Assembly: GCA_033182465.1 (NCBI GenBank)
Contig: CP137323.1
Location: 1,364,001 to 1,428,000, forward strand
Length of the DNA stretch: 64,000 bases
Source of the DNA: Sanghuangporus weigelae
Lineage: Eukaryota > Basidiomycota > Agaricomycetes > Hymenochaetales > Hymenochaetaceae
Direction of reading: 5' to 3'
The position numbers were made by a program, and so were the translations under genes. Of this stretch, positions 1 through 64,000 are shown in pieces. Position 1 is the first letter of the stretch. Each line of letters starts with the position of its first letter. The notes beneath the pieces were generated by a model. That model was not told the DNA's origin. It did not search any database and was given only the letters and a program-made list of their open reading frames with translations.

Positions 1-907
1 TGTTTGCCCTCAATCAATCAAAAGATGCTGAGCAGAATTTAATCAAGGGAAGGTTGTTCGTATCAGACATGCATCCAGCATTCCTGCAATCCTCAGCTGA
101 CCGATGATATCCCTTCCTCATCCCCATCATCATCACACATCGAACGTTCTTACATGTGTTCCGCGCGAGGATGGGGATGGATGCAGAAATGATATATGTA
201 AAAAAAAATTCTCTCGTTCTTTGATACTGATACTGCAACAATACAAACAACACTTTACTCCCGGATCGTGGTATATACGTGACCAATTGCGTGACTGGCG
301 TTCTATGAAGAAAGGGGCAAAACAGTACAGGACGAGAAGCAGGAAGCCCAACTTTGTATAGGAAAGGAGCGGACTGAAGCGGAGACAACAGCACGCCGGG
401 TGACAAGTTCAGGTCTAGAAAGGATGCGAAGTCTGGAACGGCTGGAAGGAGCCGGTCGGGACGGGGACATGAATAAATCAGGGAATGCAGGTGAGGATAA
501 ATATGAATGACGATTGGGATACACGGTGGCGCCTTCGGAGCCGTAGTGGCGGATAGTTTAGCGGTTGTGAGAAATGCATGACGATGATCGATGATTGGTG
601 CTCGAAGGCATGGTGGTGGTGGATACGCGTTAGGGAAATAATGACACAGATGCGTACGGGAATGAGAGGGGGCTATGCCTTTCGACAAACGACAGAGAAC
701 TGCGTTCATTGTACAAGTCATTTGACAATGAGGGTATCTTGGTGACCAAGAAATGCGAGGTCGGAAGAATCGAAAGCATTTTCGCAATACAGCGTATAGA
801 TAGCAAAATTGGAAAGCAAGAAGATGATGACGGATTGCGTGGTCGATGCGTATTCACAAAACATTGCAGAAGAAACAAATTGGAAAAGGAATGCCGACAG
901 ATTGCAT
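1..907. other. Window edge without a convincing gene
   Basis: No family motif is visible on either strand. The minus strand is open for 257 codons (14-787), but the translation is a Pro/Ser/Cys/His-rich mix without a domain, and overlapping frames are also open, so it is more likely chance or untranslated sequence 3' of the F-box gene than a protein. Confidence 0.35.
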
Positions 908-2437
908 TCAGAAAGAGTAGAGCTCAAGACTTGCCCGCTTCAGCGCGCGATTCGTAATGTTGACGCCGTGGAGGTCTTCGAGCCAAACACCCTGCTCCTG
1001 ACATGCCTTGAGCAGTCGGCTCCAAAATGTCACGATACGAGCGTTTGGACGGTAAGTACGGAGCTCGTGGCTCTCCGGACTTAGATCGCGGATAAAACGT
1101 AGGCTGGGAAAGGCGTCGCGCCGAAGAGAGAGAAGCTGCTCGAGCAGGAAGAATGTGTCCTCGGATTCCTCAAGGCGCTTGTCGATGCCTCGGACTCCGA
1201 TGAATTCGATCTTGGGATGGTTGGGCAGCAAAACGTGCGGCACTAAGGCATCGGGCGTTTCCCAATGCCATTCAGCGTCCGCACTACATATGAGCTCTCG
1301 AAGATTGGGACACCATTTCGCAAGGCGGGTCTCCGGGTGCGTGAGGTTGAGCGCACGAGATTCAACAAGAGACGACGAATGTCCAAGCTCGAGTTGGCTC
1401 AGCGACGATCCATGTCTCTGGAAAAAAGAAGAAAAGCCCACGCCGTGGTAGTTAAACTCGCATGAAACTACGAAAAGGTTGCGAAGCTGTGGCATTCTCC
1501 AAGCGGCCAAGATGGAAAATGAGAAATCGTCCACTTCCAACTTTAGCGAGCGCAAAGCAGGAAGTTCGATGGCAGGAAAGTGTAGGGAAGATCCGTAGAC
1601 GGCGTGATCTGGGATGCCAGATGTTATCTCCAGGTACTCGATCGCACTCGGCCTATTGTATAATGCCGACATTTGGATATGCAGAGGTGTCTCGTCATCA
1701 TTTTTCCACGATACCCGTCGAAGACCTTTGCTACTCTGCGCGAGCAGCGAGAAGATCGTCTCCGTCGTACAGCTCGGATCCGGAGCAAATGCATTTTGCT
1801 TAACAGAGTGTCGGTCTGTATACACGACTAACTGAGATGCGTGATCCAGAATATCACGAACGTCAATTGGTGCGCACGGTTCCAGAATAGACGTCTCGAT
1901 GTGGAGTCGACGAATGTACCACCCGCTTGAAATAGGAGATCCTCGGGAATCCTCAAACGATAATGTATACGCAAGCGCTTTTGCCTGTGCCCCTCTACTG
2001 ATCCAAACGAACTCGTATAAGAATTCCCGCATCAAAGCATGCCATCGTCGACATACACGAGCAAGGTTCAGTTTCACCCGAATGTTTTCGCGGTATGCTT
2101 CGAATTGGCATGCGGCGGACTGTTCACGCTCGAGGAAAGATACTTCTGTGGAGGTGTCGTACAAGGGGATAAAGGTCGCCTCTCGGAAGATGATGAGCCA
2201 AAGTTCAGGAGGTATTCGAGCTGTATGACTGGATGGTGCGGATAAAGGCGAACCCCTTGGTTTCTGGGCTCCTCTATGTATCCTATGGGCAGACGTGAGC
2301 GTTCTGCAAAGATGCGGCACGAACGCGTGTGGAGAAGAGACGAACCTGAATAAACGCGACCCGCACGAGAACAGACGAACGAGTTTTCTTGACAAAAGTA
2401 AGTATTTGTACTTCGCTGTCGGCGGTAATGAAGGCAT
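908..2437 (-). CDS. F-box domain protein (basidiomycete type)
   Basis: An open frame of 509 codons with no intron needed. The F-box lies around residues 74-130: it begins [15 protein letters not shown] and continues to the typical [22 protein letters not shown] stretch, split in the sequence by an acidic and Ser-rich insert. The remaining ~370 residues are leucine-rich with irregular repeats, as in the large family of fungal F-box/LRR-like substrate adaptors of SCF ubiquitin ligases. The substrate cannot be inferred. The ATG at 2437 is used because the frame is open from there, but the first ~70 residues are basic and unlike the family. A spliced start further upstream (an ATG in another frame lies near 2540) is possible, so the N-terminus is uncertain while the F-box onward is firm. 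Confidence 0.8.
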
Positions 2438-3274
2438 TTGAGGGATCGAAGAGGAGGAAGTGGCCGTCGTGGTCGCTGGGAAAGAAGGTGCTCGTTCGTC
2501 TGAAAAAGGTCGCCGTGATGGACACTCGACATGCTCATCAGGTCATGTGACAGATGCCCTCCTTGGCAATCCTGCGGTGTCTTCGGTCTCTCCGGATAGA
2601 AATTTATCTCATCAGGAGCCCTTAAGTATTTTAGACCCACTATTTCAGTTTGAGGTGCTGATAAGAATCGTTTGTCGATGAAAATTCATACAGGAAATAG
2701 TCGGCAGACTACGATGCTCAAACACATCATTTGCCGGTCCTATTCATGACATGCACTACCGGAATCCGGTGTAAGCGGTTGTGCATAAAACCAAATGTCT
2801 TCTCGAAGGTTCATTATGTAGAAAATCCACAAGATCGCCTCTTCTGAGAATCATGAAGTTGTCCGACAGTGACATGACAAGGGTGGCAATTCTATTCCTT
2901 GACAATCCTTACAAGCAATGTACAGAAAGTAATACAAATATAGGATTGTCTAGTAGATAAGAAGTCGTACCTGAAATTCATGAATTCATAGTTAGATCGT
3001 CAAGGGTCGTCAAATGTTCGTATGTGAAAACGATAGCGCAGTCGTCAAACGTGTTTCCAGCACGCTGACGGCGAATTCTAATCAGAAGCCAAGGAAAATG
3101 GAAACCCAATTCAAAATCAAATTCTGAGAAATGGGGCATAGAGAGCGAATCAAGCACAGAGCGTACAGAAATCGATGAAAGGGAAACATGCTTCTGAACA
3201 TCCATGGGCAGTTGAGTAAGAATGAAAAATGCATCTAGGAAGTCGTCCATCAAATGATGTATGAGGTCCGAGCA
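2438..3274. other. Intergenic stretch with one short minus-strand open frame
   Basis: The stretch separates two minus-strand genes. A 91-codon minus frame at 2978-3253 contains a plausible hydrophobic and aromatic peptide that could be the tail of a decayed F-box-like gene. It has no start context, splice partner or recognised motif, so I do not call it a gene. Confidence 0.3.
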
Positions 3275-5813
3275 CTAGCAAGAAGCATCTCGGTAAGGAT
3301 GAGAAGCGAACACAAGATTAGACGAGCCTCCGATATCAGTCGGACTCTCCGTAGAGTTCGCCGTCTTGCGTTGGTCGTCCGGTGTCTTTACCTCCACGCA
3401 GACCCATACACCATCTTCATCATTATCAACATCAGATCGCCTAGGCTGATCGCTGTGTGAGTTTCGCATGAAGGACCGTGCACGCCAGAGGGTACGCAAT
3501 GGAGCAGTAGAAGCAGCGGCAAGTGCGTGTGCTGTACCTCTCAGGCTTTCTAGACTGCGACTGCGGGAGCGCATGCTCGAAGGGGTCTGGGCAGAAGCGC
3601 TGTGGCTCTGTGATCGCGTAAGAGGGTGAATTTGTGAAAAACGTCCCTGTGAATGACTGACAAAGGATGTCGGTGTTCCCGAGTCACTCCTCTCACGACC
3701 GCTCGCAGATACGGGGCGGAATGAGGTAGGCGGAGGACGATTCATCGTCCTCGGCGGAACGGATGGCATTCCGGGAATGGGCGTCGATGGACGAATCCCA
3801 CTTCGAACGCCTCGCAAGACGATTCGCATGTCTGAAAAGTGTTGGCACGTCCTCGTCGGAGTGGTAGGTCGCCTTACGGACATGGTGGGTGAAGGTGAAC
3901 CTTGTTGAGGGGCAGAAGGAGACCGGACATGAGAAATGAGACGTGACGGGGCAGGGGAAGCCCACTCATGGTTGTACGACGCACGAGCTAGAACTTCCGC
4001 CGGGGTTGCAGTGCTGAAGCCTGGGAGAGAGTGTGACCTGGTATGCGAGAATGGCATCGATGCCGGAGACGAAGAAGACCGTACTGCTGCCGGCCGGCCC
4101 AGGCAAACCGTATTCCGAATGGAGTCGGGAAGATCAGACTGAGAATTCACCCTTCCCTTTCCCTTCTTCTGGTTTGTGGAGATTTTTTCAGCTTCGACGT
4201 TGTAGAATTCAATTCTGAGGTGGCACTGTGGGCAAATTTGGTGTCTCTGCTGATCTTGTCCTGCTTTGGAAACCTGTGGCTTGCATGGGACTTTCTCTGA
4301 CGGTGGACAGGCGACTTGGGTCTTCGATGTCTTTCTCAGTAGGTTGCGCTGCGGTCTCTGTTGTTGAGGTGAAGAATCGGTTGGCCGCGGAGTTTCTTGT
4401 TCAACGTGAAGCCCAGGTGAGTCGTGACCCCCTTCTTGCGCATGGATAGAAACTGAATTTGCTTGCTGAGAGTGAAATGGAGACACGGTGGATGCAATTG
4501 GAACGCCCAGACTGGAAACCGTAGAGTCCGTGTCAGAATCGTCGAGGTAAGCAGCAACATCTATGTAACGCGAAGTCGATGTTGTTGTCCAAGAGAAAGT
4601 CGATTTCTACAACTTGATGAGCTTGACTGACAAAGGAAGACAGGTTGAGACTCACAAGCTGATTCACATCTCTCGCCAGGGCCGAATCAAGTTCTTTGCG
4701 TCCAAAATTATCGGGCCAAGCCTCATCTGTGTCGTCGTCAATATCCATGAAATCGAAGCCAGAGTCGAGAGTAACCCCATCACTATCGTCCTGAATCTGT
4801 GGTCTGCAAATAAGTCCTTCGTCACGTCCGCCGCCAATGGCACCACGATGCCAGATGGAGCGCGCAAAAATACTGCGAAACTTGGGAGACTTCGGCGGCG
4901 TACTAATTCCGCGGTCATCCTCTCGCATGTGTACCTTTTCGTCGGGATCACCATAATCGCTCATTTTCTCGTTGGTACGTCGCAGAAATGCATATCTGTC
5001 CGCTCGGGTATGCCCTTGTTTCGGAGATGCGACACGACGAAAGGCGTTGTAGAGACTTGTACCGATTGCAGCAAGGCCATTGGAAGAAGTAGAATCGCGA
5101 GACGAAGAATGCTGATACATGGCACGTGCAACAGGACGTTTCCTCGATTTGGCAGTTTTTGCATCAAGGTAATGAGAGTTCAAATTTCTATCGCGCTCGA
5201 CATTTCCATCAGCTTTGAGTCTTCTCTCGACTTCTGGACAAACAGACGTGTCGATGGCAAGCCCGGTTCCTGCAGAGCTGCGGCGCGTAGGGGACACGGG
5301 AAAGCGTAAGGTCGAGACTTCGCTGGCTGCGAAACGTGATTGAGAATAAGAAAACAGACTATCCTTCGCCGTATTCGGCGCAGTTCCGACATTGAGAAAA
5401 TCGACAGAGAGAACCTGCGAACGAGATTCCGCATCTTCTGGTGAGACATTGCCATTGTTATTCTCCGAAGCACTCAAGGCAGCTCCGCTAAAAGTAACCA
5501 GACCGTCTTCCGGGTCCCATATTGCAGCAAAGGTCAATGCTGTTGCGGGCGGTACCACCTCTGACCAACGATGTTCCATATTGGTCGAATTCTTCAGTGC
5601 TTGATTGACATTGTTGTCCTTCGGCGGGACAGGCGGAGAAGAAAGTGTTGGAGATGTTGCAGGACGAGAAGGCTGTGCATTCTTGGTCAATAACATGTTT
5701 GCAATCGTTATAAAACAGAAGACGCTGACGAGATAAGGCCTTGCAGGCATGCGCTGTTGTATTGGACGTTGCTTGTTAAAGACTAGTTCAGGCGCAACGT
5801 TGTTGGAAGTCAT
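3275..5813 (-). CDS. Large Ser/Arg/Pro-rich protein of unknown function
   Basis: Two exons (4656-5813 and 3275-4606) joined by a 49-nt intron at 4607-4655 (GTGAGT...TTGTAG) give 829 residues. The join is supported because both flanking frames are long and open and the splice restores one frame. The protein is low-complexity: the N-terminal half is Ser/Asp-rich with short acidic runs, and the C-terminal half is strongly Ser/Arg/Pro/Thr-rich with RSxS-type motifs suggesting many phosphorylation sites. A single CPQCHLRI motif near the start of exon 2 could be half of a zinc knuckle. A further 57-nt stretch near the start (about 5690-5746) has GTCAGC and CACAG ends, is a multiple of three, and encodes the only hydrophobic run, so it may be an intron. 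No family is recognised; a regulatory or scaffold role is a guess. Confidence 0.65.
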
Positions 5814-8800
5814 GACTGGTTCGTAAGAGTGATCGTCAAGTAAGGAGAAAGGAGAAGTGGCCAGCCGCTGAGAGAAGAGATATCGCTGTTCCTATCTAGC
5901 CAGAGATGCTGCCTGTCCGTTAGCCTACGCTCGCAAGCAAGCGTTGGGCGTCGATTGATGGCTGACAGGGGAAGACGATCCTCAAATACCAGGTGCAAGG
6001 CCCTTATAAGAAGCCAACGGGTCCGTCGCTAGCTATCTGAGCTATGAATATTTGAAAGGTGAGAAAAAGACAAACTGAGAAGCTGGTAACGAACCCGAGA
6101 AGAATTCTATATTCCCGCTAAATTAAACATCAGGTGCTCACTGCCTCGTGCGGGAACGCTACAGATATATCCAGAAATTGACTAGACTCTGGGGCCGGTG
6201 ACAAGTGGCTATCATAGGCCAAAACGAAACAAGTATGTGCCCACCAACATAGAGGCTACCGTGGTTCTTCCTACGAAGTCGAGACATATTACAGAACCTT
6301 GACATGAGGATGGCATGAGGACCTAACGCCGAGAATCCGAGAATTCTCTGCATGTCAGAGTTATCCTTACAAACCCTATTTCATGGTTTGTTAAGCTTTG
6401 TCGAGGGTCCGATGGCATGACGATGGCAGGTTGCCTGGGTAAACGAGCGAGTTCAAGTTGGTTCATTGAAAAGCGACTATAATAAAACATAAGTCACATC
6501 AGTCCCGAAATGGAAGTCACGGTCACGATGAGCCCCGTTCAGCTCGGTTCAGGTTATCCACTGGCAAGTGATTATGTTCTGGCCTCGATTGCAGTTCATC
6601 CGTATAGCTCTACCCGCTCTCTCTCCTGGAGTCTGCAAACTTCGATCTGGTATCCAGAGCCCTGGCTGTCACAAGTTTCTCTCATGCATGTCACCACTTC
6701 TTTCGAACCGCATGGTTTGGGACGAATTTCTCCAGCGATTTTTGGGGCTCGCCTAGTACTACGGGAGAAGCAGAAGCGATTCTCGCGTCGGCGAAGAAAG
6801 GAAAGAGCGCCTTCGGACACGTCTGTCATGCGTGGGCAGCAGTTCCCATTTAGTGAACGGATAGATCGACCTTGTGGGAGTCTCTCTCTTACTGTGGCGT
6901 TTTGCAATCGGGCTTTGCGGGTAGAGTCGTTGATGGCATGCATCTCTCTGCATCTCCATGTCAATGTCATTACCCGCATTCTCTCAGCGCGTGCTTTGTA
7001 AATCTGCCAGCTGGCTATTTTGATGGCAAATGCACAGCAATCCCCTTAATACAACGGAAGGTTGTATGTTGTAGTAATCCAATTGAGTTTTTGTCGTGCT
7101 TCCCGTCTCAGAAGCTCGCTCATAAGAACTCTAACAGCGTTGTTTAAACGTCATCCTCCATCACCCAGTGCTGTAGGGACGGTCCGAAAGTCATCACGAG
7201 GGGTCACCGTTTTCTGTCCGACGGGAGAACCTCAACATGCTTCAACCCGAATGTCACATAGAAGCACGGTCCGACAAATTCTCCTTCACCGGAGAGTGAG
7301 CCAAGTCCGCTTTACGGATATTTCTGAAGCCATGTCGTGTCTTTTATTTCCTTATTAGCATTGACTATGACCTCCGCATCCCGCCACTCGTTCCTTTCCC
7401 CCCTGAAATGCCACCGGACCCGCCTTGGAGAAAATAAAACGCCTCCGATTGCGCTCTATTTTGACTTGCAAGGTCTGCCTTTCTCACGAATTATGCTTCT
7501 TCGTCGCAAGAACCACCTCTGTACCCGAATGCCGGGTTCCGAGCGAATGCAACCGTAACTTCGGTCAGCATGAGTCCCGTATGCGAGTCCCAATATATCT
7601 GCAAGAATATTTATGACGATGAGGATGACGATATTCCATACAAACGGTTTGTTCTTTGCGTGCGATTAAGGTGGAGATATGTCAAAACAGAACTCCGTTG
7701 CCGATCCGCTAGAAAACTGCTAGCCCGATCGACTTGTTTCAGTACAAGTACAGAACACACATGGCATTGAATGGAAGGTGGACGATCGATCGTTTCAGCA
7801 TTGATGTTGACAAGGCACAAAGAATATGCCTTTATTGACAGGAAATGCTGATTCTGGTAAATATATTTTGCTGCCGTAACGTAACATAAGGCATCCAGAA
7901 TTCGAAGTGCTATTTTAAAAGTCACTGAGGGCCTGGGACCTGACTTGTTTTGGAAAACGCGTAGCATTTTCTGCAAAGCGTTCTTCTACAAAGCGTCGAA
8001 GAGGGTGCTTGCATTCTAAAGTCACCGCAACAGACGGTCAGATCTCTTGCCATCTCCGTTTCCGTTCCTTTCCCACTTACATTGCAAAACCCTTCCGAAC
8101 AACAGAGAGCAATGGTCCGCTGACAGTTCAAAATATGGCGACCGCTAGTCTGTCAGACATTTCCAAAGGCTCCGGAATGTTGTGAGAGATGAAGGGGCAT
8201 ACCGGGCAAAACATGACATCATGTTGTGGCCCAGTAATTCTGCAAGTGAGCATCTAGGCAGTGATGGGTGAAAACAGGCATTAGATCGATGTTCGCAGCT
8301 ATGCATTTGGTTATATTTATTAAGGAATTCTGATATCCATCGCTTGTCAGTGCAGGATGGTGCAGAGACAAGTGGTCAAATTTACCCTAGTGTTTTCAAC
8401 GTGATTAAGAAAACTCAGAAGGTATTGGTCACACGATGGAACAGCTGAATTGACTAGAATAGAAAAGCTAACGAGACTGGTTAAACTTCGTGATGTAGGG
8501 CTGTGAAGCACAGTGAGTTAGTGGAGCTATCGTTGTGAGAAGGCAAATGCTTATCCTCACTGGCCCTAGATTCGAATCAGAGGACTGCATGGTCATGCCA
8601 GCCATATAACATAGAGCATTAATACGGGTAAGTATCAGGATCAATCGTATGGACGCTTTAGTTGATGACGATATAAGAAGCGGAGATGAGCTCCCCGCCG
8701 AGTCTTCTGAGGGGTTCGTCAGTATTATTAAGTGATTCTTTCGTCAAATGCCGGTTGTACTTACAAGTAAGTTAACGTAGCAGTATAGGCTATGAAGGTA

Positions 8801-9835
8801 GAGCTCGAGGCACGGAAGTAGGCGAATAAACTCTCCTGGCCGAGTTTCTTTGTGGTAATATAATAAAACCTATTTATAGGCTCCGAGATGATCTGGAATG
8901 ATGAAGAACTACAGCAACGAGGCTGTACTCCACCTTCACATGTTCACATCGGCCCAATGGACCAGAAGTAGGAATTGTAGCTGCCGCCAAGCATGGGTAG
9001 TTGTTAGGTATGAAGGGAGCGATCACCGAGCAAGCTTCTTACTAGTCATGGCTGAATACAGTTGCCTCGTGTGTTGGCTAGAATGTGGATAGTCTGGTGC
9101 CTTGGACACGATAGTGTAAATGTCGCTATTTTAGAGCGGATATCGGGAGAAGAAGGCACAAGATACCAGGCATTCAATGCTGTCTTTCATGTAATCTTGC
9201 AAACAGTTCCGACGGTTCTCTCATGGAGAAACGAGATTCACCAGAAAGAACGTGTTAGATACCGTCGCACAGTTATATGTAAAGCGGCCGATCATTAGTG
9301 TCATCAGCAACTTGGCTAGGAACTGAGAGAACCATTCGTCGACAACCTTGTTCGACGAGTCTAGTAAACGGCATCGACAGCAAAAGCGGAACCAGTTGTG
9401 CCCGCACTAGACACTCAGGATCTTCCATTATACATGATGTAAAGACGCGCGGCGATGTGGAAGTCATAGAAACAAGGGCGTATTGCCCTGCAAATTTCAC
9501 GAGTAATTTGGCTTTCTTTCGCAATCTTGGAGAAGGTGCTTATTTGGTTATGCAGGCTGTGCTCTGAATCTTGGAAGTCAGATTCAAAGTGCCTCCGTCA
9601 CACCAGACGGAGCGAAAAGAATCAGCAACTTTGCGCGAGTACTGAGAAATTCTTCGACCATTCTGTGTGGTACCATGAGACAGAACAGTATTTATACTTC
9701 TAGTAAACCCTAGTATACAAAGTTTTGCTTTGTTTTATGATTCTAAGTGTTGATTCAAGTCAAAGATGATGACTTTGTCTGATCAATTCTGGGGGGTAAA
9801 CAAGAAACGCTCGGCGAAGCGCCTAGGGTTGAAAT
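5814..9835. other. 4-kb gene-poor region
   Basis: No open frame here shows a conserved motif, and the frames change every 100-200 bases. Around 6600-6860 (plus) one frame gives a peptide resembling the end of an F-box (a SHACHHFFRTAW-like stretch), possibly a relic. At 8515-8590 there is a weak tRNA-like pair of pol III boxes that does not fold. The right end holds the 3' flank of the phosphoglycerate kinase gene. I see no transposon ends or simple repeats. Confidence 0.4.
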
Positions 9836-11321
9836 TTACGCCTTGTCACTGAGCGCAGCTACTCCAGGAAGGGTCTGAACGTTGCCAAATGACCGTTAGC
9901 AAACGCTGGTTTGGATAAGAAATTGCGCTTACCTTTCCCTCGAGCAGTTCGAGAGAAGCACCACCGCCGGTGCTGACATGACTGAGTTTGTCTTCCACTC
10001 CGTTCTGCGCAACGAGGGTAGCAGTGTCTCCGCCGCCGACAATAACCACCGCGCCCTTCTGCGCAGCCTCGACAGTTGCGTCGAGAAGAGCCTTGGAACC
10101 TCCAGAGAATGCTGGGAACTCGAAGACACCGGGAGGACCGTTCCAAAGGATGGTCTTCGCACTCAGGACCGTCTCCCGGAACAGCTGGCGACTCTTCTCG
10201 CCACAGTCAAGCCCCATCCAGCCTTCCGGTATACCGGGCTCATCAGTCGCCGTGCTTGTCTTCGCATCTTTTTTGAAGTCGTCTGCCGTTATGTAATCGA
10301 TAGGGAAGACCAGATCGACGTTGTTCTTTTTAGCCTTTTCGATCAATTGTCCCACTTTCTTCGAGCCGGCTTCATCGAAGAGCGAATTTCCGATCTGACA
10401 GCAAATATAAGCGTGAAGAAAAGACGAATGGAGTGGGAAACGGAATACATACCTGCACTCCGTTAAGCGTCTTCTTGAAGGTGAACGCCATGCCTCCGCC
10501 GATGATAAGCTTGTCAACTTTGTCAAGCATGTTATCGATAAGTTGTATCTTGTCTGACACCTTCGCACCACCGAGGATGGCAAGGAAGGGACGCTCCGGG
10601 TGCTCAAGAGCCTTCGCGAAGAATTCGAGCTCTTTCTTCATGAGAAAACCGGCCGCACGCTGCGGGAGTTTTACGCCAACCATACTCGAATGAGCACGAT
10701 GTGCAGTACCGAAGGCGTCGTTTACGTAGACATCTCCGAGCTTCGTCAGAGACTGGCGGAACGCTTCTACGGCTGCCGGATCGGCTTTTGTTTTTGTACC
10801 ATCTTTATTCTTAACAGAACCTTCCTCCTCGATGTGGAAACGTAGATTCTCGAGCAAAATGACAGAGCCAGAAGATGCAGAGGAAACGGCAGCCTCAACC
10901 TCGGGACCAACGCAATCCGGTAGGAAGGTTACAGGTTTGTTGATGCGAGCCTCAACTTCTTTCGCCACGGGGGCTAGAGAGTATTTTGGTACCGCTTTGC
11001 CGTCCGGGCGGCCGAGATGTGACATAAGAATGACGGCCTTCGCGCCTTTCATCGAAAAATGAGCGCTCCCATCGCGCCAGGTTTTCAACAAGCGGAGCGC
11101 TTACCATTGTTGAGGGCATACTCTATGGTCGGAAGGGCTGCGACGATACGCTATGGACATGCAACTTAGACTATGCTGCTTCACGCTTTATGGTTGAGGT
11201 GACGCACCGCTGGGTTCGTGATCTTGCCATCCTGCATGGGTACATTGAAGTCAACACGAATGAGGACTCTCTTGTTCTTAAGATCCAGGTCAGTGATTGC
11301 GAGTTTCTTGGAGAGCGACAT
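9836..11321 (-). CDS. PGK1: Phosphoglycerate kinase
   Basis: Five exons: 11208-11321, 11105-11150, 10453-11045, 9933-10394 and 9836-9874. They encode 417 residues, the usual length for fungal PGK. The enzyme transfers the acyl phosphate of 1,3-bisphosphoglycerate to ADP in cytosolic glycolysis. Signatures in order: N-terminal MSLSKKLAI, the RVDFNVP substrate loop near residue 25, SHLGRPDG near residue 62, [10 protein letters not shown] at the end of exon 3, the GGGDTATLV and [14 protein letters not shown] nucleotide-site loops in exon 4, and [11 protein letters not shown] at the C-terminus. All introns are 57-59 nt with GT-AG ends, and each was placed by the conserved protein sequence on both sides. 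The gene is intact. It lies 3' to 3' of nothing recognisable and about 600 bp upstream (on its strand) of no other coding gene until the esterase gene, which is also on the minus strand. Confidence 0.97.
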
Positions 11322-11950
11322 GATTGTTGATGAGCAGGTTGTCTGCGGAGGTAACGCCGCACTGGACTCGTTATATGCGTCTCTCTTCGTCGGTCCTCGG
11401 AGTGACACCATGAAAAGCAATGATTTCTCACGATCACAAACGATCCCAACGCGAATGTAACTGTGCAATCTCTCTGATGTTGTTACAGTTGCGAATTCTT
11501 TCTAGAGACTCCTTCTAAGCTGCACAAAATAGGGATATCCCACTCCTGCGTTTTTCTGTGGATTTATCGTGCTTTTGACTGAGGTCTTGGGACATCGGTC
11601 CCTCGGCCTGTTTCGATGGAACGTGCGCGTAAGCGGAAAATATTGGTTCCTGCCTGTTCCGATCGGTCTCAAGAGGCGGGTTCTCGGAGATCAACGCGGA
11701 GTACGTCATCTTGAATTGCTCCAATTATACTTCAGTCAGGAGATTCGGATAGCTTTTGACGACTCAGGGTTGCTTGCAGCTCGAACTCGTACTCTCGCTG
11801 AATAAAACGCACACCGATTTCTGACCATCATGGAAGACACGGGTTGCTGTTTACTCGGATTTACTAATTGAAGTACTACGCAATCCTTGTAAACGCAAAT
11901 GAAACAAAAGACTCGACCAAGAAAGATCCTTGGAAGATGTGGTCATTCAT

Positions 11951-13718
11951 CTATAGACACTGCGAGTAGTAAGCGTTCGCCTGTTGGCATGTGTACGGGG
12001 CCGCGCAAACTATTGAATTAAAATTAGACAGAGAATTGATCAGTATACAAAGACCTCCTTACCTGTCGGTCCGGTCCAGCCTATACCGCCGCATTGGGCT
12101 TAAATAAAAAAGGTCAGCTTGAAACTCGATGGAATTGTCAGATTTATTCACCCCAATGCGCGGCTGTGCCTCCCGGGGTGCTGGTAGTCGAAGGAGCAGA
12201 AGGAGCAGAAGTGCTAGGCGATGAAGGTGCCGAAGTAGTTGGCGATCCAGAGCCAGGAGCGACATTGCTAATGCCAAACCAGTTGAGCACATCGTTCGCT
12301 TGCTCGGGCACTGTGTGACCGACACCCTGAGCCAAAATCGCCTGGACATTGGGACCGAATGAAGCTCTTGAATATCCGGGAAGCGGGTTATTGGTAATGT
12401 TGGATGTCGGTGTCTGGCTTACGTCGAAGACGTTCGTCCACTGTTTGATATCTTCCCAAAAGTTCTGAGGATAAAGAGTCGTGTCTCTGCGACGGCAATG
12501 AGATATGCGAAAATACATGGATCAAGGTCTTACACTGTTCCGTGCCAGAACTGGAATTTCGGGCGGATTCCAGTGAAGCCTGGGTAAGCGTTCCTCACCA
12601 AGTCACCCTAATATGATTTTTTTAAGACTATAACAACATTCAGGCCAAAGAAATTAAACACACCCATTGTTCAGGGGTCATAATAAGCTGGCCCGTAGAG
12701 CATTGCTAGTGGGACTGTCAGGGTGTCTCGGTCATATTGCGATCCAATAGGATTCTTAACTTACCGAATTCCACATATTCGGCCCTGCAAAACAACCGAA
12801 GGGCACACCGCTGAATGCAGAACCAGCCTTGAAGACGTCAGGATATCTGAAGAAAATGAGAGCTATGAGTATCCTGTAAAATGATCACCTGGTGAAGGCT
12901 ACTCACGCTTAAAGTTGAAATTATATCATTCAATGGTCAGATCAAAAAGAGAAAGGTAAGAAGGCCTCAGCATACCGCCCATCAGAACGTTCGTCATCAT
13001 AGCTCCGCTACTAGTACCAGTAGCAAATACAAGACTCGGGTCAACACCGTAGTTTTGAATGGCATAACGAACCTGGAGTCATACTAGGTTAAGCAGAGAC
13101 AAGAGACAGAAGATGCTCATCCGCTCACTTGCGAGACGATGCCCAAAGAATCTCCTCCTGCATCATGGGTGAGCGTCGCTTGAGTATGTACATCCCAGCA
13201 CTAAAGAAGTTAGGTTTGTGCTCGTAAGTTTTCACATAGGAAACACAACGCACTCCTCCCGAATCCGGAGCATTCGGATAAATAACCTAAGAGGAACAGG
13301 AGTGATCAGCTATGTTAATCTGGCCTAGCAATTTAAGTCATGAGGAACTACCATGAAACCATGAGTGTCCGCTAGGTTGGCATACTGGGTCCCCTGAAAA
13401 TAGGCCTGAGCCGTACCAGAGCAGTAGTGTATTGCCATGATGAGCGGTAGAGGATTCGCAAGGCGGGCAGGGCGGTAGACGAACATTCCGACCTAATTAG
13501 TAGTAATTCACACATATGGTTAGTAGAAAGCAGTTAGGTTAGATTGAACATACTTACATTCGTTGGATTAGGGCCAAAGTTCGTGACCTGAAATAAGTTC
13601 GATGTATATTAGCCGATGCATAGGAAATTTGGAGACTACAAACCTGAACGAGCTGTCCAGCCGCAGCGAATGCGCCAACCGCTGACAAGAGAAGAGTGGA
13701 AAGAGACTTGATGAACAT
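11951..13718 (-). CDS. Secreted CE1-family esterase (acetylxylan/feruloyl type) with C-terminal CBM1
   Basis: Thirteen exons give 358 residues: 13644-13718, 13558-13587, 13352-13492, 13254-13286, 13129-13200, 12976-13072, 12907 (one base), 12765-12846, 12664-12705, 12534-12607, 12152-12486, 12063-12098, 11951-12009. Order of parts: signal peptide (about residues 1-19, ending AFAAA), alpha/beta-hydrolase core of the polyhydroxybutyrate-depolymerase-like CE1 family with the nucleophile in GTSSGAMMTNVL, a conserved GAYPDVFKAG stretch, FWHGT and GHTVPEQ near the catalytic Asp and His, a Ser/Thr/Pro linker, and a complete CBM1 with its four cysteines (QCGG, TVC, YTC, SQC). The enzyme should act outside the cell on acetylated or feruloylated xylan, with the CBM1 holding it on cellulose. 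The one-base exon is the only solution found that keeps the conserved GAYPDVF reading. Whether acetate or ferulate is the true leaving group cannot be told. Confidence 0.93.
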
Positions 13719-15728
13719 TTTTTGGGAGGCGAATGACTACAGGAGTCGGACTACAAGCCAGCAAGACTTAAATACCCACTGAAGTTGGTTTAAATTTCGC
13801 GTTGGCATATGCATTCATGTCCAGAAAGTTGGTCAGATGACAGAACTCCGGCGCGTTGTTGTCGGTGGATACGCACCACGCGACGGTAATGCGTTGGCCG
13901 GGCATTTTTATGAAAATTTAGAAGCGGAGAAGTGCTCGGCACATATTCGGCAAAAACATCAAGGAATTGTTCAGGTGCGATGAGTATTCCTGTAGCATGT
14001 TCGTGTTCACAAAGCATGACGGAACGGAGAACATCTGGTCAGCTACCTGGGCTAAAAATACAATCAATCTTGAAAGAGACGTGGCAAGGAATGAATGAAG
14101 AGTGTAAGGCGTGCGGCCCAGTACTAGTGACTGCGAAGTGCATCATCGACTCACTTCTAACTGGCATTAGCCTCCCAACCGCGCGCGCAGGGAATGAATT
14201 AATTAGCAGTTTCTTCCGAACAAGAAGAAGAAACAGACACGATCGGGAGAATCCGGAGTAAATGTAGGTGGCGGGGCGCATGATCTTCGGTACATTCGGT
14301 ATGTTTTATACTATACATGTACAGAGAAGTATGTATTCCAAGATGCCTGCCTGGACTCATTCTATGCCGTCACACTATCATGGCAATCTTTGTGTAGGTT
14401 TGTTCGAGAATGATACTTGGATCAAGTCCAGGACTTATCATAATCCTTCTAGTCACGAAACCTCCGACATCCGTTCAACCGCTACCCGGCTAAGGCTGCT
14501 TCTGGCGTCTGACTTCGTGCATCGTTAGATAGCGCTAGGTGCGAAGACACCTAGTTCGCACTACATTATCCGGCCGACACGAATCCGAAGCAGTCCAGCC
14601 CTCTGAGCCTGTCAATGGAGTTGCAAAGACAGAAGAGGACGTTAGTCAGTCGGTGCATATTGAATATTTCGTGGTCGTGGTCGAGACCATCGATCGACGA
14701 GATCTGATGTCACGCGATTTGCCGATCGTGCCAAACAAGGGATGTCGGATATGTGCCTGCTCCCGAGAATGATAAAAGGCGACAACGAAACCACTATGAC
14801 TTTTGGAAGCTTCAATATTCGGACTGGCGAACAGTGAGTGACCACTGTACTGTAAATTTGTGTACCTAAGTGCCTTTCGGGAAACAAACAGTGAATTATC
14901 ATCGCGATGACGGAAAGGCACAGCGGTTCGGCCATCAAGCATTTCCTGATTGAGAAAGTCCCCGGACGAGCCGTATAAACATAGAACGACGAGAATATTG
15001 ATGTCATGGTCTTGCAAAGAAAAGACGAAATGCAACAAACGGACGGAGATCCGGATTATACGTTACGTACTCATAACAGACCACTAAATATGTTTCTCAC
15101 GTTCGTGACAGGCCCACGATCTCCTATGCCGCGTTCTATGCCGCGTTTTCCAACTCTACTTGGGCATGGAGCAACGTTCTGGAACATTAGCGTCCAAGGA
15201 ACCAGCTCCGTGTGAGCAGTAGGACTCGTACATGGTATGACTATCGCCACTACTCAAGTGGTGAAGAACTAACCAGTTGTGTTCATTCTTCTCATCAAGG
15301 GATCATATGTTTAGCAATAGCCTTTGCCTTCCCAGATTCAGAGCTCACCCGTATTGTCGGCATTCCTTCCAATCGGCCATCTTGAGCACCGGTGGGTCTT
15401 GTGATCCTTGATATAGTAAATCGAAGGTGCGAGACATTTCATTCATTTGCCGCTTTTTCTGCGCCCAACTGATCCCGTCTATTCTTGCTCAATTCTTTGT
15501 GAATCGTGACCAACCAGCGTAGTCAGATGTTACAGTTTGAGAAGTAGAGAAGCGCACCCCATAATCTCCAACGAATGGAAAAGCAAGATGCTGAGTCAAG
15601 TTGTGGATCTTCCGCGGACATTGTCAGATGATGATTGTTATATCTTTTGGTGGGTTACGGGTCCCTCTACTACCAACCTACCTTTCAGTCATCATTGTCA
15701 TCCAGCCACGCAGCGCAGGTTTGACTTC
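13719..15728. other. 2-kb divergent intergenic region between esterase and sugar transporter
   Basis: The region holds the promoters of two divergent genes whose products fit one pathway (polymer deacylation and sugar uptake). No coding frame with motifs is seen. From about 14430 rightwards the sequence is repeated, in diverged form, upstream of the decayed transporter copy (about 18345-19290), so this promoter was part of the duplicated unit. Confidence 0.5.
13767..13774 (-). promoter_or_regulatory. TATA-like box of the esterase gene
   Basis: TATTTAAG on the minus strand about 50 bases upstream of the esterase ATG at 13718, with a short pyrimidine-poor leader. Position and sequence fit a core promoter; no activity evidence. 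Confidence 0.4.
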
Positions 15729-18085
15729 ATGAATTTCAAGAATAGTCGAGTGTATTGTACGTCTCTCTCTGCTGAGCTAAGCCCTTCGTATGGTTCACTT
15801 TGTCGCAGATCTGGCGTTCGTCGCCTTCTGGGGAATCATAACATTCGGATATGATACGTGAGTTATCCTCGTCCATTATCCATCTACTTTATCGATATGT
15901 ACGCAATATAGAGGCGTAGCTGGAGGCATAATTGCACAAGACTCTTTCATAAACCATTTCCTTGCGGATGAAGGAGGAACGGTGGACAGTAGCAAAGTCG
16001 CGAACGTATCTGGAAATGTCGTCTCTGTCCTTCAAGCTGGAGCCTTCTTTGGCTCTCTAGGCAGTGCTCCAATCTCTTGTGAGTGCTTATAATACTTTGT
16101 TCTCCTGTCATACTGGTACTACGTTCATCCTCTGGCTGAGCATTACATACAACCAAACCGGTTCTCCATGTCTGGACAATGCCATCACTTTGCGTGGTTC
16201 TGGTTAATTGTCCTCTGCATCATCGTTTTCTGACTACTATGATGCAATTCCAAGTACTGACTGCACAAATATAGCTCAGTTGGGACGAAGACTATCATTA
16301 ATCTATTTCTCTATCATATTCGCTCTCGGAGCTGTCAGTGATAAATTGGCTTTTCAAGGATCAGGCTAAAAACAGAATTTTTACAGATTCTGCAAATCAT
16401 ATCTGGTACAGGAGGCCGTGGACTCGGATATGTTTATAGCGGCAGGTTTGTCGCCGGACTGGGAGTAGGCGGAATGTCAGCCATCTCTCCGACCTTCGTC
16501 GCCGAGTGCAGCCCCAAGAATGTCCGGGGACGCATCACTGGAGTATTCGAGGTAATGGCAGTCGTAGGAGTCATGATTTCTTACTTCGTCAATTGTAAGT
16601 GCGATCCTGGCATTCTTTCTGGTTTAGTTTATAATATATCCTTAGTCGGAATCAGTCAACACGGTATCTCTGGTCCACGAGTATGGCAGATTCCGTTCGG
16701 AATACAGCTTATTCCTACGGGAATCATGGTAATTGGACTGCTGTTCGTCAAGGAGTCTCCTCGTTGGTTGGCGTACCGCGGCAAGACTCAGAAGGCGCTC
16801 GAAAGTCTGGCTTATCTTCGGAAAGAAAGCATTGCTTCACATTCAGTACAGGAAGAGATGGCAGAGATTGAAGCAGCGATTGAAGAGGAGACAGAAGCAC
16901 TGAACGAAAAGGGAAAGAAGGAAATTTTCTTTGGGAAGGGAAATCTATCTCGTTTCGTCATTGCGTTCTTTCTCCAATTTTTCCAACAATGGACCGGTCA
17001 AAACTCAGTGAGCAAAGCAAACACTGCATCATGCCTTTACTGATGACGATTTGCCGAAGGTAAACTACTTTGCGCCTCAGATGTTTGAAGCTGTAAGCGA
17101 TGTTTGAAACCTACACAACCCATGCCGAAGCTCACTAAGCGATAGATTGGCTACCATGGCGCAACGCAGTCGCTCTTCGCCTCCGGAATCTATGGGATAA
17201 TCAAAGTTGTCACTGTGATTATTTTTACCTTCTTTCTAGTTGAGCTCCTTGGCCGCAAAACGTTCCTGGCCATCAGCTCAATTGGGTCTGGTGTACTGTT
17301 TTTCACAATTGGTGCAATTCTAAAGACGCATCCACCCGATGCGAATGCTTCCAGTCCACCGGAAGCAAGCAAGGCTATGGCAGCGCTTCTGTACCTTTTT
17401 GTGGTATTTTATGCGATAGGATGGGGGTGTGTAGGATAATGTCCACAGTACCGCTAGCTCTCACTCAGCTGATACTTGTACGTTCTTTAGTCCCATCCCG
17501 TGGATAATGTCACCGGAGATTTTTTCCACGCACACTCGACATTATGGTCTTGCGGTGTCCAGTGCTAGCCAATGGCTTTGGAACTTTACGGTCTCCAGAA
17601 TCACACCTCTTCTTATTGCTAGCCTGGGTTGGAAGATCTTCATGATGTTCGCGGCCATCGATCTCGGACCCATGCTTTTCTTTTGTACAGTGTGAGTACA
17701 CTTCCGGGTTCATATTTGTATATTCGTTGATCATACTTGTCTATACGCAGGCTCATTCCAGAGACGCGAGGAAAAAGTCTTGAGGAGATGGACGTTGTCT
17801 TCGGAAGAGTCTCGCAAGGGGAACGGGATGCAAAGGTCAAGTCTACCCAGCGTAGTGAGTTTTCAGTAGTGAACGTCGTAATGTGGTTACTTCATCTCTT
17901 TCTTCAGTTCTCGAGGCGGACTTGCAAGAGCCGGAAGTGCTCTCGCAAGATGATGTTAAGGAGAAGGTATGACCACTGTATATGAGATATTCGTAGCAGA
18001 AGCACGTGCTGCAGAAATCCCGGGCAGAGAAGTAGACTCTTGTAGCGTAGGCCAGTCATATATACACGATCACGAGAGAGCTCCT
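14430..18085 (+). repeat. Tandem duplication, copy A (with intact sugar transporter)
   Basis: The upstream flank (from about 14430), the transporter gene and about 100 bases of its 3' flank are all matched by diverged sequence at 18345-20790 in the same orientation. Anchors include a matching run in the upstream flank (14440-14500 against 18345-18410), the start of exon 1, and the 3' flank around 18035-18075 against 20745-20785. The ends are approximate. Confidence 0.65.
15729..17972 (+). CDS. MFS sugar transporter (hexose/quinate-type, Sugar_tr family)
   Basis: Eleven exons: 15729-15756, 15809-15857, 15912-16078, 16275-16333, 16387-16594, 16646-17007, 17060-17092, 17146-17426, 17491-17691, 17751-17854, 17908-17972. 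They encode 518 residues, normal for fungal sugar porters. It is expected to be a 12-helix proton-sugar symporter in the plasma membrane. Family signatures in order: GYDTGVAGG in helix 1, GRRLSL after helix 2, GRFVAGLGVGGMS with the following AECSP and RGR, the central ESPRWL loop, QQWTGQNS in helix 7, VELLGRKT, GPIPWIMSPEIF in helix 10, and PETRGKSLEEMD after helix 12. The N-terminus (MNFKNSRVYYLAFVAFWG) is short but typical. The gene lies divergently from a hemicellulose esterase, consistent with uptake of released sugars. A ruined copy follows immediately downstream. The substrate cannot be named from sequence. Confidence 0.95.
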
Positions 18086-19290
18086 ATGTGATTGTTATTT
18101 GCTGTTTCCTCCCTTGTCTGGCCTGCACTAGCTTCACTGCCTACCTGTCAAAAGCAACATCTCCGCAGTTTACTTGTGAGCTTTCAATGTATCTCCAGAA
18201 GAGTACGTGCAAGTAAGCTCCGATGCTATCCGCTTCCGAAAGAAATATCGCTCTTCTACCATAAAATCCCACAGAATCAAGACATACGGGTGATAATTTG
18301 TTTTGGCAAGAATACCTTGTTATTTTTTTCACCGCTTGCGTTCATTTTCCTTCCAGTCATGAAATCTCCAAAACTCGTTCCACTTCCGCTACCTGGCTAA
18401 AGTTTCTTCCAGAGTCTAGCCATGCTGAAAGTCATCTGCGACGAGACACGTACGCATATGCTGATCCTCAGTCCACTCTTCGCTCTTCACCCGAAACGAG
18501 CCAGAGACGATTTTCACGTCCCCGAGCTTACGTACGGACTTGCAAGGTTCGATGGGAGAATAGAACGTCGCATATCGAAGAGTTCAGTCTCACGTAAGAC
18601 CATCGACCAACGAAATCTGATACTACGTTGATTGTCGTGCGAGCTTCGAGAAAGCAGACCTATCCTGAAGACCTGAAGTCAAGTCGATTGAGACAGGAAA
18701 AAAGCTAGTCACGACTCTGAGTTAAAAATAGTTTGATCATATGATTATATAATACTTTTCAATTGACTCCGAGTCCCACTATCCGCCTTGGGATGACCTT
18801 CTCTTTCAAGCGTGTCAACGTACGTCCTCTGGAATCCCGTAAAGGCTCTTGGAACAAGCTGCATCATTAAAAAAGAATCTCATCGCTCTTCTGGTAGCAG
18901 ATAATGAATAGCATTTGCTCTTCCAGTACCTATTAGTGTTTTGAGAACGACTGGTCATCTCGAATGTTCTCGGTCTGTGCAAGTCGCAGCCTTACTTTCT
19001 GCTCTTTCAATCAATATCAGACCGGCTCTAGCCTATTTCTGTCTGTCAGCTACCTGTGACCATCTTAATTTGTCAGGTGCTACAGAATGAGGACGTACTA
19101 AAGAAGAGAGTACCAATTGCTCCAACAAATAGGAGAACGGGACGCCGAGCTAACTTTAGAGACCTAGTCTAAATGCCCGTCCGCACGCACGAGGACGATG
19201 TCAGATGATTTTTGCGATTCAAAGTGTTCTACACGAATCCTTAGGTTTGCGCATCCTTGCACTCGAGTCAGCTAACGTAGGTTTATTCAA
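17973..19290. other. Intergenic spacer between transporter and its decayed copy
   Basis: The left ~100 bases are 3' flank of the intact transporter, and from about 18345 the sequence is a diverged copy of the transporter's own upstream region (see copy A). The junction of the tandem duplication should fall around 18085-18345. No separate gene is seen. Confidence 0.5.
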
Positions 19291-20790
19291 ATGGGCTTCA
19301 AGAATAGCCGGGTATATTGTACGTATCTCCCTGAATCGTTAATCCCTTCGTGTAGCTCACTATCTCGCAGTTCTGACACGTGTTGCTTTCTCGGGGATTT
19401 TAGCATTAGGATATGATACGTGAGCTTTCCTCGTCTGTTTATCTACACGAATGACGCGTACGTTCCACAGAGGAATAATTGTGCAGGATCTTTTCATATT
19501 CCATTTTCTAGAGAATGAAAAGGTAAATGTGGGAGATAACAGATTCACGAATCTATCTGGCAATGTAATGTTGTCTCTGTCCTTCAAGCTGGTGCTTTCT
19601 TCGGCTCTCTGAGCAGCGCACTGATCTCTTGTGCGTAGTTTGCTTTTTTACTTCCATCCCGGTACTGTATCTTTCTCCTGACTGAGTGTTCCTTCCCCAT
19701 CAAATCGTACATTGGCAGGAAAATATCAGAGTCATGTCGCTTTGCTGCGTACTCTATTTGGATGTTCTAAGCTTCCTTCTCTTTGAACCACTGATATGAT
19801 AACAAATTCGGATTCCGTGAAATATAGCTCGATTGGGACGAAGATTATCGCTTATCTGCTGATCTGTCATCTACCATGGAGCAACACAATCACTCTTAGC
19901 TTCCGGAGTATGAGGAATAATAGATTAGCTAGCGTGATAATTTTCACCTTTTTCCTGGTTGAGCTCCTTGGCCGCAAAACGTAACTGGCTCTCAGCGTGA
20001 TAGGGACTGGTGTACTATTTTTCACAATTGGAGCATTTCTAAATTCACCCACCCGATGTGGTATGTTCGGGTCCGTCAGCGGCAAGCAAGGTTATGGCCG
20101 CATTGCTCTACATTTTTGTATTGTTTTATTCGATAGGATGGGGGTAAGTAAGAATAATGTCGTAGTTAGGGTAGGTACAATTGAGCTCGTTTCTTAGTCC
20201 GGTACCATGGATAATGGCGCCGGAGATGTTTTCTACGCATGCTCGACATTATGGCCTCTACGCATACTCGACATTATGACCTTACACTTTGCATGTGCAA
20301 GCCAGTGGCTCTGAAACTCCACAGTCACCAGAATCTCGCCTGTTCTCACTGCTAGTTTGGGATGGAAAATCTTCATGGTGTACGCCGCAATTGATCTTGG
20401 TCCCACGCTTTTCTTTTCTTTTGTAACCATGTGAGCGTACTTCTAAGCTCACATAGGTACATTTATTGACCATGCTTGCTTACGTGCAAGTTGATTCCGG
20501 AGACAAGAGGGGTCTCAAGGAGATGGACGTTATCTTCGGAAGAGTGTCGCCAAATGCAAAGGTCGACCCAGCGTAGTAAGTGTTAGTTCTGAACGTTTTA
20601 AAACGGTCACTTCATCTGATTCTTCAGTTCTCGAGGCGAACTTACAAGAGCCACATACAGTGCAAACTGATGTTAAGGACAGAGTCTGAACAATCTATGA
20701 GTGCACATGATTTATTTCGGCAAGAGAACAATTTCTCACGTCTTCATTCGTGTAGGCTACTCATATTTGCAGATCACGTTGGCGTCAAAA
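18345..20790 (+). repeat. Tandem duplication, copy B (decayed)
   Basis: Second copy of the unit that starts near 14430. It is about 1.2 kb shorter because its transporter lost the middle exons and its upstream part is also contracted. Divergence is substantial in both coding and non-coding parts, so the duplication is old. Confidence 0.6.
19291..20688 (+). pseudogene. Decayed MFS sugar transporter copy
   Basis: Begins with a near copy of exon 1 of the upstream transporter (ATG at 19291, same splice donor) and keeps recognisable exons 1-3, the start of exon 4, and exons 8-11 up to a TGA near 20686. The segment from within exon 4 to the start of exon 8 (about 830 bases in the parent) is deleted, removing helices 3-6 and the central loop. 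Other damage visible: a frameshift in exon 3 just before the VSVLQAGAF stretch, a TAA directly after the VELLGRKT motif near 19981, and a ~26-base internal tandem repeat around 20231-20280 in the PEIFSTHTRHY segment. It cannot make a transporter. It could still produce antisense or siRNA-type transcripts, but nothing in the sequence shows this. Confidence 0.9.
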
Positions 20791-21036
20791 TAGCAAAATG
20801 TCATAACAAAACATTATTCTCATAATACTAAACGGTCTGATGATGTCCACGATAGTACATTAATTCAATACAAAGACCACATCGCACATAGTATATAATA
20901 GAAAGGAAAGGCGATCTGCCGATACAGAAAGGGCTAACTAACAGTGTACACGTAACGTTCGGAAATCATCCGCCACACACAAAAAACGTAGGTATACGTG
21001 CGCGGTGCGTCATATGAGAAAAGCGAGAAAATTCGC

Positions 21037-23870
21037 TCAGACAATTGAAAAAGCCTTTGAACGCCATTCGCTGCCTTCTTTCGCAGCATCAGCGCGCTCC
21101 TGTTGACGATTAACCCATCCAGCCGGGTGGCCTTGTTCAGGTAAGAGGACAGAGTCCCGTTTAGCAACGACTTTGAACTGGCTATTGCGCTTGGAAGCAA
21201 CCGACTCAGCCTTGCCCGCACCTTCTTCCTTCTTGCGCTGGAAAAGCTAAAGCGCTGTTCAGTCGCTGGATAAAGTACGAAGCAGAGTTTACTTACTTCT
21301 TGCAAAACCTTCGTTCGGCTACCCTCATCACTAGCTTTCGCCTCGTTCATACGGTCCCTCACGCCGACCAGTTGCCCGTCAACGTATTCAAGTCCAGTCG
21401 TCAATGCCCCACTAAGAGCCTTTTGAATTTGTTTCTTCACAAGACCCGTTGCAAGCGGACGTAGACTATTATATAGCGTATCGTGCTTCGAATCACGGAT
21501 CGAAAACTTGAGACTGTCCACCTTCACGATTACATTCTTGACCTTATACACGCTGGAAGGATCCTTCGTTGCGGATGCTAGATGTACCGTGGCCTAAATG
21601 ACCGACGCTTCAAAATTTGCCGGGCAATAGTAAAGTAACAAACTTACGCTAAGACCCTCACCACCCAGAATAACATCGGCAAGTCCGGAATCCTTGATCT
21701 TCGGAATTCCCGTCTTCTTATTGAAGTAGAACGCCACATCGCGCATATCTGCTTGAATGTGAGTGAGGTGAAGTGTGATCTCGTGATGACTTTCGTCTGA
21801 AATCGCATTGTACGGCGAGAACTTGACGAAGTTGTGAGCCTCGACCGTGACAACGCTTGCGGCATGTTAATACAACGTGACAAGCGCGGGAAGAGAAAGG
21901 TACATACTTGGGGAAAAGGTTGCGGCCCGAGAGCGTGAGATTCTCCAAAACAAGGTCCAGAGAATCGTCGGTGTATTCAACGCGTGGGATCGGAATGTAT
22001 CCAATCTTGTCGATGACAGCGGGTAGAATGACCTTGCGTATGTCGCGCCACAACTCTGGCTTGAACTTAAGTTCACCTTCTGAATCGAAGAGCAGGTCTT
22101 TCGTAAGCCGAGCCCAATCTTGACCGAAATGTTGGTTTAGTGGGTCGTCACCCATGGCGGAGAAGAACGACCCGATAGCATTGAAGACAGCATCAAAGTG
22201 ACTCTTGTACTTCTCGTCGTAGAACCGGCGTCCAGAGTCTTGTAATTTGCGAGCACCGTCGTTACATTGAGGCTGAAGAACGAAACCGGGCTCGAGTAGG
22301 CACTGCGTTTGAGATATGTAAACTTAGATCAGATGAATGATTGAAAGACAACTTACACGACGTGCAAACGAGTCTACTTCCTTAAACCAACCACGTAGTT
22401 GATCGTCAGCGCGAGCGTCATCGTAAAGAACCTGAATACGATCGGTTATCTCAGAGAAGCTACGTCCATTCGCAAACCGTTCAAGCAGTGTGCGAATCTC
22501 AGCGAACGCTTGATTCAGAGCAGGGTCGCCACGAAGTGCATCATGAGAGCCTGCAGCTTTGCTGGATGCCTGGCGCCCGTGACCCGCGTACTCTTCGAAG
22601 AATCCAAGGAGCCACTGAATCGCTTGTTGGTAGTCGTCATGACGTTGACATTCGACAATCACCTGCAGAATAAATTTAGTGGAGCAAGCTATATCTTGGC
22701 ATAATTGTACGTACCTTCTTCGCACGGAAGATGAATTGATCTCGCCTTTCTTCCGGGAAGTACTCCTCGGACAGGAACCTCTTAGCGCGATCATGATGAT
22801 CGGAGACCTTGTCCTTATGCTCTTGCGGAACACGATTGAAGAGTTGATCTTTGTAGTCCGTGAATCTGTCCTTAAGTCCTGATTTTTGGACAACCTCTTT
22901 CTTCTCGTTAGGATCAGAACGCGTCTCCGCCTCAGCCTTTGTTCGCTCAGCCTCGGTACGAAGCTCTTCCTTTTCTCTCTGAGCACGTGCTTTGGCTTCT
23001 TCAGTTGCGTTACCGACGAACCCCTGGGCATCCTGCTTTGCTTGACCGCCTGTGCGGAAATCACGGTTGTCAGGCCCGGGCCCGTGGATTTGTGTACCTT
23101 CGCCTATCGGATCATTCGGATGCTGCCGAACGGTACGACCTGCGACGTTCGCCTCGAGGACTGGAGTCTCTCCTTCCTCAGCGGTCGTTGTGCGTCCTCC
23201 CGCGGTATAGAATTGGTCCGCTGGAGCAGGATCATCAACACGAGACATTCGCTCTTGATCAGGTCGGGCAAGACCAGCAGCTTTCGCGGCACCACGAGCG
23301 AAAAGGTCCCGGCCAATTAATGCAAAATCACCAAGTAGCTTGCGAGCCTCCGCATTGGTACAAATGAGAGTAAGGAGAGTTCGCAAATGTTGTACTGCTT
23401 GTTGCCCGTCGGCGTTGACCTTGTCTTTATCGACCGGTGCGAGACTGCTAGGATCTTGTTTCGCTTTGCTGACGTCCACAGAGCGAGTATGCCAGAGGAA
23501 GCTCTGGAAGAGTTCGTCTGCGTTCTTCTCCGCGACAATCTTTCGAGCAGTGTCGACTATGTCACGAACGTCTTGAACCAGACGCTGCCCATCTGAAGAG
23601 AGTTCACCGACGTCCATAGGAGCATTTTCCTTGACATAGCGGAGAGTTTCATCGATCTGTTGGTTATCTGGTAATTTCCCTTGACGAAAAGCTTCGATTA
23701 CACCATAGAAGCGCAACTGGTAAAAATGATGAGTGGCATGCTACCAAAAAAAGAGCAGATTATACCTTTCTGTCTACGTCAGCATCCTTCTGTTGTTTGT
23801 TGACCGGGTCAGTGACGGCGCCGGTCCTTGGTTTGTCTGAAATATCGCGAGGAGCTGTAGGGAGGGACAT
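21037..23870 (-). CDS. HAM1-like protein (HAM1_N/HAM1_C, BPI/LBP-related)
   Basis: Seven exons: 23766-23870, 22715-23716, 22357-22662, 21908-22302, 21648-21855, 21297-21593, 21037-21237; 837 residues. The architecture matches fungal HAM1-like proteins: an N-terminal helical region with repeated short acidic and basic helices (residues ~1-380), a long charged coiled segment rich in KAEAE/EEKARAQ-type runs, then a C-terminal beta-rich region of the BPI/LBP-like kind (IPIPRVEYTDDSLDLVLENLTL through FNKKTGIPKIKDSGLADV), ending in the conserved HPAGWVNR and an EWRS...FSIV tail. Relatives are implicated in hyphal fusion and possibly lipid binding; that is family knowledge, not seen here. A later ATG in the family-conserved frame (MSLPTAP at 23870) was chosen as start; the frame is open a little further upstream. 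A TATA-like box lies about 55 bases before it. Confidence 0.88.
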
Positions 23871-23924
23871 GGTGCCAAAAAGCGAGGTTTGTTGAGTTGT
23901 CGAGACCAGAGACTGCAGTGCTTG

Positions 23925-23932
23925 TATATATA
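23925..23932 (-). promoter_or_regulatory. TATA-like box of the HAM1-like gene
   Basis: TATATATA about 55 bases upstream of the ATG at 23870, the usual distance in this window. Confidence 0.45.
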
Positions 23933-26099
23933 TGAGGAACCACGAAGATGCATCGACGTCACTTGAAGCGTCATGACCAATGACGACATCGAGCAATGAC
24001 TACTATTATGGAGATCCTCGCCAGGTCGAAATGGAGCAGTGCCACTGAGTTTGGTTTGGTGGAGGTAAGGTTGGAGTCGATCGCGTCTTCTTCTCGGCTC
24101 GGATACCTCCGCAAATGACTAAGCAGTACAGCCCCATCGTTATCGCCTTTCTTATGTTGTGTTGTAAACCAATGTTCAGCCCGTCCAGCTCGTGCATGTA
24201 AAAATGACTATAGGACGCCACTTAATCCATAGTTCAATAGAGGCAGCTGAAAGCTTTGTCGCTGACGGTGTCTAGTAGAGCTCACCATCGACTTGATTCT
24301 AATTGCGCCGAAGTCATGCATACACTTGCGAATTCAAAACTATGTTTCATTCCAAGTCGGGTCCGATCATTTATTTACTTTACTCCACTTTCGTCAAATC
24401 AACCGATCTCTTGACTAGACCTATTTACTCGCCTTATGTGCCCATTCTCCTCCTTCCAGACATGGAAAGAGACATCTTGATCAGGCTATGCTTACTTGCT
24501 GGACAGCGGTGCTATTTCTGGATTCTGACCGGAACTGCATGGTCCGTAATCATGCAGCTTCTCGCCACTAATGTGCGTCTCGTCTCACGTAGCTCGCTTG
24601 ATAGACATTATCATCGTTCAGCTTCATCTCTTTGGCACTGCTTCAGCCTTCGACGTTCTCACCAGAACCAAGTAGATGTTACGGACCGACCAACAGAAAA
24701 TTCTGTGGCAGACACTCAATGATAGCCTATTCTCCATTATGCTGTCATCACATGCTCTAGCCAGGTTAGCTCTTACAAATCATAACAGCGACAGCTATCT
24801 GTTCCATTCTTTTCCCTGGGCATTCTGCGACTTCAACACCCTTGACCAAATCAGGGTTTTTATCCCTGCAGTCCTTTGGTTCGATTGAAGCATTGCAAAC
24901 CGAACACCCGAAGGCACGAAGCAAATACATATTCGGTGATTAGTGTAATTAATCGAATCAACCAAAGCCGGAGACACGACCTTTGCAGTCGTTTAGCTCT
25001 TCCGAAGCGTCGTTAGAGTAAATTGTCATCGTCAGAAGAGATGTTTATGGCATCTATGTTTTTCTGATCACGTCCATCGACTTCTCCAGAGGAAGGCTGC
25101 AGCACTAACACTGGCTATAAACCAGCAGAAACAGTATGTCTGGTGGTCTCTTCTGGCAGAAAAACGATTCCCTGTAATTTCTAGATGCTCTCGCTAAATC
25201 CAAACGGCGCGGCGTCAGGCTAGCAATAAGATGCTCGTATTTCCAAGTCGATTATCTATTGCTTATTCCGGAATTTCATCATTCATAGTACAGAATACAG
25301 CTCAAGCTCACTCCCTAAAATCGCAGCTCTCACAGGATAGTAAGTATCATGGTTCAGTCGCCGATTTTGTGGTGAAAGCATAATCGAGAACAGGAAGCTA
25401 AAAAAAGAACACGACACGAGAAATAGAGAAATACGCGCAACATCACTTTATAGTGTTTCGGGTTCATTTCCTCCTCGACCTTGTTGAGATAGGAATTTAG
25501 CGGCAGAGACGAAAAAAAATGGGTGAAAATATGGAAGGGGTTCAAGGTGGCGATATCACAAAAATTGGCGGAGTTGCGTTGTGGCAGGTCTTTTGGAGGA
25601 AGTTCATTGGAAATGACCGTAGTACATAGGCTACCGCGCAAAGATCGTTTTGACTCTTTACCGAATGGACTGGTCGGCATATGAGGTTCATTATAGCCAT
25701 GCCCCCAGATTCGTCGATCAAAAAGGCAGTGAAGAGCGCCGTCTGTGCGAGTTCTGGATAAATTGCAACGGAGTTTTGACTAGTTCTGATCGATCCATCT
25801 CACATTGGCCGAGGAAACACTAGCAAGAGATACGGACAAAGCGGAAGATAGAGCAAGACGGCGAGATGATAGCTCCGACGCGCCTAGTGGGCACGAGCCA
25901 TTTATGGGATGATTGTAAAGTATAATAGCCGTGATTCTGAGCAAAAAAGGGATATAGTATCGGTTAGATTGCTGAATGAATATAGTGCAAGGCGATGTAG
26001 ATTGATGCGAAGGTGAACAGCCAGTAGTACAGTACATTTGAGGCGATTTCAACGCGTATCATGTGCAAACTCTAATATTACCAGCGCCTTGCATACTAG

Positions 26100-26107
26100 T
26101 ATTTATA
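26100..26107 (+). promoter_or_regulatory. TATA-like box of the oxygenase gene
   Basis: TATTTATA about 62 bases upstream of the ATG at 26169, followed by a pyrimidine-rich leader (CCTCTTCCCTCCCC). Confidence 0.5.
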
Positions 26108-26168
26108 CAGTCTCCGTCCTCTGCCCTCTTCCCTCCCCTCATTTCCTTTGCTTTCTCTCCTCATCATC

Positions 26169-29100
26169 ATGTCGTCTTTCATTGCAGCAGTTGCGACGCG
26201 TGTTGCTGACTCCGCTGACGCTGTCGCCCGTTCTCTCGGTCCTGTCGACTCTAATGGCGCCAAATCTCTCTCTCAGCTACGTGCCACCAGTCATGGTCCT
26301 GCCCGAGTAGCAGAGCTCCTTCAGAAGAGTGCTCAAGATGTGAGCGAAATTGCCGTACACGGCAAACCCTTCCATATATCGGATATCGTATGTAGTTCTA
26401 CCGCTTCTCGTCTTCATTGGCGTTGTGCCACTCAACATCACACTCCAGCCCGCCTACGTCGATGCTGTGAAGAACTTCAACGGCGGCACCGGGATTGACG
26501 ATCGGAAAATGCTTGTACGTTCCATGTTAATGAGCTCGTGCTCAGACTCTAAAACCGAAGAATGCAGCTGGAAAAGCTCCTCGTGTTGATGTCACGCCTC
26601 CCGGCCGACAACCAGTTCGCGAAGACATTGCAGGTTTTCGTCATTGACACGCGTAAGCCGCGTGCCCTTCTATCACCTTCTCTTCTTTTGGACTCGGTGC
26701 TGGAGTTCGCGAGGCCAGTAGGCTGATTCTTGAGTCGGTAATGTCCAGAAAGTTTCGACAATGCTTTCTGGGCATCTGTACACACGCCTCGGGAGCATGC
26801 GGCTCAACTGCGCCTCATCGGCATTCCTGAGCTTTGCTCCTTCACATTATATCGGTCCGAGATCTGTCTTGACCGCGGCAGCGAGATCGGATCGAAATCC
26901 CCGCCGTATTACCCATTACGGAAATTTCTACCTTTTGCCTTTTTCTGCGTTCTTTTCTCCGCTATGTCCGGAATGACCATGGCCAAATTGGCCATCATAT
27001 CCAATAGAAATTTACAGGCGGTGACCACAGTTGTCGATCCACGGGTTTGTCTCTGCACCGCTTTGTTGATTTCGGCACGAAGGCTAACAGCCCTTTCCTG
27101 CACTTTGTTTGGTGTTGTCTTGGACGTATGTACTTTGCGGAGGATGAGTAAAGCTTACAACATGTGTTAGAGCGAGATGGATTAAACTCCGATACTTACT
27201 CTGGCGCCGAACTCCGCGCAGCACTTCAGTCCATCTTTGTTCCGTTTCACATTAGTGTTCATTACGACTACTGATTCCATTTTCCATCAGTTTACAAGGA
27301 CCTTCCGCATCCTCCAGCCGCCTATCTTCCCTCGAATCCATATCTTCCTAACATAGGTGCTCTGTCCTATCCTTCCACCAATCCGTCGAGCTATACCAAC
27401 GGTCACGCAAATGGCCACGCAAATGGATCCGCCGACCAAGCCTCGACCGCGCACGTAAGGCATCCTTATTCACACCCAGCCTACGGTGTCCATCGCCCGT
27501 ATGCAGCAAGAAGTGCCGACGGAAGTGGATACAGTACGGTGTACCCTGACATGGGTGCTGCAGGTAAACCATACGCTCGAACTGTCCCACCTACGCACCC
27601 AGGTATCAATTGGCCGGATGCGGGTCTGGTCTTCGACGCTCTCCTGAAGAGACAGCCATCTAGCGGAAAGAAAGGCATCTTGCCTTCATCAAATCCGAAT
27701 GCCGAACCAGGACATTCAACGTTACCTACAACAAACCTAACTGGCTTTGCTCGCCATCCAGGAGGATTGAGCTCGCTATTCTTTGTTTTCGCGGATCTCG
27801 TCATTCACTCCGTATTCAATACCAATCATTCGGATTGGTCGATCAATAATGTTTCATCCTATCTCGACTTAAGCCCCTTATACGGTAGCAGTGAGAAAGA
27901 TCTGAAGAAAGTGAGGCGCGTGGACGGCACGGGCAAGCTCTACGAGGACGTGTTTGCGGATGGGAGATTGCTTTTTATGCCCCCAAGTGTTCCTGCGCTC
28001 TTAGTATTATTCTGTCGAAACCATAACGTAAGTCCTTCGTTCATGCAATAGTCCGTTATAACTGTCTGTGCAGTACATTGCGTCAAAACTCCTGACGATC
28101 AACGAGTCTGGCACATACGTTTCCGGAACAGCCCTCGAGGAGCTGAATGAAGATGACAAAAAAGCTCAGGTAGCATAGGTTATCAGCGGGATCTTCCTGA
28201 TGTTTCTAACAAAGCCGCCATACAGGATGATGAGATTTTTTCTCGTGCTCGTCTAGGTAATTCAATTTTACTTAACTGCCGGTCATTCTCATCCCCTTAT
28301 CTCTGAAAATAAGTCAACTGCGGTTGGTTTATGCAGGTTATCCTTGGTGATTACGTCGGCGCGATCCTAGGACTGGTCAGGGATGGTTGTGAATGGCGGT
28401 TGGATCCTCTGGCGGTAAACACAGTGCTTCTTCGTTTGCTTTATTCCTGACAGTTGCGCAGGAATCGCGCGAATCGGATCATTCCGTGAGCCCGCGTGGT
28501 CAGGGTAACGTTGTTTCACTCGAGTTCAATCTACTTTATCGTTGGCATGCGGCGCTCAGCGAACGCGATACAGCTTGGACCGAGCTCATCTTTGAGAAAT
28601 TTTTTGGAACACGAGACTTTAGTTCCGTAGGTCTTCTCGCATATCTCGCATCATTTACTTCGTATAAGTGACCATCGCCATTTATTTTATAGATCACAGT
28701 AGACCAGTTTCAGAAGACTCTTGCGGAGAAGCTTCGACCTGATCCAGATGTAAGAAAGTGGACATTTGATGGGTATGCTTGGTCTACTGTTGTGTCACGT
28801 CTCGTTGCTGAAGCCAGCATGGTCTTGATCAAGCGTCGACAACGTAGAACTTGTCCGAAATCCGTCGACCGGCGCTTTCAACGACTCTGACCTCGCGGCA
28901 CTGTTGTATGCAGCTACAGAAGCTCCCGCCGGTGCATTCAAGGCCCGCGGTATTCCTGAGGTGCTTCGCGTCGTGGAATTGATGGGTATTGAGCAAGCTC
29001 GACAATGGGGAACAGCCACGGTGAGAGTACAGAATTTAGCCGCTCAACGGTTCTCTTACGAAAATCGTAGATGAATGAGTTCAGAAAGTTCATGGGGCTC

Positions 29101-31410
29101 AAACCGTTCTCATCCTTCTCGGAATGGAATTCTGATCCTGATATAAGTGTACGGCTTTGGATGGGTGGTGTCCTTTTCTTCGCTAACGAGATCTCCAGAG
29201 GACTGCGGAGATGCTGTACGGAAATGTCGACAACTTGGAGCTGTATCCTGGACTAATGGCTGAGGAAGCTAAGCCTCCGATACCCGGAGCCGGGCTTTGT
29301 CCTGGTTACACGATTAGCCGTGCGATCCTTGCCGACGCCGTCGCTCTTGTTCGAGGAGACAGATTCTTGACTACAGACTTCACCGGTACGACGCTTTCTC
29401 TCCTGATGAGTTTCAGACGTCTTATCGTTTCCCCGACTTTAGTTTATAATCTGACATCCTGGGGCTATTTGGACTGCTTCTCTCATAAGGATGATGGTGC
29501 ATATGGCGGTATACTTACGCGGCTTTTATATCGCACACTTCCGGAGTATTATCCTGCCCGATCGTCTTATGCTCGGTTCCCATTCATTGTACCCAGTGCG
29601 ATGGAAGGTTACCTGAGGGAGCTCGTCGACAGTCCCGTAGCGAAATACGAATTTAAGCGACCGAAGACACCCGTCCTGGAAGTGTGCGAGGCACGCTACG
29701 AGACTGTAAAGGATATCTTGGCGGATCACAGAGACTTTAGAAGCGACGTCAACAGAAAATTAGTGTCCTTAATTGGCACTGCGGGGCTCGATATCAGCTT
29801 GGTGTGTCGTTCCTTACTCATTTGTAGAGCATGCCGATGACTTACCTGTCATTCCAAGATCAACAAAGCGCTTGATTTCTTTATTCAGCGAAGGCAGTAT
29901 CCAGCGATTCTCGAGCACATTACTTCTAAGCTCATCGCAGAGAAATCAACACCTGATTTTACTTCAAGAAACAACGTCAAGTTTGTCGATATCGTCCATG
30001 ATGTGATCAATCTGGTTCCCGTTTATTTCGTTGCAACAGAATTGCTCGGGATTCCTATCAAGACGGAACAGACACCTCATGGGCTATTCCGTGATATAGA
30101 GTATTCATCTATGTTCGCTGACATCTGCAAGTGAGTATACTTGTATTTACACCAGCTAAAGGATATAACATCAACCACTTATACATCGGTATTAGCTATG
30201 TCCTCCTGAACAGAGAGCCTTATATGGATTGGGTCTTGCGAGAGAGAGCAACAAAGTCATCTATCGCGATAACGGATGTCATTTCAGAACATCTGAAGAG
30301 GCTCGCTGGACAGGGCATTGTAAGCCCTGCTCACTTCGTTTCTGTATCATGACCTCAACTCTGCCTTTGCTTAGATCGGGAAAGTCACGGGTTCGCTCAT
30401 CCAGTGGTACACTGGGGAAGATAAGTTTAGCGACATATTTCTTTCGCGAGTCCTTGAAAGCGTTCCAAGAGGCAAACATGTTGCGGAGAGTATTTTTGCC
30501 ACTATCATCCCGACTATTGCGCTGTATTCGAAGTCCATTGTGCACATCGTCGACTTCTTTTTGAAGGAGGAGCAAACTTCCGCTCGGGAACTGCTTGTCC
30601 AATTGACACGAGACAAGTCTGTGGGAGGTGACGAGAAGCTTTATGCACTTGCATGTGAAGCGCTTCGTAAGCAAATCGCACTTTATACTCAAGAGGTGAA
30701 ATTCAAGTGAACACTTCGCCAGGAGTAAATCCTCCGGTGTCGAGCGTAGTGCGAGAAGACGTCCACGGGGAACTAAATAACGGAAATCCAGAGCAAGTCT
30801 ATCTCAGCGTTGCTGAGGCCAACCTAGACGTAAGTTCCTGTGCTTTACTCGAGCAATATCCTGATGTACCTTAACAGCGATCCGTTTTTGGAGAAAATTC
30901 CATCGCTGCCGACCTCGAGCACCCCAGAGCGGGGTTGACTGGACTGGAGGACTATGGGTATCGAATCTCTTGTAGTTGTGTTGTATGAACTATGACACTC
31001 ATTGCCTTTGCATTTAGTCTAACGAGCACATCGTTCTTTAAATCCGTAAGTTATCATATTCTGCTATTGACAAATTCATATCGCTCACTTTGTGTACGAA
31101 AGACTGTTCCTGCGGTGTTGCGTGCTATATTCAAGCTGAAGAATTTGCAGAGTGCTCCAGGACCGAGAGGAAGTCTTCGTAGGTGAGTGCACGTTTCAGG
31201 GATCACTAGTTGCGCACAGGAGGTCCGATATTGATGCTGTCGTTGTCCTAGGATTGTCGAGACTGTGCATGGATGCCCGGAAGTCGAGTACTTGAACGAA
31301 AGGAGCGAGATAACACCGTTCCCTACTTCGATGTTTGTACAGGTGAGTTGCACAGAACTTTTCGAACGTCTGCTTGTGAGTTCTGATGATTATGCCGACA
31401 GTATGAGTAA
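26169..31410 (+). CDS. Psi-producing oxygenase (Ppo)/linoleate diol synthase-like, with degenerate P450 half
   Basis: Twenty-two exons, 1157 residues: 26169-26387, 26449-26514, 26568-26652, 27291-28027, 28074-28169, 28226-28256, 28314-28414, 28462-28626, 28693-28772, 28834-29020, 29071-29148, 29199-29385, 29443-29801, 29859-30130, 30196-30319, 30375-30666, 30723-30829, 30878-30957, 31018-31045, 31103-31182, 31252-31342, 31402-31410. The N-terminal half is an animal-peroxidase-like heme dioxygenase: FADLVIHSVF with distal-side His, SSYLDLSPLYG, and LLYRWHAALS carrying the catalytic Tyr and proximal His. The C-terminal half follows the P450 fold (NLTSWGYLDC, then helices and an ALR motif) but has no Cys heme-ligand loop: the expected G-x-H-x-C-x-G site reads EDYGLTSTSFFKS. 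Family members convert linoleate to hydroperoxides; loss of the Cys would leave 8- or 10-dioxygenase activity without isomerase, as known for some Aspergillus paralogues. Intron 3 (26653-27290) is 638 nt, ten times the norm. Confidence 0.9.
26673..27262 (-). CDS. Candidate antisense gene nested in oxygenase intron 3
   Basis: Proposed ex nihilo from splice signals: exons 27200-27262, 26913-27118 and 26673-26826 give an ATG-to-TGA frame of 140 codons lying wholly inside the 638-nt intron, with about 20 bases spare on each side. Exon 1 ends at a perfect GTAAGT donor; the second intron has GTAATA and CTCAG ends. The product is basic, with a central helical, partly hydrophobic stretch (TACKFLLDMMANLAMVIP), a Cys pair near the start (LKCCAEF) and a KKRR end. 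No family is recognised. The introns would be 81 and 86 nt, longer than usual here, which lowers confidence. Alternatives: a fragment of another gene inserted with its introns, or chance open frames in an inserted non-coding element. Confidence 0.4.
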
Positions 31411-31891
31411 TTAACTCGGTGGCGGGGTGTCTGTTCTTTCCATCTGCATGTAGACCTCAAGGACTGAAAGATTGTTCCCTAGATTCAGTAATTGTAATTG
31501 TGAAATTAGTATACGCTCGTATTAATTTATGCCCATGTAATTGTCACTGTAATTATTCCAGAGTACGTTTGAACAACGTAAATGGTTTGATGACAAAGAC
31601 TTGTTGAGTCAACGATAAGGCATCGCACGCACGACCAGAAAATAACCAAATAAGTAATTTGATAAACTATATTAGCTTAAATCGATTAGTGAACGTGGCG
31701 CAACAACTCAACTAGAAAATACAGTGGCATAGAATAAGCGAAGATAAGCCAGTAGGGTGGGGAGGCATAGCAGTAAAATCTAAGCACACAGAATAACGCG
31801 TGAGAACATATCTATAGGATCTATATGACGAGTCTATGAGAAATCGTAAAACGGACAATAACGTCATTTCATCTCATCTACGTTCTATGGC
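31411..31891. other. Convergent intergenic spacer
   Basis: AT-rich 3' flanks of the oxygenase (plus) and the F-box gene (minus). No gene or repeat is seen. Confidence 0.5.
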
Positions 31892-33298
31892 TCACCGACG
31901 AGATTCAAAGGCGCGAGCCCATGACCAGAGATCACGGCCGTGATCATGGAAAATGTTGCTTTCGAAAATGGCGCCTAGTTTGCGACTTTTCATGAGGGCG
32001 CGTGTCCAGCCGTCATTCATACCCGGAACGACGCAGACGGCGGGTGATGATTGCGCAAGACTGGAAAACTGCGACCAGATGTACGTTGTGGCGAGATACG
32101 CCTCGAGAGCTCGTAGTTCGGGATTGAAAGAGAGCACGTGCTCATCTCCCTCGTTCTCTTCCTCGTAGCCATCGACGAGCTCAGGTTGGTGCGTGTATTT
32201 CCAGGTTGCGAAGCCCGAGTCTGGAAGAACGACAAGGACGAGTCGAACGAGGGAATCTCCGCGCTCTGAGAGTATTTCGGCTACATCTCGGACAAACTCT
32301 GCATCATTATCTTCGTTGGCATGTGCCCTGCGAACCAAAGCCAGATGGGTGAGCGACGGGACACCGCCCAGAACGTTGAGGGTAGTGCTGGGTAAGGTCC
32401 ACCTGGCCGAAGGGCAAGCAATAGTGAGGTGCGTGAGTTGCGCACCGAGAGGAGCAAGCGGAGATAGATAAGGTGGCGTCACAATGCCCCATGGGATGTA
32501 CGAACGGAGGATGAGCTCGGATGGTGACGGTGATACTTTAGCAAGAGTGGACGACGCGACAGTGTGTGCGTTTAGGTGATGCTCGAGGATACGGGTATCG
32601 ACAAGTAAGGTCCGGAGGTCTGCAAGGACGGGAGAAGGGACGGAGGGAGCGGAGTTACCGAAGCCGAGGATAGCGCCGGTTGCGACATGAAAACGCTCGA
32701 TTTCAGCGTGCCTGTTCTTTGACACGCGCGGTGTATCGAAGAAAGGGTATTCGAGAGCGAGACGGTTGGTAAATTTGCCAGCAAAGAGAGTGGGTATGTA
32801 AGAGAATGATACGGAAGTCGGAGAAACTGGCGAGACAGGCGAAACAGTGGAAGCGAGGGTGATATCGCGGTGAGCACAATCCAGGACGGTCCTTGCGAAG
32901 AGAGATGTATGTTTCGACCCATCAAGTGCGATATTGCGATACATGATAAAGTGGGCAAGACCGGCAAGCTGGCGAGAAGTTAGGGCAAGTGCTCTGAGAG
33001 TGCGGTGGTCGAGACGGGGGACGCGTAAGTGCCAGCCTGAAATATCATTATCAGCGTACGAGCCGAGCCGATGGGCGGTAGAACTGAGGGCTGTTGGCAC
33101 GCTCTTAGATACGTCGACCGTGGTTGCAATGAGTATAATTTCCAGCAGAATTTCCGTGGGCAATGTCTGCAAAGACGGGCCGTCTGAATGTCTGTAGAAA
33201 GCAAGTGCAAGTGCTACAGAGAATGATAGAGAGCGGGTTCTTGTGCTCATCGTCGCCGCTGTGCCCATCCGCGAAACCGTTGTGGAGCAGACTTGCAT
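31892..33298 (-). CDS. F-box-like protein
   Basis: A single open frame of 468 codons without introns. An F-box-like segment begins near residue 43 (LQTLPTEILLEIILIAT), is interrupted by a Ser/Asp-rich loop, and resumes at LRALALTSRQLAGLAHFIMYRNIAL. The rest is leucine-rich with tryptophan near the C-terminus (DGWTRALMKSRKLGAIF), a layout common to basidiomycete F-box proteins of unknown substrate. The first ATG at 33298 is used; a second ATG eleven codons in (in MGTAATMS) is an equally good start. A TATATAA element lies about 35-45 bases upstream. A role as a ubiquitin-ligase adaptor is inferred from family only. Confidence 0.78.
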   Translation of the reverse strand: MQVCSTTVSRMGTAATMSTRTRSLSFSVALALAFYRHSDGPSLQTLPTEILLEIILIATTVDVSKSVPTALSSTAHRLGSYADNDISGWHLRVPRLDHRTLRALALTSRQLAGLAHFIMYRNIALDGSKHTSLFARTVLDCAHRDITLASTVSPVSPVSPTSVSFSYIPTLFAGKFTNRLALEYPFFDTPRVSKNRHAEIERFHVATGAILGFGNSAPSVPSPVLADLRTLLVDTRILEHHLNAHTVASSTLAKVSPSPSELILRSYIPWGIVTPPYLSPLAPLGAQLTHLTIACPSARWTLPSTTLNVLGGVPSLTHLALVRRAHANEDNDAEFVRDVAEILSERGDSLVRLVLVVLPDSGFATWKYTHQPELVDGYEEENEGDEHVLSFNPELRALEAYLATTYIWSQFSSLAQSSPAVCVVPGMNDGWTRALMKSRKLGAIFESNIFHDHGRDLWSWARAFESRR

Positions 33299-34224
33299 GA
33301 TTGTGGTGTCTAGTCAAAAAGATAAAATGACGAGATTATATAGTAGTTACAGTTACGAGCCGGGTACATTCGGAAAGGCACGCATCACGTGCATAGCGTC
33401 ACACTCGCGTCATGGTCCTATTTCATGACTCACTCCTTCGATATGCCATGGTTCCAAATCCCACTTATGGAAGGTCCACTTCTCCTCCCGACCTTATCGG
33501 TGTTGATTAATCCCCTTTACAAGTAATTTCACTATCTTTGCTTAATCGCTCCAAAGACGGATCGAAAGACATGCATTTGGCAAAATTGGTTGGGGATATC
33601 TCAAGACTGTAGTGCTTGATCATTAAAATGCGTGAACGTTTGGGGGTACCTCGGATGAGACGGTAGGTGCTCACGCGTAGTGTGTGTGCCTAAAGAGTGC
33701 GCGATATGGTTTGATATGAAAAAGAGAAGACGGGAAAACAAAGAGGAGATGAACGGGAGATGTGTCAGTTCCGTGTGTTAATAGAGGGCATTTGATTCGC
33801 AACGTACGTGGCTGTTGGATGCGATTTGGTGACCAGGCTGAGTGAGCAGAGGTGGACGGATACACGCTCGTCTCGTTCCGTCTTAATCATACAAGTTGTC
33901 CATCGGAATCTCAACTTTGCACCTCGACTTACTTTCACATGATAATCTCTCGGAGAATTGCGCTTGGCTTCAACTTCTTCGCGCAGCCGATGTTGCTCAT
34001 TCTATTTTCTCCCAGCGCAGGACAAGCTTCAGGATGCATTGTTCGAGTCACTTTCAAAGGCCATAATTCCAGGAACTCGTGCTTAGCATTCCGGTTTGTA
34101 CCGCTCAGAGACTTACTCCATAATAGTGCGTAACCGGAAGAATAGAATCTACATGTTCGTCCTTTAGTGAAAGAGCTCTCGGATCCACCAATCAGTTCTC
34201 ACGGAATTTACTTCCGATTTCACA
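33299..34224. other. Divergent intergenic region
   Basis: Separates the minus-strand F-box gene from the plus-strand APH-like gene and must hold both promoters. No coding frame with motifs; no repeats seen. Confidence 0.45.
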
Positions 34225-35354
34225 ATGACCAAACCAAGTAACCGATCAATTCGGGAGACATTCGGATCGACGATTGACCTCACAAGGTTCACAACTCGAC
34301 CACAACCTGAGTTTCTTTGTCAAGGCTATAGGAGCGCAAGTCGCAGCAGCGGAGATCCTCATCCCATCTGTATCAGAAACGTTCAACGGAACGGGCCATA
34401 CGTCTTCACGTCAAATCGCAATACTGGACCTGCGTGGTGACGTAATCACCACCATCACGTTGTCGCGTATGTGCCGTATCACGTCTCCGCTTATCTACTC
34501 ATTTTAGCACAACCCCTCATGGCGCTCGATAAACCGCCTGACTTGAAGGTACCGACACTCTGTCTGACGTTCTGGCTTCGGCCGGAGAGTTGCTATACCT
34601 TAATTGGGGGTCTAGGGTCGTTCGTTGGCAAGAGGGGGTCGTTCTCAAGAGCTCGCCCGGTGTCACAGATGACGAAGTCGCTGCCATGCGGTATGCGCGG
34701 GATAAGGTCCATCTTCCAGTCCCGAAAGTCCTCTGTGTTCCCCCGCCCCCCAAGACTGCGGACGCGACAGCGATGGCTTGCGGAGCATGGTGCATATGCA
34801 TGCAGGAGTGTCCGGGGCAATCTCTGGACAAAGTCATCAACGACATGACGAAGGACGAGCTCGCTCAAGTCGCCAATCAGCTTTCCGACATCATCCATCG
34901 AATGTCTGAAATGCATTCCTCGCGTCTTGGAAATGTCCATGGCGGACCGTACAATAACATGTATTTTCCACCGGAGTTGTCTGTAGAGGAGTCGTTCGCG
35001 AGTGTTGACAAGTTCATCGACGGATTTCGCCAGACATTTTTGCTCCTGGGCTGCTCCAATCCGGTCACCGAAAACCTCCTGTCGCAACTCCCCCGAGACG
35101 CTTCTATCACTTTTACACATGGAGACCTTCTCCCCAAGAACATTATGGTCGACGGAACGACTATCACTGGTATCATCGACTGGGAAACAGGTGGCTTTTA
35201 TCCCTCGTATTGGGAATATTGCCGCATGTATGATCCTCAGTCCTTGACACCGGCATGGGAATATATTCTCTCTTGCATCTTTCCGGAAGAGCGACGACAG
35301 AACGAGATAGACGCCGTCCGAGGGATCATGAGCGTTTTAGGCCAATGGTTTTAA
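34225..35354 (+). CDS. Aminoglycoside-phosphotransferase-like (APH family) kinase
   Basis: Three exons, 332 residues: 34225-34237 (13 nt), 34287-34466 and 34549-35354. Exon 3 carries the recognisable fold: the nucleotide-binding strand with VVLKSSPG, EVAAMRYARDKVHLPVPKVLC, ECPGQSLDKV, the catalytic THGDLLPKNIMVD loop and the IIDWETGGFYPSYWEY metal-binding motif. These intact sites suggest real phosphotransferase activity, but fungal members act on unknown small molecules and are not resistance genes as such. Exon 3 is firm. The first two exons were chosen because an in-frame TGA at 34539 rules out an unspliced start, and because a CTGAC branch site precedes the acceptor at 34547-34548. The N-terminal 64 residues do not resemble the family, so they are tentative. 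Confidence 0.78.
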
Positions 35355-35819
35355 GATGATTATGTTGAAGGAATGTGGGCGCTCTGCTGGTTCAGATTGC
35401 AGACTGGACCATTTCCTTTTTTCTCTCTTGAGATTGAGGCTGGAACATACTATTTAAATCGTAGTTTCTTGACGCTTGCCACCTTAGCTTTGTTCCTACA
35501 TACGCTGAGGTGAGTATTGTCGTCCGCTCCTTTTTATTCCGAGACTCATTGTTAGCTGTGCATAGATTCCATACAGGTACTAAATAAAACGAACTTTGTT
35601 CCTACATACGCTGAGATTCCATACAGTCTTAACAGGTTATGAGCCTTGAGCTCCAGTCGCTTGCCACCCGCTATTATCGACGCACATTTCAAAGACTATC
35701 CCGGACGTTGAAGACCATTCCCCGCACTTGCAGAGAGAGAGTTGAGTCGACCGCCAGAGACTTACACCGTCCCATACCGTTCCCATTGTATCTCCACTCC
35801 TTATGGTGCCAGTGAAGGA
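35355..35819. other. Intergenic flank of the APH-like gene and a LINE relic
   Basis: Contains a short direct repeat (CTTTGTTCCTACATACGCTG at about 35490 and again near 35597), with no gene. Confidence 0.4.
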
Positions 35820-37602
35820 GGGGGCGAATCAGCCAGGGGCCGGTGCCGCTACTGCGGCGCAGACCTTGCGGAAGAGAGCTGAAAAGACTCCTGCCGCCCC
35901 CCGGGCCAAGGCACCACCTAAAGAAAACTGGTGACAAGACCGTATCAAATCCTACAGAATCAAGTAACCCACCGAACTCGCTGGTCCATACTGAAGAGTC
36001 GGGACCCGAAACAATTCTTATTAACGACGACGGATCGGCCTATCCTCATCCATCATCCTCGCACCAGCAAGTACGTCAGCCCCCGACCCCCAAGGGGCCT
36101 GCCATCCTTGGCAAACAGGCTCACGAGTACACTGGGAAGGATTTCGATGACGACAATAGGCTCAAAATCGATGGGTCCAACTATTTTGCATAATAAGGTA
36201 ACAGAACAGCAGCTGAGGCACTGATCAGTTTGATTCACAGAAACGCTCTCCAAATGTTCTTACCCCCAGGGCTCCCAACACTACGTCGCTTCAAGCAAGA
36301 AACTCGCCCAGACAACGTCTTTGGAACACCCAAACGCGCCTCGTCAAGTGCTACGTAATACCAGAGGAGCAACCCACACATACCGACCACTACCCGATCA
36401 TCACCACACTCGACCTAGCAACTAGCGAATCCACTCAACCGGAACAGAAAAACTTCTACAAGACAGACTGGGAGGAATTCAGGAAAGTACTGGAAAACGA
36501 ACTGACTCTTACCTCCCCCTGAGTTTCATCACCACACCGGAGGACTTCGACAGTCAAATACACCACCTATGACGCGCACTTCAAGCTGCAGAAACAGCAG
36601 CTGTTCCAATCATCAAGAAATCAAGGTACATGCGGAGATGGTGGTCCCAGGAACTCACAGATCTTGTGAAAACAGAAGCGCTGACTACTCCGAGCAGCAC
36701 ATCTCCACCGCCACAGCCCTAATCATCTGATCCATGAGGAAGCAAAAACGGCACGGCGTAATTTTGAGCGGGAATGAACAGAGCCAAGAAAGCACGCTGG
36801 GGATCATTCCTAGATACGATAGAGGCCCCTACTCTCTACACAGCGAGCCGCTACGCCACAGGTATCCCCCACGACGGTGGAAAAGCGAGGATAATGGAAC
36901 TCAAACACCCTAACGACCCGGCAGAAGAACCTCTCGCCCGAACGAACGAGGACAAAGCCAAGGTGTTCATCCGCACCCTCTTCTGCCCTCTACCAGACTT
37001 GGCCACACTGCAAATACTGAGTACTACACAGTATCCCCCTCAGGCACATTCGAGCTCCCTCAAATAACCAAGGAGCAATTGGACCGACAAATTAAAAAGA
37101 TGGGACCCTTCAAGGCACCGGGTCCCGACGGTATTCCCAATGTTGTTTACCAACGATGCGCTGACATCATTGTCCCATACCTTCTCCTTCTGTCCAGGCA
37201 TCGATACGTATCCCTTACTACCCACAGGAGTGGAAGGACTCCCGAACAATAGTTCTCAGGAAACCAGAAAAGCCTGACTACACCACCAGCAAGTCATACC
37301 GGCCAATCGCCATCCTCAATTCGGATGCAAAAATACTTTCTGGATGCCTGGCGGCAGTGCTATCCCACAGAGCGACACATCTAGGACTGCTACCACCAAA
37401 CCACTTCGGCATACTACAACAGACGCAACCCACTATGTGATCGCCAGCGTCAAACAGGCACAGCGCAGACGTCTGGCAACCGCCACACTCTTCCTCGACA
37501 TCCAAGCAGCCTTCCCCAGTACCTCAATAGACAGGCTCATACACGATCCCCGCAGTACCGGCATCCCGCGCGCTTTCTCCGTGCTGAAGCACGACGCTCG
37601 AG
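35820..37602 (+). mobile_element. Ruined non-LTR retrotransposon (LINE), 3' truncated
   Basis: Pieces of a LINE in several plus-strand frames. A short ORF1-like start lies at 35823 (Ala/Lys-rich, ends after ~45 codons). An endonuclease tail is visible near 36365-36500 (THTDHYPIITTLDL followed by YKTDWEEF). Reverse transcriptase motifs follow: MGPFKAPGPDGIPNVVY near 37105, SYRPIAILNSDAKIL near 37295, and FLDIQAAFPS near 37492. The frames are broken many times by stops and frameshifts, so the copy is long dead. The palm motif after FLDIQAAFPS and the 3' end are missing: the sequence stops at the inserted hAT-like element at 37603, and the right flank does not resume the RT. The clade is not certain; a Tad/jockey-like group is plausible. 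Confidence 0.75.
37595..37602 (+). repeat. Left target-site duplication of hAT-like element
   Basis: CGCTCGAG directly before the left terminal repeat; repeated exactly at 38256-38263. Confidence 0.8.
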
Positions 37603-38255
37603 TAGGGTTCCGACCGTATCGTATACGGATACGGCCGTATAACTCGGGCTTTATACGGATACGACCATATAAAATACGGCCGTATATTTGGTGGTCAAGG
37701 TCTCGTACGGATACGGAACACCCGTATACGGGCATACGGCGTATACGGGCATACGGCGTATACGGGCATACGGCGTATACGAAGGTTCCGTAACTCTACC
37801 AAATCAAGGCATACTAAAGATAATTTTTCAAAGTGTTCAAAGTTTATCTCGATGCAATGAACGTTCTGTTCACTGATAATGGTGCTTAGGGATGATTTTC
37901 ATAGGTATCCGAGCAGATCAGCCGCATCAGCATCGGATATGTGTGAAAAATCGCTTACCCGGTTGCATACTGCCAAAAATTTTACTGACACCAGTCCTGC
38001 CGTGCTTGGTAACATTCAGATTATGATTTCCAAAGAAAACAATCTGCTCCTCACATGGAAGGTAGGGACAAATACCCTTCCAAAGAGCATGCGAGATGAA
38101 GTTCCGTATATGGCGCATATGCCGTATACGGCATTTCTTTCCCAACTCTATACGGGATACGGCCGTATATTTTCTTCTTTTTCTCTTATACGATACGGCC
38201 GTATTCCGTATACGGAAAGCCGTATACGCTTTATACGCATACGGTCGGAACACTA
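37603..38255 (+). mobile_element. Non-autonomous hAT-like element (MITE), 653 bp
   Basis: Begins TAGGGTTCCGACCGTAT and ends with the inverse complement of TAGTGTTCCGACCGTAT, a 17-bp terminal inverted repeat with one mismatch that fits the hAT 5'-YARNG rule. It is flanked by an exact 8-bp target duplication, the hAT hallmark. Both subterminal zones (about 37615-37785 and 38100-38250) are packed with variants of CGTATACGG and ACGGCCGTAT in both orientations, including three tandem 17-bp units of CGGCGTATACGGGCATA near 37735-37785. The middle (37800-38090) is unremarkable and codes for nothing. There is no transposase, so it needed one from elsewhere. Its intact target duplication suggests insertion after the LINE had decayed. 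Confidence 0.85.
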
Positions 38256-38263
38256 CGCTCGAG
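38256..38263 (+). repeat. Right target-site duplication of hAT-like element
   Basis: CGCTCGAG directly after the right terminal repeat, identical to 37595-37602. Confidence 0.8.
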
Positions 38264-38403
38264 TACCTTATGTTTGATTTAGTTGGTAAAAAAATTTCAT
38301 GACTCGCATGTGTCACGGAGGAAGTGACTGACTATGAATTGAGAAGCATACAGTGGACCGGTCCTTGAAACACTTTCATCAGAAAAGATTTGGCGAATCT
38401 TCA

Positions 38404-38644
38404 TTAAACGAGCAGCCCCTTTTTTATGACCAGTAAGGCACATGTGAACTTCATTCTCAGTGGACGCGAGACTATCTCCTTGCAAAACAGCAAATACGAT
38501 GATAACGCGAATAACATCGAGAAGAACCCTATGAAGATTTATTGTTAGGAGAAAGCGATCGGTTATGAAGAGGGACGACATGCCAAAGAGAATCGATTCT
38601 ACCACGACTGAGACAAAGTTCGCTTCGACAATACCAAATGACAT
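38404..38644 (-). pseudogene. Truncated agaricomycete multi-pass membrane protein (N-terminal piece)
   Basis: Two exons (38584-38644 and 38404-38528) joined by a 55-nt intron with GC-AG ends (GCATGT...TTCATAG, branch-like CTAAC) give 61 codons. The peptide (ANFVSVVVESILFG joined to FFSMLFALSSYLLF) matches the first transmembrane hairpin of a large family of serpentine proteins in mushrooms. A TAA follows soon after, and the rest of the family's helices are absent; the sequence runs into the transposon patch. It is most likely a fragment cut off by the insertions or deletions at 35.8-38.3 kb. Function is unknown even for full-length relatives. Confidence 0.45.
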
Positions 38645-39669
38645 GATGGGCACTAAGGTCGAAAGGGTGCGTATATTTTATGAGTTGACGGACGTGTGAA
38701 GACACTGTTCTGGACGCAGGCTCATTTATAACCGACTGTCGAATTGATATGAATCATTGATGTGCACCAATGTCGAGGGAAGTGCAATGAAGAAACTCCG
38801 TTCACGGCTCGGTGTCATATACAACAGCCTGAGCATTGTTGCATGGGGATAAATCACAACACACTAGTATTACCAATTACGCTGAATCAGATATATGCCA
38901 CTGGGATCAGATGTCTACACAATCGTATCGGTATGATATGACATGCAATGATCTTGCACCTTGGGGTTGGGGAGAGACTCGGTCAATTTGCAATCGATCA
39001 GAATAAGTTTCCAGGGTTCTTACGATCTCGATTCGTTCGGATTTCTTCTTCGAAATCCTCTGATATTTTCCTTTTGGGGCGTTTGACACTATACAGATAA
39101 GATCGCAATCAAAGGAGTATATCTTCAAAAAAAAATTCATTCGGACATTACGGACTAAGAAATTCTAGACTTACCACGGAACAAATATTCCGAAGTGACC
39201 GAATATTCCGAACTAAGTATTTGCTTCATCAATAGTCCATCGGACCAGTTGCAGTCAGTCTCAAGTTGTCAAAGATACCGTTTTCGTGATATACGTTACA
39301 GACGTTTACTTTGTCAGGGGGACTACAGAAGATTGATTCGGGTCCTGCAACCAAACTTCTTGGGCGGTGATGGAAGTGTTGTCCGTTACTGATCGTTGCA
39401 CCGACCATCATCAACGAGAGATGTCTTCGACATGTGCATTATACGGTCTTCAAGACCCAGTATTTCGTAAGACAGTGTCCACCAAACAAGTTTACAGCTC
39501 GTAATGGAAATTCACCATTTTCAAGACTCCAGTCACCAGATGTAGACACAAAGTAAATTACATATATGGAGCTATAGAGCGATGATCATACATTTTATGT
39601 ATTCCTATCGTTCCCATCGTCACTGTAACATACACTTTTTGTTCAATATAAGTTTTCAACAATAGAACC
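38645..39669. other. Intergenic region 3' of the aldolase gene
   Basis: No coding frame with motifs. Between about 39150 and 39220 the motif ATTCCGA recurs (AATATTCCGAAGTGACCGAA type), a small local repeat. The right end is aldolase 3' flank. Confidence 0.4.
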
Positions 39670-41206
39670 CTACAGGCGGTCTGAAGATGGCATGAGCGAT
39701 TGTAATAGTAAATCAGAGCAGAGACATGTAGTACGTACTGGTGTTGCCCAAGTCGGCGCAAGCTTCTTTCACACGAGTTACCAGTGTCTTCTCTCCTTCG
39801 CGAACCCAGATACGAGGATCGTAGTACTAAAAAGCAGGCCTTAATTAAACAATTATAATAATTCAAATGAAGTATACTTGCCTTCTTGTTCGGCTTGTCG
39901 GGACCCTCGGGGTTTCCAACCTGAGTTTGCAGATAACCACTCTTGCTCTGGACGAAATCCCTAATTCCTTGAAGGTATGCAAACTGCGTGTCGGTGTCCA
40001 CATTCATCTTCACCGCGCCATTTTCGACCGCTGTCTTGATCTCTTCTTTTGATGAGCCAGAACCACCGTGGAATACGAGGAACAGAGGTTTCGGATCCTT
40101 GCCCTTGAGTTGCTGGGCTGCGTATGCCTGATGCTTGCCTAATAGCTCGGGGTGCAGACGGACGTTGCCAGGTTTGTAGACACCGTGGACATTCCCGAAG
40201 GCAGCGGCGATAGAGAAGTTAGGACTGATCTTGGATAATGCGGTAAAAATATCGTAAACGTCTTCGGGTTGCGTGTAAAGGGCCGAATTGTCAACTCCGG
40301 TGTTATCTACGCCGTCTTCCTCGCCACCGGTGATTCCGATCTCCATCTCGAGCCAAAGATTAAGCTTGGCCATCTCGGTGAAGTATTTGACACACGTGGA
40401 GATGTTCTCTTCCTTCGATTCCTCCGAAAGGTCGAGCATGTGCGAACTGAACAGTGGCTCACCATGCTGCGCAAAGTACGCCTTGTCTGCTTCGAGCATA
40501 CCGTCAAACCAAGGTAGTAGCTTCTTCGCGCAGTGATCTGAATGGAGGATAACGGGGCTAACAACAGAGTGGTCAAAGATCATGCGGAGAAAGACGGACT
40601 GAGGTGAGGAGAATACTTACACGCCGTACTCTTTTGCCACCGTTCGGACGTGATGTGCGGCGGCAATGGCACCAGTGATGGATGCCTTTTGACCGTCATT
40701 GGAAAGGCCCTTTCCAGCAAAGTACGCTGAACCGCCTTGCGAGACCTGAATGATGATCGGCGCTTTGATGTCACTGGTGTATGCCTCAGTATTGAAATTT
40801 AAATGCTACTCTTAAGGCAGACGTACCGAGCAGCTTCAAGGACAGCGTTGGCTGTCGACGAGGATGTTACATTCTGACGGAAGTTTAGTCATACCATTCT
40901 ACAAGATAGGACGGTGGAGACATACGATAGCCTAGAAGAAATCCGGTCGAATCGCGGCTCAAGCCTTCTTCCCCAACGACATAGCATTGGCTGGGACTCA
41001 CCGGAATGGCGAACTTTGATACTCATGAGTCAACCGAACGACATCAAAGGATCAGAAATCTCACCTTGTGCTCGCGAGCATACTCAAAGACATTGCGAAC
41101 CTGGTCGCCTGTGATTACACCGGCCTTCCGTGGCAAGCGTCGTGAGATAGGAGAAAGAGGCAGCGAGAGAATCGAGACTTACGGGTACGATGTCAAGAAC
41201 GCCCAT
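39670..41206 (-). CDS. FBA1: Class II fructose-bisphosphate aldolase
   Basis: Nine exons, 358 residues: 41183-41206, 41065-41124, 41002-41013 (12 nt), 40926-40931 (6 nt), 40827-40873, 40621-40773, 39882-40557, 39739-39826, 39670-39680. The zinc-dependent enzyme splits fructose 1,6-bisphosphate in cytosolic glycolysis. Signatures: FAIPAINVTSSSTANAVLEAAR, IIIQVSQGGSAYFAGKG, the zinc ligands in VILHSDHCAKKLLPW, the ITGGEEDGVDN loop, VHGVYKPGNV, FHGGSGSSKEEI with a zinc His, and MNVDTDTQFAY. FAIP and AI come from the 12- and 6-nt exons, and the family consensus runs unbroken only if both are used. The intron at 39827-39881 has a GC donor (GCAAGT), forced by the conserved NKK/YYDPR join. The last exon supplies an NTNRL end; reading through that donor would instead give an NTSTYYMSLL end, so the final intron is probable rather than certain. 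Length equals yeast Fba1. Confidence 0.96.
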
Positions 41207-42033
41207 AGTGTCGATAAGTAATGAGATGTTGGGAGATGGTGGTGGATGAGAAGCAAGAGAGATGAGGATAGGAATGACGGAGAACCGAGTTCGGAGATAA
41301 ATAAATTATATATAATCACCTGCACCTTCCGCTTTCGGCCTCCGCGCCAGAAATTGTGGTGACATCAGTTCGGCCTCACACCTCACCGCGGCTACGCTTT
41401 ACCACCGCCAACTCCGATCCTATTTTGTCATGCACCTCTTCCTTTCAATCCATATCACTGCACAGCGACACTTGCTCAGCGAGATGCGACTCGGTTCATA
41501 CTTTGGTGCAGCCCATGCTCGGATTGGACGGGAGACGGGAATGCAAAATCCCATCGATATAATTTGCGTGCGGAACGAGTCGGAATGACCAACCACAAGA
41601 CTGCTTGTCTTCAATTCAAACATTCTCCCGCACAGCTGAGAGTCGCAAAGCTCTTTACAGTAGCGGCCGCCAGTTCCTGAACAGAAATACATAGAAGCCT
41701 ACTCTCTTTGTGGTGGATGCACGTGATACTTGAGGGTGGGCACCTACGTGTCGTGGACCGTCCTGCTTCTTTCTCTCTCTTTTTGACAGTCTTCTCTCAG
41801 ATCTTCAGTACCCAGAGTATATTTTCTTTTCATTGTTCTCACAAGATTACAATTATTCAGCCAAACGTCTCAAATTGCACACTGAAGTGGATCCACAGTC
41901 AGCTACAAAAAAAATAGCATGCTATAAAATTCCTGCAGTGGCTATCCAGTAAACGGATCAAATATACTACGCAAGATCAGGATGGAAACGGACTAACTCG
42001 TCTTTGTTATGCCCCGGCCTATTCTTTCTGAGA
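41207..42033. other. Aldolase upstream region
   Basis: Apart from the TATA-like box nothing is recognised. A minus frame of 90 codons (41420-41692) lacks motifs. Confidence 0.4.
41308..41316 (-). promoter_or_regulatory. TATA-like box of the aldolase gene
   Basis: TATATATAA about 105 bases upstream of the aldolase ATG. Confidence 0.4.
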
Positions 42034-42342
42034 TTATAGATTGATCCCGGTTGGAAGGGGAAGCTCCAACGAGATAGTTGTGTCGGTTGGGAGCGGGAGC
42101 GGGAGGCTCAGTGAAAGCGACGTCGGCACTGGCAGCGGTAGGCTGATCGGCAGCGACGTTGGCAACGGAAGGTCAGGTATGGACAAGGATGGCAAGTCCC
42201 TCTGATTGATAGAGAGATCTGTTGCCTCTGGTACGTCGAGAGAAATGGTCGTGGCAATCGAGATGGACGTCGGGATGAACGCTGCTCTCGTAGAGGCTGC
42301 GACTGCGATGACCGCGACGAAAGCCTTGGTGAGGAGTAGCAT
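42034..42342 (-). CDS. Small secreted Leu/Pro/Ser-repeat protein
   Basis: An uninterrupted frame of 102 codons. The ATG at 42342 starts a clear signal peptide (MLLLTKAFVAVIAVAAS, cleavage likely near AFIPT). The mature part has no cysteine and is built of imperfect LPLPTSLPISL-type repeats with alternating Leu, Pro, Ser and Thr, ending LPTGINL. A TATAAA lies about 80 bases upstream. Secreted repeat proteins of this kind are common in fungi and often act at surfaces, but no family is recognised. An upstream in-frame start would hide the signal peptide and is less likely. Confidence 0.55.
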   Translation of the reverse strand: MLLLTKAFVAVIAVAASTRAAFIPTSISIATTISLDVPEATDLSINQRDLPSLSIPDLPLPTSLPISLPLPVPTSLSLSLPLPLPTDTTISLELPLPTGINL

Positions 42343-42420
42343 GATAGTGAAGAGCAAAGTGGTTGAGGTCAAGGAGAGGGAACCTGTTGTTTCTGAGAGT
42401 ACTTGGTAAACTAAGGCGCT

Positions 42421-42426
42421 TTTATA
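42421..42426 (-). promoter_or_regulatory. TATA box of the small secreted repeat protein
   Basis: TATAAA within TGTATAAAAGCG, about 80 bases upstream of the ATG at 42342. Confidence 0.45.
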
Positions 42427-43030
42427 CATTTTGTTTTCAGTTACTCATCTACATGGCAAGTTGCCAGTCCTTTTACGATACTGCCGAGCTGTTTTTTCGT
42501 CTCACTGTCAGTGCCTATATTAGACTAGCTCCACCCTTCTCAATGCTTCGTCTTCTCGTGTTTGTTACACGCAGCATTAGGTCTCTTCTTTTCTCGCCTT
42601 GTCCTTCTTTGCGTACGTAACTAGCACAATCCCTCGGGATACCGAGTTCTTTCTATGACAATTTTTCTTGATATACGTATTCATGCGGCGAAGACCTGCA
42701 TATTCTGTTCTGGACTCTCCAGGGAGTTGTCTTTCGGCTTTCAGATAGAAGTGTGAATTTACCTCATATTTTCTTTAGCAGAGTGATGCAAAGCTCAGAG
42801 ATTATCCAGAAGACGATCGAACTACAAGCGAGAGCACATGAATACTGCGTACAGAGTCACCTAACTATACGAAGCTTCAAGACGTTACTTGATCCTCAAA
42901 CAAAACGGTCTCGAACACTAGGAAAATGAGTTTCGAGCTAAGGAAGACAGAGTAATTTTCAGTCAGACTTACAATGGCGTCCTTACTTAAAATTTCCGCG
43001 TCGCGTCAACGCAGTCGAGGTGCCGGGAGC

Positions 43031-43345
43031 TCACTGGCAGGTCTGTCGAAAACATAAAAGATTGATCAGTTCATGTCCTGCTTTATGCGAACGAGCTGCA
43101 AGACTTACGCCGATCGGCAGGAGGTCTCCAACTATCGGAATGCCCAACGCCGTACAAGTTTCGCCGGTAGAGCAATCGAGGATGGTGAGGTCTAATACGT
43201 CGAGGAGACCTGAACCCAAGTTGCTAAGCTCATCCGTAAGGCAGACGATGGACGGGAGCTGGCGTTTGTCGGTCTCTGGAACGGGCTTCGCAGCGACGAA
43301 CGCAGTGAACATAGCGACAATAGCAATCTTGTTGAAGAACTGCAT
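43031..43345 (-). CDS. Small secreted protein with dibasic site
   Basis: ATG at 43345 begins a signal peptide (MQFFNKIAIVAMFTAFVAA), followed by a short propeptide ending in DKR, a Kex2-like site, and a mature part with few cysteines (IVCLTD, LDCSTGETC). A canonical 66-nt intron (43043-43108, GTAAGT...CGACAG) would join LLPIG to TCQ and give an 82-residue precursor with four mature cysteines. Because 66 is a multiple of three and the intron has no stop, retaining it also gives an open 104-codon frame. The spliced form is favoured by the perfect donor. A small cysteine-containing secreted peptide, function unknown; it resembles the gene at 58888 in layout (signal, KR, few Cys, TCQ). Confidence 0.6.
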   Translation of the reverse strand: MQFFNKIAIVAMFTAFVAAKPVPETDKRQLPSIVCLTDELSNLGSGLLDVLDLTILDCSTGETCTALGIPIVGDLLPIGVSLAARSHKAGHELINLLCFRQTCQ

Positions 43346-46127
43346 GGTTGAAAGTTGAGGTAGTATGAAACTAGTCGAGAGTTGGAGAGTTTGCGCTGCT
43401 AAAGTCTGAAGAGGGCTCAAGTATGCTGGGGGATTGACCACTGAAGTAGGCCGCCTTTTATGCAGTTCAGTAACAGTGTTTGTGCAAGTTTGTGCACTGG
43501 CGAATTATGCGATTGTGCATACAATGAATTTTCCAAACGGCGCGCAATTAGTCAAAAGAGACACGTTCGACGATCCATTGAGCTCCAAGTTCTCCCAAGG
43601 GACTATATTTTGGCGGTGCGAAAGGGCGTACGGAACAAAGCCAGAAAGCACTGTATTCAGTAAACAAGAGTTCGTTTCAACCATAGTACCGAAGGACATG
43701 GATGATCTGCGAAAAAGCAGGCAGAATTGGTCGATTGAATTACTCCGACTCGGGGGAAAGAAACAGCCCTACTCTACGATTGGACGAGTGTTTGAAGTGG
43801 ATAACGTACGCGCTGTTCGTGTGATACACTGCCCAACTTCTCGACGGAATTAGGTGATGGACGTCAGAGATACGGCCTTGAAAGAAGGATTGCCTGAAGC
43901 TATTGGAACAATTGATCACGGAATTTCAGTTGATTGAATCTTCGACGCTTTAATCGCGTCGCGCGGTCCTCTATCTGTGTTCGCTGTCTTTGACTGCACC
44001 TGCTTTTGCAAATATGCAAAAGCTGACAGATCTTTAAAGCGGCTCCGAGTCACGCGATTCAATTACATATATAGATAACTCACAGAATCAGGCCAGGCGC
44101 ATCAACCGACTCTAGAGTAGATCCTTCGGAACCACGATATGCTTCGCATAAATGTCTGCGGGAAACAGAACATACCAGACAAGTCCACATAGAATAATAC
44201 ACGGAGCGGACGGCCAATGGATTCATTCTGGATTCTGAGTTCAGCTCTCATGGTATTCGCGAATTGCGATCTGACGGACGTATCTTTTTAGAAATGATGT
44301 TGACCTGGTTCCGGAGAAGACTTATGGCCTTGGTGCTGGAGATCATCAGAGAGGCTCGTTATGGCAAATTCTCGCTCAGGAGTAAAATTGAACCTAAGTG
44401 CCACCGAAGACATGTGGAGGCCGCGGATCATTGTGATGTGCCCATGTTCTTAGACACCAACTGGCCGGGCAACGTGATGACACTCTATAGATTTCGAGGT
44501 CGATCTCCTTGATCATTGAAATTGCGAAGGAAAGAACAGAAGCGAAGGCGTGAGATCATGGTCAGTCTAGAAGACACTTGTACGACGTCTGCTATGGAAA
44601 TGCCTCCGCGCGAAGGTACGACGAGACTCCCGCGATGGTGCGGGCCGTCTCCGTTTATTCGCTTGTGGGCCACACGTCTCTGTAAGTCAGAGATATTACG
44701 GCAGATGAGAGGAGTGATGATCGCACGCACAAGGTAAGTACAGGAGACGATTTTTGTCCGAGTGCACTGATAGATACTCGTGGAATATACCGACACCTCG
44801 AAGCGAGACGGACTGTGGCAGCAGGTAGCTGTGGCCGGGAAACGGTCGCTAACTTCTATGTACCCGCGTATAAGCAAGTCAACTATACATCAGGACTGAC
44901 CAGCGGTTGCATGCCATTGTCGCCTTCTTCAGGCTGCATGTCAAATCAAGATACGCGCTTCGATTTCTCCAAGCGTCCTTACAACTAGCCACATGCGTGA
45001 GTGAAAGAAAGAACCTGAAGAGGATTCGCACAGAGGCTGTCATAAGAAATATCAGGTAACGGATATCTGGCTGCGAAATCAAACCTGGATTCGGGGATAA
45101 TAGCATCAATCTCAGTCTGTTATGTCTATGTACGACTAGAGGTCTTCCCCGAGTATTAGCGTGGCGACGCGAAACGAAGAACTTGATGGGCATATTAGAA
45201 TATGTATATGCACCTCGGTGGATCCGCCCGTTGTGCGACAATGATACACAAGAGTCGTGTTTCGACGAGCGCAGAATAGCCTCTGTGTACATAGTTTAGT
45301 CTTATGCACTTCTATCTTAGTAGAAGGGTTATCGTGAAAGGAAGAGCTCACTGGAAGGAGGGCTTTCCCCAGATACGTTCCAGATCAATTCATAGTGAGT
45401 CATCTCAACTTCACGGCAGAAGAAGCCATTCGCGGAGACTCTACCGACATTGGGACAGGTTAGGAGACTTGCTACGTTACGACCCCCGAGGGACGAGCTA
45501 GGCTGGGACGAGGCAATAGCACTAACGCCTAGTATTGCACAGTTCTTTCTTGAAGGCGTCGTAGGATTGTATAATTGAGGCTAGGCGTGGAGAACAAAAT
45601 GTCGCCAGTGCTCCAGTCGTTGAAAGAACACATTGCGAGAGGCTATGAAGATTAGATTGACTTTCCAATGAGTGGAATACCCAAGTCTGCAAGATATATT
45701 TTCGTTTCGACTAATTTGAAAGCGTTGACCGGAAGAAACGTCGGAAGTGCCTTCCTTTTCCAGCTCGGATCTCCGATCTCCGCGCCGATTTCCGGCTGTA
45801 CTATACATCTAATTGTATGTACTTACAATATTTGTGCTATTGGATTGATCCGCCTCGACTCTCTACTTATCATCCTGAATGTCCCTAACCAGTCTTATAA
45901 GGTCTATTATGGAATCGCGTAGTGAACGCTTTTCGATTAGACTAGTCTATCGTCTATCGAGAGATCCATCAGAATGATCAAGACTAGCAACATTGACACG
46001 TGGTAGTTTCGCACAATCTACAAAAATGCGTTTGCACCCTCGAAAAACTCAGAGAACAGCACCCGCTTCGTATATATCCTCTTCTTGATTGCCCCGCTTC
46101 TCTCATCAAACACTCTTGAGTACCACG
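43346..46127. other. 2.8-kb gene-poor region
   Basis: Short frames only, none with a family motif. A CATAAAAG element near 43452-43459 may serve the small secreted gene, and a TATATATC box at 46071-46078 precedes the P450 ATG by about 55 bases. Around 45590-45790 a plus frame looks mildly protein-like but has stops and no partner. Confidence 0.4.
46071..46078 (+). promoter_or_regulatory. TATA-like box of the P450 gene
   Basis: TATATATC about 55 bases upstream of the ATG at 46128. Confidence 0.5.
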
Positions 46128-47955
46128 ATGGGCGCCGTATCCTACTTTGATGTCCTCGCCGGTAGCATTGCCGTCTACTTCATTGGCCGTTATATCGCTT
46201 CTCGCCCCAAGTATCCTCTCCCTCCGGGTCCGAAGCCGAAGCCGATAATCGGTAATTTGCTTGACGTCCCGAAGCCGGGTGAGAAGGAATGGATCCACTG
46301 GGCGAAGCACAAGGAAGTCTATGGTAGGACGGACCTGGCTTGTTAGGCCGTGTACAAACTAACAAACGCTTTGCCCAGGCCCAATCAGTTCGGTCACTAT
46401 GTTTGGACAAACTATTGTCATACTCAATGACCTGGAGATAGCCATCGATCTTCTTGACAGGAAGTCGTCTATATTCTCGGAAAGACCTGTGCTCGTCTTT
46501 GCCGGAATCATGTGTGTAGCCATGCTTCCGGTTGACCGTATTGCATCTAATGCTAAAAGTACCTTACAGGATCGGATGGGAGAACTGTCTAGCTTTGCTC
46601 CGCTACGGACAGCGCTTCAAGCAAATCCGCAAGAATTTACACCAGACTATCGGATCGAACAATGCGATGCGTAGGTTTTACCCTCAAGAGGAGGCCGAAG
46701 TCCGACGCTTCCTTTACAAGACGATGCGCGATCCCTCAAAACTATTTGAGAATATTCGAAAGTATGTTCATTTGGATGCACGTCCGGGCTTGGCTTAACT
46801 TGTCGAACAGTGTTACTGGCGCATTGATCCTCTCGATTTCCCACGGATATCAGATCGAACATCTCAAGCCTGATCCTATGGTTGAGCTTGGTGAGGAAAC
46901 GTTGCTCCAGTTCTCGCTCGCTGCAGAGACCGGCAAATGGATCGTTGACTTCCTGCCGTTCCGTGAGTTACGCCCTACTCTTCTTGCCTTCCGTCTCTGA
47001 ATTATTGGCTGCAGTTCGATTCCTCCCGGAATGGTTGCCTGGGATGGGTTTCAAGCGAACAGCGGCTGAATGGGAACACGTCGCGGATGAGCTCATCGAA
47101 AAGCCCCATGCGTTCACGAAACAGCAAATTGCTCGCGGTACTGCCAGGCCCTCGCTCACGAAACAGTTGATAGAGGAATGCAAGGACACGCCAACTCCTG
47201 AGGAGGAATATATCATTAAATATTCTGCAGGAGCTGTCTACGGAGGTGGCGCAGACACTACCGTCACTGCGACATACGGCTTTTACCTGACGTTATTGCA
47301 CCACCCGGAAGTCCAGCGAGCAGCTCAGGCTGAAATTGATTCCGTCATTGGTCCAGACCGGCTGCCGACTTTCGCGGATCGGCCGAACCTTCCCTACATT
47401 AATGCGCTGGTCAAGGAAACACTTCGTTACTGTTTGGTGGTACCAATGGGTCTCCCTCATGTTGCCTCGGAGGATTGCGTGTTCAACGGATATTATATTC
47501 CGAAGAGTTCGATCATTATGGTGAACATTTGGCGGATTCTGCATGACCCGGAGATTTACAAAGACCCTCACGCTTTCCGTCCCGAGCGTTTCCTTGGCGA
47601 ACATCCTGAGCCAGACCCGCATCACATTTCATTCGGTTTCGGTCGTCGAATCTGCCCTGGTAAGGAACTGGCAGACCACACGCTCTATCTCACGCTTGCT
47701 ATGTCGCTCGCGGTCTTCGATGTTTCGTGGCCACTTGATGATTCCGGTAACCCGATCGTGATTCCAATCGATTTTTCACCTGGACTCATCGTCAAGCCCG
47801 CTAATTACTCTGCTCGGTTCACACCTCGTTCTCCCAAGGCCGAATCGTTGATCAACAGTATCGCGATTGATCAACCCTTCGAAAAGGGAGATTCTGACCT
47901 CATCGAAGGCATCAAGTGGACGAAACAACCTTCGCCTTTCCCATCATGGTACTAA
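46128..47955 (+). CDS. Cytochrome P450 monooxygenase (basidiomycete, O-methylsterigmatocystin-oxidoreductase-like)
   Basis: Five exons: 46128-46323, 46379-46511, 46570-46761, 46811-46962, 47015-47955; 537 residues, normal for a membrane-bound fungal P450. Parts in order: N-terminal membrane anchor (residues ~5-22), Pro-rich hinge ([11 protein letters not shown]), the C-helix [19 protein letters not shown] motif, the I-helix oxygen-activation site [10 protein letters not shown] near residue 300, KETLR (ExxR) near 360, RPERF, and the heme loop [15 protein letters not shown] with the ligand Cys near 437. All catalytic signatures are intact. It should sit in the ER membrane and use a P450 reductase. 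The long C-terminal tail after the heme region (~85 residues) is usual for this basidiomycete group. No neighbouring biosynthetic genes were found, so detoxification of plant or wood compounds is as likely as secondary metabolism. Confidence 0.95.
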
Positions 47956-49353
47956 ACCCTAAACTCCACATATGGATATGGATGAATATTTAACCCTCAC
48001 TCCTAATCTTTGATTTATAACCGATTTAATTTTGTCTCATGATCGTTCGTTACTATCACGGAACTTTCGTTATTTTTGTCCCTGGATATCTCATCTTGGT
48101 AGTCAATGTCTAGCGCAGAATATCTCATCATTCCTTTCTCGTCTGCTGTACATACATCTCTTCCCTTCTGCGTTATGCACTGTGATTTGTTCGCGACAGT
48201 CGGCGCAGGCATCTTCAATCAAAGACAAACCAATCTTATCACGGATCCTCACTTTCGTTTATTCAATGCACTGAGTTCTTGAAATAAAAGGGAAGCCCAT
48301 ACGTGGGGTGGGTAAAAGTGCTCGAAACATTGTACTGTTTTAGATTTAGAAATACACGGGATAGGTTGCACCTTCAGTACGAAACGATGTTCTCTAGGAT
48401 CATGGTGTATATGATCTATCCCTTCTAACCATCTACACTGTATCATCCGCCGACGCAGAGATGTAATTACTGCTTATTCCTAGAACACAGTGGTTTTGCG
48501 GTCAGCCATACAAGTGGGCCAGGCATGTCACTGCGAACCGAACGAAATCTACGCACTTCTTATATTCGCAAGCAACGAAAGGCACCGCAAATCCAACACC
48601 CATGAAGGCGGTCGACTTAATCAAGAACGATTTCTTTCGGTCGTACTTGAACGGAAAGTTCTAGATTGGTAATCGTCAGACATCATCAATCGTAAATGTA
48701 GATGATGATGTTTACATTATTAATTGTGTTCTCAATATGCACTCCGCGAGTTTGCTGCGCGACTCGAGGCGCATAGCGGACGGCACGAGCGAAAAGCATG
48801 GTGTGATGGAGAATAGACAGTGACTACGTTGGTGAGAAGCAGTACAGAGGATGGCCTTGTTGTGTAGATATGGCGATGAGCCATATATACTGCGGGAGCC
48901 GTCATGTGGTCTCGGATGGTGTGGTGTGATTCAATATAAATTGACGAAGCAAGTTGGTATAATCATCAATACTCCTTATTAGGCAACCAGGGTTGTTTTC
49001 ATCCATGATCCATCCAATGCGACACTTGGCCAAGACATTCTTGGACGAGCCAATCACAAGTTCTGCATGTTACATGTACTGTGCAGTCCTGATTGTGACA
49101 AAGCATTCAAGATATCACAAAACAGTGCCATTTGTTGTTGATACATGAACAAGAACCTCCACGGTACGAGATAGCATAATTATGTATGTAATACTTTAAA
49201 TGTTGTAAAGACTGGATGCCTGGGTATACTTGACGATGTCTATAGACAGGCATTGTGGATGAGTATTCAACATAATCGAAACGAGAAGGACAACAAAGGT
49301 AATTGAGAGTAATAAACATAGAAAACGAATGTCCAGATAAGAGCGAAGTATAT
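47956..49353. other. Convergent intergenic region
   Basis: Lies between the 3' ends of the P450 (plus) and the flippase (minus). AT-rich with short frames only; no repeats or RNA gene recognised. Confidence 0.45.
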
Positions 49354-52300
49354 TCAGTATCCCGTTGGTCGCGAATGTGTTTTTGAGGTATCATATGCAC
49401 GAATAAGACGAGCTTGATCCTGCTTAGCGGGATCCTCTGTCTGTGAAAATGCAAAACCTCGACTTCTTCGCATGCGCTGCACTGCGCGAACTTTCTTGAT
49501 TGCCTTCTGGAATCTGGAATTGCACAGTAAGCAATCTACCTGGGGCATACTGCTATGAGGAAACGTACTGTTCTTGTCGTGGTCGATAATCCGGAATATT
49601 ATACTTTTGCAGTTCTTGCGCGATATGATAGGACAAGGGCATATACGTCCGTCGGTAGCTAAATGAAATGAGTATGTTATCGGCCGCCGCAATGCTGTAA
49701 TACTCACTATTTCCACACGAAGTCACGAGCCAAACAGACTACGGGAACAAGAATCATCGTAAGATAGAATACCGCATCTGTCCATAGTCTTGGTACAATG
49801 CCCTCATATTCCTTTGAGAAGCCGATCTTGGGCGCGACAACCGCGTAAACCGGGAGGAACAGCATGGTAAACACGAAGGATCCGGGAATGGCCGCGACGG
49901 TATATTTTGTCCAGATACTATCCCGATGTTAAAATCAGATTAGCTGTACGAAAGAAAGAAGACGTCATTTACGCACTCAGATACCAGAGCAGCTTTTCCC
50001 AAAACCGTCAGGAGCGTTGTAAGATACAATGTTGTGCCCCAAAACCACAAACCACTATCAAAGCCCGAGCTTTGCTTGAGGTCGCCCCAGAAAAGAACGA
50101 CAGTGAATGCAAATAACACAAGGCTATGATAAAAGGCATTTGCGACCCATTGCCAGAACGAAGTCTTCGTGAAGAAAGTGTTCTGTTGACCGAGCACATA
50201 GAGTTGTGGATACCTGTCCAGGACCCGTGCAGATACGAACTGATCAAAGATTCCGATAACGAGAGGAGGCAGAACGGTAAAAAGCACGTTGTATAGAGAG
50301 AACGTCCATGACTCGAACGACGTCTGACCAGAGAAGTTGTTGAAGAATGAGAACTGCACGAAGTATCAGTAGTCTGCATTCGCCACACCTCACGTGAACG
50401 TACCCAAAATTGTGTCATGTACAGAGTGATGTTCTTGTAGAACGAGTCTTCGATGAAATGAACGGATCAGTACAAAAGTTCGCAGAAGCATCGAAAAGAA
50501 CCCCACAGAGGATGAGCTTTGATAGCCGCCGGTAACTCCATGCACCATGTACTAATAGCAGTTTCTTCAGATATCGGAATTGCGAAATTGCAACGTCTGA
50601 TGAACGAGCTGCTTGCAGACCCTGAAAATCGATTGAAGAACAGAACAAACTGGAAGAACAAAAAAACTACCAACCTCCACTCCAGAAATACCGACTCCTA
50701 CATGAGCTGCCTGAATCATGCTCACGTCATTTGCGCCATCTCCGATAGCCAGAAGAATCGCCTTCTGGTTCTTTTTGACAAGCTTTACCACGAGCGCCTT
50801 CTGAAGTGGAGAGACACGACCTTTGAAATAAAGGAATAATTCATCAGATGCAATAATCGAATCAGGATGAAAGAAGAATACTAACAACAGATGACGGCCT
50901 TGCACATGATCGCGAGTTCCAAGAACGTCTTCGAAAGATCTTTCTCCAGCGCGAAAGTCAAACTCTTGCCATCTACGCTCTTACTCAGCAACAGGAGAGG
51001 GTTCGAAGGTAATGCGCTTACCAATGACGAGAGCTAAGTCTTCCAACTCTCCCGATTTTCTCTGGTTCGATATCGCGCTTAGTCTCTTGGAAAGAAATTC
51101 CTTCGTTGCCAGTGCAGACTCCTCATTTACAATCACCAGATTCATCGACTCCGAAATCAACCGACAACTCATCCCAATGTTTATTGCAGTTTCCTGCCGG
51201 TCGCCTGTCAATACCCAAACTTTGATGCCTGCCATTTGAAGCGTATGGATAGTGTCAGGAACTCCCTCCTGTAACTTGTCTTCGATGGCAGTCGCGCCCA
51301 GTAAGAAAAGGTCTTTTTCTATGATTTCCGCTGCAGCGTCCAGCGCTTCGCCTCGTCCATTGATCGTTGCAGCTGCTTGGTCGTAAACTTTCGACCACTC
51401 GCGATATTCTGCTTCAGAAACATCTCGGAAGGCGATACAAAGAGTGCGCAAGCCCTCGGTGGCATAATCCTAAAATACCCAAACATATTAAACTGATGTT
51501 CACGGGTACGAAGTGTATCTGTAACCTACCTCAAGATGTGCAAGAGTTTTCTCAACGTATTGTTGATTCTTGCCAAGTCTCTCCAAAATGACGGTATCTG
51601 CGCCCTTGCAGTACAGCTTTATCTGGCCATCGGGATTTCGTACAATGGTAGACATGCGCTTTCGTGTTGAATTGAACTCGCACACGTTCAGAACTTCAAA
51701 CTCCTTAGGCACCCCGTCGATATTGATAAAGACCGATCTAGGCTTTCGAGTCTAGGGGGGAAAGAGCATCAGCCGTGACTACCAAAATGTTACAACCTGC
51801 AACTCACATGGAACTGATAGCCGAGAAGTTCAGCACCTGCGACCAACGCGGCTTCATCCGGGCTACTAGCTTGGTACGTTATCTTGCCGTTATCCTTCAC
51901 CTCTGGAATAACCGTATGGCACACGGCGAGCAACCGGAGGAATTCCCTCGTGACATGGATGTCCTGCGCACCATCCTTGTTATCGCTGACATCTACGAAC
52001 GGGTTGCGGGTATCACCAGCATTGCCTCGAAGAACAGCACGAAGCTCCGCGAAGGAACGCCAGCCCTCCTTGCCTTCGTCAGCTTCACCGCGTTTGTTAT
52101 CGTCAATAGAGTCAGAATATGGGATGCCGGCAATGGAGCAGCACCTGAACTCCATCACATTGCACGTCAGAGTGCCTGTCTTGTCTGAGAAGACATACTC
52201 GATCTGTCCGAGCTCCTCCACTAGGGATGACGTTCGACAGAGCGCCGGAGTATCCGTATCAGGATAATACATATCAAGGTCAAAATTGATGAGTTGCGCC

Positions 52301-53983
52301 TGCTGAAACTTGACCACCTCCATCGTCACGATAAGCGATATGGGAATAAGGTTATTGTAGAGAATGATGAATGTTAGAATATCTGAGTAGAATACATGAG
52401 AGGGATTCCGTGAGCGCGGAGACCAGGCAAACGTACCTTCAATAAAACCCTTCGCTACAATTCAAGGTATCATGAGAAACGTACGCCAATACATACAGCT
52501 CTGAATGGGACTTACCACGATCCGAGATCGTGTTGCCTTCGACCAGATACCATTGAGAGCTAGAAAAGAACCACTAACGTAAAGCTGTAAGTATCAGATA
52601 GGTCCCTCAAGGGCTCCCACGCACCGAGCGAATGCTGCTCCCGATAGTACTTCCGATTGACAATGCCAGGAGAAGGATGAAGAGAAGAATGATATTCACG
52701 TTGACTCGTCTTTCCACGGCCGTGCGTTTGATTGGAGCGGCGCTAACAGAGCATTCAGAGCGGTTGCTTGATTACAAGTAGCGTAGTACTTACGTAGCGT
52801 TCCTCATCAACTTTGTTTCATGGCCAGTGAAGACGACAAGCCCGTATGCCCACGGCGTGTTGCGAAGTTGAGCTCCTCGGAGTAAAATCTGGTCCGGTCC
52901 AAGTGGTACCTGCTTCGGAATACCCTGTTCTGAGATCAAGTCCAGTGTTCCTTCAAATGTGTACAGAGAGTTGTTGGGTTGCTCGCTGCGAAGGGATCCG
53001 CGAAGGGAAGTGACAAGTGACGGAGAGGTGAGATGCGACGTGAGTGGGTTCGCTTGTTTGATTTTCAGATTTGTCTCGCCATCGAGGTTTGAAGTTTCAA
53101 TGTAACAAAGACCTTCGGGCTCCGAACTTGAGAGAATAATCACGTCTGCAGGGATAAAGTCGTCGGACTCGAGACGGATGACTTCACCGACACGAATATT
53201 CTTCCATTTGCGTTGTTCGAACGACGCATCTGCACGTAGCACTTTAGCAAATCGGGCATTGAGCTCCTTGTCGCTTTGATGGCGCTTCATATCCTCCTGA
53301 GCTTCCTTGAAGGCAGAAGCGAGCAAAACCACGGCCAAGGGTACGATTGTTGTATATCTGTTCGTAGGCGACACACCAGGAACTTGCTGAATGCATGCCG
53401 TAAAAAGAAAGAAAAGGTTGGCGTATTTGCTGAATTGCTCAACGAGGAACTTGGGCACGAAGGTGGCTGCATTGTACTTGCTCGTGCTGACATAGTTTGA
53501 GCAGAAGTCTGCATTGTGCGCGAGCACGAAGTCGTTAAGAGCAACAATGCGCTCTCCCTTCAGGACCTGATCCTGTCTCGCCCAAGGCCATTTCCATTTC
53601 CACTCCCTCTTTCTTCTAGACTTAGTCGGCCCATCTCCTAATCCTTTCTTTGATCCTGGAAAAGATCCGGACCCGCTGAAAGGTTGCTCAACAGGGATGT
53701 CTTCGTCGAAGTTCCACCCTTGCGGCTGTCCAGAGCCAGGAAGTGATATTTTCGAATGACCAGCGGGATTGGCAGCCGCACTGCGGAGAGCCAAGTTCGA
53801 CTCGGTGCTCTGCATAGGGATCGGTCGTCCAAAGGCACTATCAGGAATGTCGTCCTCATCGTCGAAAAATGGATCAAGCTGCTGCGGCGAGTGAGACGGC
53901 GGATAGCCGCCATTAGCAGGCTGGTACTGTCGTGTTGCGGGGTTGGCAGACGAAACAAGGCGAGAAAAGTCGTCAGTGTTCAT
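49354..53983 (-). CDS. DRS2: P4-type ATPase, Drs2-like aminophospholipid flippase
   Basis: Fifteen exons, 1285 residues: 52794-53983, 52625-52742, 52516-52573, 52437-52454 (18 nt), 51808-52382, 51530-51751, 51022-51469, 50886-50972, 50675-50820, 50507-50621, 50404-50447, 49977-50353, 49708-49917, 49569-49658, 49354-49513. The enzyme flips phosphatidylserine and related lipids to the cytosolic leaflet in the late Golgi. Motifs: a Pro/Ser-rich cytosolic N-terminus, NKYTTIVPL-type helix 1-2 region, [10 protein letters not shown] (A-domain) near 315, the phosphorylation site SDKTGTLT near 528, [17 protein letters not shown], the [12 protein letters not shown] hinge and [11 protein letters not shown] near 930, then the C-terminal helices and a basic [19 protein letters not shown] tail like the regulatory end of Drs2. 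Start: ATG at 53983; a GTG five codons upstream is not used. Exon 4 encodes AKGFIE and is needed for the ISDRAKGFIEDILTF join. Confidence 0.95.
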
Positions 53984-54368
53984 TGTTGTCGTCGTCACAG
54001 ACGAGCGAAAGAGAAAAAGAACTCAAGCAAGAGCTCAACGATGGGCGCGATGTACCGAAATTGACGACAGCGACGACGATGAGAGTGTGGGTCGCATTCC
54101 CGCTCACGTGATGTACCGCTTGCCATTCCAACCAAATACTCCAAAACATCAACGTACCTGACAACAATCTTTTCTCTCGCACTCATGAGTAGTAAAATCA
54201 GATGCATTGCGAATCCGCGAGCGATGAGCCCTGAGTGCTTTTGTTTCATGGACTGCAAACAGTTTGAAGTATTTCACCCACAGCATGATGACAACAGTGC
54301 GGTCTACGCAACAGAAAGAAATCTCTAAGAAAAACAAATGACAAACGGGACGATGTTCCTGCCTTCCG

Positions 54369-54776
54369 TCATTCGTTCTTGCTTCCAGCGATCCCGTCAG
54401 TTGAATTGATATTTGCTTGATCGCTTTCTTGACGTTCGTGACTGTTATTGTGACTCTCGTTCGTCCCTGTGACGGCCATGTTCTTCTGTTCCTCTGACAG
54501 TGGCTGCCGCGATATCCGTCTTTCGCGTTGCTCGCGTTCCACTTCCTCCAAAACACTTTCATTAGCTCCTCCACAGCAACAGCACCCTCTGCATCCACCC
54601 CCGCGAATAGACGGCTCTAGAATCCTTCGATTGATGAATCAGCTAGACTCAGAGAAAGACACGGACTCATCATGCCCCAGTTCATGCAGAGTTGTGAAAC
54701 TAGTGATGTCGAAGGACCCTTATTCAACGAACGACAGCTTTAAGAGAAAGCAGTACTCACGCAAAGAGTCCGCCAT
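54369..54776 (-). CDS. Small Cys-rich hypothetical protein
   Basis: Two exons (54757-54776 and 54369-54624) around a 132-nt intron give 91 residues beginning MADSLREILEPS. The striking feature is a CRGCCCCGG cluster near residue 17-24, then a charged, probably helical and Ser/Asn-rich tail (VEREQRERRISRQPLSEEQK). Cys clusters close to the N-terminus are often palmitoylated or bind metal; neither is shown here. The intron is longer than usual and begins with GTACTG although a better GTGAGT donor lies three bases upstream. The exon 2 frame is clear, but the first exon is tentative. No family is recognised. It lies head-to-tail upstream of the flippase gene. Confidence 0.42.
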
Positions 54777-55139
54777 CTTCTTGAGTCAGCGTTTCGGTTT
54801 TGTCAATTGAAGTCTTCAGAAGAGAATCTCAAGACAGAATCCGTTTCTAACACGGTCTTTATCAACCGCGTGTAAGATTACGAGAACGCCGTTTGTTCCG
54901 TGCTAGCTTCTTTCGCAACCACGGCTATGTTCTGGTTTTTCTTTGTATCCTTTGACCAGGGATCCTGTGTCTGCATCATGTTTGGGTTAAAACGCATTGC
55001 CTTGTGGCTCAACTACCAGTACTCCTTTGTTCCCGTAGACGAGTCTAGTTCCAATTCTCGCTAGCCGTGCAGCATCTCATCGTGGTAACTCATCGATTGT
55101 CACGGTCCAGGCCAAATGTTCATCGAAACGGCGTGAGAG
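54777..55139. other. Intergenic spacer
   Basis: Nothing recognised. Confidence 0.4.
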
Positions 55140-56180
55140 CTTTTACAGTTCGGCAACGTCGTCAATGCAACTGCTTTGGGTACATTCGACGTTCACAAAC
55201 GGCCCAGTGAAAGATGAGTTTATCCACTCGCTTTCTTCTTGAGCGCTGTTTATCTCATTCATTATAAATTCATGACCTTCGCGGTTGGATGAGCTTACTC
55301 TGCAACCAAACATCTTGACGCGGGTTGCTGTTGTCCACTCCCTTTCAATCTCATTTACTGGACCCTCTCGTTTAGTTCTATATATACAGTATGATATATT
55401 TTGGTCAAGTGCGGATAATCTCAATCGATAAATGACTCCGTACGTTGTTTCCTTGGTCATCCATCAATCCTGATCTCAAACTTTATCCAGGAATGACACA
55501 CCAAACCCGTTGATGCGCGCTTCGTCAAAGCCTTCGCGGGTTCAGGTGATGATCCTTGGCACGTAATTGGTGCGTTGAAGACCACACTACTCGTTTGACA
55601 GGAATGCACGGGTTTACTCAAGGCCGGCTAGATATTTCACTCCTCGATAGGACCTCCACTTCGCGCGAGGGGGCGAAATGTTTTGATATGCATAGCTGAA
55701 CGTTCGGGACTTCCCGTTTTCCGGGACCATATTGTGCTTTACGTGTCTACAAAAATGCCGGACTCATTTGCAAAACGAGAATATGGCAAGTTGTTGGTAT
55801 GTTCCTCAATTGAACCGAAGATATATCATTGATTGGCTTTTTCTTCTGGCAACTTTCGTTTGGGAGTCTCGAGAAAAGACCGTATCAGATTTATTGCGGA
55901 ATCCGGTACCATATCATGCTCCTAACCTCTGTCAGTGGTTGGAGCTCGGGAAAGTCATATGCAAGCGCTGCCTTTCCCTTAATGTCGGGATAACGGTAGC
56001 AGATGTACCATCAACATGGCGCTCTCGGCTCATCCTTATTTCCCTTCCAACAGGCAGTCCTTTTCGAGCGCCGACGAGCGATGTATGCGAGGAGACACAT
56101 GTTCGGTATGGACAACCAGTTATTGCAAAGCTCCTTACTCATCTCGTCTCAAAGCAACTTTGTCGTGCGAAACGCATGAA
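55140..56180 (+). repeat. Diverged tandem duplication, left copy
   Basis: Matches 57080-58190 in the same orientation in at least three anchored blocks: around 55216 against 57157 (GAGTTTATCCA), 55511 against 57483 (TGATGCGCGCTT...TTCGCGGGTTCAGGTGATGAT), and 56073 against 58132 (GACGAGC.ATGTAT). The offsets grow from about 1.94 to 2.06 kb through small indels. Neither copy has a coherent reading frame. A 194-codon plus frame (55732-56316) overlaps the left copy without any motif. Confidence 0.6.
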
Positions 56181-57079
56181 TTGCTCTCTCTCTCTCTCGT
56201 CCGTTTGCGTTTATTCCCCGAGCCCAGTTTTCCGAGCTTGGAATCCGACCAGATCTGTACGTCATGGATCATGGCACTCTCCGCGCAAGAAATCTGCCGT
56301 TAAGCGATACAAATGATAAATCGTGCCCTACTGACGATAACAGAGCAAAACTTTGTCGTAAGTGTAACCAGAGATCGAACGTACATATCAGATCACCAAG
56401 ACCCGAAGACGGGCACATGGCCATCTGACCTTTTGTTAGCTGTCGGCTCTTGCTCGAAGCTTCCTTGGATTCCCAAATCTCCTTCACGGCATCAGGGACA
56501 AATATAATTTCCGTAATACCGAATGTACGCCCAACGTTTATCCGCACCCGAAGTCCATATAGCATTACGCGCGCGTTCATGTTGTTTCCGTCTCTAGTAC
56601 CCTGAAAATGGCCGCGTCGGGGCTGAAAAGTCAAGGCTCACATGGGGCGACACTGGTCCGTTTGTTACCAGCCTAATGTGGGGAGACCGTAATGAAGCAT
56701 GGGCATTCGTAATCCCTCTCATACTTGTCTGACAGTCTTCACCGCCTCGCATATACTCAATAAAGCCCTTCATTTTGGGACGCAATTCTAATTATGTTTT
56801 TCTTCTGCGTGCTCGAATCATAGTGGTCAGTGAACTACTCTGAATATCGGCTCTTCCTTCAGACGTGCCCGAAGTGTTTTTGCCCTGCATTCTTTCACTG
56901 TACATGTACGTCTCGGTTACCTGGGCTGTATATGCTTCTACCAAGCACCAACCAAAGCGAAAACTTCTTGTCAGTTACAATCAACAACTGCTATGTGACA
57001 CAGTTACGAGAGTACATCGTGATCTCAAAATATTCGAAACGGCACTCCCTAGTGACATGACATGCATTGCAAGATGTGA
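56181..57079. other. Spacer between the duplicated segments
   Basis: Probably belongs to the duplicated unit but with no counterpart I can align by eye. Short frames only. Confidence 0.35.
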
Positions 57080-58190
57080 ACACACAGAAGCACTGTTTTC
57101 GGAAAATATCTCGTTTTCCTTTCGGACGTCTGGTATGTAGGCTGGCTACGAACGGCGAGTTTATCCATCGGCTTTTGGTTTGAACGCCATTTCTCTGATT
57201 TTCAGTAGAAACTTTCACTTATTAAGACATTCATAATTATGTTTATACCGATTATCCTCTGAACTTGTGCATCGAGATGCTGGTTGGCACGCGTTTGCAG
57301 CTTTTGGCGGTGCTTGTTCACTTGCGCTCATTCTCGTTCGTCTGCAGATCAGTTTCTTGTAAAATATTTCCAATTGAAAACATCATACACTATTGGCGGT
57401 GATATGCTGTCAAATCTCTCCTGATCTTATTCAGAGTTTCTCCATGGCTGGAGCTAAACATACAAATCTGGTGATCACCCTCTGATGCGCGCTTGCCCAA
57501 AGTCTTCGCGGGTTCAGGTGATGATTCTGGGTTCATAATTGGGTGCATTGACGACCATATCTCATTGTTCGCAAGCCGCCTTGGTATGCATTCACCGGCT
57601 TACCCAAGACCGCACAGAGAAGATACTCGTCAATGTGACCTCCGCTTCACATATAGGGGAAAACAATAACGTTCCACTATCAAGGTCAAACGTTCGGAAC
57701 TTAGCTTCTTCTGTTATGGTATGAAGTTATTGCGCTTTGTGCTTCTCTGCTCTGGCGCTGGAATTGTCCACCAAAGGGAATGGAGTGAGTTATCGGTCTG
57801 CTCTCTTCTCTGTCTAGAAATATAACTCTCTTCATTCAAGCATCTTTTCATGTCAACTCCCTTCTGACACACAGAACAAAGGTTCGGTTATACGTTCTTT
57901 TCGTGATATATGTTTCAGCAAGGGAAAATCTACATCAACACAAAGCGGATAAATTCTCATCCTAAATCTCTGACATCGTAAATATTGGTGATCTTATCTT
58001 GTGTTGTTGCGGCACAAGAAGGCTCATTTTCAAGTCACGGAATGACGATACATTATAGGTGCATCGCTGTTTGAGCATCCACGTCTCAATAAAGCAGGTT
58101 TTTCAGCAAGTAAAGTCCTATTCCGGGCATTGACGAGCAATGTATACAGGGGGGAGACATGCTAGCGCATATTTCGGTGCGTTGAAGTTA
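57080..58190 (+). repeat. Diverged tandem duplication, right copy
   Basis: See the left copy at 55140-56180. The right copy is slightly longer and equally free of coding motifs. Confidence 0.6.
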
Positions 58191-58887
58191 GCTCGGCTTT
58201 CTGTTCCTCAATCCAACCATTTAGCCATAATGCATATCTCGTCCACAAGCAAAAGTTTCATGTTATGATGTAATTACTCCCCAATCGGTAAGGAACTTTT
58301 CGAGAGGCCGAAGAGGCTGATATTTATGATCAGATATCCTAGAATAAACTATGTCTCTCAATTTGTACACTTGGTCGAGCTCTTCCATATCATGCATTTC
58401 CCGACAGAAGGCGCAGAGGATATAATTACAGCCACCAAATTTGATCCAATAGACTAGAATGTGCACAGATGTGAAGACGTTCTATGGCGTTTGACCTTCA
58501 TATTTGTGTATAGCTCTGTTATATTCCTGAACTTTGCTTCGCGAAGCTGGGATATCTGAGATCTGAAAGTGCTTTTTGCAATAGCAAGCACGCGCTCAAC
58601 ATTCTCCTGGACCTGGAGGTAACGGCACATCTCATGCCCCATTCAAGAAACTGTATTGAAAGCGCCTCTCCTGACCTATTTTGCTCTCATCCATTCTTAT
58701 GCGGGACCACACGTCCTGGGCGGTGTCTTCGAAATATGGTTTTCCAGAGGCATGCCATCAAGCGCAAACATCAGCAAACAAATTCATGAACCGCATAAAA
58801 GGCCACAATTCTAGAGAAGAGATTCTTAGTGTCATCTCAAGCGATAAACAACGCTAGACAAATTAAATCCACACACGTCTTCTCGAT
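58191..58887. other. Intergenic stretch with two minus-strand frames
   Basis: Minus frames at 58454-58642 (a helical, charged peptide including ENVERVLAIAKSTFRSQI) and 58263-58466 look mildly protein-like and could be exons of a decayed gene. No domain or clean join was found. Confidence 0.3.
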
Positions 58888-59166
58888 ATGGTATCGCTCA
58901 ACATATTACTCGTTGCTATGTCTCTTGGCACGATGGTCTTTGCAACACCTACTATGTCCGATGCTGCCTTCGGAAAACGCCAAATTATAGATGTCTGCAC
59001 GATCCCTGCTGGTGCAATTCCACTCGATACTGAGGTCGCTATTGTGGGTATCGGGATAGGTACTGTTACTGCCTGCACGGGCACATGCCAACGAATTGGT
59101 AATGTTACATTCGAAGGTGTTGTAGTTGCGGTCGGGGTAATATTATTTGTCTGCGCCACAGCCTGA
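58888..59166 (+). CDS. Small secreted protein with KR site
   Basis: A 92-codon frame. The signal peptide is clear (MVSLNILLVAMSLGTMVFA), followed by a short propeptide ending GKR, a Kex2-like site, and a mature part with Cys in DVCTIP, TACTGTCQ. The last 25 codons are hydrophobic and lie within a possible 63-nt intron (GTAATG...GCCACAG, about 59099-59161) whose removal would shorten the product to end in TCQRIA. As in the gene at 43031, the intron length is a multiple of three and both forms stay open. The unspliced form would end in a hydrophobic tail that could anchor it in a membrane. Function is unknown. Confidence 0.6.
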   Translation: MVSLNILLVAMSLGTMVFATPTMSDAAFGKRQIIDVCTIPAGAIPLDTEVAIVGIGIGTVTACTGTCQRIGNVTFEGVVVAVGVILFVCATA

Positions 59167-59628
59167 AATCTGGTGCTGACAGTTTATCAGAGATGCGTAC
59201 CATGACCGGAACTGAATAATGCTTCTTGTTTGAGAATTTGAGAGCAATATGAATGATAACAGGTATGTCATTGCTGTTTTCTAAGACATAGTCCTGACTG
59301 ACCATATTCTTCGTAGAGCATATGACTACCTTGTCCCGCTTCGAGAATCAGAGAATTAACGCGACGCTTTCCCCACCTTCATCGTCATCTCCCAATATCC
59401 CTCTTATCATCGTCATCTCCATAGGCGCGCGTTTGAATTGTGTTCGACTGTTGTATAAATACCAAGAAATCTATATGATTTGAGTCAAGTGTTTCTACAC
59501 GGTTGCGGGCCCGATTGGGTCGAGCGCACCCATTCGGCATTGCTGTAACCCTGAGGAAGGTTAGAAAATAATTTGAAATTGCATTGCTGGTTAAAGCTCA
59601 GATAACTTCAAGATAGAAAAAGATACAT
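59167..59628. other. Intergenic spacer
   Basis: 3' flanks of the small secreted gene (plus) and the F-box gene (minus). Nothing recognised. Confidence 0.4.
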
Positions 59629-61250
59629 TCAATCAAGGTAACGGATTACGACATTCTGCAAGTCCTTCGTCACATAATAAATAGCTCCGCTGTAGAATTC
59701 CACATTAAGGCTGAACGTTGCAGGTTTTCCTCCTACAACCGCATCATCAAGAATGCGGATGGCCACTTCCTTGCCAGGCGCAAATGTCGCAAGGGTTCGT
59801 GCGAATCGTGTCTCGTGACTGAGCTCGTCGTGAAAGGCCAGCACAGTAGAGCCGGCTTGCGACGGAGGGGTCATTACGCTGTAGGTAGTGAATTGAGGAT
59901 CGAGTGCCTTGAAATGTGTTTGCCCAAGGGATCTAAGAATAGGATGTGTACTTTTTTCGCTCGAAGATCCAGAGGTTTCTAGTCCAAACGAGAAGAATTC
60001 TGCCAGAGGGAAGTCGTAATAGTGCTGGTCATCGTACGCATCCCTCAAGACAGTGATCACACTATCCTGCCGTTTTCGCTCTTCTTGCCAGTGAAAGTTG
60101 CATAAGGAAATCTGAGCTCTGCCAACAAGCGAGCTGGTGGAAGGTGCTCCTCGACACGACGAAGCCAGGACATCCTCAAGCCGAACATGGGTACTCGTAG
60201 AACGATACACAACTTTCAGCGAAATCGCCACAACCGAATTCCCGTCGTAGAAGCTGGTTACACCCAGGATATAACCATTAGCGATTTCCAGTGCGTCAAA
60301 TATTCCCTGAAGGATGTCGGTCAATCGGTCGGTCCGCTCTAGGGACGACTCACCTCTCTAACCACAACGGAACGGTCTTCTTTCCAGAACGTTATCGTTA
60401 AGTATCCTTCCGTGTACACAACAGAAACGTCGCCAGACAATTTCACGATGGCGGGGAGGCCGTGAAAAACGTCAAATTCCTCCGTTTTTGTTCGGAGCAA
60501 TAATGAAAGAGATTTATCACGAGAAAATGTGAGGATCTCTAGTGTCCTACATTGATAAATCAGCTTCGTCTTGAAATAAACGACCGAATGTACCTTTGGT
60601 CTTCGCCGAGAGTTTCACTCACCACAGCAACGTGTGCATCGCCATTCTCCGCCATGTCGCATGCAAAGGCGCACTTTGTGAGCGTCCTTCGCGTGTCGGA
60701 TCTATCAGATGGAAGTTCTGGATATGTCCATAGACATTCTTTGTCTCTAACGTCCCAACATTGCAAATATCCCGCAGGCCATCCAATGAAGAAATACTGT
60801 GCACCAGGCGAGAGCAACGTATCGGTTCCCCAACCTAAAGGTCTCCCTAAAATATCGTCAACGTTTGCTTGGCCAATAGGTATGGTGATTTCTCTGGATA
60901 TTCGAAGTGGCGACGAGCTAGTACAGTTGAGTACGCGTCTTCTAGCTCTGACGACCAAATCTCGCAAGTCACGATACCCGAGAGAGCTGACGGACACGTG
61001 CGGCGGTAAATCAGGAGCGTGGGTCTGATCAAGATACTGTAGGCGCTTCAGCCAAAAATGCCGGCTCGAAATAATGGAGTAGAGAAACTGGGAAGTCTGT
61101 AACGTCATGGGGTCAGCATCATCACCCTTCAGTGCAATGAGGACCCACCCGCTCAAGTTTCAAAGTGTCCTCCACGCTACATACGCTCAAGATCTCGTTC
61201 CATACTTCTGAAGGTATGTTAGTAACCTTTGGACGAGAAGAAGGAGACAT
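59629..61250 (-). CDS. F-box protein with beta-propeller-like C-terminal region
   Basis: Four exons: 61149-61250, 60594-61096, 60354-60546, 59629-60306; 491 residues. The F-box is at the N-terminus (NIPSEVWNEILSVCSVEDTLKLER joined across intron 1 to TSQFLYSIISSRHFWLKRL), the position usual for basidiomycete F-box proteins. The rest resembles degenerate WD-type blades: YFFIGWPAGYLQCWDVRDKECLW, VAVVSETLGEDQRY, VVYTEGYLTITFWKEDRSVVV, GYILGVTSFYDGNSVVAISL. The introns are 47-52 nt with good donors, and each junction keeps the frame. It is likely an SCF ubiquitin-ligase adaptor of unknown target. The start ATG at 61250 gives a short Ser-rich leader directly before the F-box. Confidence 0.85.
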
Positions 61251-62285
61251 ATCGCACTTCCCATACTCCTATGCACAAAGTTGATATTGACAAGTTTGCG
61301 TTGCACTCTTGAGGCAGCAAAGCATGGCGCAAACGTGACGATTCCTGCTTCCCTACGCGGTGTATAACTATAGTGTTTACAGCAACTGGACCGAAAAATG
61401 ACTGAAGATCAAAGAGATAAAAACTGTTCGTGCGGACGGCGACACGGCGAATTGAAGACTTCACGCGAAGCTGCACGGTGAGTTATACGTCATAATAATA
61501 GGGATTTATCGTACTTCCTCTATAATTCTCATGCTACATCTCATTACTTTTATAAATGTATCGATGCATATCATCAGGGTAGCTTGAGTATTTTCTTGCT
61601 CATTTGGTCATGTTGCTGATCACGTTGCTTGGACATGAGATAGTTAACAGACCTGCTAGGGGACCAAGAAGATATAAAAACAGTCTGGGTAGAGTGGAGG
61701 ATGCCACATTTATTGTACAGAGGCCATGGTTGCGTATTCATTGGCCCGGGAGAGCATGATCCTGCCGGTAGGCTTAGTAAATCGGTAGCACAGTCAGCGT
61801 TGTTGCAGATACATCGGTAAGGCGCCAGAGCTCCTTTTATCCAAGCAGAGATGTATCGAGCAATTAAGTCATGAAGGCGAGCGTTCAGTGCATCTCGGTT
61901 GATAATAGATTCGTTCGAAACGATGTTCGGTCCGATAGGGTTGGCACGAGGATGACGAAGAAGGTACATCAGTCTCTAGCGAGAGCTTGAGCAGCCGGAA
62001 TCTAGTAAAGGACCATGTCGCACGCCGCATACAACAGCAGCTCGAGGTGCAAGCGGTGGGCTAGAGAGCGGAATGTTTGAGAGTCCAACGCGTGGAGATG
62101 CAAATGCGTGTTGTTAGTTGAAGGCAGCCAATCGGTCTTTGAGAGGACATTAGATAAGATGTATGCTTAGTCAGTATTCCGTTATCTACCCGCCCCAATC
62201 TCATTACTTTGCTCTTACCAACCTATTCTCACTCACTCACATACTCCTCTCCCTGCTACCACCGCCCACCTCCTCGTCACCCGCG
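61251..62285. other. Divergent intergenic region with one open frame
   Basis: Holds the promoters of the F-box gene (minus) and the NMN adenylyltransferase gene (plus). A minus frame of 131 codons (61574-61969) with several cysteines (CICNNADC) is present but has no recognised domain; I leave it as a possible small gene only. Confidence 0.35.
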
Positions 62286-63338
62286 ATGAGCTCCAACGGC
62301 CCGCCAAAAGACTACCGCTTTCCGCACGAGCGCCTACGAAGAGTTCTGCAAGATGCCTCCAAGCAGCCAGTCGTCCTCGTCGCGTGCGGATCATTCTCAC
62401 CAGTTACCTATCTTCATCTCCGAATGTTCGAAATGGCTGTTGACTACGCTCGCCAAAATACCGACTTCGAGATCGTGGGCGGATACCTCAGTCCTGTCAG
62501 TGACATGTACAAAAAGCCTGGGCTCCTCAGTGCAGAGCATCGGTAAGTGCGAATGGCACGGTTGTATCGCGTCTATATCACGCCATCTTATGTGAGTTCC
62601 CAGTATGAATATGTGTAATATTGCGGCTTCGCGCGAGTCGACATGGCTTATGGTCGATCCATGGGAGGCATTCCAGTCCTACCAACGCACTGCAGTTGTG
62701 CTTGACCACTTTGAGCGCGAAATAAACGATGTTCTCGGAGGCGTCCAAACCGAAGATGGAGAGCACCGTCGGGTCCGTGTCATGCTTCTTGCGGGCTCAG
62801 ACCTAATCAGTACCATGTCGGAACCTGGCGTTTGGTCGGAAGAAGATGTAAGTATCCAATCGTGCGAGCTCGCGAGAAGGTTCGGGGCTGTGCACCACTT
62901 GGTGGTTCAGTCAGCTGAATCTTCAGACCAATACAAACAAACAAGCCATATGACTCGATTGCTGACAACTTCTTTTTCTAGTTGGATCACATTCTTGGAC
63001 GCTATGGGTGCTTCATCGTTGAACGCGCTGGGTCCGACATTACTCAAGCGACGGATGCCCTCGCAAAATGGCGACACAACATCTACATTATCTCGCAGAT
63101 GATTCAAAATGATGTTTCATCGACTAAAGTCCGACTTTTTCTTCGTCGCGGGCTTTCCGTACGGTACCTCCTCCCTGCGTCCGTCATCGAATATATTGAA
63201 CAGAACGGCCTTTACCTCGATGAGGGACCGAACCATGCCGATCTACAATACAGACAACAGCTTTACCGGGACTGGGACCGCGAGCATGAAAAGTCAACAG
63301 CGTCGTCGTCAACCTCCGCACCGAGCGTAAAATCGTAG
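62286..63338 (+). CDS. Nicotinamide/nicotinate mononucleotide adenylyltransferase
   Basis: Three exons, 285 residues: 62286-62542, 62604-62847, 62982-63338. The enzyme makes NAD(+) from NMN or NaMN and ATP, in nucleus and cytosol. Diagnostic motifs: GSFSPVTYLHLRMFEMA near residue 35 (the GxFxPxTxxH nucleotide site), GGYLSPVSDMYKKPGL, ESTWLMVDPWEAFQ, LLAGSDLISTMSEPGVW, RYGCFIVERAGSD and VSSTKVRLFLRRGLSVRYLLP (the ISSTxxR ATP site), with a Ser-rich tail. Intron 2 (134 nt) is longer than usual but is forced by the EED/LDHILGRYG join. The start is the ATG before SSNGPPKDYRFPHERL; nothing in frame upstream is better. It matches the length of fungal Nma1/Nma2 cores without their long N-terminal extension. 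Confidence 0.95.
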
Positions 63339-63823
63339 CATTTGCCGGACGGACTGATGATATATGACACATCTAATGGATATAATCTATTCGACCTTCA
63401 CGTAGATATTGTCTTGCATACGAAGGACTCTGGATGGAAGAAGAAGCAAGGGACATGTACTAGTGTATAGCCTATAGCTGATATGCAGTGACTTGTGCGA
63501 TTTGATCGGAGAAACCGTTGACCCGCTATAGCAGCACTTCATCTCTAATTGTTCACAGCTTGGCATCCTGATAGTGCAATTCATATGCGAAAAGCTTTGA
63601 AAGGCCGAGGTGAACAATGTAGAAGACAAGCGTTACAGAATGTCAGTAGTATCAAGCACGTCTGGTTCCTGAAGGAATACACAAGTACCGCCAATTCATT
63701 GGAGAACTCACAACAAATATGCAGCATTCACACTCTGATATCTACAAGCCAGGGGGATATGATGCTGACTGGATAAAGCAAACTTGGCGTTGAAATAATC
63801 TTTGTTCCCAAGTAGGGTCAATA
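63339..63823. other. Convergent intergenic spacer
   Basis: 3' flanks of the NMN adenylyltransferase gene and of the partial gene at the window edge. Nothing recognised. Confidence 0.45.
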
Positions 63824-64000
63824 CTAATTCGTTACAATAGAAGACAACTGTGCCGATTTGCACCATTCCTCCATGATATCAGCTACCTGCTCAACAAGAT
63901 TCTCGTATCTGGGATTACATGATCGAATGAAAAGTCCACAGTGTGCCTCAACCTCATCGTCCACATTGAGGATTGGAAAGCGCTCCCAGTGCTCGAGCGA
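63824..64000 (-). CDS. 3' end of an unidentified gene (partial, runs off window)
   Basis: The minus strand is open from the window edge to a TAG at 63824-63826, giving 58 residues with natural composition (LEHWERFPILNVDDEVEAH, then CGLFIRSCNPRYENLVEQ and MEEWCKSAQLSS). No stop or splice signal interrupts it. The pattern of charged and hydrophobic residues fits a C-terminal helical end. The family is not recognised; the rest lies outside the window. Confidence 0.5.
   Translation of the reverse strand, partial: SLEHWERFPILNVDDEVEAHCGLFIRSCNPRYENLVEQVADIMEEWCKSAQLSSIVTN

Follow-up and report, generated by a model that had tools for sequence, protein, structure and literature searches.

The closest described system to the locus analysed here is the Fusarium CYP621A gene, a nuclear P450 gene of an ascomycete in which one base lies between two short introns, and which its authors call the first one-nucleotide exon of a fungal gene (PMC12940212). 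The gap that holds this exon is 139 nt long, the base is a G (AGGGT) that forms the middle of a split codon within a conserved motif, the spacing was judged against an intronless relative, and the exon is backed by 20 orthologues and RNA reads (PMC12940212). The Arabidopsis APC11 gene features a frame-essential A flanked by AG and GT within a 422-nt gap, proven with cDNA and reporter constructs and proposed to be spliced sequentially by intron definition (PMC4674806). The plant APC11 and VPS55 microexons form conserved clusters with RNA-seq support, and the donor following the one-base exon of VPS55 is kept as GTRAGT (PMC8831610). The same study reports that reads over such exons were mapped correctly by STAR only when the exon was given as an annotation (PMC8831610). 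Among mitochondrial genes, rnl of Ophiostomatales and Ceratocystis, a fungal rRNA gene with group II introns that are removed without the spliceosome, has a single base between two introns (PMC12308204), and placozoan cox1 also has a one-nucleotide exon (PMC5436844). Annotated 1-bp exons are mentioned for some species without experimental confirmation, in a passage that names no fungi (PMC3064661). In the P450 genes of the white-rot basidiomycete Phanerochaete chrysosporium, tiny exons are numerous, introns often measure 45–55 bp, and the shortest reported exon is 6 bp (PMC1184071). A search of open-licence titles returned no one-nucleotide exon in a basidiomycete nuclear gene, esterase or carbohydrate-active enzyme, which does not prove its absence, and no open-licence paper on micro-exons in Agaricomycetes; the two mentions of introns in one esterase paper supplied no basidiomycete gene structure from which intron positions of relatives could be taken.

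The locus compared here with these systems is an esterase gene of Sanghuangporus weigelae, located within a window of 64,000 nucleotides that is the whole stretch of DNA analysed. Nuclear one-nucleotide exons are already published, and the esterase case is, as read from its sequence, a further and well-supported example. As in CYP621A, one base is predicted between two short introns of a fungal nuclear gene, the gap (129 nt) is about twice the normal intron size, the base sits in the middle of a codon that the introns divide, within a conserved motif, and the spacing is judged against intronless relatives. The esterase differs from CYP621A in encoding a carbohydrate esterase family 1 (CE1) enzyme, in having C as the exonic base and in being known from the sequence of one genome alone. 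It shares with APC11 the AG and GT flanks and the need of the base for the frame, with VPS55 the form of the following donor (GTGAGT), and with the mitochondrial rnl genes a single base between two introns in a fungus.

The esterase gene spans positions 11951–13718 on the minus strand from start to stop codon and is composed of 13 exons in a spliced model supported by profile and PDB matches. Its introns measure, in order, 56, 65, 65, 53, 56, 68, 60, 59, 56, 47, 53 and 53 nt, with the ten introns other than introns 6 and 7 ranging from 47 to 65 nt. The initial annotation had given this model 359 codons and a C-terminal CBM1. The codon count stands at a total of 1077 nt with the stop codon counted in, so the product is 358 amino acids long, and the CBM1 is confirmed by a match of the whole PF00734 (CBM_1) profile to the C-terminus (51.6 bits, E 8.4e-14). 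Profile searches identify in the product both this fungal CBM1 and a CE1 / PHB-depolymerase-type esterase domain: the spliced protein is matched by PF10503 (57 bits) and more weakly by PF00326, and it exceeds the cut-offs of both TIGR01840 (132.7 bits) and NF050058. The top PDB match is the acetylxylan esterase A structure 5x6s (E 1.7e-86), followed by the feruloyl esterase 8iy8 (E 2.6e-74). The former belongs to the same enzyme family and, as a protein structure, is silent on gene structure. The family is presumably CE1, a name taken from papers rather than from a CAZy search. All characterised fungal enzymes of CE1 subfamily 1 are acetylxylan esterases (PMC6116738). Judged from these matches, the gene most likely encodes an acetylxylan esterase of CE1, an enzyme that degrades plant cell walls, which carries a cellulose-binding module at its C-terminus. 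The gene finder prefers an alternative first exon, which makes the 5′ end of the gene less certain and leaves the one-base exon finding unaffected. The short, dense introns and the domain composition would fit an Agaricomycete. The predicted neighbours of the gene encode a phosphoglycerate kinase (PF00162; 9836–11411, minus strand) and a sugar transporter (PF00083; 15631–17972, plus strand). Further along the window, positions 27162–31406 of the plus strand carry a long predicted gene of 20 exons, the product of which presumably resembles a fungal Ppo-type fatty-acid dioxygenase.

The 129-nt gap between exons 6 and 8 (12975–12847, minus strand) very probably consists of two ordinary GT-AG introns around a one-nucleotide exon, the C at position 12907. 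Exon 6 (97 nt, 13072–12976) encodes VRYAIQNYG...GTSSGAMMTNVLMG and ends with ATG GGC G, its frame being fixed by gap-free homology. Exon 8 (82 nt, 12846–12765) opens at 12846 with ATATCCTGAC, is read as A TAT CCT GAC and encodes YPDVFKAGSAFSGVPFGC, with the frame again fixed by homology. Position 12907, a G on the plus strand and a C on the minus strand, is directly preceded by TTTAAG and directly followed by GTGAGT, and a re-reading of the exon and gap coordinates bears out the single C that had been proposed between AG and GTGAGT. The predicted intron 6 (68 nt, 12975–12908) runs from GTATGC to TTTAAG; its candidate branch site is CTGAC, whose A lies 29 nt upstream of the 3′ end of the intron. 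The predicted intron 7 (60 nt, 12906–12847) runs from GTGAGT to CTTCAG, and here the candidate is CTCAT, whose A lies 19 nt upstream of the 3′ end. Exon 7 would provide the middle base of codon 150, GCA (Ala150), which is split as G|C|A and located twelve residues past Ser138, the middle serine of the GTSSG motif. The C links this motif to YPDVF in frame.

The splice signals of introns 6 and 7 were compared with those of other introns predicted in the window by a home-made gene finder that was trained on this single 64-kb window. For the first run, the seed comprised the esterase coding sequence, including the C, and the other ten introns of the gene; this run also placed the one-base exon. 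Its 103 introns, with introns 6 and 7 excluded, have a median length of 57 nt and serve as the percentile reference, a set that probably contains at least one mispredicted long intron (51021–50881). Splice-site scores, lengths and candidate branch sites of introns 6 and 7 all lie within the range of the predicted introns. Intron 6 is at the 26th percentile for its donor, which is weak, and at the 47th for its acceptor, while intron 7 is at the 64th and 99th respectively. Their lengths, at the 87th and 70th percentiles, agree with the earlier claim that 68 and 60 nt are normal intron sizes. A CTNAY motif at least 6 nt before the intron end is present in just 52 of the 103 predicted introns, so the branch-site support for introns 6 and 7 is weak.

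For a second run of the gene finder, the region 11900–13920 was held out of training and a generic consensus served as the starting point; this run picked the one-base exon as well. Without the donor of that exon, the best path was 6.65 nats worse and took a 13-nt exon in its place. This run over-predicts introns, ending with 173 training introns, and exons of at most 15 nt make up 23 of the 182 internal ones, including exon 7, a one-base exon at 36796 and a two-base exon at 50928–50927. The over-prediction of tiny exons makes the held-out result support rather than proof. The second one-base exon, a C at 36796 on the minus strand, is located near other tiny exons and is followed by the non-consensus donor GTGCTT; this call is probably an artefact. 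The two-base exon sits in a gene that is explained by a better model. At 51021–50821 on the minus strand, the 141-nt intron of the gene finder can be replaced with an 87-nt exon (50972–50886) in an open frame, flanked by introns of 49 and 65 nt; this gene presumably encodes a P4-ATPase flippase.

Alternative splice models across the gap were enumerated as one- and two-intron GT-AG combinations with introns of at least 40 nt and sites between approximately 13012 and 12825. With GT donors, this yielded 11 distinct stop-free products, six of which retain both the TGTSSGAM and the FKAGSAFSG motif, and the model containing the C is the only one of the six with unchanged length. When GC donors are allowed as well, 40 products result, 16 of which keep the motifs, and the length is still unchanged in only one. 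No other enumerated model holds both motifs together with their spacing, in agreement with the initial annotation, which had found that the conserved-motif reading needs the single C. Its claim that a single 129-nt intron shifts the frame is likewise upheld: the protein lacking the C stops at codon 186, and this candidate scores only 178.5 bits against the family profile described below. The further claim that all other acceptors in the gap run into an early stop is incorrect. Use of the acceptor that ends at 12863 leaves the frame open with an intron of 113 nt, and open frames also result from two-intron models with middle exons of 10 or 13 nt and from a model with a GC donor at 12971. The error about other acceptors does not alter the one-base exon conclusion.

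The spacing between the motifs was compared with that in relatives of the esterase. The alignments with 5x6s and 8iy8 have no gap through SSGAMMTNVLMGAYPDVF, and 5x6s exhibits 49% identity to the esterase protein over 272 columns with a gap-free junction. Bacteria are without spliceosomal introns, and bacterial relatives were collected as six loci fetched from 275 tblastn plasmid records and the best 80 of 218 from a scan of genome contigs. A first genome-contig scan gave 18 pattern matches and scans of viral contigs gave 4 and 41, none of which was confirmed as an esterase relative. The 21-residue segment that spans the junction has no insertion or deletion in 86 of the 86 aligned bacterial loci (32–56% identity to the query), a count that overstates the independent evidence since the loci are mostly from related actinomycetes (Nonomuraea and others) and were aligned to the C-containing model itself as query. 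At the split codon the 86 loci carry D (20), A (20), L (16), N (11), V (10), T (6), S (1), G (1) and I (1). Ala thus ties with Asp as the commonest residue, and among the four possible GNA codons GCA encodes the residue most frequent in the relatives. Since this residue varies across the relatives, the length of the segment is under tighter constraint than the base.

A family profile was built from the 86 bacterial loci and the two structures, and six variants of the gene model were scored against it. The C-containing model scores highest with 365.0 bits, followed by the GC-donor model (359.2), the 10-nt exon (357.3), the 13-nt exon (355.8), the 113-nt intron (355.5) and the 129-nt intron. The margin of the C-containing model over the other open models, 6–10 bits, is modest. 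The models with 10- and 13-nt middle exons were rejected, even with their frames open, because they depart from the family spacing and score lower against the profile.

The frequency of such an arrangement by chance was estimated by looking for a one-base exon that leaves two introns of 44–85 nt within the gap. The comparison was made with dinucleotide shuffles and with real slices, the latter being overlapping pieces of the window placed between the gap's own ends. Any one-base exon is found in 1,378 of 20,000 shuffles (6.9%) and in 2,339 of 18,254 real slices (12.8%), so AG-N-GT alone is not rare and the rarity lies in the quality of the signals. With C as the exonic base the counts are 84 and 656 respectively, and when donor and acceptor must each score no lower than observed they are 1 of 20,000 and 12 of 18,254. 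Rescuing exons of 1–22 nt without a stop, whatever their quality, are present in 25% of another 5,000 shuffles, and ones of equal summed score in 0.22%. The internal donor and acceptor of exon 7 score 13.1 bits together, versus at most 6.2 bits within the 11 predicted introns of at least 90 nt, four of which contain no candidate internal acceptor-donor pair; this control required two introns of 44–85 nt, which four introns of 94–101 nt can hardly fit, and seven of the 11 are at least 125 nt long. One of the longer predicted introns (134 nt, 62848–62981, plus strand), in a nucleotidyltransferase gene (PF01467), runs from GTAAGT to TTCTAG with strong sites and without an inner exon, so single introns near the size of the gap may occur in the window. 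No copy of intron 6 or 7 with a match longer than 12 bases was found elsewhere in the window.

Tiny exons are also predicted in the class II fructose-bisphosphate aldolase gene (39713–41206, minus strand), which has consecutive micro-exons of 12 nt (FAIP, 41013–41002) and 6 nt (AI, 40931–40926). Together these build the motif FAIPAINVTSSST, which is gap-free against the two solved aldolases among the matches shown (7rgn and 7yva). As the aldolase needs both exons, the genome appears to tolerate tiny exons elsewhere.

The best-surviving alternative to the one-base exon is a one-base genomic error or frameshift mutation, for instance in the GGG run of ATGGGCG, combined with a single 129-nt intron, in which case the AG-C-GTGAGT would be coincidental. 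Assemblies commonly carry one-base errors, an extra G in the GGG run would give MGRYPDVF with normal spacing when read by eye, and an intron of 134 nt is predicted in the nucleotidyltransferase gene. Against this, the chance of the AG-C-GTGAGT coincidence is approximately 1 in 1,000 or less, the ten remaining introns of the esterase gene reach no more than 65 nt, and the remainder of the 13-exon frame is intact. The Arg that the extra G would place at the split codon occurs in 0 of the 86 relatives, compared with 20 for Ala. An error or mutation is thus considered improbable.

A single 113-nt intron (12975–12863, minus strand) ending in CATAG is a canonical GT-AG intron with an open frame, for which one splicing event suffices. 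It would add 16 bases to the mRNA (CTCTCATTTTCTTCAG) and five extra residues to the protein, giving MGALIFFRYPDVF, at a site where 86 of 86 aligned relatives carry none, and its profile score is 9.5 bits below that of the C-containing model. Its acceptor is at the 17th percentile and its length at the 93rd among the 103 predicted introns. The closest CTNAY is 74 nt before its end, with weaker YTNAY motifs at 30 and 14 nt, and the bases that it would insert look like part of the following acceptor, its pyrimidine tract and CAG. This reading is given very little credence. A 125-nt GC-AG intron (12971–12847) fares worse still: it leaves the frame open, yields MGGIYPDVF and falls just 5.8 bits under the C-containing model, yet it adds one residue relative to 86 of 86 aligned relatives, and its donor TAT|GCTGAG scores −9.0 bits, below all 103 introns on a matrix derived from GT donors only, which leaves it a negligible probability. 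Nested introns are known in ascomycetes (PMC6616335; PMC12403724), but a stwintron or other nested arrangement, with one intron inserted into a splice element of the other and a single outer junction, is exceedingly improbable here, as zero nested GT-AG combinations with introns of at least 40 nt in the gap retain both motifs in frame.

In the model with the one-base exon, introns 6 and 7 would each be recognised on their own by intron definition, and recognition across the intron should suffice since both are of normal size with a full set of signals. The two introns would be removed stepwise, one and then the other, because simultaneous binding of splice sites separated by a single base is unlikely. 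Intron 7 probably leaves first, given its stronger sites, followed by intron 6. The removal of intron 7 would leave AAG|CATATCC, an ordinary acceptor for intron 6. The same stepwise argument was made for APC11, with reference to an example from potato where the second intron is removed first (PMC4674806). Recursive splicing, in which the removal of the first part would regenerate a donor, would yield an identical mature mRNA and is indistinguishable from this pathway by sequence. A broader scenario, put forward tentatively and rather doubtful as a whole, is that the exon is an independently arisen, constitutive one-nucleotide exon of a basidiomycete, with intron 7 always spliced out ahead of intron 6. 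If the second step failed, or if the 129 nt were removed in one piece, a frameshifted mRNA with the stop at codon 186 would result, and splicing efficiency could set the amount of esterase.

One-base exons show that the spliceosome needs little exon sequence when introns are short and recognised singly. The esterase would add a case from a different gene family and probably a different fungal lineage, with a C in place of a G or A, which would suggest that such exons originate repeatedly and that cases are being missed. Annotation programs that bar one-base exons would break the esterase gene or splice it wrongly midway through the catalytic domain.
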